Assembly (NCBI GenBank): GCA_950295325.1
Contig: OX485808.1
Span: forward strand, 5,460,501 to 5,524,500
DNA length: 64,000 bases
Direction of reading: 5' to 3'
Source of the DNA: Polytrichum commune
Taxonomy: Eukaryota > Streptophyta > Polytrichopsida > Polytrichales > Polytrichaceae
Below, piece by piece: positions 1-64,000 of the stretch (the stretch's first letter is position 1; the number at the start of each line of letters is the position of its first letter). The translations under genes were made by a program, and so were the position numbers. The notes under the pieces were generated by a model that saw nothing but the letters and a program-made list of their open reading frames with translations, ran no database searches and was not told the origin of the DNA.

Positions 1-1205
1 GAGTGTGGTTAACAACGACTTGAAGCACACTTATAGCTTGACAGAGATAGAGCTTAACATGCCAGCAAATCAATGTCTTGTCACCAGAGAAGGTGAGAAA
101 CGCCCTCGGCATACCTCGAAAACTACTGGCTAGTGGGCGTTGAATAGGAAGAGGAACGAGACATATATTGCAATGGCAGAGTGACTAAACCCCATTCATG
201 TGTATCTTGCTCAACATGACCAGAACAAAACCATTGACCGAGTGAAATAAAAAAACGTTGAAGCAGAAGAACGTTTTTGGGAGACTCCAAAGAAAATGAC
301 TTCAGAACTTGTTGGGAGGGAATTACCTTGTTGCTACTTTAAATTTTGCCAAGAAAAAAATACCTATTCTTAGACAGTTTAAATAAGGAGTGACAAATAT
401 ACTAGTCATTATTGTCATTGAAGTCTCGGAGGAACATGTAGTGTTGACCATCGACAACAACTATCATATCAGTGGTATGGGCCAATGTTTTGCACCAATA
501 ACCTATGCTTTCATGGACACAAGGTTTCTTCTGAGAGTTCAGGTGGGAGTCGACAGTGGCTCTAGAATTAAAGTGGTTGTTGATGGCACTCTCCGAGGTC
601 TTCGTTGGAATTTCTAGGTATTTTGGAAGCCCCCAATTATGGACAATGATTTTAAAATATCCAGATCGGTATTGCATTCACAATGTTTTGAAGACATACA
701 TCCTGAGCACAGTCAGATGTTATGAAATCTTTTACCATAGGTCTAAAGAGAAGAAAATTGCATCCCGTAATTTTTTTTCAAATAAAATGCACTTTTAGTT
801 ATTTCTTGCATTTTTCCGAACAAAGGCAAATGAAGCTCAGAGGTTGTTGTGCAGCTTTACAGATGTTGCAAGATGTTGAACGTACATGACCCGAGGTGTG
901 GTGCTTTTGGGCCACCCCCTTCAGAGGGAGCTAAAAATATCACATATGCCCTTTGGTGAAGGTGGCCTGCATTTGCAGATGTCCAAGCCGAATCCGGATG
1001 ATAGGTGTATAACGTAAGTATTTAGATTTTAGGAAGGAAATTAAATATACATTGTACTACCTTCGGAGGTTGGACCTTAGTATTTTGCTATTGTGACTTT
1101 AAACTTCACTAATCAATTGTATATATAGTTCTAACCTTAACCTACAACCTATTTTAAGTGTAGACGCACCAGCCTTGGAACCAAGACAATTATAACTTGT
1201 GATTT
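1..1205. other. intergenic, nothing recognised
   Basis: Only short, low-quality open frames are present and none shows a recognisable domain or exon pattern. Sequence is AT-rich and of ordinary complexity. It may be the flank of a gene or element outside the window. Confidence 0.5.
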
Positions 1206-1208
1206 AAG

Positions 1209-1220
1209 ATGGCTCTGATA
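1209..1220 (-). other. possible LTR-retrotransposon primer binding site relic
   Basis: On the minus strand this reads GTATCAGAGCCA, the core of the usual plant primer binding site complementary to initiator-Met tRNA. If real, an LTR would lie at higher coordinates (about 1.22-2.1 kb) in minus orientation. I could not find its outer end, a second LTR, a polypurine tract or gag-pol coding sequence, so this is at best a decayed remnant. Confidence 0.28.
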
Positions 1221-1223
1221 CAC

Positions 1224-4200
1224 ACCAACCGGGTGTGACTCATACCACCATAGCTCAATGAACATAATAACGACGATATGATGTCCATTCAATTATTCTT
1301 ATTTCTTTACTTAGTATCCTAAGCGGAGGAACTTGGCCTAAGTCCCATCGTTTACACAAATTCCTTCTTATTTAGTTAATTTTTTTACACATCCTACCTT
1401 ACTACATTCATATATTAGGCATCACCCATTACTTGGTTGGTGCATCATTTAGCTCGGAACCTTCTAAGGCCTCATGCAAGTCCTTTGAAGGTCGAGTAAC
1501 ATCTCAAACCCTTCGAACTTCAACGGTCCTAAGGGTGGTGAACCCCTACCGAGTTAAGTTTCCGATTCGGGTCTCTTGTCAATAAGGGTTGATGATTTGT
1601 TTTGTATGTTTTTAATTATTAAGTGTGTTTATATTAGATAGACCATGAAATGCAACTTAATAAGACTAGGGTAACGGACTACCTGTAGGCTTAACATGTT
1701 GTTTAATTTTCATAAATTGGGGTCATTACTCGCAATTTATGGGACCAACAACATAATAATGGATTCGCGGGTTATTAATCCCACATTTTCACCACCAACA
1801 TTCAGAGTGGTCGTGTCGGTGATTAATCTGGCTTACCACATATAGAACTTGCTAATAAATAAAGTTACTATCACAAAACATACCAAGGGGCCCGAAATCA
1901 ATAGAATTGGATATTTCCTTGGCAGTTAAATGGTGAAGCCACTTGACCTTACGAGATAAGTGAGTGAGTTTAGGAATGTATACTTTGGCCGCGCTCCCTC
2001 CAATCCTAAATGAAAAGCTAGGGTTGGTTAATTTACCTTAATTCTTTTGGGTTGATTGGGCTCGATGTAGGCCGAGCCGCTACCTCTTTCCTTGCTCCAC
2101 TTCCCGGATGTTGACCTTGTCTTCTTCCTTGTAACTAGTTTGATTGTAAAGTTTACATTAGTTAACGATTAAAATATCATTTTTTTTGCACTATAATTTA
2201 GGCCTAAGCATGATAAATTTACTTATCGCAAGTAATTATCTTTCTAATGATTTAAAAATCACTTTAAACGGATAAAAAATGCAAAAGTTATGAGGGTTGG
2301 AAGTGCAAGGTCGATTCAACCAATCCTTCTAACCCACCTATCCAACTTTCAATTTTAAAAATTCATAGTAAATTCAATACTACTTGGATCTGAGTTTTCC
2401 TTACACCATTGAAAAACTATTAATAAGATCTAATTGAGAAAGAAATATGAAATCAACAAATTAAGCCAAAATGAATCTAGCAGACTTCTTGTGATACAAC
2501 AGTCAACCATGTTGTCTTAAACGACGTATCCCGTCTTAGAAATTCGTATTTAATTCATTTCTTATTCAAATCAAACGTTCCAAATAATGTTGGAAAAATA
2601 TTAAAAATATTAAATTGATAAATATATTTTATTAGCAAGTTAAGCCATAATGAATCAAGCAGAATCCCTATAATACATTAGTCAACCATGAAATCTCAAA
2701 CTATGAATCCCGCCTTCAAAAATTCAGATCTAATTCATGTTTTATTCAAATAAAAATTTTTAAACAACATTGGAAATTAAGACAAAAAATTATTTGGAAA
2801 AAATATAACTTTTCAAAATTAAAACATTTATTGGGCTAGCAAGTCTGATCTAGCAGCCACTATCCAAAAAAATACCCTGTTTTTTTTATGTCATCTTTGA
2901 AAATTCATAATTAATTTTCACCTTAACCAAATCATAAATGAAAGACAACTACAAATAGCTATATGAAATTTCTATAAGAAAAAAATGATGAGTATTTTTT
3001 CTAGATCATAAACTAAGCATTCAAGCCATCAACGGCTGAGGTCTACAATGCCTCCACTTGCAATGATATAATCTAACCTACCTCTACAAAATAAAAGAAG
3101 ATTTTTTTGTGTGTTAACAAACACATATTCTAACTAGAAGATAGTAGAGGATTTTTTCAAGCCTTCTATTAAGCCATTAAAAATACAAGATAGAATTTTT
3201 TTCCTAATTACATAGAAGTATGATTTCGCCCAAGCATTAAAAGAAGAAGGGAGTGTACAAAGTGAAAGGAGGGGGGTTTTAAACATTTTCAAAAAAATGT
3301 TGGACCCCTCCGCCACCAACTCCATTCTTCAAATTCTTCCCCAAAATTTAGACTAGGGGTTTTCCCGGTTGAAGTTATCATCCTCTCGCCGAGGTGGCTC
3401 CGATGGAAAATCTTAAAAACATTTCTAAATATCCGCCATCAAGTTGGTAAAGGGGCAAGTGGGCAAGTAGCTCCTTTGCTCACTTTATTTTTGTTCTTAA
3501 AAAAATTTCATGCCAATTTTGCTTTCTTACACAAAACACCTTCAATTGTCTTGCGTGGCACATATTAACTAATAAACTAATATTTTCTTAGCTAGCATCT
3601 ACTAACTTAAATTTTAGCTAGTTTTTTTACTAGCTAGCATGTTGTTTCTACTTCGTTATTTTCTAGTACTACTTAGTTTTCATTTTGGCCAACCTTATCC
3701 TTCACGAGATTGTTGTTTCTTGCAATTGAAGGCCCAAAATCCTTGATAATTCACCTTCATTCTTCTAGGTTAAATGCTAAATGAATTAATTTTTTCTAAA
3801 TTCTATATCAATTCTAAATTTTAATGCTAGCACCCTACCTAAAAGTGATTCCGCGGAGTGGTGGACCACACTAGGGGTTCACACAAGGCAATATAAAAGA
3901 TATTTAGTGAAGAGTGCATATCTTAATGAGTCGTAAAAATGCATATTCAAGGGGGAGTTGAGAATGCAGACATACATTGACATAGTCAAGCCTTCATGTC
4001 TCAAAGGGACTTTTTTTCTGAATGTTTATAGAAGAAGTAAGGCCCATATCATGCCACATGTTAGTATTTACAACATTTTCTTCTTAGTATTTATTAAATT
4101 TGTGGTTGACACTACTGCCTTAGCAATTTGTATGTTTTCACCATTCTCATAGTATTTTATTTTATTTTTGCAGGCCTTGGATATGAAGGTTATCAACATT

Positions 4201-4454
4201 GTACATGTGGAAGTCTTTGCTAATGCTAAGATGAAAATGCTTGCGGCATTTGACTGGAGCTTGCAAAGGTGGTATGGAAAAAAACATATTAGACGATAAT
4301 ATCAAAGGTGAAGATGGTAATAACAAAGTGAATTCGGATATTGATCGCGAGAGGAGAAGTAAACGTGACAATGATCCAACCTAATACAACCCGGTGAATT
4401 TTCTAAGAATTTTGCCTCAAGTCGTGCATGAAGTGCTCACACACGTTCCAATTA
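1224..4454. other. gene-free AT-rich stretch
   Basis: No credible coding region. Two similar tracts around 2455-2580 and 2635-2760 share phrases such as AAATTAAGCCA/AGTTAAGCCA followed by AATGAATC and GTCAACCATG, suggesting an old local duplication about 190 bp apart. Otherwise nothing recognised. Confidence 0.45.
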
Positions 4455-4740
4455 TTATACAACAGAAGATACGGTGGCGGTGAGGTCATCACCCTAGCAT
4501 TCCCGAAAGGTGTGGGGACCATGGTAAAGTGATGTGTTATATGCACATGTGCGAAGGGTCATGATAACATAGGTTCATATTAGTCTGTAAACAATGGACA
4601 ATGTGGTGATGGTGAGGCCGTCGCCCCGTTGTTCCCCACCGTTCTCCATTGTTTTAGAAAGGTGGGGAATGATGTGTCATATGTACGGCTACAAGGGCCG
4701 GGACAACATGGGTCCATACTAAAGTTATACAAATTGGTGT
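4455..4740 (+). repeat. dispersed repeat, two tandem copies
   Basis: Copies at about 4455-4577 and 4578-4740 share the order: ACAATGGACAATG-like start, GGTGATGGTGAGG, CGTCGCCCC, a GGTGGGGA block, ATGTGTCATATG, then a CAAGGGCC-GGACAACA-like block. A third copy lies at 30742-30895 inside an intron of the cysteine protease gene, so this is a multi-copy family. I found no terminal inverted repeats or target duplication, so the class is unknown. Confidence 0.6.
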
Positions 4741-5863
4741 CTAGCATTGGAGATGCATTGAAGCCTTCCATGCTCAAGCCCATGTCCCTTTTGAACGTAC
4801 AAATATTAGTATGGCACTTGAGAGGCTTCGATGAGTGAAAGAGGCCTTGCATTTTGAAATTGTTGTACAAATCCTTCAAGTCGTTGAATTCATGCCCCAA
4901 CTCTAGTGGCTGTGATGGGTCTGCTTGTTTACAACACCCACGCTATGTCCAAAAATGTGGCATAACAAACACAAATGCAAATGTCATGGCTCCAAGTTGT
5001 TCCATTGTTGTGGTTTTTACAATGAATCGTGGCCTCAATTGGCGAGGCTTAGGGACCTGGATATGGTGGTTGGAGACATAATATAGGTCTCTCTCCCCCC
5101 TAACCTCTCTCCTCCCGTTATGTTGATTGACTTACACATATGTCCACATAGTCCACATGTTCTTTTGGTGTTTGTAAATCCACACCTAATTACCACACAC
5201 CATCCAAATACATGTGTCCAATTAAGATAGGTAACTGAATAAGGTCCACTCACCTTAGTGCCCCCATCTCACATTCCCCCCCATCTTAACCAATTATGCT
5301 CAAAAATCTCCCCAGACACACTCATGCTTCTTATGCAAGAGGTCATGGAAGATGTACCATATGTGCCCTAATGCACATTTAGTTTCAAACAGTGAGTCAT
5401 AATTCCTTTGAAATGCTTACTTTGGAATTTTTGAAACCTATTTCCTAAGTGCTGGCTTGAAATTATGAAATGAGAGTGAAGGTGTGAAATCTGATAGTCA
5501 TGTACTTCAAATTCGCATACTTAAAATGGATATTGCATTAGAAGGTCAAAAAATTTACATAGAACAAAGTTAACGCAATTTAGATCAAGAATAACAAGGA
5601 GATCACAGTTCAAGAAAAAGCAGAAGCAAAGTGTCAGATCGTCTAAACCCCTTGCCTAACTCTGTACTCCTGCCCTCCCTCTTGCACGGATACCAAATCT
5701 CTCCAAGTGTCTTTCCTAACAGCTACACTACTTGGGCACAATTGACATCAACAACCTTTGCAGTTAGAAGCTCCGCAACAATTGAACATCAATCAGAAAC
5801 TGGGTGTCATAAATGAACGTGCTTTCAAGAACCTCGATCCTCCAAGCATATATGTTGTAGAGG
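4741..5863. other. intergenic; one block shared with the gamma-CAL upstream region
   Basis: No gene recognised. A block at about 5029-5081 (TGGCGAGGCTTAGGGACCTGGAT core) closely matches 11276-11330 just upstream of the gamma-carbonic-anhydrase-like gene. A 16-bp direct repeat, TTCAAGAACCTCGATC, occurs at 5824-5839 and 5864-5879 at the left edge of the retrotransposon. Confidence 0.45.
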
Positions 5864-5867
5864 TTCA

Positions 5868-8800
5868 AGAACCTCGATCAACCTTCGCTGGCAACCATTT
5901 TGAAACAACACCCCCAATCACAATCAGCCGAGGGACAATCCAAGGTGACACACTTAGCCCCTACCTATTCATCTTCTTCTTAGAACCAATTCTAAGATGG
6001 CTAGAAAAAGATAACCTGGGCTATCATTTTAACACATCCCTATCCACATGTACCACCACCGCCTACGCAGACGACCTAGCAATCCTCACCGACAACATAA
6101 AACATATCCAACCTCAAATAAGTAAACTACAAAAATTTGCCGAATGGTCACATATGGACCTAAACCTATCCAAATGTGCCATTACGGGTTGCCCTAATAA
6201 ATCTAAACTTAAACCAAGCATCTTCAAAGCCTACATACAATCACAAAATATTACCTACAAATCCAACCCCTTCCCAACTCTCACACAAAACGAACCCTAC
6301 ATCTACCTAGGCATCCACCTAATGCCATTACTAAAATGGAATCTACAAAAAGAGATCACGCTACAAAAAGCCAAACAGCAATGCAAGCTACTTACCCTCT
6401 CACCAGCCAGCCTTAAACAAAAAATCCACATCCTAAATACAGTCATCAAACCCCGCATAGCATATGCATACTATGTAGTCCCATTCTCCAAACCGGATAT
6501 CAAAAAACTCGACAAACTAATTAGCAAACTAACCAAAGAAATATGCAATATACCCAAAAGCTCCGCTAACATTCTCACACATCTCCCACATGAAAATTTT
6601 GGCATCAACGTCACCTCCCTCCTACCTGACTATATACACTGCATAGGTCAACAACTCATACAAGCCCTCAACGACCCAGGCCAATTAGGCATTATATACC
6701 AAGGGCTAACAAAATACATCTCCGCCACATATGGTGGCTCACTACACCTCCCAAAACTTAAGCAACAAGCATGCTCCAGATCACCCATAGCTAGAACACT
6801 CTTCTTACTAGAAAGAGAATACGAAATACACGTCACCACCGCAAATCGAGCATTCCCCATCAGAAGCACCCCAATCGAACAAACATGGAAAAAAACCCCC
6901 ACGTACGCCACCCTCCCAGAAAATTCCAAAACAAAAATACAACGATACTTAGACAAATTATATACATATGGCATCACGACAATAGCACAAATCCAAAATC
7001 CGGATACCATGAACATACTAACACCGGAGGAATTCCGAGTTAGATACAAGCAAATACCTAAAACTATCAAAGAAGCACTACAACAAGCTAAATCATTATT
7101 CCCCACCCCATCGCTACCCACCACCCACATAACCCACCCCCAACCCCCACTACACACCCACACTAACACCACCCAACAAACAAACCCATCCACACGACCC
7201 GCCTTTGGATGCGAAATCCATACCATAATCAGCGACAAAATCACCACAAGAAAAGATAAATGGGGAGCACAAGCCATAAAAAGAGAATATCTATGCCAAT
7301 GGCGCAATATAACTGACACCATACAACATTGGCGCACGGAAGAGGAACTTCTACACCCGGACAACATCTTCCTAGATCATAACCTATTACTCATAAATCA
7401 ATATCACAAAACAAAGATAGAACACAAAAACACACAAACATATGAAGACTACTCTACATACTCCCAATCTAAAGACAACAAATTCATCCACCCCCCCCCC
7501 CTCGCAATCACAAACCTCACAATTGCCACACAAGAACGAAATCCCGACAAAGACATAATTACCAACAAGCCAACAATACAAATACAAGGCCCGTTGACCA
7601 ACATATACGACCAAAACGGAAATTACATCTCCACCCTTAACACCGATAGAATACAATGGCTATGGAACCAATTCTCCCAAAACCACCTCACACACCTAAC
7701 CACATTCTTACAACCGCCGCCACAAGACTTTGAAACTGAAATACTATGGCTAATACACAGATTCATTACCATACTCCCAAAGAAAAAACCAAAAAACATA
7801 CGGCCAACCAACTTACACCACACACTACACCCAGACATTACCAAACTACTAATCGAATCCCTCAAAATCACCCATGCATACTATTCATCCCCCCTCACAT
7901 GCCCCACCCAAATTACGCAATATAACTCACCCCACAACAGAGACATAATATTCGGTTCCATGGGACACACGAAATCCTCTAGATGGACGGGAATAGGCAT
8001 AGCCCACCCAAAATACCATAACTCGACCCTCGAAGCCATACACTGGGCCAAAATGGCCGCAAAAGAAAACCCCCAAACCATCACCATCCTCATTGTCAAC
8101 TATAAAGATTGGACCACACAACACTTGCCCATCAACGGACAAGTTGACATACACACAATAGCCACCATCCCACCACACACTATAAAATACGACCCCACAC
8201 CGGAATGGCCCAAATACTACCAATACACGGAGCCCGCCCTCACATCCATCATATGCATACATAACCAACCAAACCCTACTCAAAACCTCCAAACCCCACA
8301 CGAACTACACAATGTCCTCACGCGAACATTAAACACACACATAGATACCTACCCCATTACCCCCACACCAACACAATATAAAGTAAAATTCTCCACAGCA
8401 TGGCTAAATGCCCCCAAAATAAACCCACCTCTCATAAACCACAACACATCACACATTCCCACAAAATACCACCAAACATACCCACTAAAATTCCCCCCCC
8501 CACCAATGTATATACACGGATGGGCCATTTATCCCACCAACTACCAACTCCGAAGGAAACATAGAAGGTAACACCGCAGGCTCCGGCATATACAACCCTA
8601 ACAACAACATCCAAATATCAGAAAGACTCCCAGGCTACCAAAACATCCTTAGAGCAGAACTCAACGCCATACTTATAGCGGTTAAAACCATCCGCACCAC
8701 CAAGATAGACACACACATTTTTACAGACAGTCTCAACAATATATTCCTAATCAACAACCATATTAGACATCCGTCATCCCAACACATCACCCAGACAAAC

Positions 8801-9936
8801 TACTCATAGCCGCAATAATTCACCATATCTATTGGACACCACACAAAATACATATACACAAAGTAAGAGCACACTCGGGTATTTCCGGTAACGAAATCGC
8901 CGACACACTCGCCGTCAAAGGGAACCTCCTAGACAAACCAACCAAAACACCACACATACACATAGCGCACCAAACCCCATACTGGCTAGCCAACTGCCCC
9001 ACCGCCACACATGATGGAGCCATCCGAAACCTTCACACAATTATAACCAAAGAACATGGAATTCGGGAAACAACAACAACTAAACATAGATTCCCTTACG
9101 TAGATAAATGGCTATCAAACGACCAAATACACCACAAACTTTCTAACCACTTCTGGACAAATGATACAGTCACGGATGCACAAATATCCCAAACGTTAAA
9201 ATTTAGATACGCCCAATACATGGGCAACCACAGAAAAAACATCTTTTGGCCAAACACACACCAAAATCCCAACTGCACATTATGTCCCAAAAACGATCGA
9301 GACACATGGCCGCATCTTCTATCAATGTGTGAACACCCCTTCTTAAAGGGCCTACGCATATCCCGACACAACAAAGCCGTACACCTTATCACACAATTGC
9401 TACAAGCCAACAAAAACACCCGTTTCTATACACTAACTAACGCCGGTAAAAACAACAACAACCCCCCAGAACAAACAATCCCAGAATGGCTAATTAAATG
9501 TACATGCCCACAAACCCCTTGCCTATGCCAAGCCAAACTCAAACCAGACATCCTATGCATAATTGGTGCCCCAAATAATATGCAAACACCCATAGTTCCA
9601 TCCCCCACGACCATAATCCAATTTATAGAATTTACTTATTGCCACGACAGATTCCCCGAACAAGCCATTATACGCAAACACGCCAAACATGACCCACTCA
9701 TTAAAACTATACAAGACCTAGGGTGGAAAACCAACCCCCTAATTACCATTACTGCAGGAGTAAGAGGAGCCATTCACACCCACTCCATGGAAAAACTAGC
9801 CCACCTCCATATCCCAAAAAACAATATCAAATCACTCATGAAAAACCTACACATTAACGCCATTAAATACCTCACTTACCTCATACTAAACAAACGAAAA
9901 CTTGATAACAAACAATCACCGGTACCCATCACATAA
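5868..9936 (+). pseudogene. retrotransposon polyprotein: RT - unknown region - RNase H - CCHC - nuclease-like domain, two frameshifts
   Basis: One frame is open from the RT part to about 8571 and resumes from about 8785 to the stop at 9936. Between them the first half of RNase H is read one base out (frame 2), so two compensating indels flank it; the first probably lies in the C9 run at 8491-8499. RNase H keeps its catalytic signature: YTDG (8513), AELNAI (8654), FTDS (about 8720), HSGISGNEIAD (8868-8904). The zinc knuckle reads C-x2-C, then WPHLL, then C-x-H. After it come KPD (9541), an IEFTY block (about 9625) and an AKHDPLI block with ITAGVRG, spaced like the PD-(D/E)XK restriction-like endonuclease of R2-type elements; that reading is inference. 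About 700 residues between RT and RNase H are of unknown function. The RT lacks its N-terminal blocks, so the copy is dead as it stands. Confidence 0.8.
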
Positions 9937-9983
9937 AAGGAACTTGGCTAGTACCAAAGAGCCCACCCCTACGGGGGCATAAG

Positions 9984-10061
9984 TCTAGTGCTGCATCACG
10001 GTAAACCGTGATCAACACTAGATCAACGGGCTCAAATTCACGCCGGTATTTGATACGGGCG
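9984..10061 (+). other. two stem-loops in the retrotransposon 3' tail
   Basis: Hairpin 1 (9984-10022) pairs TCTAGTG with CACTAGA and, inside, ATCACGG with CCGTGAT around a TAAA loop. Hairpin 2 (10041-10061) pairs CGCC-GTAT with ATAC-GGCG around TTG, with one G-G mismatch. They directly follow the polyprotein stop. Structured 3' ends are recognised by the reverse transcriptase in several non-LTR clades, so a role in priming is likely but inferred. Confidence 0.6.
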
Positions 10062-10388
10062 TTCACTTTTCTTTTCTTTCTAGAGGTCTTATGCATCTCT
10101 ACAACATCTGGAGATCCGAAGCCTCACATGGTAGATCGCCAAAGTCCAAGATCCTCACCCCCTGCAAATTACTCAAACTTGCACAAGTCCTAGATGGCAA
10201 TCAAATCATGTAGTCCTTGATCATGAACTCACAATTCACATTCCCTTCTTTCTTCTTTTTTCCCCTACGTACCTTTCTCTACATTGGAGACTAGTGACAA
10301 GGCAATCTAAACCATCACATCACCACATAAGATAAGAAAGGACTTCAAGAGTTCTTACAGTCTTTGATATGTGGTTCTTACACGCCCC

Positions 10389-10432
10389 CTAAACCATAAA
10401 CCCTAACCCTAACCCTAAACACTAAACCCTAA
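10389..10432 (+). repeat. interstitial telomere-like repeat
   Basis: About five to six units of CCCTAAA/CCCTAA, the C-rich strand of the Arabidopsis-type plant telomere repeat, with minor variants (AACCATAAACCC, AACACTAAACCC). It lies about 330 bp beyond the retrotransposon tail and next to an inverted fragment of the MITE family described at 10741. Confidence 0.75.
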
Positions 10433-10585
10433 TCCACCCAAATCCTCAACCATGAGGTTGTTTCCTTGGTGATATGTGATGGAAATGTGACAACACGGAG
10501 GGAGATATGAATTGAGCACATCCGTTCCCTAGGATTTGGGGATATAAGAGAGGGAGTGACATTACAGAGGTTAGGGTGTATTTGG
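10433..10585 (-). repeat. inverted partial copy of the TA-flanked MITE
   Basis: Reading the minus strand from 10583 downward gives TACACCCTAACCTCTGTAAT, then TCTCTTATAT, CCTAGGGAACGGATG, the same order as the 5' end of the element at 10741-11175. The fragment therefore lies head to head with that copy, separated by about 155 bp. The far end is degraded. Confidence 0.6.
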
Positions 10586-10740
10586 GCTTCCACCCACCAC
10601 GTGCCACTTGTACCTAGCCCGGCTTGCAATCCCCCCAATACCAACATTGTTTTTCCAAGAATGTCCACCATGACAATTTCGGGTAATGCATGGAACAACA
10701 CTAGGGGGTCAAGTTTTTTTTGTTGGAAGAATGAGAGGTA

Positions 10741-11175
10741 CACCCTAAACTCCGTAATACCAACATCCATAATGTCACTCGCTCTCTAACATCCCAAAAC
10801 CATAGGGAACGGATGTTAGATTCTCACTCCTTATTGTCACTTTCTCTCCCTTATATCATGAATTTTGTCATTACCAAAGAAGTCAACCCACACCCTCACA
10901 TTGCGCCATGTGTCAATATGTGGAGTGTCACCCTCTTCTTCTTCTTCTTCTTATGCCACTTGTTGAATGTTGGTGCATGCATATGCCACATCGCCCGGGT
11001 AGGCCAAGTGGAGTGGACCACACCACATCATTAAAATGTTGCACTTTGTGTTATTCCATAATGTCACATGTTACATTAATTCTATAGTATCACACATCCA
11101 TGTTAACACTACCAAACTCTGTAATATCACGTGCACTTTGGTCGCCACATGTGCGATACTACGGAGTTTAGAGTG
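10741..11175 (+). mobile_element. TA-flanked MITE (Tc1/mariner-like), copy 1
   Basis: Terminal inverted repeats CACCCTAAACTCCGTAATA (left) and GATACTACGGAGTTTAGAGTG (right) bound a 435-bp element flanked by TA dinucleotides (10739-10740, 11176-11177). A second copy with the same ends and interior (CTAGGGAACGGATG, CATTGCGCCATGTGTC, ATATCACGTGCACTTTGG) is at 56871-57334. No transposase is encoded. The right end is only 238 bp upstream of the gamma-CAL start codon, so this MITE supplies much of that gene's 5' flank. Confidence 0.8.
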
Positions 11176-11412
11176 TATAATATATATGATAATTCCCTTT
11201 CACTCCCCCCCACCCCATGACATGAGCATTTCAATTCCGAGCCACAGGACCTCGAATGGGACCTGAATGAGAACTCTCGGGACCTCAACTTGGCGAGTCT
11301 TAGGGACCTGGATGCGAAGGTCGGAGACGGGGATGGAGGCACACGGAGTCGGAGACGGGGACGCAGACAAGACGCCGGAGCCATTGCGAGAAGAGCTTCG
11401 TCGACCGCAGCC

Positions 11413-12159
11413 ATGGCCATGGCGCTCCGCTCCCCCGCAGGCCGCAAGCTCCTGCACTCACTCCTCCTACGATCCACTTCCTCATCTCCCTCTGTCTCTC
11501 CAGCTGCACATCCCATTCGCACTTCCTCAACCGCTCAACACACGGAATGGGATTACAGGGGGCAACGACAGATCCTCCCCGTAGGGCACAGGGTCCCAAT
11601 AGTGGCCGTAGACGCCTGGGTGGCGCCTAACGCACTCCTCGCAGGGGCCGTAGACATTCAGGACCGTGCAACGGTGTGGCACGGCGCAATCCTTCGCGGA
11701 GACTTGAACCGCATTGTATTAGGGTTTTCATCAAGCGTGGGGGACAAGTGTGTGCTCCATGCAGCGAGCACAGCTCCTACGGGGCTATCCGCCGAGACTT
11801 TGATCGGGAAGTACTGCACCATAGGAGCTTATAGTATTTTGAGATCATGCACAGTGGAGGATGAGGCCGTGGTGGGATCCAGATGTGTGTTGATGGAAGG
11901 GTCCCTCGTGGAGATGAACTCCATGCTGGGATCGGGGTCTGTTTTGCCTCCTGGAAGACGTGTTCCCGCTGGGGAGCTTTGGGCTGGTAACCCTGCAAGG
12001 TTTGTCAGGCTTCTGACTGCTGACGAGATTGTGGCCATCCCTAAGCTGGCGCAGGACATCCGGGAGCTTGCGCAAGAACATGCGGATGAGTTTTTGCCAT
12101 ACAGCACTGCTTACTTGGAAGTGGAGAAGCTGCGGGCCAGTCACAAATTATCAGCGTAA
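11413..12159 (+). CDS. gamma-carbonic-anhydrase-like protein (mitochondrial complex I subunit)
   Basis: 248 residues, no intron. The N-terminus (MAMALRSPAGRKLLHSLLLR) is Ala/Arg/Ser-rich like a mitochondrial presequence; after about 40 residues the conserved body begins at EWDYRGQRQILPVG, close to plant gamma-CAL1/2. Left-handed beta-helix hexapeptides follow (VWHGAILRGDLN, LIGKYCTIGAYSILRSCTV, LMEGSLVEMNSMLG), then GELWAGNPARFVR and the C-terminal helix FLPYSTAYLEVEK. Of the zinc ligands in true gamma-CAs, the first His is kept (CVLHAA), but the pair in the VGHSxxLHG block is replaced by GAYSILRS, so this is the non-catalytic CAL type. In plants these proteins form the heterotrimeric matrix-facing carbonic anhydrase domain of complex I. 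The open frame runs in-phase from 11290, but the Met at 11413 fits the family length and presequence best. Confidence 0.93.
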   Translation: MAMALRSPAGRKLLHSLLLRSTSSSPSVSPAAHPIRTSSTAQHTEWDYRGQRQILPVGHRVPIVAVDAWVAPNALLAGAVDIQDRATVWHGAILRGDLNRIVLGFSSSVGDKCVLHAASTAPTGLSAETLIGKYCTIGAYSILRSCTVEDEAVVGSRCVLMEGSLVEMNSMLGSGSVLPPGRRVPAGELWAGNPARFVRLLTADEIVAIPKLAQDIRELAQEHADEFLPYSTAYLEVEKLRASHKLSA

Positions 12160-12791
12160 AGAGCCCTCTCATCTTCTTCTTTGATGCGATGCATCATCAT
12201 AAATGGTTTAGGGTGGAATGGAAGAGGGAATTTCGTCATTGAGGGGCACACAAAGGTTTGCATTACTGAATTTGATCCCTCACCCACATTTGTTTGTGGA
12301 AGAGCTGGCCTCTTGGTGGAATTCATTCCAATTTAGAAGACTTAGTCTCCGCTGGTGGTGGCAATGGCTCCTCTCTCTTTAATGAGTTGTTGCAGTATTA
12401 GGGTTTACAAGGGGCCTTTTTGCTTCATGTACTGGTATATAAGTGAGCTCAAGTGAAGACATTGGGCGAATTGATGATGTCATGATGGCTGTGCGAATTG
12501 AATACCTACATTCAATCCTTTTTATCTGATTTTCTTGAGGGATGTTCGCCTCTCTCTCCTTATGGAGAAGTGTACTTGAACTCCAGAGACGACACACACA
12601 CAGCCTCGGTGGCGAAATGGGGGTCTATTTTGCAATAAAATGTCATCACATGTTCATTTACTGTGGAAATCTTGGTCTATCGTCGTCCTTATATCCGTTC
12701 TGAGTAATTAGGGTTCGGGTGCAGGAAGAGCATACAAAGAAGGTTAGTGATTAAGTAAGAGAAGAGAAGGAAGTTCCTATTTAACCGTGTA

Positions 12792-12844
<53 letters not shown>

Positions 12845-15398
12845 TGGGCACGAATGCGAAAGGGGTCAATTCATCTGCTCCTGACCCAGCGGTATCTGAT
12901 AGATTTTTTTACAAATACTGGCTTTATCACTGGATTCCTCTTAAGGATATCATTGGAATTCGTTTAATTGTTATCTATGTGCTCTTCTGCACGGGTTTGC
13001 TGATTTTGGTCCAACTTTTTGATTTGACAACAACGTTGGGTTTTCCTGTTGGACTTTGCATCGCCAACCTTGGAAGGTTTCGGCTATGAAACGTGGATGA
13101 ATGAGGCTTATGTTTCCTCACATCTGTTTGTAAAGGCTCCTTGTGTTTCTAGTTGTTTAGTGCACGTGGTCTCCAATTGATGCGACCTTGCTAGTGTTTG
13201 GTTATTGTTGTGAGATGGATCATTTGCGAGTGGACTGGTTGATTTGATATGCACTGTGACAGTGGTGTCCTGGAAACCATATTGCTCACACCCTGCTTCC
13301 CAAATGTTGGCAGCTCTTACAGTCTCTCTCCCAGTTCGTCTGATGTTTTGTGATTTTTGAGCTAGTTTTAAAAAACTGAATTGAGCTTCTTTGTTGCAGA
13401 GGTTCCATTAGAACGATGTAATGACATTAGGTTCATCAGAGCCATGAAGTTATTAGAGTTGGTCTTTTTATTTCTCATTGGTTGTTTTACATCTAAGATC
13501 AACAGTAATAAGTTTCTACTTCTGGTGGAATGTTCGGAGTTTCTAGAGCCCACGGTAATTCTCATAATGAGAATCAGGTCACATTAATTTTCATCCCACG
13601 CTACATTTTTAGTGGGAATTGGTGTGGGCCACATCAATGGTGTTTTAGGAAATTGATGCGGGTGATTATTTTATTTTGTTTTACTTTTGTCATATACCAA
13701 ATATTTCATGTGTTAGTCAGAAGTCTTCATGAAGACTTAGGGGAAGACCCGAGGTTTTGGACCCACATTATTTCCACCCTGAGTAGAAAATTAGTGTTGC
13801 TCATGCCAATTACCCCACCCCACGCTAATTTTCCACCAAACTAATAGGACTGTTTAGTGTGTGGTCTGAATTCAAATGTAGGTGAAAACTATTCACCTCC
13901 TTTTAGCATGCCAAATTGAGTTTGACCTTCAATGAAGGTTAACCCTATAAGTAATTCCTTTTTGTATTTGGGAGATGCCAAGCTCTCAACTGAATCCCTT
14001 GTCCAGAGGGCTTGACCATCTAAGGGTTTTGTGTCTTCGTGGTTATTGTTCCTCTACAGAGAGTTTCATTCTGTATCAAAGTTTGTCATTCTTTCTACCT
14101 GAGGTGGAAGCTGTTGAATTTGCTAGGTCATGTTTCATCTCGTGAAGGATTGAAATATAAAAGTATGGAAGGCCTTGAGGTGGTTCAAAAGTGGTCCATT
14201 AGGGGTCTTAGGGTCTCAGGTTTTGAAAGACTCTCAATCTTACTATATGCTCATTCGCCCCCAATGCGTTGGGGGATACTTGGTAGAAAATTCTGCAGTG
14301 ATTAAAGAGCAATCTGTTTACACCAAAATGCATACAAAGTTTCTCAGTCCTTGCATTGGGATCTAGTGAAGATTGGGTAGGTCACTGTTTACCCTCTATG
14401 TACGAAATTTACAGGAAGGGAGTGGATTACATTCTTTGGAGAAACAGCGTTGTTGCTTCTTTTAGAAGATTAATCAAAAGGGTTGCTGTGAGATTTTCAT
14501 TGATGCATGAAGAGGTCTTACCTCTAACCATTGGGTGTCCTATCGGTATGCTGCTATGACATTAAAGTTCTACTTGTCGTGAACAGCCCTCAAAGTAGGA
14601 TTTCAGTTTAGCTCTCATTCCTTGTTTGAGGGGTTGTTCTGAGGATTTGTGGCAGCCATGTAAGTTGAAGATGAGGCTTCGGGAACCTCTGTTGGTTCAG
14701 AATCTTATTGAAAGTAGCATTTTGAACCCCAGAATTTGCATCAGAGATGCTGAATTAGTCTAGTGAAATGAAGTTGGGATGATTCGAGTATAAACCTATA
14801 GGGGGTGGGTTTTTATGGACCTCCTCACATAGCTGCCATTGAGAACGAATAGCTGTCTTGTGTTGTGTTGTAACTTGTCTTGTGGTGTGACAAGTCTGTG
14901 TGGCTCATGTGACAGACACTATATTAGTTTAAATATTTGTGAAGTGAGGCAAGGTATGCCAACATGCTGTGCCAATTTCACACGATCTTATACCTGAATG
15001 ATCTTATGTTTATTTGTGGTAGCTATTGTGTAGTCCAACAATGTCTCTTGTGCTGCAAACCAGGCTGGAACATATTGAAGTGTGAGCATACAAATTAAAC
15101 TTCTATCCTCTGCTAGTGGACCAGGTGATGGACATGAACTGCAAATCTTCAGTTGGTGTTGAGACTCATTACCTCATTTTCTGGATGATTTACTTCATCC
15201 AATACAGTTTCATGACAACTATGGTTGTAACTTTGCTCAATTTGCAATATGTTGTGATCTTGAGCTTTTCAGTTTCGGAGCAACATTTTCTCGAGTATCA
15301 TGCTTCAATTTATATCTCTTGCACCTACTTCGAGAAGTTGGTCTTATCTTATTTTGAAGAGGAGATTCTAGTTCTGAGGCTCTCTGAAATAAGAAGTG
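12160..15398. other. 3' flank of gamma-CAL and unassigned sequence
   Basis: The first few hundred bases are probably gamma-CAL 3' UTR. The rest has several short open frames (for example 12844-13089 with hydrophobic runs, 13381-13587, 15116-15415), none with a recognisable domain or clear splice-linked partner. A palindrome-like phrase ATTCTCATAATGAGAAT occurs at 13558-13574. Confidence 0.4.
12794..12840 (+). repeat. (GA)n microsatellite
   Basis: Uninterrupted GA repeat of about 23 units in the downstream flank of the gamma-CAL gene. Confidence 0.95.
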
Positions 15399-16184
15399 TC
15401 ATTCATCAACACTGATGGTCAAACTCTTGCACTTTGAGCAGATCTGTTTTGACATTCCTTCGTAGCTAACAATCTGCTCAAAGTAGCCATCCCCCATAGC
15501 TAGAGGAATACTCATTATTCCTGGAAGCTTGAGCACATCAGCTACCAACACCCGGATCTTAGGTGGACAACCCCTCTGTAGGTTTGCAGATTTCTCACCC
15601 TCCCACACAACCCTACCTAACGTGCTTGCAATATGTTCTAAATAAGGATAGTAGATTCTCGGTAGACCTGGGAACACTACCCACACAGCCACAGATTCCC
15701 CAGGAGGAGGATTGAAATTCGGTGTCCATGAATGGAGAAACATGATGTGGTTGTCACAATTTATGGGGCTTAGTTGGAGGGCTTTGTCAGCACCGGCTTT
15801 CTCCACAAAGGTTATTGTGAAGTAGCTTCGTTCGAGCATGCATACTTGGTTGACCTGAATCTCTGGGTAAAGTTCAGGGTTGACAAGAAACTGATTGATC
15901 CACCCTTGAATTTTGTCAAGGGTCGGATGCTCGCCTGCAACATGACCTATTAGGTTGATTTTGCCTAGCCTTTCTGCATCATTCCGAAGCTGCTCCATGA
16001 CTTCTGGGCTAAATACAACGCGGTGGCCACACCTTGAAGGGTTGTCTTCAGGTACTCCATTGGCAAGGCTTTTTGCGCGCCTCCGAGATTTGCAGTCCCT
16101 TGGAGATGAGCTTCCAGATGTTGGAGAGGGTGGTTCGCTTCCTGATGGGTCGTCAACGCCACACCCTGCTTTTGAAGAAGGCAT
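15399..16184 (-). pseudogene. DUF4283-like LINE ORF1 (gag-like) fragment
   Basis: 261 codons open on the minus strand. The region after residue 60 matches the plant L1-type ORF1 pattern (DUF4283): LIGHVAGEHPTLDKIQGWIN, a central YFTITF block, FLHSWTPNFNPP, and VWVVFPGLPRIYYPYLEHI followed by STLGRVV. The end, KQICSKCKSL, is the start of the CX2C zinc knuckle that normally follows, but the frame stops at 15399 before the rest of the finger. No reverse transcriptase is recognisable downstream on this strand. It is therefore most likely a truncated retrotransposon ORF1, less likely a host protein built from one. The Ser/Pro-rich first 60 residues are low complexity. Confidence 0.7.
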
Positions 16185-18959
16185 TCTGTAGGGAATTTTT
16201 TGAAGTCTACAGATTGGTGCAGGGATATTGCACCCTCCTCTAACATACCTCGCATTCTGCTTTAGTTTTTCTCTTTTTCAGCGTCAGAAAGTGGTCAAGT
16301 TCGAGTTGTGATCACAGTTATAAACTACTTGACCCTGATGACCTTGCTGGCCTGGCAACTTGAGTTTTACCCTTTGATTCAAGTTTGGTAGAACTAAGTT
16401 AGCAACTGTACTGTAAGTATGATCAGAATTGTCACATGGTTAGAAATGTGGAAGATGTTTTGCACTGAATGTGTTGGATGAGAGACTTGTCAAGCAGATT
16501 TAACTGCAAATTCTCCATGCCGCATAAGCATCAGGGTCAGGGTCACAATCATGATACCGTTATTAATCAGGGTGATACAAACAGAGAACACATACACAGG
16601 AGCACAAGAACATGCTTAAGATGAAATGATAAATATAGAGGAAAAGGTTTGTACATTATAACAAGATGACAAACCATACCTCAATTGCAAAATGATCAAA
16701 TCATAGAATTTTGAATCCAACTACATTGTTGAAGCAATGGTCTTTTGCAATTTGCTTTTGTCTCTCCTGGATTATCCATCCTAGCCTTTTGTGCTTAACC
16801 CTTCAAGGCTCACAGTGTTCAGGATCCTTGTTTGAGCCTTGAAGGGTTAAGAAAGGTGGAGGAAGGTAACCTCTCGCAGCAGTTTCTGATTTTCCTAGGC
16901 TTAAGAGAGCTTCCTTGGGCCTAATTCTCCTTTGAGAAATGGCCTACAGCTCTTTGTGGGAGGCAGATGATGGTGAGTTAGTGAAAGGGTGTGTCTTTTG
17001 AGGTGTCTGCTGACATGGCAGTGGCTTGTTTGTAAACTTTTATTATTCTGATGGGTGAGCCTCGTAACTTGGTTATAGGTGTGTATATGTAAGTATATTT
17101 CTAAATATACTTTCTTTCCCATGCTTGCTCTGGCTTCTTTAACCATGATCTAGCGTGACTAGATCATACAAAGATTCCATCTCATTGCAGAGGCTCAAGC
17201 AGGAATTTGGCTTTCAAGGTTTAGGGAGAACATATTGCTCGACTCTTGCTTATCCAAATTTGGGATCAATAACTTACTTGGTATCCCCCAAGTGAGCATG
17301 TGTAAGTTGCCTATAGTTGCAATTACTTTTGCAGGTAGTTGCCCATCAAGTTTTTCTTGATTGAGGCTGTTTTTCTGTTGATCAATATTATCATGACTAT
17401 GAGTAATCAATTTAGTTGATGATTTCACAGTTATTGTGTTTTGGATCTGTTCCTTGTGAAGCAATTCTTTACCAACCTATCCTAAGTGCAGGTAAGATTA
17501 GGCATACATAAATTCATTAAATTTTGCCAAAAGTATCACATGTCATCATCATGTGTGACACGACGTATTTATGCCCAGTTGGTCATCATATATACCTGGA
17601 GGTCATCATGAGCTTTTCACATTGATCCATGGAAATTTCCCTACCCAAATTTTAGAGAGAGCTTGGGAGGTTTCGAGGCTGGTGTGTAGCAAACCTTCCC
17701 ATGTTTGCTAGGATACAAAAGCCATTCTATTAAATCTGTTGAAACAATGTAATGATGCAAAATTCACAACAGGTGTGCCACCAGATATGGGCTATTACTA
17801 AGAGTCCCTTTAATTTTTTTATTAGAACAGTCTTGAACCTTCTTATAAACTGTCTCATGAAAATAACATGCTACCGCATGATGTCTTGGAGGGAGACAAC
17901 CAGATCAGTCTAGGCACTTGTGGTGTCTACATAAACTCGTCCATTGTGAAGGTGAAAATGCAGTGAATTATTTTTTAGCCTGAAAATATTTATTTTTAGA
18001 GAAATTGACCCCGCAAATAGCATCAGAGACCCGAATTATTGTAGTGGGGATGAATCATCCCTTGATTGTAGGGACTTTGTTTTTACTCATCATTTTTCAT
18101 TTTCTTCTCCTTCAAAATGGCATTAGGTATTTACTGAACTGAAACGAGTATTTTTAGGCGTATAGAATGCCAGCTCCACAGGACCCAGCATGAAATACTA
18201 ACTCTTCACTGTAATGTTACTATTGCCTCTTCTCAAAGGTGGACAGGTGGCTTGAGGAGGAGGCTCCTGTCTTCGTTTGTTATGGGTGATAAGAGACAAT
18301 GAATAACAGTGAGTTTGAAGGTGTTCACATTTCTGTTTGTGGATGTGGGTGCCACCTCTAAAGACAAGGTGGGGGAAGACTTGTTGCCATCCTCAACTTC
18401 AATGCTTTCTTTGAATGGTTCTGTTATGTCAGGGAAGCGAAAAGGATGGAAGCAAGCCTTGGTACTAGGTTAGACACATCTGTCCTGTGAGCTTGAATCT
18501 TTTGACCTTCAGGAGCTAATACTGCACAACCCTCTACTTGTACCATTTTATTTGCACGCCTGGCATACAGACATTGAAATTCCCATGTAGTTGGCCTTCT
18601 TCTCACCAAATTCACCTATGAACCCATCAACCTTGCATAGCATCAATGGGCATCGCCGACAGGGGGGCTGCGTAGTAAAAGAGTGCAAAGAACAAGCACA
18701 TCACTCCTGCCATGGACATCCTCGGTCCAAAGCTTGTCTTGTTATTGCCAACAGCTACACGCCCGGTTGATACTGGAGATCGGCGAGGACTGCGTACATC
18801 AGCTCACAAATTAGGAATTAGTTTCTCACACATTGCCACAGGAGATTGAAACAGGGGCAGGAGAGAGACAACAGCTTCAGTTTCCAGCTTGGACAACTTT
18901 GACGTAGTACGAATTACACATATGCAACACTTGAGTTTGATGTGCAACAACGAGGAGTG
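16185..18959. other. unassigned intergenic stretch
   Basis: No gene is supported. A minus-strand frame at 17195-17464 contains LRR-like phrases (DGQLPAKVIATIGNL) but the surrounding frames are broken, so it could be a decayed receptor-kinase fragment at best. A perfect 19-bp hairpin lies at 16794-16851. Confidence 0.4.
16794..16851. other. perfect 19-bp hairpin
   Basis: CTTAACCCTTCAAGGCTCA (16794-16812) is the exact reverse complement of 16833-16851, with a 20-nt loop. It could be a small foldback remnant or an RNA hairpin; nothing in the flanks decides between them. Confidence 0.6.
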
Positions 18960-19630
18960 ATGTTTATATGCATGGAAACAGTAGCTTGACTTATAACAGT
19001 GCCAAGGGATCTTCTATAATCCTGGGTAGGCGCAGGATTTGTCTTTAAGGATCTATGTAACAGAAATAAAAGAGATATTTCCTTCCTTCAATGCGATATG
19101 AATTCATGCACAATAACATAAGATTCATGTCCATTGACAAGCTTTACACATAGAAAATGACTGGCAACTTATAGCAGTGCTGAGGGAACTTCTACAATCT
19201 TGGATAGGCACTGGATTGTCTTAAAGGATGTGTAGCAAGGGGCAAAAAGATACAATTCCCTTCATAGAAAACAAACCTTGTACACAGTTCCTGTCTGCAC
19301 AACCGGAAGCCAAGGTATCAAATATAGATAGACATTCATACACAATGACATAAGATTGGGGTGCATCAAGCCGGGGCATACTACTATGCTGAAATAGGCG
19401 CTGGATTGTCTTGAAAGATATATGTGTAGCAGAAAAAGTAAGGAAAAGTTTCTTCATAAAAAAACAAACCCTGTTTTGCATGACTACGGTGCTCCTGTCT
19501 GCACAACCGAATATCATGATTTCCAGTACAGAAATGGCTTCATAGACAATAACAATAATTGATGTGCATGACGCTATATATATAGAAGCAGTAGCTTCAC
19601 TTATATAACAGTGGCGAAGCATCTTCGACG
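18960..19630. repeat. tandem array downstream of H1/protamine gene 1
   Basis: Three to four degenerate units of roughly 180 bp. Anchors are the GGATTGTCTT phrase (about 19034 as GGATTTGTCTT, 19211, 19391) and CAGTAGCTTGACTTATAACAGTG near 18980, repeated as CAGTAGCTTCACTTATATAACAGTG near 19590, with CACAATGACATAAGATT variants in each unit. It lies just 3' of the minus-strand gene ending at 19770. Confidence 0.65.
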
Positions 19631-19769
19631 ATTCTGTATCACAAAATGAACAAGCCCTGTAATTTTGCGAATGGATGAGATGAACTTGCAGGGAAGGGAC
19701 ATTGCAGTCTGCAGGGTTTCGGAAGGCGAGAGATTAAATTGCTACTACAGGATGGGATTTAAATGGATT

Positions 19770-21930
19770 TTACCCCTTGGAGATTCGGGTGCGGTAACCG
19801 GTTGGGCAGTGTCGATGCCTGCCCCGAATCCTTATGCCTCCTTTTCTCCTTCGGAAGCCTCTCTTGCAATGTCTGTGCCTCCGGTACCTGCGTCTGCTGG
19901 CCATGGATCTACGGCGACGGTGGTGCTTGCTGCGAAGACGTCTGCGGCGTCCCCTCCTCCTATGGTGTCGTCGTCTTCGGTGTCGCGACCTTCGTGTCCT
20001 GCGTCGGTGGTGTCGCCGTCTGTGGTGTCCTCTTCTACGGCGATGGTGCCGCCTCGAGCTCCGTCTTCGTATGTATTGATGATGTAAGCTTATGCCATCG
20101 CTGCAAGAGCAGCACATATATGCACGAAGTCAAGTTACATGACTTATGAGTCCTACAAACCGAAAACGGAGTTTCTTCCCAGTTTCTTGGTTGTTCGAAC
20201 TCCTGGTGGTATTCTTGTCCAGCAGGAGCGCAGGATTGCTGGATTGTTATAGTTTGACTGAAGGCTTTAATCTACTGTGTCAAGTTTCACTGCCTGATTC
20301 CTTTGTACATGTTACTCTAATCGTAATGCAATGCTGTACACAAGAATTTAACATGCCTGATAGCTTAGTGCGGAGTTAATCTCTTACTCATAAAATTCTT
20401 TTAAGAATTTTAATGACAATGTGCACAACCAAAGGAGCTCGGTGAATGACACGGGTGCGTATTGTCAGGTTTCAGAGCTCAAACCTGAAGACTCTTATTC
20501 GGAATTTGGAGTTGACGGAACAAAAGGAGATCAAAGTGACGTTCACGTTTTGAAATTTCTACTACAATGGGAGCAGGATTTGGAGAACATGCAGGGGTTT
20601 TAAGGTTCAGGTTTCAACTCTGTAACCTACTAACAATTTTGCGTGTGAGGACATCGAGTAGTTCATTCATTTTAAGACGAATACTCTCCTTCCACCGAGT
20701 TTCCATTGCAGATCACGAGCGAACAACCAAGAGGATTTTGATGCAGTAACTTGTTTCAGCTGTAGAAAGACTTCGCCTGCGCTGATCGATCGACATATTG
20801 GAAATGCATGCATGCACTAACCTAGACTAAAGGATTTGAACAAACAGGTGCTAACTTGTACTTAACGTATACTACATGTTCTAATTTATACAGTTTGGAA
20901 GTGTGGAGGATACCTAGTTAGTGCATTAACAGGCCTGTGATACTTTCGGCACTTTTTTACACATCAACCAAAAGAATTTATATAGATGCAGTTTCTTGGA
21001 GCTGTGAAGACTTCACCTGCGGCTGATCGATCGAGATGCCGGAAATTCATGTATGCACCGACCTAGAGACTCAACGGTTTGAACAATGGGATACTAACTA
21101 TACTTTGATGCTGTCAAACTAAATGCTCTACTTCATCGGGCTTGAAATTGCGGAGGAGACCTGCTCCGTACATACGTGCCTGTAATACGTTCCGCACTAA
21201 ATTTTATACATCAACCAAGATAATTTCTTTAGATGCAGTTTCTTTGAGCCATAGAGGCTGCACCTGCGGCTGATCGATCGAGACCATGTTGAAATGGATG
21301 CATGCACTGACCTAGAAACTCAAGGGTTTGAACAATCAGGTTCTGACTTGCACTGAGTTTAATACTGAACTACTATATGCTCTAATTCGTAAGGTTTGAA
21401 ATTGTGGAGGAGACCTACTCAGTGCATTACATGCCTGTAGCACTCTCCGCACTTTGTTAACACCCACCAAGAGAATTTCTTAGATGCAATTTCTTTGAGC
21501 TGTAGAGACTTCACCTGAGGCTGATCGATCGACATGTTGGAATTACATGCATGCACTAACCTAGAGACTCAAGGGTTCCAACAATGAGGTACTAACTTAT
21601 ACTGACTTTGGTACTGTCAAACTACACGCTCTAGTTCATAGGGTTAATTTGAAGTGTGGAGGAGACCTACTCAGTGCAAACAGGCCTGTACAATTTTCCG
21701 CACTTTGTTACACATTTCTTACGAATCAGGTGGCGGAGGGCGTGGCGAACTTTCCTGTGGTGTGCTAGAGGGTCGACACCGCGGCCTTTGTAGTAAGAAA
21801 TTATCTTACTTGCAATTTCCTTCAGCGTTCCGCCTCGCCGTTTCTTAAGGTAGCACAGGGCCGTCTGGACCATGCGCGCGTACTTCGGGTGTCGGCTCCG
21901 CCGCCGTCTACATGATCTCCGTCGAGCCAT
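19770..21930 (-). CDS. H1-domain protamine-like protein 1 (two exons)
   Basis: Proposed exons 21671-21930 and 19770-20100, predicted 196 residues. Exon 1 is a minimal linker-histone domain: a basic start (MARRRSCRRRRSR), then HPKYARMVQTALCYLKKRRG, TLKEIASKII and VRHALRHLIRKKCVTKCGKLY, in the order of a winged-helix H15 fold. The frame can stop at 21667, but a GTAGGT donor just before it and a strong acceptor (CTGCTCTTGCAG) at 20101 join in phase and add about 110 residues that are mostly Arg and His (RRRRHHRRRG-type runs, with CKRGFRRRKGG near the end). The second H1/protamine gene at 54824 has the same globular-domain-plus-tail plan in one exon, which supports the join. Probable role: sperm chromatin condensation, by analogy with liverwort protamines reported to be cut from H1-like precursors. 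Exon 1 is confident; exon 2 is an inference, and its opposite strand is also open. Confidence 0.65.
20720..21712. repeat. intronic tandem array built from decayed exon 1 copies
   Basis: Four units of 241-251 bp, anchored by GCTGATCGATCGA at 20781, 21022, 21269 and 21520, lie inside the intron of H1/protamine gene 1. Read on the minus strand, each holds a piece similar to exon 1: the unit ending near 21416 reads LKEIASK, then directly TKCGECYRHVMH, that is, the coding sequence with its middle deleted. Each also carries the exon 1 donor region or a mutated version (GAGTAGGT, GAGCAGGT, CTAACTAGGT). The fifth, intact member is exon 1 itself. Units further from exon 1 are more degraded. Confidence 0.8.
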
Positions 21931-22129
21931 GGATCCTGGCTGACCTACATACCTCCTGTTTCATTATCTGCCACCACTGATCGAGGAGGTGCACATGGAC
22001 ATAGCCGGGTGCGAGACAACCCTTCGACACGATTTCGAATTGATGAAACGTCAAATTGGCTGCTCATGTGACCTTTAGGTCGAAAGGGCGCCTTCAAACC
22101 CTAGATGAGCCTCAATTACGACTGTTCGC

Positions 22130-23150
22130 AGTTGTGACTTACCGTCTTTGTCAACTCACTCACATTTGACAAACATGCATACAGATGGAGTTGTAATGCG
22201 TTCAACTCAGAACTGCTTGCCAAATTCATGCTAGAGATTGATGCAAACTGTAGAAATATCAGTCTGTGGTTCATAGCACATACACTATTACAAGGATCGC
22301 GTAGCATTGCAACAAGGATCAAAAACAACTCCCCTAACACATTGGAATGCATGGATTGTACCTCCAAAGCGGAAGCAAAGAACCAGTGGCAATGCTATGT
22401 GATCCTCGTAGTGATGCACGTCGTCTCCACCATCTTAAAAGAATCGCCAATGCTTACGATGTGACTCATCACTTCTGTCAACTCATTCAACATACATGCA
22501 TGACGGAGTTCAAGGATATTCAATCCAGAAATGCGTGCCAAATTCACCCTGGAGTTTGACACACACTGTCAATACATTTGTCTGTGGTTCAACAGCGCAT
22601 GCACTACTACAAGGATCGCGTAGCATTGGCACGAGGAGGTAGGTTGATTTTAGGTATCAAAATCAACTCCTCGAATACATTTGACGACCTAAAATCTACC
22701 TCCTAGCCACAAAGAACCAGTGGCAATGCTACGTGATCTTCGTCGTGATGCATGCCGTCTCAACCATCTTAGCAGAATCGCCATTGTTTGCAATACTGCA
22801 GAGATTTGCGTATTAGATGATTTGACAATTGTGACTTATCACCTCTGTCAACTCGCTCAACATTTGACAAACATGTACATGATGGAGGTGCAACACGTTC
22901 AACTCGAATTGCGTGACGCACACTGTAGCTACATCTATCCACTGTGGTTGAACGGCACATGCACTACTACAAGGATCGCGTAGCATGGCCATTAGGACGT
23001 AGATTAATTTTAAGGTATCAAAATTATCTCCTCTAATACAGTTGGATACCTAGAATCCACCTCTTGCGGCAAAGAACCAGTGGCAATGCTACGTGATCCT
23101 TGTAGTGATGCATGTCGTCTTATAGGATCGCCATTGTACACGATTGTGTG
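22130..23150. repeat. tandem array upstream of H1/protamine gene 1
   Basis: Three units of about 320-360 bp. Anchors: ACAAGGATCGCGTAGCA at 22290, 22609 and 22969; AACCAGTGGCAATGCTA at 22381, 22715 and 23075; GTCAACTC(A/G)CTCA with ACAAACATG variants. It begins about 200 bp upstream of the gene's ATG (21930) and so covers its likely promoter. Unrelated in sequence to the intronic and downstream arrays. Confidence 0.8.
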
Positions 23151-23833
23151 GAATTCTGCGTAATATCAGATGCTTTCGAAATGTGTTCAGCACTCATCCA
23201 TCTCTTAACATATTCAAATGCATCATCATTTTCAGGATGTTCACGCTACAAAGCCTGGCTTGAATTCTTGTTACAATTGTTAATGTCAAACTGAAACGGG
23301 TTTTGTTTTGTCAAAATCGCATGCGTACAGTAATAGTTACAAAACATAATAATCCTTGTTTCTTGAACTGCCGAGAAAACCTCAAGATTCATACGAACCA
23401 GCAATCAGGATGAAGGAGTTGGATCGGTTTATACATATTAGCATGCAATTGCAGGGGTCAAAGGTTTCCACATGAGCGAAGTAAGCGTCGGAAATTCTAT
23501 GCTAAGTGGAGAATTGCGCAAGGACGCGACCGTCCCACGAACGTTGAGTAACATGAGCACCTCCGTTACCGAAAATCATGAAACGAGCACATACAGTAAA
23601 TAAGTAAAATCAAGATCCTTTAATCAAAAGTGAAGGTAAATCATATAGTGGTTAAATCATAGATCCAATTTTGAGATAATCATTGCCTTAGGATAAGTGA
23701 ACTTATTAATATGAAAATGAAATCAAACTCTAAGCTTTAATAATAAAATAAGTAAGAAACTTTTGTCATTTCCATTTGTTGATCAAATTTTTAGTTTGAA
23801 GTTTTGTTGCTCACATCCACTAGTAAAGGTTTA
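23151..23833. other. intergenic, nothing recognised
   Basis: No credible coding region or repeat structure seen. Confidence 0.4.
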
Positions 23834-24520
23834 CAGTCTAACCTCGTTAATACGATACTCGTTTATATGACACCCTCGATATTACGACACATTTTTGCAA
23901 GACCAAACTTTTTAGTTCAAAACTCCCTCTTTTATACGACTACGACACTCGATAATGTGACATTTAGAATCTCCATTTTGTCATATTAAACTTCACTTAT
24001 CATTTGGAACTTAATGATAATTAGGGCCCTATTAATGTAGAATGGACATGGTTAGGGTTAGAGTGGCCTCCTGCCTAGTATGTTGCCTTGTACATGGGTG
24101 ATATAGTATCACCAATATCTTGAGGCTAAACATTATGCATTATTGTTGTATAGTTTATTATAAGAAACCTCTTTATATTTTAGTGTTAATCAAATTATTA
24201 GTTTTCAAAAGTTAGTAAGGAATTTAGATAAGATGACAGTTGTTAACTTGGGTATGCAACACCAAAAATCTTCGGACTCATGTTTCAAGAGTTCTTGTGG
24301 ATATTTGTATTTGTTTGGAATTATAAGTTATTATTTCATACCATCTATATTGCTTAGACTCGTTGTTTATATTTTTGAGCTCATATCACTTAATTTTTCA
24401 TATTCCCTCAATAATATGACAACTTTACGCCATTTGTCATATTTATGAAAAGACGACATCTCTATAATACGGCCTTTTTGTGTTTTTCCCAAACGTGTCA
24501 TACTAAATGCGGAGAACAAT
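23834..24520. mobile_element. degenerate pogo/Tc1-like MITE
   Basis: Begins after a TA with CAGTCTAACCTCGTTAATAC, the style of pogo-family ends, followed by many subterminal AYACGACAC/TATGACA motifs (23860-23990). Near 24495-24515 an inverted, degraded version (CGTGTCATACTAAATGCGG) appears. No transposase frame. The right boundary is approximate and the inverted repeats are imperfect. Confidence 0.45.
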
Positions 24521-26499
24521 AATCATAACATACATTTTTATTATTCATTATATAAGTATTTATTTTGAGCAGCAAAATGTGGTGCAAAGCTAGGATGCAA
24601 CCCCCTGCTTTACAAAATTTCCAATTAATCATTTATGAAGTACCATAATTATTATAATATTATTAGTTTCTTTTGCAAGTTATATATCATTGGATTCGTC
24701 TTCGAGTGAACTACCAAAATTCACTCCTTTAATGACAATCATAAGTATTGAAAAATATTTATTATCAACGTAATCAAATTATTAATATTAAGGGTTATGA
24801 TCCAATGGGTTCCCATCCCAGGAGAGAAAGAGAGGCAACATGTGAATGGCAACTCATATAGTTGTGCACTCCATATGAACACCTTATAACATTGGTTAGT
24901 GTGTTGGAAACAAGAATCTCACTACTAAGACGATCGATCGATCAATGATAGTTCAAGATCAACACATAATTAGGCATGTTGAAGCTTAATTCACATGCTT
25001 GAATCACATGCTCAATTAGTCTCCCTTTTGATCCCATAACTCAAGGAAGCTTCATCACAACCATCTTCAAAGCCGGTACATGTAGTATAGTCCATCACAA
25101 TATAGAAATTTAATGATGAATTCGAATCCAAGAATTTCACAAGCAGAATTTCATACCACCCCCAACCGCCTCCTTTCCCTTCACCTTTTTGTATATGATT
25201 TAATGACTTCAACTTGACTTCCTTGGTTTGAGGTTCCCTTGCACGAGGACGAAGTCAAAGTGTAGTAAGTAAGAGCCAAGGTAATCTCAAGTTAAAGTGA
25301 CTTAGCCTTCATAAAAACCTTAAAGATTTTTTGAACCTACAATACCATATTGGGATCCCAGTTGCCAAATGAGGAGGAATCTAATGGCCAAGGATTCGTG
25401 GCACTCAAGTAAAGTCATATGGTAACAAAAATCGGATGAGTCCATTAAAAAGCTCGGATGGAGCTTACTTTAGTGAAACACCTCCGAGTTGGCATGTAAG
25501 ACCTATTTTCTCCCTCATAGCTATTATGAACTACTAGCTATTTTGTAAATATCAATCAGTTGCCAAGGGGCAATGATGTGGCATTGGATGCTCTGAGCTC
25601 ATTTTCTAACCTCCCATGAGTTGTTTCCAAGGCCATGATGTGGCTTTGAAATTCACATGCTTATTTTGATAAATTTCGCAAGATATCAACTTACATCAAC
25701 TTACATCTCTCCTTACATCTGCTACCGTGCATAGCCGATGTGGTGGGGTGAACATATTTAGGCGCCCAAACTTGTACGACTAGTAGAAGTTGGTTAGTAA
25801 GTACGAGCTAACATGTAGATAGGTAGGTAGGTAGGTAGTGAAAGGTAAGGAGGAATTGACATGTAAGTGGTTTTATTTTGGAATGAGTATTCCTATTGTA
25901 TGTGTGTATGTTCATTCGTCATTTTTGGCATGGATGAAAGGTTTGTGCATGTTGCTGCTACTAGCAGCTTACTATGTCATGACGAAGTTGCAATTCACTA
26001 TGATGGTGTTGATGTTGATAAAATTCCTAGTTTTCAATGATGTTGTGGATTCAATTGAGCATGTTTCCCCCATAGGTAGTTGGAGGGGCTCTTGTGGGTG
26101 TGACCGTGGTCATCCTCTTCACAGTGTTCGGAGAGGCCACAATGGTGGTTGGTGTTCAATTGTGCATTCACCTACCTATGTTGAAACACAACTTGCATTG
26201 GTTGAGGCATTGCAATTTGTGAGGCATTTTGGTTCTACGTTGTTAAGCCCAAGCTTGAATGTTGTTGAGGGTTAGCATGTCTTGCCAAGCTTCAATGCTC
26301 ATGTTGATGTTCAATGTTGTTTAGGCTCAACATGTGATGTCTGTAAACACCAAAGCTTGTGCGAATGAGGTAAATAATGTGCATGTTCAAGTGTCTACAT
26401 ACACTAAAGTTTGTATGAATCAAGTTAATATGGTGCCTCAATTGTATAGACACTCAACCTAATTCAATGTTGAAGGCCATATGCATATTGTTCCGGATT
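24521..26499. other. AT-rich intergenic stretch
   Basis: No gene supported. Contains a GGTA tandem repeat (about 25821-25839) and a GATC cluster near 24930. The frame at 25838-26275 has hydrophobic runs but no recognised domain. Confidence 0.4.
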
Positions 26500-27180
26500 C
26501 TAACAATCTAGGGCAACTTGAGGTGGAGGTAATCTAGTCTCTCCCCAGAGATGGAAAGAGTTCCACTCTTTAGCAAGAAAATCCTCCTTGATATCAACAT
26601 ATGTTGTATTTGATGTGGTTGGGTTGCCATGGATTTCCCAATGAGATAAACCCCATGATGTCTTCCACATGGTTGTCGATTGGTACCGAGTGTTAAATCC
26701 TTGTTCGGCCATGTGTTGGGATATGAGGTTGCTTTACTAACTAGCCAAGAGGGAGATAAGTGGGCAAGGCATTGTTGAAAGCCCATTGTAAGCTTGAGAG
26801 CATATAATTCTATGGGTAGTTCTCCAAATTCAGCCAATAAGATATGATAGGTAGTCGTAGGACCCCTTTCAATTTTGCCCATTGCCTAAATATTTTTTCT
26901 AAAACAAAGTCATAAAGCTTGCCAAAGATTGTTCCTAGCATTATGGTCCCCGGGGAGCGTCTTTCATCATATTTGAAGATCATTTGGATGATGTTGAGAG
27001 CCCGTGAAGCCATGAAACCCTCTTTAGCCACCAAATTAAATAGCTTGGTGATTATTTCGCATAGGTCATTTGCAACCCATTTTAGAAGCTCAAGTTTTAA
27101 CCCATGTATATCCCCCGCCTTGTGATTTGCTAGATCTTTCAATGGTTTCCAAGTGATCAACAAAGAGGAATATTAACCTT
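26500..27180 (-). pseudogene. decayed LINE reverse-transcriptase fragment
   Basis: The minus-strand frame starting at 27163 reads GDIHGLKLELLKWVANDLCE, LFNLVAKEGF, NIIQMIFKYDERRSPGTIML, LGTIFGKLYDFVLEKIF, matching the plant LINE RT N-terminal blocks (aGpDGl, w..a.i..i.KkGd...p.nyR.i, .gKl....l..rl). A different frame then gives LLAEFGELPIELYALKLTMGF, which resembles the region after the RT core in the same elements. The catalytic YADD region between them is gone, so this is an internally deleted, frameshifted copy. It is not related in composition to the G-poor element at 5868. Confidence 0.7.
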
Positions 27181-27352
27181 CAATATCACTTCATGTTCTT
27201 ATGCCCCATTCCCACTTGACTTTAGCTAAGCCTGAAAGTAGGTTCTAAAAACACGGCCTTCACACCATTGACATTATCTAGTCCCGAGCCTAGTTGACAA
27301 ATGATGTGGCATGGTTTAAAAGTGGAGGTTTTAAGCCTCAAGCACTAACCAT

Positions 27353-28315
27353 CAGTGTGTATGTTTGACAGATTTCATGTGACGTTCAACCTCAAATCCA
27401 AAGTGTCACGTGATGTTTTCAAAAACAAAAATGAATGTCAATTGACATCTACATTTTATTCCAAAATGTCACCTCAATTTTTGGCTTACACAATATTTTA
27501 GAAATCTAATATTTTGAATAATAAAAAACAAACTTGATTTGTAACAAAAAAAAAACTATCAATCGAGCGTAAGTATCCTTCGGTCTCGCATGTTTCTCCA
27601 AATGTTTCCAGAGAGGCAGGGGAAGTGGAAAGCAACCACACAATCACAACTTCATAATTACACGTTAATTATCCCAACAGAACAATTCACTCTGGAACAA
27701 AGTGCACTACAATCAATCGTAACTGAAAGCATGCGTTGATCTTCGTGCCACTTCTGCGTCATTTTTGCAATAAGAAGCCTCTCCAGCTCCAAGAAAGCTC
27801 AAAGGGATTCAGATGCTTTCAACAAGGGAGCTTTGCGATTCAAAGGGAATTGCTCAAAACAACTTTGGTTGAAAGCAAGAAAAACTCACATTGGTTGGAA
27901 GCAAGAAAAAACTCATATGGAGTGGAGGATGTGCAAGCACCACGGTGATACAAACATTTGCCTCGCCATGTTCCTAGTTAGTCTCGCTCTCTGATCACCG
28001 TCTTAATTAGCTCCCGGTTACAAAGGAAATTGCAAGAGCAAAGTTGAACTTAAGTATGTGAGTGAGTGTAGGAAGTTCTCCTATTGTTATGGGTTATGTT
28101 TTCCGGATACTTGAGCTGCACTTTATAGTACTCAAGTAATACGTGTCATTTCAATTTCTAGTGTGTCAATTGACGTGTGGTTTTTTTCTTCAGAAGTCAC
28201 AGTACGTGTCAATTTCTAGATTGTGCGTGTCAATTGACGTGCATTTTTTTTTTGTGCAAGTTTTTGCGTGTCAAAAGAGAAAAACTTGCAAAAACTTTGT
28301 CAAACATATACACTG
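27353..28315. mobile_element. non-autonomous hAT-like element
   Basis: 963 bp with terminal inverted repeats CAGTGTGTATGTTTGACA and TGTCAAACATATACACTG, flanked by the perfect 8-bp target duplication CTAACCAT (27345-27352 and 28316-28323). An 8-bp duplication with CA(G/C)TG ends is the hAT signature. The palindrome GTCAATTGAC recurs at 27437, 28165 and 28229, likely subterminal transposase-binding repeats. The inner 300-500 bp (about 27560-28060) lack these motifs and could be captured sequence; the frame 27736-27948 has no recognised domain. No transposase. Confidence 0.85.
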
Positions 28316-28323
28316 CTAACCAT

Positions 28324-29008
28324 CCCATCGGTACCTAGACATGAGGCAAGAATGTAGGACCTTTAAAAGTGTCGCCTCCCACCCTTGCGATAGGTTGTTT
28401 TTAGTCTTAGCTATGAGGGCATGAGGAGCTTCATTAACAAACAACGATGGTAAGATGGATGAGTAGTAAGGTATTTGGGGATGGGACAAAAACTATCCAA
28501 CATTTCATTGCTTGGTAGATAAAACAATGAAATGTGTGAAGGCTACTTAACTAAAATCTACTCGACAATCTCTAGAGCAAGTTCTTATAGGTGCATTGGG
28601 ATAGCCGGATGCCTCCACTATAACCGAGAGAACTTTACCTGGTTTTTAGGAAAGACTTTGCTTATTTCATAATTCAGGTGGGAAGGGGGCATTTGACATT
28701 TTACACAAATGTAATTTTTGCATGAATTCAACCTTGAGCCAGAAGACAATACAATGCACATTCGTTTTGTAGTTATCTACCCTGGGAAAACCTTGATCTT
28801 TTCAAGTGATATGTATACTCCAATGAAAAAAAAAATTGAATTACAAGATATGAATAGTTACAAATTCCAGCCAAATGTATGTTTTGGACTGGAAAGAATA
28901 GATCTAGTAGCTACACAAGGACAAGGATACCAAGTTAATCCTGGACTAGTAGTCAATAAGACAGATGCAAGGAACAATATGTACAATACATATGAACACA
29001 AGTCTTGT
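28324..29008. other. intergenic, 3' flank of cysteine protease
   Basis: Probably includes the 3' UTR of the minus-strand protease gene. A frame at 28718-29044 overlaps the protease last exon on the other strand and shows no domain. Confidence 0.4.
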
Positions 29009-32000
29009 TTACTTCTTGAGGTCTTCAGGCACAACCGGATATGATGCACATGTTGCTACACCTGTTGCAAGATTACCACAATGACAGAACACTTTAGAAA
29101 AAAGTAGAATAAAACTCACCAAAAATTCCTACTTAACACTTATAATATCTGCAAATCAGTCAGACACTAGAATAAAGAAGGTGCATATCTGCTAAACCCC
29201 TTTCTGAACCTCACATCAGAAGTATGAACCTTCAGAACCACAAATGAGAATTGTTTCAATCCTCAGACAGGAAACGGGCACCTTATTAGAGGCACAACTT
29301 AGCCCATGATGAACAATTAAAAAACTGGATAGGTCAGGGTGAAGAAATGAGATTATTCCCACGAGGACTTACCACACATGTTTTTGCCCATTTCCATGTT
29401 GAAATAGCCACCCAGACCCCAATCAGCACCCCATGAGTTCTTGATAATCCAGTAAGGAGTGCCATTCTCATCCGATCCATACCCAACAGCCAGCACAGCA
29501 TGGTTCACAGTCTGCACAATCCATTCCAGGGTTTTTATTTTAAAATGATTCAAGTCCCTTTATTTATTTGACACAAGGTAAGGAGGCATGCTTAAACATT
29601 GAGGCATCTAAGATACTCAAAACATCCTGTATTTTCATGTAAAAAATAGTACATGCAGTCAAGGACCAAGTGGAACAGGATTTACAGTATCGTGCAGAAC
29701 TTTAAATCTAGATCCTACCCACCAGGATGTTCCTACACCCTAACAACACTCTTCACCACATGAAATTTTATACTCTTAATTGCAATCAAAATGTATCGAG
29801 CATTGTTGCAACACCTGCAATTATCTTGGTTGCATATAATCAGCTCAGTCACTCCTAGTTGATCATGAAGGTCATCCCTAAATTACTGTGAAGTATGGGT
29901 TTACCTGTGGACCAGTGTGACATTCATGGCTGGTATACACTCCTGCGTTGTATAATCTGAAATCACTGATCACCTCAAAAGCAACACTCACAGGCCTCAT
30001 TGTTCCGACTGCATGCTTCAACTGATTCTCCGCACCCTGTTTCACAAAGTGGTAACATTTTTCAACGAGATGTGAAGTACAGTGAAAAGTAGAAATACAT
30101 ATTAGAATCATGCCAGATTGTTAATGATGGAGAATACACGTAAATATGATTTAACTCGGAGAATAGAATATAGAGAGTAAAGGAGGAGAAAAAGTACAGA
30201 CATATATTTTCAGTAAAGATCAGCAAAAACAGCAACTTAAGATATGAACTGAATGACAAGACCCCACAATAACTTGAAGAGTTTCGTTGACATGACTGCA
30301 TCAAAAAATGAACCTTAAAGTCAGAATTGGGTTCACACCTCTGTGATATTCACAACATCATAGACTTGGGCACCAACTGTGCTGTCACGGAATTTGCAGG
30401 AGCTGTCCTTAGCAAAGTAAGGATAAGATTCCTCCGTATCAAGACCACCATTGTATCGAATGTACTCAAATGCCTGGGATGGAAGTCCACCTCCACACCC
30501 AAAATTGTTGAACTCACCAGCACAGTCTACTAACTGTTGCTCAGATAGGAGAACCATTTTCCCAGTAGCCTGTGCATGGGCTGATTCCAGAGCTCCAGTT
30601 GTACTGAAAATACATTTCAAAATAATCAGACGATAATATGCGGGATCCTCATTCTACTCAAGAAACTTTAATAATTAGCACTAGTCCAGCCAGGTGGTCA
30701 GCATTCAGGTAGAACAACATACAGACTACCAAAGTAACGTCTCCTATACAATGGACAGCATGGTGGTGATGAGACTGTCGCCCCACCTTTTTGGGAAGGT
30801 GAGGGGACAATGGAGGCCTGGGGGGACCAGATGCAATGTGTCATATGCACAGATGCAAAGGGCCAGGACAGCACAGGCCCTTACTAGTAAATTACACATG
30901 ATGCAAGACCAAACAAGAGATGGCTTACCTGAATGTCCAGCAGGAGCCACAGCTAGCTTGATTCTTCACTGGACTAACGATACCTTCTGTCCGCCAATCT
31001 TTCTGCAGTAAACATGGTACTTTTCAGTCACCTCACATTTCGTAGATGTACGAATTCAAAGGGGATATTAGTAAAATCTCGCACTCCTGACTATCAAAAC
31101 AGTCTGCCTGAAGAATGAAGATCCCCAACACATGGTTTCAATAACTTGTGTAACTAACCGTGGTACTAAGAATGTATGTACCAGAACATTTACACCAAAG
31201 ATATAGAAAACAAGTATGCAAGATTGTCCACTCACTCGGGCTTCTATAGACAATCCATACAACCATAACTTTCTGACCACAACCATTAGCAGACATCCAG
31301 AAACTCAATCCCCAGGAAAGAGTTCAGTAACATACAGTCTCTGGAACCTCCACGCTAGTGAGCACATGATTGCCCTCAGTGGCCGAACAATTCTGTTCAC
31401 CTTTCAGTAACCGCGAATCTCTGAACTCCTCAAACGTGACATCAGCAAACTCTGCAACCACACATGATACACCAGAAGGGGTCCATTGTCAAAAACAGAT
31501 AACACATCTTTCTCACAAAGTGCAATCTCTTCAAACCCACCTTTGTGCACTGCAACCCTCTCGTAAGAAACAGCTACAAAGAATGAGACTCTTGCTACAT
31601 TATAGGATTAGGGACATACCATTGATCGCCAGAGTGTAGGAATGTCCCTCCTTGTTGTGCCTCTCCACAAGTTTCAGACTATCCACATAAATTGCAAATC
31701 GGTGCTTCAGCTCCGACACTGTCTCGTACGCCTTCTTGTACCTGCAGCAAAAACCGAATCAATGCCTCGCTAAAATCCCCATCCCCTTAACATTTTTACA
31801 ACATTTCGTGTCAGCTCTCACCTAATTAAGCATCATGGCAGACAACCTTTGTTGCTCGCCAATGAAAGCTACTGGGATAAGATAAAGCGTTCTTACGAGG
31901 AAGACAGGAACGTTCTTCATTGCATTTTGAGCTACCACATGAAATTTAACCTTCGTCACAGAAACACCCTACTCTGTTCTTTAAACCGTTTCACATCCAG

Positions 32001-33495
32001 AATTGCGTTTTCTTTCGCGAGAAACACAACAGATTACCAAATCCATATAACAAAGACTCCATCCAAGTAGCTCAAAGATAACGTTTCGATCTTCGCGCAA
32101 ATGTGCCAATGCAAAAGCAGTGTGCAACACCAGCAACCTGGTGTCACATGGAAGTCAATTACGGCACCGCTTGAACACACATTTCTGCTTCTTTCTGGCC
32201 ATCTACGCAGCGAAAACCTTCCTAACAACCGATGTCACAGGCAATTTCTCGGTTGCGGTAGCAACAGATACAAAATCTCGAACCTCTACCGAATCCAGTC
32301 CAGCGAATCCTATCCAGGCGAGCTACTGGCACAAGATGAAGCGTTGTTCCGGAGGACGGCAGCGACGTGCATCTTTCCATTTTAAGCAACAGCTAAGCTC
32401 TTGTCGCAAAAGCACCTTCCCCTGTTCTTAAGACCAAATACATCCACAGTTGTATTTCCTTTCACGAGGAACACAACAACAGTTGAAAAGATCAGTCCAT
32501 GTACAAAAAACTCCGTCCACGTAGCCCTAACATAGCGCTTTGAGCTTCGCCCACATGTGCTAATGCAAAAGCACAATGTGGAACAACAGCAACATGATGT
32601 CACACATAAGCCAATAAAGGCACCGCTTGAACACGAATTTCTACCTCTTCTCCGCCTCTACACAGCGATAAACCTTTCTGACAACCGATATTACAGGCAA
32701 GCTCTCGGTTGCAATCCCTGGAAAAGTAGAAAAGTGCTTCTTTGCATTTTAAGCAACGACGTGAGCTGAGCCCTTGTCGCAAAAGTACCTTAACCTGTTC
32801 TTAGACCGATTCACTTACAAAATCGTCTTTTCTTTCACAGAAACACATCAACAGATAACCAGATCCAACTACATGCAAAATCCGCATCCACGTAGCTCGA
32901 AGATAATGTTTCGAACTTCGCGCGCGTATGCAAGAGCGCAATGTGGAACATCAACAACCACCAAATGTAACACATAAGTCAATTACGACAACGCTTGAAC
33001 ACGAGTTTCAGATACTTCTCTCCCTCTTCGCAGGGAAAGTCTTCCTAACAACCAATATCGCAGGCAACTTCTCGGTTCCCATTGCAACAGATACAAGCTC
33101 ATGAACCTTGACCGAATCACAAAATTTTCACTGCACACACACTGAAGAGAAATCCGTTTAACTTCCCTCTCGACTCCGCTCCTTTGATTCCAGCCCCGGT
33201 GCAGGCGCCACAACCAAAGCCAGACACGAACATCATCAAGAACCACCAAGAATGACACATCAAGATAACAAAGACTGCGGCGCACATACTTGGAAGCAAA
33301 TTCAGCGAAGGCAAGCGCATGTGCGTGATGACCAAGCGCATCTGTGAAGCGGTCGACTGCAAGCAAAGCCTCCGAATCCGTCACCATGGCAATTTGGCCT
33401 TCATTCGAGGGCGTCAGGCGAGCTCCCGAGGTCGCCAGAAAGCTCAGAATTACGGCTACACACAGAAAAACCCCTGGAGACATTCTGGACGCCAT
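29009..33495 (-). CDS. aleurain/cathepsin H-like cysteine protease (eight exons)
   Basis: Exons: 33290-33495, 31620-31741, 31336-31451, 30929-31002, 30339-30603, 29905-30036, 29373-29511, 29009-29061; all joins keep frame and give 368 residues. Signal peptide [21 protein letters not shown]29 propeptide ([44 protein letters not shown]). Mature papain-fold: [11 protein letters not shown] holds the catalytic Cys, [20 protein letters not shown] is the usual segment, the catalytic His is in [12 protein letters not shown] and the Asn in [13 protein letters not shown]. The end is [16 protein letters not shown]. Plant aleurains are vacuolar thiol (amino)peptidases in the C1A family. The mini-chain region upstream of the mature enzyme ([11 protein letters not shown]) is present. 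Intron 1 (1.55 kb) holds a tandem array and intron 4 a dispersed repeat. All catalytic residues are intact. Confidence 0.95.
30742..30895 (+). repeat. dispersed repeat copy in protease intron
   Basis: Third copy of the family seen twice at 4455-4740: ACAATGGACAGCATGG, GTGATGAGACTGTCGCCCC, AAGGTGAGGGGACAATGG, AATGTGTCATATGCACA, AAGGGCCAGGACAGCACA. It lies between exons 5 and 4 of the protease gene. Confidence 0.65.
31850..33110. repeat. tandem array filling protease intron 1
   Basis: Three degenerate units of roughly 370-460 bp. Anchors are GCATTTTGAGCTAC (31923), CATTTTAAGCAAC (about 32379) and GCATTTTAAGCAAC (about 32747); each unit later carries a CGCTTGAACAC block and TTCTCGGTTGC or CTCTCGGTTGC. 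No splice site or coding segment of the protease is repeated here, as far as I can see. Confidence 0.75.
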
Positions 33496-35280
33496 GGTTG
33501 CTGCAAAGTTTGCAACGAATTCGCAACAATCCGCACAACCTGTGAAGCAAATGGGGCCGGAACAAGAGGTGGTGTGGCCCTTTTGTGTGTGTTGTGTGTG
33601 TTGAGCTTGCTGCAGTTGGGGATAGATGAAAGTGTGGATGAAGATTCGTTCTGTTCGTTCAGCGGATGATTCCGTGCCCTCGCTTTGCACGTCTGCTGGC
33701 TTTCTCCCTCGTACACGGAACAAGCATCAAGCATGCTTGGTGTAAGTAGGATAATTTTGGGCCCCTTTACCCTCGCTTACTATACTAGGTTGGTACTTTT
33801 GTAGGCTTAAACATTGAGTGTTCTTGGAGAATGGCTCGAGTGTTCGTGTGAAGGTTCTCGTGTAGTGAGTCGTGACCCGTGCCCTTTATCAATCTAGAAT
33901 GTGGTAGAAGTATGATGGATAAAGTTCTAATGGTGTCTACTTTAGAACCAAAAAACACCCAAAAATAATAGTGTATATGAGAGTAATATTTGTGTTGTTG
34001 ATACAAGCACATTTCTCTCTCTATATATATATATTGGAGAAGGCAACTTATGATGGAAATGTTAACTAGTACATATACTTAAGATGTGATGTGATAAAAA
34101 AGAAAAAACTCTAGATGTTTATTTTTTACATATAACATGGTGAATATACACAATAATGTGTTTACAACAAGAGATGATGTCCACGTCTAAGGCTAAGCCA
34201 TGTGTTTTTTTTCTTTATTACTTATCGTAGGACTCCGAGTCCATGTATAAATTTCATTGTGCTCAGACTGTATGTGCAAGTCTACATTTATTTATTACCT
34301 AGCTCTTAGTATAGTGCAATGTCACAAATGCATTCTCCTTGACATACGATAATGTACTAAATAAAGTTTCAAATCCGTAAATACAAATAAATTGACATGA
34401 AGACTCGGTGAGGACTTTGGTAGAATTTATGTGTTATAGACACACTTAGATCTTCAAGGGTTATGTTCGCTTACAAGAGTAGGTAAGTACCCAAAATAAG
34501 CAAACAATTGTGTGCTTATTTGAGAATGAGAGTGTTCACAAGAAGGTTATTGTGTAGTGATCCGCGTCTTGGAGCTTGTATGATTTTAGAAAGTGGTAGG
34601 AGTATAGTTGATGAATATAGTTGATGAAATGCTATGGGAGAGGACCCCAACTTCACATGAGTAATGTGTGTGAACTATGCCATCATTGTGCTTGGCAACA
34701 AGCCATTATGTAGAACAACCGATTGCACTAAAGTTTATGTACTAACAACCATGAAAACATGGCTTAGGAATTGTGGCAACCATGTTAGGGGTATGGTTAA
34801 AACAAAAACCTGGCTCCTTTAGGTTTCTACACTAAACATGATACTTAGTGTTTGACACACTAAATACGAATGCATACACTAAATATCAACAACCCTATGA
34901 AAGTAAGTAACATTAAATGTAAACTCAAACACTAAATACCAACTATGGTAATATGTGGAAGTTACATGTTTGAATTTAGTGTTAGTAAGGATATGAAAAA
35001 AAACCAATGATAAAAGGGAGAAGTCCAGCATATCTTCTAACACAAATTATTAAAAAAATGAAAATTAGTGTTGAGCGGGGTAGGGTCGTAACAACATTAT
35101 ATATAATCAAACACTAAATATTCTATTTAGTGTAGTTGTTTCCCCCCCCCCCCCCCACCCACCCCAACTTAATCTTACTAGATCATATGAACACATAATG
35201 TTAAGGAGGGAAGGACTATCACTTACTAACACACTTCCCGATCATCCAAGATAAACCCATGAAATAGTATGCAATCCGAA
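33496..35280. other. protease 5' flank and intergenic
   Basis: Promoter and 5' UTR of the minus-strand protease should lie in the first few hundred bases. A (TA)n run is at about 34023-34033 and a C15 tract at about 35142-35156. No gene recognised. Confidence 0.4.
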
Positions 35281-36260
35281 GGTTATTTATTTTCAGTCGA
35301 TTTGACACCGGAATTCGTTATAAAGACTCCAAACTAGTCTTTCTCCGCCATTGGAGATGACTCATTGGCCACAAACCTCGAGAAAGTCATGTGTTTATAT
35401 TGGATGGATGGATGGATGGATGAGAGGTATGCTTGTATACAATAATTCCGTCTCTTTGTAAGTCAGTAGCCTGCGCTGGTTTGAAGGGTATATAACATAT
35501 CCCGTGACATTGTCAGCCAATAATAAGTGCCCCAGATGGAAAACGTGTCATTGTGTCTCCAGAAGTTCAGAACAATATCACACAAGCTTAGTAAACTTAA
35601 GGTTGGTGGTGAATAGTAAGCTCAGTAAGCTTCACTTACTAAATTTTTATTGCGAGTATTCGACTTTCAAGTGCCACATAGATATATTGTAAAGAGTAAA
35701 ATGAAAGAATGATGAGGAAAATACATGCCCGGAAATTTTTACCACGGAATGTGGCTACTTTCGGGGAGAGAGGGAATTATTGTATACGGAGCGTACCTCT
35801 CATCCATCCAACATGTGAACTTGACCCTCTATAGGTGTGTAGCTGATGTGTCATTTCAAAATGACTTTGAGTAGATTGGTTTGGGACCTATAAAGTTAAT
35901 GTGGTGTCAATTGAACAAATTTTATAAACAGTAAGATGAGAAGAATGATTATAAAAAAACCCAGTCTGAAATTTTCACCACGGATGTGGGTTTATTTTGT
36001 AGGGAGAGAAGGCATTATCATATACATGCATACCTCTCATCCATCCAACCAAACAAACTTGATCCCCTATAAGTTTGTTGTTGATTCATCACCAAATGAC
36101 CCCGAATAAATTGATTCGGGATCTTTAAAACTAATTATATTGTCAAATCAACTTTAAAAAAGTAACCTCCGGATTGCATACCATCTCAGGGCTTTTATGT
36201 TGGATGAATGAGAGGTATGCTCGGATACAACAATCCCTTCTCTCTCTTTTTCAACATCCG
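35281..36260. repeat. small foldback/MITE-like family, several copies
   Basis: A module reading TTTGACACCGGAATT, then GGATGGATGAGAGGTATGC and TATACAATAATTCC occurs forward at about 35300-35455 and 36170-36255 (partial), and inverted at 35760-35930 and 35990-36165. The forward/inverted pair 35300-35930 forms a foldback. Copies inside the forward unit carry a GGAT tetranucleotide expansion (35402-35420). More copies are at 41691-41960. Confidence 0.6.
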
Positions 36261-39200
36261 TAAAGTGAGACACAGTAGATATTTTGGACATATCTCTTTC
36301 CCCTGACAGTAGGATGCAAAAAGCCTTATGATTGGGGAAAAGGAGAAGGGGATGAAAAATGGGACTTACATCCACCGTCCACATCCAAACCTCAAAGACG
36401 CTAAGTTAACTTTATGTATCAAGCCAAAGCGATTGGGTCCGTCCCAATTTCCAAGCCTCGAAGGCAAGTGCTTTTAGTTATTCTTCTGTTGGAAGCAGGC
36501 TCAAATATTCTTGGTGCTCCTCGTCCATGAGGAGAGTACCCCTTGGCCGTTATACTTTGGTTACCCTTTTGCAATTGGATGCGTTCCAACATAACGTTAT
36601 TATAAAGAGCCCAACATTGCTTAACGGGACTTTGAAATCTCTTTTGATTATTCCTTCCATCATTCTTGGAGGGCTGGGGCGAACCAACCCGTACACTGGT
36701 TCCTTTGAGGCAAGGGTTAAGGCATCCAAGAAGGAGCGAGTGTATGGCTTGGTTAGCCCATATCATTCTTGGAGCTGACCACTTGTGAACAATGCACAAC
36801 TTGGGCACTGTAGTGTATTTGCTTACCACTCCCAGGGCACATGTCTACGTGTAAGGAGTGTGGGTGTTGTTTGGTAAGTTCTTCGTGTTCTTCAACTTCT
36901 ACCCATTAGATTCACACAACAAAACATGTGTTGTATTAGCAAGCCTATGATGAGACATATGCAAAAACCATATTGAACATTGAACTTCCCATGGTTATCG
37001 GAAGTGCATGATTGTTGATTTCTTAACTGGATACACATGTCCTCCCGATTGTGTTCATTATTGAGTGTAAAGTGTAGTTGATTAATATATGAAGATGTAG
37101 TCCAATCTCTTTTAAACACGTGTCTTTGATGATGCTCTTTGATCCTCACCAAACTACATACCAATCAAATTTAGGGGTCTAATTAGGAAAAAGAGTCGTT
37201 TAAGACCCATCTACCTTATTGCTCCCGGGGGGGGGGGCACTCATAGTAAATTTTTGGAGACATCTACGACAACCACTTATTTTCAAGGGGGTATTATCTC
37301 TAAGAATTCAAAAATCAAGAGATCCTTAAAGTAGCAAAAAAATCTACTGAGATTAAAAATTTAATATGCTATTGATAATCAGATTTCTAGAATGCATTCA
37401 ATATTAAATACCCTATCTTTCTTACAAATTTTTGATAGCCCCTAATTTTTAGCCGAAGGGGGGAGGGGTGCATTGTGAATTCGCATTTTAATAATGTGAT
37501 TGCATTGTAGTGATATGGCAAGAAGAAAACACAATAAAAATTAATTACACCAACAACATTGTAATGGAGAATGCAAGTAGAGTGCAACCTTAAATTTTAG
37601 TGTATTAAGAAACACAATTGTCCAACATTTACAGGATAGCAAGAGTTCGTGCAACATTTGCAAAAGAATTTCAAACATCAAATATTGTCTCAAATATACC
37701 CCTTCATGTCAACGTTTTAAACATAATGGAGCTCAAAGTATCCTTGATGAAGAGAAACCACCATGGAATAAAATTGAGCCCTCCATCTTCTTTGATGAAG
37801 CAAAATGGCGGTCCCTTACACAAGTTACATTGCATGCTATTTTTTTTTATAAATGATTTCCAACATTAATTTGCCCCTAAATTTTACATAGAATTTTTTT
37901 AAATTTTCCCTCAAATGAATATTAAATACCATATATTTTATCGCATGTCATTTAAAAAAAACCTTTTGTGTCCCCCCCCCCACCCCTGCCTTACTATGAC
38001 CAGGTGATGGGGTCACTGACTACAAGATTTTTTTAGTTGCAATGGTTATGGGATTCATTAGGCATGAGGCCAACCTATGCCCTACCTCTCCATTATTTGT
38101 TGTACAAATACCACCTCCCTCCCCTCCCCCCTTGCTTATCATTCAATTTATTTATTTTGAATACTAAATTACAGGATCAAAAATGGAAAAGGATGCATGA
38201 GAGTCTTGTTGAATTATGTTTTGAATTTGTATTCCTACCCCAAATATGAAAAAAGGCTTGCATAACATATTTGTAGGGTCAGGGTTAGACGCCTGCCTCT
38301 TTGACTTAGGTCTCCACCACTAATTTCCAAGGTGGAAAACATAGTCCATTATAAATTACAGTGGGATCACATCATGTGTATTATTTTCTAAGATATTTTG
38401 ACTATGGATTTAGAATCAAAGCTCCACTTTCCTCTACATCGATTCACTCGAGAATTATTACGCACAAACCTATAGGTGTGAAGTATTACTAGATTGCCTT
38501 TTACCTCAATATTAGTGGTGGGGTCCGCCTCAAAGACATGGGCATCTAGCCTTGCCCATTGTTGTAGTACCTAGCATCTTCATAACGCCCAGACCATGTA
38601 GCTAGAAGTGCTCATGTTTCCCTCTTCTTTTCAAATCTCCAAGAACACCACATAAGCTATCACTTTTCTTGGAGCAAATATGCCACTTATGTCCTTTTGA
38701 ATGCACATTGTGGAGGAAATAACGTATTTATCCATCCCTAAACAATGTATGTTCATCCAATGTTTGGCAACATCATTTTGGAATTTGGTTACTCCATCAA
38801 TGAAACAAGAATCCAAGTATTCATATTCCTGCTACTTCTACCACAAATAAAACCACTAGGAAGTGACATCTTGAGGCCCACAATGGAGAGTATGAAGGTT
38901 TACGGTACAAGGCTTTCTTGTGCATGCCCAATTGTATGATGTCACCTCAGTTGTCATATGAACAGTATGTGGTAACTTGTGAGCAGTAATGGAGTAAAAC
39001 CATGTGGAAACACACACTCTAGTATCCTATTCCCATGGTACTATGCCTAAATATTATCCAACTGGCCTAAGATATTGTAAAGGGGTAAATATTTGAACTT
39101 GGGGTTACGGTCCCTAAACCCAACACATCAGATATTCCCAAGACCAATGAAGTCTATATGCAAACGAAATAAGAAGCATGGCATACATGATACCAACACA

Positions 39201-41690
39201 CTTGGTTGCTCGCACAAAACCCACAGTTGCCCGTTGTTTGTGGCTTATTGAAATAAAGGTGGAAATCAAAATCCAAACATACAAATCCAAATTATAAACA
39301 TATTTAATGTGCTTTATGTTGTGCTATGATTGGAACCAAACACACTATCATCCTCATTGCCTTTCGTTGCCTCATCATCTACATATGGATTCATAATCAA
39401 ACATCTATACCTTTGATGAGGCGACCAAAGTTGTTGTGATTGCCATGACTTGTGCAATTCTTTCCACATGTGGAGGGAGAACCATCGTGGAAAGAGGTGA
39501 TGCCTCGGCTTTCATTGGCTTGCACACATGAAATTAGAAGGTTAGATGGCCAAATACAATATTTGACTTTCATTATATCAGTAAGGGCATTGCAACCATC
39601 CTATACATATTGCAAACTTACTTACTAATGCGAGTTCATTTGGCAACCTTCCTAATGGGCCCACCATCATCCTCAAGGCTTCATTATGACCCACATGTGC
39701 AAAGGCTAATGTGGTGTTCACACTGCACATGGGAGCTATGATTGCATTGAAGATACCAATATCTTCCTCGAATGCCAGGATGTGGCACCCACGTGAATGA
39801 ATGCGCCCGACATTCAAAGCCAATAATTAATTAGTATTTGTTCCAAATACAAATAACTTACACAAAATACGTTTTTGATTTGTATACATGATTATTATAT
39901 ACATGTGGATGCAAATGCATAAAGTACCACCACTATGGGTGTAGTAAATGCCTTGATTAAAATATGCATGGATATAGGATCATTTACCTCATCCTCCTCT
40001 CCGAGGCACAACCCCGTTCATGAGTTGGACGATGACATCATGAAATTAAAGAAGATGTTTGAATTTTCCACGTCCACATTAGCTATACCCCCACCCTTTT
40101 GAAATCTAAATTGCTTGGTGGACTTGCTTTTGGGCACAAACAACAAAATCTGGAAACGCCGAATTTTACCAAAACCACACAAAAGAATTATACTACATAG
40201 TGTATATGGATTAATATTTGTAAATGATGTTTCCTCTTTCCAAAACTTTCTATTTATATTATACATTACACATATTACTTGTTTGTATTACACTTGTAGA
40301 AGATCACATAATGCAACATCATTCCACTGTGTAACTTCATACGGTAATTCACACTAAGTGCACATTTAATGTAGTGGGCAATTATTTGCATGCCGAAAGA
40401 TACTCAACCCACATATATAAAACACCCTACATCACATATATCATTGGAACCATCAATATTACATGTATGAATAGCATTTGACGATTTCTCTATAATAGTA
40501 GAAGGTGGCACACAATGAAGGAGTATAATACAATAATGTGATGAATACATCATATATTGAATTTTAGGATGTTGTTTTCAACAATTTGAGATTTTTACAT
40601 GATAGATCATCCTTTGGGAGTTTGTGATGGATAGTTAAACCTACAAATTGCAGATGTTGCTCACTCCCTTGTTTCACCTAAAATCATCCAAGACAATATA
40701 ATCAAGAAGACTAAGTAAGGACCTCAACACCATCAAGTGTATGTTATTTCAATTTATGTACTTTACTAGAGACATAACAAGTTACCACAAACAAACCTCA
40801 CCACAAACGTCACATGTTGCAACAAAAGATTGGGGATGTTCCCTGGATGCTCATTATTAGTGACTCACCCCGTGTCTAAGTTATATTAGACATAAACAAA
40901 TCACAATTGGCCAATTACTTTTGCCACATGTCATCACGTGAGTGGTTGAACAAGGGAAAAGACGGTGTGCAAATTTAATCAAGATAAAGACATGGCCGAT
41001 CACACATGAATAAACGGTATCATAAAAGTCACACTTTGGAACTGAAGCTGGGTATCTTCATAAGTGCTTTGTGAAACAACATAGAAGGTGCTCTATTTCA
41101 TCTTAACGAGGGCCGGAATGTAGTTTCCACGTTGGATTCAAGAGTGTCTCAACCAATGTACGAATTGACACGTGGCATAATTTGAGGGAAATAAAATTAT
41201 CTTTGGACAGAGTAGAAAGAGCCCTCTACGACATTGCCGTGCTTTCTGCTCAAGCTTTACCTTAGTGACAAATAACATTATGCCACGTGGCATTCTACCA
41301 TTGGCTTTAGAACACACTTGAATGCCTTGGGGCGGGGGGCAAGGAAAAACTTAGGTAGCTGAACTCTACAAGCCTGTACTAGATCACGCCATAAATTGTT
41401 ACACTCTAAATAACCGTCCAACAAATGACCTTTTGACCCTTTACAAGCTCGTGGGCTCACATATAATATATATATATATATATATATAAATTCCGCAGTA
41501 TAAAGTTAAAAATATTCCCACTGCAAGCAAGAAGGACAGCAGCTGTTTCTCAGAAAGTAAAGTATAAGAATAAGAATAAGCATAAGAATGAGAATAAGAA
41601 TGAAGGACCGTCTCTTCATTGAGGAGACGTGAGATAGGGCCAATCCACTTGGAGAGAGAGGGAATTAGCGTACGCGAGCGTGCAATAGTA
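36261..41690. other. long gene-free stretch
   Basis: About 5.4 kb of AT-rich sequence without supported genes. A poly-G run (about 37227-37237) and a poly-C run (about 37971-37981) lie 740 bp apart in opposite sense. (TA)n at 41468-41488 follows. Frames such as 36419-36829 show no recognised domain. Confidence 0.4.
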
Positions 41691-41960
41691 TACATCATGG
41701 ATATTACTTTCCAAAGTTGATTTGACACCGGAATTAGTTTTTTAAACCCACAATTACAGTAGTCTACTCCAGGTCATTTGAGATGAATCGGTAACAAACA
41801 TATAGGGGGTCAAGGTTTTATGTTGGATGGATGAGAGGTACTACACTTGTATACAATAATTCCGATATTATATCATCCCCCATAAAATATCATCTGGGTT
41901 GTATAATATTCCAAGGCTTTTATGAATGAGAGGTATGTTCGTATGTGATAATTCCCTCTT
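41691..41960 (+). repeat. further copies of the 35.3-kb foldback family
   Basis: Full forward module at about 41714-41875 (TTGATTTGACACCGGAATTA, TTGGATGGATGAGAGGTA, TATACAATAATTCCG) and a partial one at about 41895-41960 (TGAATGAGAGGTATG). An inverted half with GAGAGAGGGAATTA starts about 41654. Confidence 0.6.
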
Positions 41961-43446
41961 TGGAATTGTTTTTCTCACAAGTAGTACAACATGTCCGGAT
42001 TGGAACATCCTCACCAACCATTGAAATATTGAATATGCATTTACTGGAATACTAATAGATTATTCTTTGTAAAGGAGAGTGTTGAAGTGTAAGCTGTTGT
42101 AAAGTTCTTGTAATATCACGATATGCAAATGATTCACAAGTATGAGGAATGGGTAAATGTTCACAACACCTACCAACGCGGAGGGCAAGAACCCATGTCA
42201 ATTTGGTGTCGTTTTTTTAAAAAAAAATTATACCATTTGGGTATGCGTAATGAGAATCTTGCAATTTTTGATACTAATAGGGTATGAATATTTCATGGTA
42301 TTTTTGTTTTTGATATCATGCAAGAACCTTCATACCTAGGCAAAATCATCCTAGTATCCATATGGTTTAGAATGGTACTGACCCATATAATAACTCAAGT
42401 ACACAAAAATTCTCTCATGTTGACATACCCACCAAATATCAAGATTTGAATGGTATTATAATTTTGATACTCAAGGGTAGATTCATTGATACCATAGTTG
42501 AGGTTTACTTTTATTATCATGCATTCATCTATATAAACACATATGGATATTGGTAAAAACCTTGAATATTATATGAAGTTTTGGAATTGCTAATTTTGTC
42601 CAAATGGACACCTAAATCGGGGTCAAAGGCCCAAATAAGTCTACATTGATTATCCCAATTAGTGAGTGAGGGCTAATAGTGCGTGTGGGAAATTAGTGGA
42701 GGTGATGCCAAAAAACTTTATGCTCTAAAATTAGTGCCACCAAAAGATTTAGGAAACACTGTTCACCCCAATATTATTCATTGAGAATAGTATTCATAGT
42801 AGCACTATTCACTGAAGTACCAACAACATTCATCCTAACACTATTCACTTTTACATAGAATTTTTGTATATCACTCTACAAACACCTTAGAGCACGCACC
42901 AATCTTCTTAAAATGTATGGTGCATGTATTCATGTACTCATGTATTCATAAAATTTGGTATCACTAGTAAAAAAATCAACCCTCACTACACTTAATATAT
43001 AAATTTAGAATCATATGGTATTTCAAGTCACTAAGGTAACTTTTGGATGACACTTCCTATGAAAAAGTGAGAAAATATTGTCATGGGTGATGAATGATTT
43101 CATCCATTGGCCAAAACCCTACCTTCTCTTGTCAAAAACTTGTGATGAATATTGTCATAGATGAATGCAATTTGGATTAAAAACCACTTGGTAAGTGATA
43201 ATAATTGCAACACTATAAATCTAATATCCCCCGAAAAAATTACAAGGATGGCAAATAATGTTGGGTTAACACTATTGTTGTTAACACTATACTGCGGTTT
43301 ACAATTAGTACTTAGCAAAAAAATAAGAATTGGCGACACAACATATCATATTTAGTGTAGTTAGTGTGCACATTAAATATCATGTTTTGTGTTGTTTTGA
43401 GACTTGACAAAATAGTGCATGTTTTGGGAATTAGTACTAGACACAC
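41961..43446. other. AT-rich intergenic stretch
   Basis: No gene or clear element recognised. Confidence 0.4.
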
Positions 43447-43764
43447 TAAGGGTTGGTTTACACTACGGTGGAGAAGTCCACCGGTCATGAAAAAAAGGAC
43501 GTTTCTCAATTGTGATTGGTCGAAAATGCAACTCTTGACCGGTGGGTGTTTACACTAGGTGAAGAAAACAATGGTGGTGAACTTTTCTCATGGATGATAA
43601 AATGACATGGCCGCCTACATGGTGGCACTTTTTGGAGTTGGGCTTCTCCGGCCTCAAGAGGCCGGAGAAACCAAACTCAATAAAAATTTAATTTTCAAAA
43701 ATAGATCTGGACCGTAGATTTCATATCTGGTTTTTTTCAAAACCTAAGGTGTTGGCAAGTTTTT

Positions 43765-43768
<4 letters not shown>

Positions 43769-43802
<34 letters not shown>
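43769..43802 (+). repeat. (CT)n microsatellite
   Basis: TC repeat of about 17 units after a T-run, inside the Harbinger-type element. Confidence 0.9.
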
Positions 43803-43804
<2 letters not shown>

Positions 43805-45693
43805 GCTTTGCTCTAGATTTTGCCTTTGAATTAAAAAGTAATATTACTGACAATCTAATATGAACATTCCAATAGGGCTGAGACACCTAAGGGAATCAAC
43901 ACCACAGTCAGATGGTTGAAACTAACCATGGGTTAAGTTACCATGGTAAAAAACAGTTACCATACTCCACATTTTAGGGTTTCCGTGACCTAAAACAACC
44001 TCTTTGCTTGACCACACCAATACTTAAGCCTCTCTTTCTCCCATGTGAAAACTCTTTTACACGCGTGAAGGACGTGAATGTGAGAGCAAGGTTGGAGGGA
44101 AGGTGAAAAAACTGACATTGGGTGAATTAGAGATTGTCACTATCAAGTTACACAACATGGCAAAAGAGCAGGTTTGTATACTCATTGATTTGTAATGAGT
44201 ATTGTCTTTGCAAAGCATCAATGGACTTGACAGGTGAGGTTAATGTGTGTGTCATGTGAGTTGACATCGGGGGCTAAGTCACGTCAAATTAGGAGTAAAT
44301 GGACTCCATTAGGAGTCCATGTGTGTTTGGATGAGTGATGGACTCCATTGGGAGTCCTAGTTAGTTGTTCATCCACTTCATGGATGAAATCCACATAGGA
44401 TTGGGGTTATGTGGAGAGGAAGGCATCTTGACTTGCCATTGTTGTCAAGTCAAGTCTTGTGAGTGTGTTTTGAGAGAGAGAAAGAGCTTGTTGTTGCTAT
44501 CTTATGGCTATGGTGTAGTAGATCATGAGTAAAGCCTTTGCATTCTTTCTCCATCACTTGCACTCTTGGATTCTCCCTTTGTGGAGTGAGAGATAGCTTG
44601 ACTCTTGTGTGTGAATTTCAGAGTTTCTTAAGCTTTGTAAGAAGACGTCTTAGTTTCTTGAGCTTGGAGAGAGAAACCCTCATCTTGAAGAGGTGGTTGT
44701 TTAGCATATTAGTTTGCCATGTTTATTTTTCTAATTGATGTTGATGACAACACTCGATCTGTTGTGTTTAACGATCTTAGTTTACACGACATGTGACATG
44801 GATAGCAACTGAGCTTAGCTGAAGACACCTGACACACGCCTTTCTAACACACATTTTGTTTGTTTGGGTTGGCACGGGTGCAGGTGAGGCTAGCTCTTCA
44901 CATTTTCTACACCAACAATAGTACATTGTTCAAGTTTGAATACTCTTTCACCTTATTATATGATAAGCATGAAAATAGTGTTATTGCTTTGAAATAGTAT
45001 TTTAATTAGCACACAACCACTACAAAGTAGTTGAGACAGTATTGATAAATATGTACAAGTTTACATATGATATACTCAACCTAGTACTTGATGATGATAT
45101 TGGTGACATTGGTAACATTAGTTACAATGGCTTCCAAACACAATACATTGCATAGATAGAACTGTATTATGGACTATGATTACTTAGCAGAATACACTAC
45201 GAAGTAAAGCTATATTATGGGCTAAACTTCTACAGAGTTAGACTCTAGTATGGATTGTATATTTGCAGAATTAGACTACAGTCCGAACTACGTTTATGCT
45301 GAGTTAGACTCTGTTTTGAACTAAGGTTTGGAACTTAGGTTCTGGACTAAGCTTATGTATACAAGTCATGTAATGAGTACACCAAACCTCTACATTCTGA
45401 CTACTCATACCACACAGATAGAGTTTTTTTTGTTAACTCTTGAAAAATCAAGCCATTCCATATTGTACAAAGCCTAGTACTACAAGCATAATGATAGACA
45501 CTATGACTTGAAAGGAAATAGATTTGTGTTGAGGAAAATCCCACCCACCCACCCTTGCTTTATTTTGATGAAGAATAGAAAGGAAAGGGCCTCTGAAAAG
45601 AGGAAGATCAAGCTTTGAAAAAGACAACTCCCTCTCTCTCTGTGTGTTGTAGTAGCTCCTTAGCGATTTTTTTTTGTGCAATTTTTTTCCGCA

Positions 45694-45975
45694 ATGGCTG
45701 GTTACTCACAATTTCAGTTTGGTAGTAGCCAAGATGAGGATGACCTCATTGGTAGTGAGAATTATTTTGAGCCCTCAAGGCAATTTCCAGGAAGTGCTTT
45801 TAGGGCTTATGTTCAACACCCTTCTCCACTTGCAAGGAATTTGAGGGAAGAGTTTGAAGGAGGAAGAGAGATAGAGGAAGAGTTTCCTACATGGGCCAAA
45901 CTTGATAATTGGCAATTTGGCATTTTTTATTATCTTTTGAATAAAATTGAACATTATATTACACAATTCTTATGA
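45694..45975 (+). CDS. short acidic ORF inside the Harbinger-type element
   Basis: 93 codons from ATG (MAGYSQFQFGSSQDEDDLIG) with acidic and aromatic residues and a WAKLDNWQFGIFYYLL end. It looks more like coding sequence than its surroundings and could be the first exon or remnant of the element's accessory (ORF1, SANT/Myb-type) protein, but no domain is recognisable in what remains. Function unknown. Confidence 0.3.
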   Translation: MAGYSQFQFGSSQDEDDLIGSENYFEPSRQFPGSAFRAYVQHPSPLARNLREEFEGGREIEEEFPTWAKLDNWQFGIFYYLLNKIEHYITQFL

Positions 45976-46307
45976 ACACAATTCTTGTTGAAATCTTTTG
46001 ATACAATGTGAATGTAGAGAATTATGGTTTTTTATCACAAAAAATCTTCACCATTAGGTGAACTTCTCTTCACCGGTGGACTTCTCCGGTGGACTTCTCC
46101 TCTAGGTGTTTAGACTTCAACCGGTCAAGACTCCTTAAGAAATATTTTATTGCCTTTAATTCTTCTCCGGCACATCCACCATTTGCCTCATATAACCATG
46201 TCTTGGCCAAGCATTCTTGACCGACCGGAGGCCTTCTCCACCGTAGTGTAAACCGGCCCTAATTGGGATAATAAGTTGTAATGAACTTAAATTGGGATTA
46301 AATAAAC

Positions 46308-47588
46308 GGGGGACGTTAAGTACCCCCCCACGAACTAATAGGGATTCCATATTCGGGCGGGGGCAGCCCTCCCACGAAATTTCTGGGCCCGCCCGGATTT
46401 TTTCCAAACCCGCCCGAAAATAGCTGCCCGCCCCGCCTGAAAACGAAAAAAACATTGCTCTTCCATTCTTGAAGGTCGCTTGACTACAAATCCCATATTG
46501 AGTGCACTTCACCTTCAAGGTCTCAAATCCAATATATATGTGCACTTCCACCTAGTAAATAAGGCATTAAATGGGATTTCATTCCGGAAGTGAAACCATC
46601 AACCAAGAATGTAATTAACTTGGAAGTCAAAAAATTAGAAAATCCTCATCAACATTGTGGTTATAATTTTTATGACTTACCATTTGAAATTGTCTTAGTC
46701 ATTCTTAAATGACACTTAAATTTAGTGTGCTGATGTGGTATGTATATTTTATAATATTTTAGATAATTCTGGCTACTTTCAAGAATATTCATACGCACTT
46801 ATTTATAAAGTATACTTAATGGAACTAATTAATCAATTATTTTAATTACCGGATTTAATTGGAGTTAATTCCATTAATTAAATTTTAGGGTTAATTAGGC
46901 TTACTGGATATAAAAATTGAGTATTGTAATTACGGAAATTGATTGGACTTAATTGGAGTTAATTCCAGTAATTAAATTTTGGGATTAATTAGTCTTACTT
47001 AATTTGGAAAGAATACTTTCTGATTTATTTGGGATTAATTAGGATTAATCAGAATTAATTAGACATAATTACATTAAATCACACTTAATTAGAATAAGTG
47101 CGTATGAATATTCTTGAAAGTAGCCAGAATTATCTAAAATATTATAAAATATACATACCACATCAGCACACTAAATTTAAGTGTCATTTAAGAATGACTA
47201 AGACAATTTCAAATGGTAAGTCATAAAAATTATAACCACAATGTTGATGAGGATTTTCTAATTTTTTGACTTCCAAGTTAATTACATTCTTGGTTGATGG
47301 TTTCACTTCCGGAATGAAATCCCATTTAATGCCTTATTTACTAGGTGGAAGTGCACATATATATTGGATTTGAGATCTTGAAGGTGAAGTGCACTCAATA
47401 TGGGATTTGTAGTCAAGCGGCCTTCAAGAATGGAAGAGCAATGTTTTTTTCGTTTTCAGGCGGGGCGGGCAGCTATTTTCGGGTGGGTTTGGAAAAAATC
47501 CGGGCGGGGGCAGAAATTTCGTGGGGGGGCTGCCCCCGCCCGAATATGGAATCCCTATTAGTTCGTGGGGGGGAACTTAACGTCCCCC
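46308..47588. mobile_element. long-arm foldback transposon (Mutator-like), 1281 bp
   Basis: Two 496-bp arms (46308-46803 and 47093-47588) are near-perfect inverted repeats starting GGGGGACGTTAAGT. They are flanked by the exact 9-bp duplication TAAATAAAC (46299-46307 and 47589-47597). A 9-bp duplication with very long inverted repeats is typical of Mutator-like (MULE) elements. The 289-bp middle (46804-47092) is made of AT-rich TTAATTGGAGTTAATT-type repeats with no coding. The arms' open frames are mirror images and not genes. It sits 48 bp from the Harbinger-type element. Confidence 0.92.
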
Positions 47589-47954
47589 TAAATAAACAAC
47601 ACACCTATAAAAGGCATGTTTAAAAGGGCACCCACATGTTGGGAAATGAAATCCCTCCCGGGCATATTACCGTTTAAGGCCCCTCCACGTCAACGCCCGT
47701 CACTGAACACTCAAAAATGGACAAGGACAAATTTATCATTCTGCATTCTTCTTGAGCTTCGAAGGATCTGACCTGCCGATTATCAAATGTTACAGTAGCT
47801 TATTGTGGGCAGAAAGAAGATGTAACTCAAAGCAATCCTTTCTTTGATGCAAGGATGTGCCATGGAAGCTCAATTTCTTTCCATTTTCGGCAGCTGTGGC
47901 TTGGTTGGGTTGGGAGGGCATCTTTCCGAAGAATTTGTGATATGCTGGTAAGAG
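47589..47954. other. intergenic
   Basis: Right-hand target duplication of the foldback element (47589-47597), then sequence with nothing recognised. Confidence 0.4.
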
Positions 47955-48028
47955 TTGTGTTCAGAAAGATAATGTATCTCAATGTTCAAAATGTTCAATG
48001 CCAAGCTACATTATCTTTCTGAACACAA
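47955..48028. other. perfect 22-bp hairpin
   Basis: 47955-47976 and 48007-48028 are exact reverse complements (TTGTGTTCAGAAAGATAATG core) with a 30-nt loop. It borders the duplication at 48085-48460. Confidence 0.6.
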
Positions 48029-48084
48029 AAGATGTAGGTAAAGGAGAGCTCAAAATTCTTTCATTCTTTGGCTGTTGTGATTTG

Positions 48085-48460
48085 AAGAAGGTTGCTCTCT
48101 TATACATGTGCACACAACCGCCTTCCATTTCTAAACATTGCAGTGTTGTTGTGACTGACCTCCTTGGCGGCCTCCTTTCATTCTTAAGCATGTAAGTTTG
48201 TGGTTACTAACCTGCTTGGGAGTCATTTCCCTCTCTTGCCAAAATGATTTAGCAAAAGGAAAATAACAAGGAATCCATGTAAAGTATTTAGTTTGTAATC
48301 TGGCTAGAATGCAAACTTGTGATGATTTCACTCGTGCAAAGGAGAAGTCTTCTTGAAGAAGTTTCTCTCTTGTATATGTGTATACAACTGCCTTCCATTC
48401 TAAGTGTTGTTGTGACTAACCTACTTGGCGGCCGCCTTCCATTTTTAAGCATGTTCGGGA
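48085..48460. repeat. tandem duplication, about 285-bp period
   Basis: Segments 48085-48195 and 48362-48458 both read GAAGAAG(G/T)TT-CTCTCTT, a TACAACT/ACAACCGCCTTCCATT block, GTTGTTGTGACT, CTTGGCGGCC and TTTCATT or TTCCATT with TTAAGCATGT. No coding function recognised. Confidence 0.65.
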
Positions 48461-50195
48461 TGACTGATAGGAGATTCTTTTTATCTTGGCTTCTAGCGAC
48501 CCATTTAAAAACACCCATCTCACAATGGCACCCCTCTATAAAGAAAATGGTACCAGCATATTTATATCATTTATTTTGTATGTGAGCAGGTGGGGACCTA
48601 TCCTTACTCATGGCTTCACAAAGGAGGTTACAATCAAAACCTCTCCTAGACTATCTGCCTCTTGCATCTGATGGTAGTTGTTAAAGCAGTTTCGGTGAAT
48701 ATGTCTTGGTATTTTGTGAAGAATATTTCTGTTTTTCTTGGCGTTTCTTCTACTCATCAAAATATGCTACTTCCTCATACTGTCTGTGATTTGTGATGTG
48801 TGCAGTATATGCATGTGACATCAACATGCAATTGCAAATGGGAAAGGGAGTTTCAGAAGCCATGGCACTCATGAAGAGCCTCGGAGGTAATATAAAACTT
48901 CTCAACTTCATTATGATTCTTCAATCATAAACATATCACACAACAACAACAACAACCATAAACAACTCAAATTACATGCACCACTAGTTGTGCAAATGCT
49001 GGAGCTTGTAGATCTCAATGTACAAGGAAAATAAGAAGAGAAGGTTTAGGTTGTCAAATTGGCCCAACTATTTTGATGTGAAAAAGACCATGACACGAAA
49101 TAGTTTACACATACATAACCCACCATCTCTTCTCAGGGCTAATAACTTGATAGTTTCTGTGCTGTGATGGTTCTGGTGACTGTGAAAGGAGTGGGCAATG
49201 TCTGTGCTGTGATTCTGTAGACTAGTCAGAATTTCGAGCAGGTGCTCAACAACTCTTGCCAGATGCAACTTGATTCATTTTTTAGACAGAATTCGGCTAC
49301 AATATACGGAGTCTTTCTTTTGATCACGTTTTGAAATTATCCAGGTTAGGGTAATGTTCGCAAGGGAAATTAAAATCTGGAATCTGGTTTGATTGCCAGG
49401 AGGCAATCTTTTGCGGGAGAGGAAAGCACATAGTTCTTGTAGTAACTCAGAATAAATTACCTTCCTGAGCTGTATCTAGATATAAACTTGAAAAAGCCAT
49501 ATCAATTTCGGCACAAAGTAATTATTTTCATGAGTGAAGGTGCCACATGTCACGTAGTGGTTGTGAATAAGTTGATGTGGCATGAATATACATCAAAATC
49601 CGCAAGCGAAAGTGCTTAAACTGATAAGGTACTGCGGGTACTAAGTGAGACGCAAGTTGACATTTTGATGTTTTGGTACCGATGCCAAAATGAGAGGCGA
49701 TTTTTTACTCCAGCTACGAATAAGTATTTCTTTTTGGTGCAGGTGCTCCGAGCAGGAAACCTTCCTGCTGGTAGCATCAAATTTTGTGATTGTCCATGCC
49801 ATTATTGAATACCTGACAGGTTGATGATCATATTCATATTCTTGTAAATTATCTGTTGAAGTTGCAGCTGGATGTGCCAATATTTTATCAACATACACGA
49901 TTCCTGCTTGAAATAGAGGTCGGAGTCGGGTAGTTCCAACAATTATAACCAATTTACAGTGCCAGGTCGGTCAATTGGCACCACAATTCCATCACGTGCT
50001 AAATTAACAGTTGCCACGTGGTGGACTTGTTTGAACCATGTGGTCATCGTCATATCTCTACACCTCCTCAAGAATGGGGCTGTCATTCATGATGTCAGGC
50101 ATGAAGAGGCACTACTTCTCCTATCTAACCATATCTGATTTTCTTGCACTGGGTCTGAGTGCTGGGCAGTCATGAGATCTTGACATGAATTGTAG
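48461..50195. other. unassigned; one exon-like segment
   Basis: An isolated segment at 48806-48888, between a TGTGCAG acceptor-like site and a GGAG/GTAATA donor-like site, is open in one frame (INMQLQMGKGVSEAMALM). Without partner exons I do not call a gene. An ACA-repeat tract is at about 48940-48953. Confidence 0.3.
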
Positions 50196-50745
50196 GTGTT
50201 CTTCAAGATGGACAAAGATGGCTTGGAGGAGGAAATCGGGCAGGAAGTGCTCTATTGCAAAGATCCAGAGACACTCAAAGACCTCTCCTTCATAAAATAA
50301 AAAACCTGAGCTGTTGGTTGATATGGCTGCTCCCTTGGTCTCTGCCTGCCTTGGGTTTGGGATGTCTTTTTTGTACTCAAAATGAAAATTTTGATGTTGG
50401 ATTCTTGATGTTGGTGAATGCCTGATCTTTTACACAGGGAGTTGTAAACCGCTTTGTGTTGTGCCAATTGTCTAGTCTCACCTGCATTGTGGCAGGGGTG
50501 TGTGTGATGGTTGGGTGTGACTTCCTACCATCAATCCGTACCGTTGAGGTCAGGAAAGCGCATGCCCTACTTGCAAAGCATGGAGAACTTCAGGGAGCAC
50601 ACGTGTTGCTTCTCCTGTCGTTATGCACAAGTGTTTTCTAACGTGTCATGGAAAATCGCAATTTGAAGAAGGTGTTTCTGTGTGTTAGGTCCACTTTCAC
50701 GTGTCTAAGGTGGAAATACGTTGTTGATCCTTCCATCTGTCCAAT
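50196..50745 (+). pseudogene. EXO1-like 5' exonuclease pseudogene fragment
   Basis: Three short blocks in the order of the Rad2/XPG-family exonuclease 1 nuclease core: VFFKMDKDG at 50196 (EXO1 has IFKMDK-G), then CVMVGCDFLPSI and KAHALLAKHGEL around 50501-50590 (EXO1 has CILSGCDYLPS-PG-G-KKAHAL), then KKVFLCVRSTF with VVDPS near 50668-50735 (EXO1 has a KA-LTFRHQRVYDP segment). The helix-hairpin-helix glycines after GCDFLPSI are lost (RTVEV instead), frames are broken and the catalytic N-terminal region is not found. A decayed gene copy or fragment; the functional gene would be elsewhere. Confidence 0.55.
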
Positions 50746-52044
50746 ATAGAAGTTACAGCTCCTAGTGTCTTTTCTATGAACATTAGAGCTCACCTTAATG
50801 GCCGGAGCTTACAGTAGTGATTTTCATGTGTTGTTTTCTATTCTTAGTAAACTACATTCTGTTCTGTTCCCACTCTGAACCTTTTTAGAAAAATTCTGTC
50901 GTTCTTAATAGTTTTCAGTAATTCCATGTATCATCTACTAAGCTGAGCTGGCAAAACTGAATCCAGGCATTGAGCTTTTTAGTGGTGGAGAGAAAGGACA
51001 AGGGACTGGAGGGATATATTGCGGACTTCAACGGGGCCGTTGCTATATTCTCTTGAGAAATTCTGAAGGTAGAGGATTCGAAAACATGAGCTTTTCTTCT
51101 GTGTGCATGCAGTTACGATGTATGCACGCAGATTCTCATGTTCTTAAATCCTCTTCCTACAAAATTTCAAGAACTTCATGAAAGCTTTGGTGGTTACGTA
51201 GACTTGTTGAGCCAGTATCTCTTAGTTTTAATCAATATTTCTGTGCTGTATTAGGTATTAAGGACCTGCTAAAAAGCGCCCTGATTAATGTTGGAGACGA
51301 CCCTTTAAGAACCTCAGAATGCTCAGATTAGTTGTATATTTGATTATTACAATACTAGTGAGGATATATGGGGATTTCTTATTGAGCTTAACACCAGGAG
51401 CCATTAGAGCTAAGTAAGACATTTCCGGAAATCCAGCTATTAAAAGTTCACTATAGAAGACCATACATGTTTGTTCACCTACAACAATCAAGGGAAACTT
51501 AAGCTGTGTTGGAGAAGTTACAACCTTTGCCACCATCCTGCCTTCGTGCATCTTGTTTATCACTTTTGGGATGTATAAACCCTTGTGATAGATGCACAGA
51601 ATCAAGAAATGTAATTGCTACATTATACCTTAAATTGTCACTTGACAACCATGAAATTTTAAAGTAAGAGGTTATTAAATTTCTGGTTTTCTCTGAAGAA
51701 TGTGTAGATGTTGCCTTGACATTGTTAGGGATATGCCACCATTATGGGCAAATGCGCATTTGATGAGGAAATAAGTACTCCTGCACAGCACGAAGTCTAA
51801 CCTCTCTTCTCACCATTTAGTATATTGGAGGCACTGGAGGTAAGAGCTATTATTTGTGGGTGTTTTCTGAATGAAGATTTCCCTTCAAGTTGTCCTTGTG
51901 TGAATGTGTTTCTTTTTGAATCTTCGAGCTGGGGATTAATAGGCTATTAAAGTACACGGTTCCCATTTTTCTTGCTGGTGTTTCCATTCCAAGTTAAAAC
52001 AGCATTCAAGCTTTCGACTATTTCAAAGAGCTGCTTCACGGAGA
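50746..52044. other. unassigned intergenic
   Basis: No gene supported. The minus-strand frame 51285-51605 (106 codons) is moderately protein-like but has no recognised domain. Confidence 0.35.
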
Positions 52045-52140
52045 CTGTTTCACAATATATAGAGAGACTCAATCTCAAAATACAACCTCCTACTTACCGT
52101 TGCATTTTGAGATTGACTCTGTCTACATATTGTGAAACGG
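52045..52140. other. miRNA-precursor-like hairpin, 42-nt arms
   Basis: Arms 52045-52086 and 52099-52140 pair over 42 positions with five differences, around a 12-nt loop. The best paired part is the loop-proximal TCAATCTCAAAATACAAC/GTTGCATTTTGAGATTGA. Size, near-complete pairing and few spaced mismatches fit a plant microRNA precursor, but a very small foldback element would look the same. No known mature miRNA recognised. Confidence 0.45.
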
Positions 52141-54823
52141 AATATTAACTTCTGAAGGAATCGACTCAACTGGATGCAACCACCAGTCACACCATCAACA
52201 ATCCTGTCAAGAGACGGAAAGAAAAGAAACCGCTTATCAAGTCTCAAATGCACACAGCTAAATCGACTTGGAAGCACATACATCAAGAGGTCAGCAACTA
52301 CGTACTTGTCATGATCTTTGGCGCTTTGTATTCAAAGCATGTGAAATGCAATAGATAATTCAAGGATTAGTCAGTAGACACTACACACAATTCTATGGAC
52401 GTTTAGCCTCATAAATCTAGCAAAGTCAGCAAAAGATACGACAAACAAGTGAATACTGTTCCTGAACCATCCATATTGGCTTGTTCAATGTGCAGATTGT
52501 ATATACAACTTAGGGGCACTTCACATTATGGCCAAGGGTCACGACCTTGAAATTGTGAGGGGCCTTGAAACTCATCTGAAGGCTGTACCTTGGAAATTTA
52601 GAATTGAATGTGTGGTTATGATGGAGCATCCAGTGTAGTGTGAAGACAAACGCGACTGGGCACTTAACCGAATGCTATTCCATTACTGTCCTACTCATGT
52701 GGGCTCTTCTACACTAAAAGATTACAATAAATTAAGGGTTGTGAGATTTAAAAGTGTCATGGCCTCCTGGTTTTGTGTTAGACCCACCTATTTGAGGTAG
52801 GCTTAGCTCAAAATCCTGTAGACCATGAAACGTTATCTATTGCATGCCATGTAGGACTCCATGTAGGATTGTCATCCATTCTAACTTCCTTGGTCCCACA
52901 GGCCCTCAAGCTCGAGTGTAAAGTGAAGTGGGATGATCTCGGCTTGTCCACCAATGAGAGATTTTAGATTTCAACGGTCACGGGCCCTCAAGCTCTAGAG
53001 TAAAGTGGCCCTTATGAATGTATGCAATAGAACCTGGGTTCTATCTAGTTTCCTGACTTTCTCAGAGTCGTTGCTTTGAGGAGTTGATGACACTGCAGTG
53101 AACTGGATTTGGATGCCCTGAATCCAAGACGTTCTTTGGAGTTATTGGAGGTGACAAATTTACCCGTCTCTCCAACCTCCAGCCTTCCATTGACACCCCG
53201 AACTGTCAAGTACAGAGAGGAGGGGGACCGTAAGGAATGAAGCTAACATTGTGGATAAGGGCGTTTCAGGACCTGTGACAAATTCAAGTAACTAAACACA
53301 ATGTGACAAATGATAAAAGCTACCACAGAACAAGGTATCTTGAAATTCTTTCAGCCAATTCGAAAATCAATAAGCAAGCCTTCTACAATGGCTTTTGAGA
53401 TTGGCCAAGAATATGTCAAGGCACCTTGTCTTGTGGTAGCCTTATCATTTGTCACCTTCTGCTAAGGTGCTCTCCTATTTCTAGAATTCAAAGGTTTCCT
53501 CTCCTTCTCTAATGTATTCAGCTCATTGATGAACCACAATTGAGACATGAGATATTCTCATACTGGGTATGAGTCCACCTTCCGGTTTACTTTTTAGCAA
53601 GTACTTCAAAGTTTTCTAAAATACTTACCTTGTGTATTTACAATGCTTGCAAGCGACCACTTGTCGTACAGAATGCTGTTGTGCCTTCCTGTCGACCCAC
53701 TTTGACAACATGATGCATATCTCAGAAATTCGGAGGTGCACTCAAGAACTTCTTCAGAAATGTTCAACTGTGTCAATGCATTTGCTTCTTGATTGCCTGC
53801 AATTCAGTTTGTGGAGGATAAAGATTGCCCAAATGTCCATGTACTTAATCATGTGTCCGCACTGGATGTGAAGAGGTCAAGTTCCCATCCCAAATGTTTT
53901 TTAATTAGTAGTTATGAGCACGCACACCATTGAATACATACACACAGTTGCATCACTGGTCTATCAAGGCTCAAAAGAGTACAAATGCACAGTTTGCAAG
54001 GTAATAAAACCAGGACTTGTGCACAAAGCATTGTGTGTGATCCATTTGACATACTCAGTGTGAGACCTGCACATGTACTTACTTTCAATTGTGTTTTTAT
54101 GAATTATTATGAGTCTCATGTGAATGATATACACCAGGAAGAGAGACATCATCATGTCACCTTCAGAGTCTCTATCAACAACAATTCCGTCTATAATTGC
54201 TATCCCACAATCTATTAATCCTACAGGTACACAACATGTTGTATTTCTACTCCCTCCTCCTGTAGGATTCATCGCAAGTGGTCTTCCAGATAACCATAAT
54301 TTCGTGATCTGCCTCTCCTGGTTGTTGTTGCAGCTTGGAGCTGCTCTGTCATCATCATCGTCTTCACCGTCGGAGCAGCTCGAAAAACTTTTATGAACTT
54401 GACGAACTTGTCTGAGCTTCTCCATGCAAATGCAAGTGTGCGGTGTTTCTCTTTTCTTCTTTTTTGTCTTTCCTTTTTATCCTTTTGTTTGGGGGTTCTA
54501 TGTTTTTTTAGCAAATTACTTACCTTGAAAGGTTACAGGGTGATCTTGATAGGAAATGATACTAAGCAATCAGAGAGGTTTATAGGATATTAGAAAACAT
54601 CATCATGAGGGATGGAATCATCAGGAAATAGTCATCTTGTTGCATTGGGTTGGGAAGGAAGCGGGGGTTGTTCACAGATGAGTAGTAGTAAATTCTTTTT
54701 GTTTTGAGTGTTTGTGCAGTAGTGTGTGTTGTAGTTTGTGCAGTAGTTTGTGCAGTTTGTTTCATCATCTGCCTCTAAATTCAGGCCAAGTTTTGCAATC
54801 CGAATCTGTTGTGGAGGTTTGCT
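52141..54823. other. intergenic and probable 3' flank of H1/protamine gene 2
   Basis: No gene supported. The end (about 54500-54823) is probably 3' UTR of the minus-strand gene ending at 54824. A basic minus-strand frame at 54269-54514 (KKERQKRRKEKHR) was considered and not called. Confidence 0.4.
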
Positions 54824-55348
54824 CTACCTCCTTCGTCGATGGCTTCTTCTCTTATGGTAACGACGATGATACTTGCACCTGCCATGGGGCAAAGCCCTCC
54901 TGCTCCTCCTCTTCCTCCTCTTATGCCTCCTGTTCCTCTTATGCCAACGGCGATGATACTTGCAGCGCCCAGTGGGCAGATGTCTCCTACTCCTCCTCCG
55001 TCTCCTCCGATGTGCAAAGCTCTTCTTATGGTACCTTCGATGTGTCTTGCACCTCCCATGGGGGAATCTTCGTCTCCGACTGGGAGTGCTGGCCGCATCG
55101 TCATCTTCCTTACCACTTTTGGCTCCTGCTTTGCTAAGCTCATAAACCTTCCCTGTCTTCCTAATCTTGCCTTTTTGCACTAACCCCTTGAGGGTGGAAG
55201 ACAACATCTTCTGGTTGGTGGCGTCCAGCTTCTCAGCGTAGTTCGACTCCAAGTGCTTCCGGATTTGGGCTAAGCTGGCCCCTTTTTTCTGCTTCAAATG
55301 CACCATGGCGTCTCGGATCATGCTGGCTCTTTGCACAGGTAACGTCAT
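54824..55348 (-). CDS. H1-domain protamine-like protein 2 with 29-residue tail repeats
   Basis: 174 residues, one exon. Residues about 5-75 form a linker-histone H15 domain (RASMIRDAMVHLKQKKGASL, IRKHLESNY, MLSSTLKGLVQKGKIRKTGK). A short acidic hinge (GKEDDDAAS) follows, then an Arg/Lys/His tail made of two 29-residue modules and a shorter third: RFPHGRCKTHRRYHKK, HLPTGRCKYHRRWHKR, ALPHGRCKYHRRYHKR, each followed by an Arg-rich run. One Cys per module suggests disulfide or zinc cross-linking, as in vertebrate protamines. Liverwort protamines are reported to be released from male-specific H1 precursors by cleavage, and the acidic hinge is a natural cleavage place; both points are inference here. 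Expected in sperm nuclei. The start at 55348 places the H15 domain immediately, without a basic N-tail. Confidence 0.88.
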   Translation of the reverse strand: MTLPVQRASMIRDAMVHLKQKKGASLAQIRKHLESNYAEKLDATNQKMLSSTLKGLVQKGKIRKTGKVYELSKAGAKSGKEDDDAASTPSRRRRFPHGRCKTHRRYHKKSFAHRRRRRRSRRHLPTGRCKYHRRWHKRNRRHKRRKRRSRRALPHGRCKYHRRYHKRRSHRRRR

Positions 55349-55925
55349 GATGCCTCTCTTCTACACTCACAGAATTACAAGAAAATTTGATGAATTTCCC
55401 CCTAGCCTCCCCTCATGGTTTGCCTCTCTTTGGGGTTCTCATTTCACTCATGTCATTGGAGTGCTGGGTTCATTATTTTGCTATTGTTTTGTCAACACAT
55501 GAATATTGCTTGATGTTACAACATGCTAATTGCTTATATGTGGAGAGTAGTAAACTAGCTCCGAGGGTCAGAAACACGAGGACCTGCACACTAGCATTTT
55601 AAACACAAGGGGACAGACAGGCAGACAGACAGAGTCAAAGAGAGGGAGAGTAACTTAGTAGTTGTTGTGTGTTTGAGGCTCTAGTTGTTTGTTATGTAGA
55701 GGAGGCGGATGAAGGGTCACGAAGAAGAGTCGCTACGAAGAGACAGTGGAAGAGACATTGGTGTTTGGGTTTGTGTGTCTTGTTGCAACAGTCACACCTG
55801 GAGGCATCTGTGTGTGGTGCCTCTAGCATCAGGTACACCTGTTGCTATCTTGCATCACAACCTGCAGGCGGCTCTTTGTTGTCAACAGACTCCTTCGAAT
55901 TAAAGTGAATTCATGAACCGACTCG
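55349..55925. other. 5' flank of H1/protamine gene 2
   Basis: Likely promoter and leader of the minus-strand gene. A GACA-type simple repeat is at about 55615-55632. No gene recognised. Confidence 0.4.
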
Positions 55926-56720
55926 GTAGATCAGGTGACCTGTCTACTTGTCAAGCCGCTCTAGTCACTACTTAGTACTGACGTCCAAATATCTCAAAAC
56001 CTGAACAAAGTAAACTACATTCGGAACCAAAATACCCACACTGTGGACCAGCGTCATGCATTTGAAGCCCCCAAATTCAAGACTCTGGTAGCTGGTAGTG
56101 GTTCTGGGTACCATTATTGTAATCTGCCTCAGATGCTCAATTACCCCTTTTTGCTTTTGACAACCATACGTTAAGCCCTTCCAAACAACCCCAAAAACAT
56201 AGTTGTGCGTCGTGATCAACATGAATTCGGTAGATCAGGTCACCTGTCTACTCTCATCAAGCCTCTCTAATCCCTACTGATGTTTAAATATCTCAAAACC
56301 TGAACAAAGTATGGTAGGCGTACTCAGAACCAAATCACCAACACTGTGGACCAGTGTCATGCATTTGGAAACCCCAAACCCACGGCTGTGGTAGCTGGTA
56401 GTGATTTTAAGTTGAGTGTTGGTTTGGGTACCATTATTGTAATCTGCCTCAGATACCCAGATCTCTTAAAACTCAAACAAAGGTAGGCATACTTAAAATC
56501 AACAAATCATCACTATGTACCACTGTCATGCATCTGAATCCCCCAAATCTATGATGGTGGTGTTGGTTGTAGGTTCCATGTGGGTGTCAAGTATTCACAT
56601 CCGCCTCAGATGCCAGGAAAATGTTACCTTTGGTACAAGTCAGTCTCTTATCTGACAATTATGCCCTCTCAAAAAAACCCAAAGAACGTACCAGTGTGTC
56701 ACACTTGAGGCCCCAAATGC
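55926..56720. repeat. tandem array upstream of H1/protamine gene 2
   Basis: Two longer units of about 303 bp starting GTAGATCAGGT(G/C)ACCTGTCTAC at 55926 and 56230, followed by two shorter, more decayed ones of about 170 bp. Anchors: CACTGTGGACCAG(C/T)GTCATGCAT at 56039 and 56341, ACTATGTACCACTGTCATGC near 56512, GTACCAGTGTGTCAC near 56688; also ATTATTGTAATCTGCCTCAGAT twice. It stands about 580 bp upstream of the gene, the same arrangement as gene 1. Confidence 0.75.
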
Positions 56721-56870
56721 ATAAGTATGGTACATAGTCTTGGTTTTAGGATTGGTCTTGGTTTTGGATACACTTACCTCATATGTAAACATACTTCTAC
56801 ATCATGTGTAAACAAATTTGAATGGAGCTTTCAAATGTTTAACTATTGTACACCCTAAACTCCGTAATAT

Positions 56871-57334
56871 CAACCCCCATAATGTCACACACTTTCTAAT
56901 ATCCTAAAACCCTAGGGAACGGATGTTCGTAGTTCAAGTCTCACTCCTTATTGTCACATTTCTCTCCCTTATATCATGAATTTTGTCCTTAATGCAAACC
57001 ACCTAAGAAGTCAACCCACACCCTCACATTGCGCCATGTGTCAACATGTGAAGTGTCACCTTCTTCTTCTTATTCTTCTTCCTCTTATGCCACTTGTTGA
57101 ATGTTGGTGCATGCGTCCGTCACATTGCCCGGGAAGGCCAAGTGGAGTGGACCACACTAGCATAGGTGACAAGAGAACGAATTCAAATTGTCCACACATC
57201 TCCTTCATGTTATTCCATACTGTCACATGCTACACTAATTCTATAGAATCACGCATCCATGTTAACACTACAAAACTCTGTAATATCACGTGCACTTTGG
57301 TTGCCACAAGTGTGATACTACAAAGTTTAGAGTG
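56871..57334 (+). mobile_element. TA-flanked MITE (Tc1/mariner-like), copy 2
   Basis: 464 bp, ends CACCCTAAACTCCGTAATATC and TGATACTACAAAGTTTAGAGTG, TA on both sides (56869-56870, 57335-57336). Same family as 10741-11175; interior shared except for small indels (it has extra TTCGTAGTTCAAG and AATGCAAACC pieces). Non-coding. Confidence 0.8.
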
Positions 57335-57336
57335 TA

Positions 57337-58534
57337 CATAGTGTTGGTTATGGGTTTTAGGTTTATACTATGTGCCAATTCTATCTTTAATTTTAGGTGT
57401 CCAAAACATGTCACAACTCGAAATAGGTGCACCTTATTTAAGTACTTCCAAGTTTCAAATTACGGAGAGTTGTAGACTCCAAGGCTAGTGGGAAGCCCTC
57501 CTATTCCGAAATCCAAGAAAAGTTTTGAATTCTAGTATGAATGGGAGTGTTAGAAGGATCCGAATCAATGGCTCCGAGTTCCCCATCACTTCCTAAGAAC
57601 AATTGAATATTCAATAAAGTCTTGGTGACTTTGTTGGTCGACAATTCACAAGTTATTAATGTAGTAATAAAGGGTTCCAATGTGAGATGGGGCCTTGAGG
57701 AATGGGGGCACTAGAAGCACAGGAAAAACAATATCTCCCATATGCATTGATCAAACCGTATGGAAGAGGCTGCCACTTGCAGCTGAACTTGAATTGACTT
57801 GTGAATAGTTGTCAGTAGCAAGTAGGAACAATGACTCCTAAGTAGATGTTTGAAGATTGAAAGCAACCACCAAGTAAATGAGTCCCCCAAACATTTCAAT
57901 GCTTGAGGTAGAAGTCCTTCTTTAAAAGCTGTAAATATCTTTTGCACTTGTGCAACCACATGTTTGCGCTTGAGCTATGTGACTTGAGAATATTTCACTT
58001 TTTGCTATATCTTTTTGGCATGGAAGGGAGTTACTAGTGCTAGTAATGAGTCAAGTTTCCATTGGAAGAACAAGACGTTCGCAAAGTGATTTGTATCTTG
58101 AGAACAACAACAATATTTTGAAGACAAAATCACAAGGACACTATTTGCACACCAATGCTCGTATATGAATGTGTCTAAATTGATATGTTGTCCAACATAA
58201 TACATTTTCTCTTCAAATCTCCACCTTTCTAGTCCTCAAATATTACTACATGATACATCCTCATCAATGATGACTCTAGTGTACATATTTCGATAATTTT
58301 ACACTATATTTTACGCCTGCCTATTTGCTACATTCTTTCTATTTCAACATTTGTTGTAACCAACTATGCTAATCCGCTTATCTTCATCTCCCTATATTTT
58401 GCCAGTTTTGACATCGTGATGAATAATAAAACTCAAAATTGTGCAATGCCCTCCAAAAAACATAGCTCTTCATCTGCCTCATTGCATTTGCCCCCCTATA
58501 CTCTATGCCGATTTGAAGAATCAAAATTTTCATC
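57337..58534. other. 3' flank of SLAC/SLAH gene, nothing else recognised
   Basis: Likely includes 3' UTR of the minus-strand channel gene. No other gene supported. Confidence 0.4.
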
Positions 58535-61500
58535 TCACCTTTCACACATGTCGAGAGCACTTGAGCTTTGATTGTTGACAGGGGAGATGGTGAAGAGCTT
58601 GCCAAGGTTGGGAGGAAGGGATTTTTCAAACACCAGGTCTGGTTTCACGCATATTGTAAAATCCAATAACCTATTGCTATTCTCTGAAGATTGTGTTTGG
58701 ATTGACTGGTCAGACAAATCACTCCTCCTTTTGGTAATTTGGATTTTTCCGTGATGTTTCGTCGCAGTGATGGCTATGGCTATGTCATTGGGGAATAGTG
58801 ATCGCCACACAAATGCATGGAGAAGGGTTACACATGAAAGGCCAACAACGGTAATTGAGGCAATGAGGGCAAGAGAGACTGCGAGTCCCCTTGTAATATT
58901 GCTCGGCACCGCTTCTGCATAATGGATGGAGGCTATGGCAGCTGCCGACATGGGAAATGTGTAAGCCCACCACGCAATGGAAAATCTGCACAGATAGATG
59001 AAAAGAAAAAGATAAATCATCATTGATTGTTTGACATGTTAAGGAACCTTATAAGACAAGATGATCCTCACCAAGGAAAATAATCAAGCAAACAAGAAGG
59101 TAGATGGGTATTCAAAGGTTGATTTTTCCAACTAGTCCACTTCTCATAGGATATAAACCACGCAATTAGTACAGGATGGTTAGCAAATCCAAGTCAAGGT
59201 GTAACCACTTTTCCTCATAAATTTCAAAGCTCATGTGATTATCTTATTCATTATGAAAGTGAAGATTCTAATGCTCATTAAATTGGTCATTTAGGTCCCC
59301 ATCAATTATGTTTTGAGCTTAGATGGTTATCTTATTTTGAGCATGTAGTCCAATCTTTTTCTAACACGTGATGCATTTTTGAAATCCGTTTCTGGAGCCA
59401 CATCTAACCTCGTATCACTCAAACATAGGATTCTGGTTAAGATAAGTAACCGAATTAGACTTGTCTACCTTACACAACAATCGCATATACAGAATAACTA
59501 GTCACACAGGCACTGATATTGGGTGGACCCTAAGTACCATCACCACTTTTGAATATCTCGGACGGAAATAGATGGCCAACTGGTAAGCTTGGTACCATGT
59601 ACTCATAGATACTTGAAAGAGTCATGAACTTCTGGGGCCCCTGTGTGATAGACAGTAAAAGCTAGAAAGCTGGAAACTGGCATAGACAGAGAGTAACATG
59701 TACCTGGTGCCTCTGAAAAAGTTGAACCGAACTCCCTGAAATTGCACCAAATGCAAAACACCTCATGAGTCAACAATTTTGATTTGAGTCCCACATTGAC
59801 AGAAGTTTATGTAAATGAAAACCAGTTTGTATACAAGCACAGGAGCCCTGAAGTTCAACACCTCTGTCCCAATGTCTAGGGTTCTTGCAGACATACCACT
59901 TTCACCAACAGTCCCATTTTACCTTTGTCTTCAAGTGGATGCGTCTAATTTGGAAATTGATTGTAATTGAGCAGCTATATTTGAGTGGTATGTGGTTAGG
60001 TGAGCCTCCAAAAATGGATATCAAAGACACATGTGTTTAAGAAAATTGGACTACATGCTCAAAAAAATAATATACTGTTCTAAGCTCACTAGTCAACACA
60101 GTGGGGGTATCTATATGAGCATTCAATGAGCATGAGAATCTTCACTTTGATAATGATAACATATTCAAAATTATGAGGAAATTGGCTATGGTACTGATAT
60201 GAATTTGTTGACCATCTCATACTAATTGTGTATTTCATATCCTAGGAAAAGTGGCTTAGTCAGAAAAAGTTAACCATTTAAGACCTATCTACCTTAACTA
60301 CTAAACAGAGGTGATGAACTTCAGGGCCCTTGTGAAGAAATGCTATTAAATTGTGCCTGAATTGCAATGGATCGAGAGACTTGTGTGGAAATGCATACCA
60401 GCAACACATAGAGGAAGAGCGAAAGGAAGAAGAAGATCTTGGAGACGCTGCCAAAGGAGCCGATGATATACTTCCATGACACGCTCGCATTGCTAGGAAT
60501 GGCGACGAACAAGAAGTAGACGGGGTGAAGCTCCTTGGGCAACACGACGTTGGTGGGCAATCGTTGGTAGAGCGTGACAAACAACACGAGGTAGTGTGCG
60601 AGCCCGATTGCCCAGAACAGGATGGCGATTTCTGACAACCCGACGATTTGTGCGAGTTTCGCGCCGACGAAGTTGCCGACGACCGACAAGTGTGTTGATG
60701 GGTTGGCAATCTTTGAGAGCCGGCGCTCACCGCCAGATAACCACTGGCCGTAGAGTTTCAGCTCGAGTGCAACAATGGGCACCATCAGAATCACCCAGAG
60801 CGCCGGCCCCACCAAAGAGCCCGGTGTGGCTGCGGCCGCGGGCACACCCTGCGCGAGGAACATGGCTGAAATCCAAGGCGTGAAGAAGTAGTTGACGCGC
60901 ACCGGGTGGTGGAACTCGCGCCTTACGGCCTCGAAGTACACTATACATTTCGCGGCGTAAATGGCCAAGAGAGTCAAGAGGGTGCAGACGGCGAGCCACC
61001 AAATGGCTACATGGATCCATGCGGGGATGTGGAGGAAGCTCATGCATGGCATGGTATGGATGTCTTTCCACATCACACTTTGGCATCCGAGGCCTAAGGT
61101 TATGCGGAAAACTCCGATCGGGACGCGGAGTAGGAACGGCCATTCCTCATCCATGGGCAGAAGCAAGTCTTCCGATTCCTGCGAAAATGTTTTCAAAAGA
61201 AAAGACAACAATATCATCAAACACAAATTTCACTAAAACACAAATATTTTCTACGAATTCGGCTAGATTTTGCAAAGCTGTTACTGCCCAGAGTTTCTGG
61301 AAAGTTCAGGCAGCCCCTACAATCCAGAGAAGATCCAGATAGAACTAAATCAGGGAAGCAAGTCTTCCGATTCCTATCAATTAAATTACAACAATATCAC
61401 ACCACAAATGCCACTAAACAGACAGTTTTGACAAATCCAGCTGAATTTTGCAAAGTTGTATCTGCTGAATTGCTCCCAGAGTTTCTGAAAGCTTCTATCG

Positions 61501-63887
61501 AGAGACTAAAACCCAGAAAAGATGCAGGAAGGAAGAACTCGGGGACGAAGTAGCTGCCTAGAAAAAATTCAGACCGGCAAAAGGATTGTAACTACATCGG
61601 TGACAGTGAGAAGGAGAATCTGTGCATCAAATCAACAGCTTGAAATACTATGAAATTGCAGGGAGGAAATTCTCAAGGGACATAAATCCCACCGAATGTA
61701 TGCAATTCTCAGAGTTTGAATGGAGGTCTCACAGGTAGTATTTTTCTCAAGAGTTACTGGCCGCCAAAATACTACCACCAGGAGGCCTCCTATGCACATT
61801 CAAAGAACGCCACACAAGCACCAAAGATCTTCTGGGTCAGTCAGTGATAAGAATTTCTGGCACTATCTAGGAAAATTTTCTAGGGACTCATTCGATCAAG
61901 ATTCACTGCTCAACCTAGAACTAGCTAAATTGATGCAAAGCTTAAGTTTTGCTTGGTGCTAGTGAGTTTCTGAAAGCTTCCATCTAGCCTCTAAAAATGC
62001 CCCAGAAAAGATGCAGAAAGAGAGTTAAAAATCTCAAGGAATTTGCAAACAAGTAAGAAAGAGCGGCAAAAGGAGAAAAACTATGAAATTGCAGGGAGGA
62101 GATTCTCAAGGGACATGCATCCCATGAGCGAATATGTATATAATTCTCACAGTTTGAATCGAGGTCTCACAGGTGATAATTTTCTCAAGTTTTTACTGCC
62201 CGCCAGAATACTACCATCCGGAGGACTGCGATGCACAAACAACAAACAAAGAACGCCACACAACCAGAAAGATCTTCTAGGTCAGTCAGTCAATCAGTCA
62301 TCAGAATTTCTCGCTTATCAGGAAACTTTCTATGTCAGCAAAGATTCCTTTATACAAAATGAGCTTTGCACATCAGAAGAAAACAAAATCATCAGAAGGA
62401 AATCTGAACAAATGCATATTGTTCCCAAGATCAACAAATCGTCAAACCGGAATGCAAATGCGGCTTCTCTCTCGACGGTTGTTGGTTTGGAAATACAGAA
62501 CTCCAAAAACCTCCAAACAAAAATTCTGGCAGTGGAAAGATTGAACCTCATACAGAGATATTGCAGAGGTTTGAACAAAGCCACACACTCCATTTTCTCC
62601 CAAGATCATCGACATATTATCTACCCAGAATCCAAATACGCTTTCTCGACAATTGTTAGTTTGAAAACACAATTTCATCTCCAAAGCCTCTAAACCAAAA
62701 ATCCCAAAAATCCTCAAAAAAAACTCCAAGCATTTCTGTCAGTCCCGAGATTGATTCAACCTCCAGCAAACCTTGGCAGTTTGGAAATAGAACTCTCCAC
62801 AATTATTGTTAGTTTGGAAACACAAATTCATCTCCAAAAACCTCTAAACAAAAAATCATCTCGGAAAAATCTCAAAAAATCTCAAAAAAAACTCCAAAAC
62901 ATTTCTGTCATCCCCGAGATGGATTGAACCTCCATTTATTCATACCTTGGGAGTTTCGAGCTCCGGTCCCTTGAGAGCGTCGAAGAATCGGCCGGCACTC
63001 ACATCCTTTGCACTCGGCTGCTGATCCTCACTAACCTCGACCTCACGCGGTGCAACAACAGCATGCCCTTCTTCGCATTTCCGCCAGCTGCTCTCCGCAT
63101 GGACGTCGAAGCTCGTCCTGGGGCTCCTGCTGCTCAACCCCGCCGTCCGAAACATCCCGTAATTACCCCGCCGGTTGCGGGACGTCCTGGCTGCCGCCGA
63201 CGTCGGCGACTCGTCGACAACGACGTCCTGCCCGAATTCCAGAAAACTGCGCGGTACTACAAACGGGGACTCACCATCGCGACCGAAAGGCATCAACAAC
63301 GGCCCCGAATTAAACACCGTCGGGTGGAGTGCCTCGTGGGCTCGGACGCCCACCGGCGACGAAGGCTGCGAGTGACATAACCTACTTATGTTGCTCCTCG
63401 AAAACGTCGAGAATGTCGACGAGAACGTCGGCGTCTTCAGATTATTAGCCGTGATGTTTTTGGACGAGAACGTCGGCGTCTTCAAATTATTGGCCGTGAT
63501 GTTTTTGGACGAGAACGAAGCCGTCGACGAGTTTCGTCGGCCGCCAACACCATTCCACAACCTCCACCTCCCCGACGACGGCGGCTGCTCCCCCGGTCCA
63601 CAAATTTCGTCAACAGAATCGTCGAAAGTGTCATCTGCATCATCTGCTTCTCGCTGTTCGATGATTGGGGTCTCCACAGAATTGTTGACTGTGTGCGGCG
63701 ACGAAGCACTTTGGGTTTGGGTTTGGCGGCGACATGGTAAGGGTTCGGATTTTGGGAAGTTTGTCGAGTTCGAGAATGAGAATCTTGAAGACGGCGAGAA
63801 AGTTTGTGATGAGGAGCAGCCTGGAATTATCACATCCGAGTCTGTGGAGTGGCAGAGAGTGGTCATGGAAGTTTCGCGGCGCAGCAA
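58535..63887 (-). CDS. SLAC/SLAH-type slow anion channel (four exons)
   Basis: Exons 62946-63887, 60399-61178, 59704-59735 and 58535-58985; phases join cleanly to give 734 residues. The third is a 32-nt micro-exon (GVRFNFFRGT) that completes the conserved NFFRGxxFSIAWW stretch. Exon 1 is a Ser-rich cytosolic N-terminus with a duplicated 15-residue segment (SSKNITANNLKTPTF, residues 126-155) ending in GRFFDALKGPELE, typical of SLAH2/3. The channel core starts EEWPFLLRVPIGVF and includes FEAVRREFHHPVRVNYFF, YGQWLSGGERRLSKIANP, LFVTLYQRLPTN and LPKELHPVYFLFVAIP, then FSIAWWAYTFPM and LFPNDIAIAI, giving the ten-helix TehA-like fold. These are plasma-membrane chloride/nitrate channels, opened by kinases acting on the N- and C-tails. 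The N-tail is longer than in angiosperm SLAC1. Intron 1 is 1.77 kb and repetitive. Confidence 0.94.
61165..62935. repeat. overlapping tandem duplications in SLAC/SLAH intron 1
   Basis: Three duplications can be read. (i) 61165-61340 is repeated at about 61350-61515, and the copy includes the first 19 bp of exon 2 (AGCAAGTCTTCCGATTCCT) plus an AG, giving a decoy acceptor. (ii) 61650-61970 is repeated at about 62080-62340 (ATGAAATTGCAGGGAGGA, CAAAGAACGCCACACAA). (iii) 62640-62760 is repeated at about 62815-62935 (AAAAAAACTCCAA, CATTTCTGTCA). Confidence 0.7.
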
Positions 63888-64000
63888 GCTCGCGGGTGCG
63901 AACTTTCCTGGTGTTTGTCTCGAAGAAGAAGAATCTAGGTTGTAGTACTTGTCTGCTGCATCATCGGCATTGAAGAAGTGATCTAATGCTGTTGCTGAAT

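What the first reader, a model, noticed from the sequence alone, without database searches (positions are those of the whole stretch)
5868..9936. Land-plant non-LTR element that seems to end in a restriction-like endonuclease after RNase H
Seen: RT YADD block, RNase H with all catalytic motifs, a CX2C...HX4C-type knuckle, then about 200 residues with KPD, IEFTY, AKHDPLI and ITAGVRG. Known: plant LINEs are normally L1 or RTE types with an N-terminal APE endonuclease; C-terminal nucleases behind a zinc knuckle belong to R2/NeSL/CRE-like clades, and algal Dualen/RandI elements combine RNase H with both nuclease types. Inference: this copy represents a Dualen-like or new clade in a land plant.
Basis: partly seen in the sequence, partly recalled or inferred. 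Interest (0 to 1): 0.85.

Follow-up and report, generated by a model that had tools for sequence, protein, structure and literature searches.

The report
Plant LINE carrying two DNA-cutting enzymes
A land plant's genome holds many copies of a jumping gene that encodes two different kinds of DNA-cutting enzyme plus a borrowed RNA-cap-enzyme fold, a two-cutter design that the papers I could see report only from algae and other protists.

Summary
Window 5881-10080 is a 5'-truncated, frame-broken copy of an abundant non-LTR retrotransposon. Its C-terminal ~200 residues are homologous to the R2 restriction-like endonuclease (RLE): profile-profile score 37.9 against at most 22.1 in 300 permuted controls. 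Long-frame relatives in the same genome show what lies 5' of the RT: an ORF1, a 2A-like motif (GDIETNPGP in the best cases) and an APE endonuclease. After the RT come a chromodomain-like stretch, a domain matching Pfam PCIF1_WW (cap m6Am-methyltransferase family, catalytic NPPF replaced at 37 of 37 places), RNase H, zinc knuckle and RLE. The RT matches R2 better than L1, and a place inside plant L1 is rejected (p 0.0037). Copies end in a covarying 3' RNA structure plus (TTTTC)n or (CTAT)n, not poly(A); candidate target duplications are 7-15 bp. dN/dS is well below 1 in every domain within the first family. The host is a non-angiosperm land plant (plastid chlL; psaB nearest moss structures). 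It is thus a Dualen/RandI-like dual-nuclease LINE, a group that the papers seen place in green algae and, by repeat annotation, cryptophytes. Membership in the Dualen clade proper could not be tested. The PCIF1-like domain and 2A motif make it a new variant.

The parts
5881..10080 (+). 5'-truncated, frame-broken copy of the dual-endonuclease LINE (from inside the RT to the 3' tail)
   Evidence: alignment starts at 5881 against sibling L051, 96%; 3' boundary from comparison of 16 copies
5881..6780 (+). C-terminal part of the reverse transcriptase with thumb/linker; YADD at 6064-6075
   Evidence: Pfam RVT_1 E 1.1e-15; sequence; right-hand limit approximate
7216..7356 (+). chromodomain-like stretch (weak)
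   Evidence: Pfam Chromo E 0.0056, 17.0 bits, below the curated cut-off of 25.1
7729..8109 (+). PCIF1-like domain; NPPF position reads AHPKY
   Evidence: PF12237 E 2e-6 in this copy (27.9 bits, cut-off 31.1); 13 of 13 members of A4 match; 0 of 37 distinct places have NPP or DPP there
8507..8922 (+). RNase H, split over reading frames in this copy
   Evidence: Pfam RNase_H E 6.6e-6 and 3.5e-5 for the two pieces
9274..9330 (+). zinc knuckle C-x2-C-x9-H-x4-C
   Evidence: cysteines and histidine invariant in 14 of 14 copies
9364..9840 (+). R2-type restriction-like endonuclease: RHN (9364), KPD (9541-9549), IEF (9625-9633), K (9676-9678), GVRG (9757-9768)
   Evidence: profile-profile match to R2 RLE; R2 HMM hits relatives; conservation
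9959..10062 (+). 3' UTR RNA structure: outer stem enclosing two hairpins, then a terminal hairpin
   Evidence: covariation in 16 copies, 14 distinct
10063..10080 (+). (TTTTC)n simple-repeat 3' tail
   Evidence: copies diverge just after it
5858..5864 (+). possible 5' copy of a 7-bp target-site duplication TAGAGGT, followed by 16 nt of filler (5865-5880)
   Evidence: marginal, 37 of 500 shuffles as long; 5864-5879 repeats 5824-5839
10081..10087 (+). possible 3' copy of the target-site duplication
   Evidence: marginal

Best explanation
It is a truncated copy of a large, probably recently active, Dualen/RandI-like non-LTR retrotransposon of a land plant, with ORF1 and an ORF2 laid out 2A-like motif - APE - RT - (chromodomain-like) - PCIF1-like - RNase H - zinc knuckle - R2-type RLE. 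Shown by sequence: the domains, their conservation, the structured 3' end and target duplications. Inferred: target-primed reverse transcription, in which one of the two nucleases nicks the target so that an A-rich 3' end pairs with the U-rich RNA tail, the RT (recognising the 3' RNA structure) copies from it, RNase H removes the RNA, and the other nuclease (my guess: the RLE) cuts the second strand 7-15 bp away. The 2A motif would split off the N-terminal stretch of ORF2 during translation. The PCIF1-like domain, lacking the catalytic motif, would bind rather than methylate RNA, possibly the element's own capped 5' end.
For: RLE: an HMM of three R2 RLE sequences hits the 4 long-frame proteins that keep the region (E 3e-4 to 2.3e-3; 13.7-16.5 bits; best of 1000 shuffles of last-260-residue stretches 6.3); hhalign score 37.9 against a maximum of 22.1 in 300 column-permuted controls. 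APE, RVT_1, RNase_H and PCIF1_WW are found in 4 of 4 long-frame proteins scanned (PCIF1_WW below its cut-off there). RT profile: R2 131.7 bits, human L1 76.7; an L1 of the same genome, searched as a single sequence, gives the reverse, L1 171, R2 at most 74. Tree: element, L1 and R2 each one group; element inside plant L1 rejected, p-AU 0.0037. PCIF1-like: 13 of 13 members, best E 1.7e-12; the 150 genome places scored (of 697 candidates) are all over the Pfam cut-off. dN/dS within family 1: RLE 0.055-0.115, PCIF1-like 0.128-0.230, chromodomain-like 0.096-0.195, APE 0.103-0.173, RNase H 0.040-0.087. 3' RNA: 97.3% of cells paired, 11 of 35 pairs with double changes, 0 of 500 shuffles as high; same layout in a second family. 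Target duplications of 7-15 bp. One pair of copies with different 3' flanks is 99.2% identical over 8.8 kb.
Against: No Pfam model covers the RLE, and direct PDB searches with the protein or its profile did not find R2. With the element RLE as the model only R2Bm, and neither of two other R2 sequences, scored above the best of 2000 shuffles. The hhalign probability is 75-82%, not near 100. The RT tree leaves R2, L1 and the element unresolved (element+R2 support 72/52; element+all L1 not rejected, p 0.169; R2+L1 not rejected, p 0.328). A PCIF1-region profile of family 1 alone found nothing in the PDB, and the wider one found PCIF1 only weakly (E 0.02 and 0.23). AlphaFold without an alignment gave useless models (pLDDT 33 and 34). 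The chromodomain stays under the cut-off in every segment tried. dS is often above 1 or saturated. Two of 7 target duplications are within shuffle range and one (L057) is ambiguous in place. No activity was measured.
Confidence: 0.85

Rival explanations
1. An ordinary plant L1 (or RTE) whose C-terminal end only looks like a nuclease.
For: Some plant L1s also carry RNase H (PMC5348765, passage seen) and a C-terminal zinc knuckle (recalled); L1-type zf-RVT is common in this genome (141 of 150 scored candidates, 322 in the first look).
Against: RT similarity is to R2 rather than L1; a position inside plant L1 is rejected; simple-repeat tail instead of poly(A); homology to R2 RLE.
Confidence: 0.04
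2. A true member of the algal Dualen/RandI clade, inherited since the common ancestor of green plants or transferred from an alga, with extra domains that algal members may share unnoticed.
For: Same nuclease pair plus RNase H; simple-repeat 3' ends as in 8 of 8 green algal RandI families (PMC3747384 table 3, seen); RT more similar to RLE-bearing R2 than to human L1.
Against: No Dualen sequence was available to compare; the PCIF1-like domain and 2A are not in any passage on Dualen seen here.
Confidence: 0.5
3. A nested or chimeric copy: RLE or PCIF1 sequence from another element happened to lie downstream.
For: The window copy is frame-broken; L016 and L051 carry two 2A-like motifs, as after nesting or a duplication near the 5' end.
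Against: The same order recurs in a second family, 35-39% identical to the window copy in the PCIF1-like stretch, and in single open frames of 2123-2924 aa, with dN/dS well below 1 for each part within family 1.
Confidence: 0.01

Closest known systems
Dualen / RandI non-LTR retrotransposons (green algae)
   Same: APE and RLE in one element, RNase H (PMC4640811, passages seen), simple-repeat 3' tail rather than poly(A) (PMC3747384, tables seen)
   Different: Host is a land plant; PCIF1-like domain, 2A-like motif and chromodomain-like stretch are not in the passages seen; clade membership untested
R2 (RLE-bearing LINEs of animals)
   Same: Best RT match among solved structures; zinc knuckle plus RLE with RH(N/D), RPD, acidic residue, K and GxRG landmarks
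   Different: R2 lacks APE and RNase H and inserts into rDNA (recalled); here flanks differ between copies and duplications of 7-15 bp occur
Plant L1 (zf-RVT type)
   Same: APE at the N-terminus (recalled; an N-terminal stretch with GDFN is visible in L047); target duplications (recalled); present in the same genome
   Different: RT clusters apart; poly(A) in 224 of 233 flowering-plant L1 families (PMC3747384 table 3); no RLE (recalled)
PCIF1/CAPAM cap-adenosine N6-methyltransferase
   Same: Homologous stretch incl. FGSxG and the position of NPPF
   Different: NPPF replaced at 37 of 37 distinct places; it sits inside a retrotransposon polyprotein
2A (StopGo) sequences of animal and protist non-LTR elements
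   Same: D(I/V)ExNPGP in 5 of 9 relatives read there, NPGP in 9 of 9
   Different: Land-plant host; a 2026 survey of viral sequences reports no natural use of StopGo by plant viruses (PMC12846837, passages seen)

Membership tests
Dualen/RandI group | APE endonuclease N-terminal to the RT | tested here: met
   Exo_endo_phos or Exo_endo_phos_2 over its cut-off in 4 of 4 long-frame relatives scanned; absent from the truncated window copy itself
Dualen/RandI group | RLE in the same protein | tested here: met
Dualen/RandI group | RNase H domain | tested here: met
   4 of 4
Dualen/RandI group | RT forms a clade with algal Dualen | not testable with these tools
   no Dualen sequence held; the tree shows the element as a group of its own beside L1 and R2
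Dualen/RandI group | 3' end in simple repeats, not poly(A) | tested here: met
   (TTTTC)n and (CTAT)n
Plant L1 | RT inside the plant L1 clade | tested here: not met
   p-AU 0.0037
R2 | RLE as the sole endonuclease, no APE | tested here: not met
   APE present
PCIF1 methyltransferase (active) | NPPF catalytic motif | tested here: not met
   no NPP or DPP within 34 residues of FGSxG at 37 of 37 distinct places; five further loci showed no readable site, two of them because the stretch is not in the fetched DNA
PCIF1_WW Pfam family | score over the curated cut-off | tested here: met
   150 genome places scored of 697 candidates, all listed over 31.1 bits, 24 of them read as sequence; the window copy alone stays below at 27.9, and so do the 4 family-1 proteins
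2A / StopGo | D(V/I)ExNPGP | tested here: met
   L014, L017, L041, L050, L051; L013, L015, L016, L040 keep NPGP but lose the E; in L013 and L017 the motif lies in another frame than the long ORF
2A / StopGo | ribosome skipping activity | not testable with these tools
   needs a translation assay
Chromodomain | score over the Pfam cut-off | tested here: inconclusive
   listed in 4 of 7 segments, best 17.0 bits against a cut-off of 25.1

The most novel reading that the evidence does not exclude
A new land-plant clade of dual-endonuclease LINEs that captured a cap-methyltransferase (PCIF1) fold, disabled its chemistry and uses it to hold the capped end of its own RNA during integration, alongside natural 2A ribosome skipping in a plant.
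Probability: 0.35. Interest if true: 0.85.

Novelty: new variant of a known kind. Interest (0 to 1): 0.7.

Why it matters
Dual-nuclease LINEs are the proposed link between RLE-type and APE-type retrotransposons (PMC4640811, passage seen). An abundant, probably recently active family in a multicellular plant makes the division of labour between the two nucleases testable. It also places a PCIF1-fold domain and a 2A-like motif in a plant retroelement.

Tried and rejected
Plant L1 membership (rejected). Nested or chimeric origin (rejected by recurrent order and selection). Relatives in viral contigs: 30 pattern matches, none confirmed. PDB sequence search with the C-terminal protein alone (no hit) and with profile A1 (RNase H only); with the family-1 PCIF1-region profile A3 (no hit). 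NCBIfam named only RT, exonuclease III-type and RNase H models, all below its cut-offs. AlphaFold on two window segments without an alignment: pLDDT 33 and 34, not used. Rfam on three long loci and on the window: nothing. ORF1 has no convincing Pfam match. A SINE sharing the 3' end was looked for: 8 loci with the 3' UTR were read; they share no head sequence beyond the element and look like 5'-truncated copies; for 2 of the 8 (L060, L061) no target duplication was sought, because their 5' end was not in the fetched piece or not clear. Host species: I suspected a Polytrichaceae moss from seven chromosomes and plastid rpoA (recalled, not shown); (27 papers, 10 listed) showed no paper matching this genome. 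Literature: in the rows listed (40 of 95; 40 of 193; 3 of 3; 7 of 7; 25 of 32) I saw no land-plant Dualen, RandI or other RLE element; (3 of 3; 10 of 609) no PCIF1 retroelement. Many hits were German words or author names. Kojima and Fujiwara 2005 (Dualen) is recalled, not read; Odon 2013 is not held.

Full report
What is in the window. The copy runs from 5881 (alignment to sibling L051 at 96%) to a (TTTTC)n tail ending about 10080. It begins inside the RT. Its coding frame changes near 8500-8540 and near 8785, so RNase H is spread over frames. Pfam finds RVT_1 (E 1.1e-15), PCIF1_WW (3.1e-6, below its cut-off) and RNase_H (6.6e-6; 3.5e-5), and nothing in the last 171 residues.

Relatives with long frames. 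A search of the host genome (407.8 Mb) with the C-terminal protein scored 106 of 7331 first-look candidates. All 106, the window's copy among them, match at 73% identity or more, and 73 of 106 (my count) have no stop in the matched stretch. Five copies that I fetched (L013-L017) have open frames of 2123-2422 aa. They are not flawless: L014 lacks about 49 codons of the RT region, L016 is interrupted before the RLE, and in L013 and L017 the 2A-like motif lies in another frame. Four of them were scanned and 4 of 4 carry APE, RT, PCIF1_WW (below cut-off) and RNase H. A second group of families (L018-L041, L050) has frames up to 2924 aa with the same order. An ORF1 lies upstream in 5 of 6 loci looked at (L014-L017, L050; 25-77% identity apart from the near-identical pair L015/L016), without a convincing Pfam match.

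The C-terminal nuclease. Fourteen copies keep the zinc knuckle, RH(N/D), RPD/KPD (the D in 13 of 14), IEFTY, the following lysines and GxRG; in the second family the last motif reads GARA. PDB searches with this protein or its profile did not find R2. An HMM of three R2 sequences ranks the 4 element proteins that keep the region above 1000 shuffles of last-260-residue stretches (13.7-16.5 against 6.3 bits). In the other direction the element HMM puts only R2Bm (12.5 bits) above the best of 2000 shuffles (10.1); the two other R2 sequences score 8.2 and 6.6. With both families included, hhalign gives score 37.9 over 132 columns, probability 75%; 300 column-permuted controls reach at most 22.1 and the reversed control 13.6. 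AlphaFold on the window sequence alone failed (pLDDT 33).

The reverse transcriptase. The RT profile (4 copies) matches R2 sequences at 131.7, 113.4, 112.9, 82.9 and 79.0 bits and human L1 at 76.7 bits. An L1 from the same genome, searched as a single sequence, shows the reverse: human L1 171, R2 at most 74. In a maximum-likelihood tree of 16 rows (7 element, 4 L1, 3 R2, 2 group II) the element is one group (100/100), L1 93/89 and R2 95/96; the program warned of long branches. Element inside plant L1 is rejected (p-AU 0.0037). Element with all L1 is not rejected (p 0.169), nor is R2 with L1 (p 0.328), and element with R2 has support of only 72/52. RTE, I and CR1 were not sampled. So the RT is outside plant L1 but its exact position is open.

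The PCIF1-like domain. Thirteen of 13 segments from both families match PF12237 (best E 1.7e-12; the window copy 2e-6, below the cut-off). In the genome 150 places were scored of 697 candidates, and all 150 exceed the cut-off; I read 24 of them as sequence. In the PDB the 13-row profile finds two PCIF1 sequences first, but weakly (E 0.02 and 0.23), and the second alignment places the catalytic NPPF opposite the element's A(H/F)P motif; the family-1 profile found nothing. None of 37 distinct places has NPP or DPP near that position (one search had counted two places twice and missed two). The fold is therefore probably kept without methyl transfer; RNA or cap binding is my inference. dN/dS of 0.128-0.230 in family 1 says it matters to the element.

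Other parts. A chromodomain-like stretch scores E 0.0056 in the window copy and worse in three other segments; it is not listed in the remaining three of seven, and is always below the cut-off: inconclusive. Nine of 9 relatives read at the N-terminus hold NPGP, and five the full D(I/V)ExNPGP. Within family 1 dN/dS is 0.055-0.115 for the RLE, 0.103-0.173 for APE (5 of 6 pairs), 0.040-0.087 for RNase H and 0.096-0.195 for the chromodomain-like stretch (5 of 6 pairs); for the RT only 3 of 6 pairs could be computed (0.036-0.079). dS is often above 1 or saturated, so the values are rough, and between families the chromodomain-like stretch reaches 0.72.

The 3' end and integration. Sixteen copies share a 103-109 nt 3' structure. 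In 14 distinct rows 97.3% of cells pair, 11 of 35 pairs show double changes and the covariation score is 0.261 against 0.147 in shuffles (0 of 500 as high) and at most 0.105 when the partners are slid. One measure, further pair types, does not exceed the shuffles (496 of 500 as high). The structure was predicted from the same alignment. A second family (L040, L041) folds into the same layout with other letters and has a (CTAT)n tail. Seven copies, the window's included, were examined for target duplications: 7-15 bp. Five of 7 are longer than expected from shuffles (0 to 3 of 500 as long), one of these (L057) not clearly next to the junction; two of 7 bp (L056 and the window's) are not (54 and 37 of 500). 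L015 and L016 are 99.2% identical over 8.8 kb with different 3' flanks, which suggests recent movement.

Host. The 146,561-bp contig C8 carries chlL, absent from angiosperm plastids (recalled), rpoA and two adjacent psaA/psaB-family genes. Its psaB scores best against 7ksq, 6l35 and 8htu (1671.8 bits; recalled to be moss photosystem I), then 1634, about 1600 and about 1514 for groups I recall as seed plants and green algae. So it is an embryophyte, most likely of bryophyte kind; the species is unknown. The 106 listed copies lie on the seven chromosome-size contigs, which argues against contamination.

Comparison with the known. Passages read in PMC4640811 describe Dualen as encoding both APE and RLE and list RNase H for Dualen/RandI. 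PMC4438587 (table passage) lists the group for green algae only, PMC8226300 (passages) reports it in Chlamydomonas and relatives, and PMC12747079 (passage) reports LINE/Dualen annotations in cryptophytes. PMC3747384 (tables seen) gives simple-repeat ends for 8 of 8 green algal RandI families. In the rows listed by my searches of the held library I saw no land-plant report; the library lacks most subscription papers. I therefore call it a Dualen-like dual-nuclease LINE, a new variant of a known kind.

Noticed in passing
window 11221-12159 +: Single open frame of 312 aa that reads like a plant mitochondrial gamma-carbonic-anhydrase-like protein, without introns (identification recalled).
   Followed up: no
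window 10387-10432: Telomere-like (CCCTAAA)6.9 array about 300 bp beyond the element's 3' tail.
   Followed up: no
window 10518-10572 and 10762-10816: 55-nt inverted repeat, 84% complementary, 189 nt apart: looks like a foldback or MITE-type element.
   Followed up: no
window 5852-5867 and 10092-10107: The sequences on the two sides of the insertion form an inverted repeat, so the target may have been palindromic; a 16-nt stretch at the 5' junction repeats the upstream flank (5824-5839 and 5864-5879).
   Followed up: partly
window 20754-21715: Tandem array of a 249-bp unit, 3.9 copies.
   Followed up: no
L051 (G000:C2:36080500-36085600), N-terminal part of its open frame: Two 2A-like motifs in one open frame, apparently one copy inserted near the start of another; L016 also has two.
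   Followed up: partly
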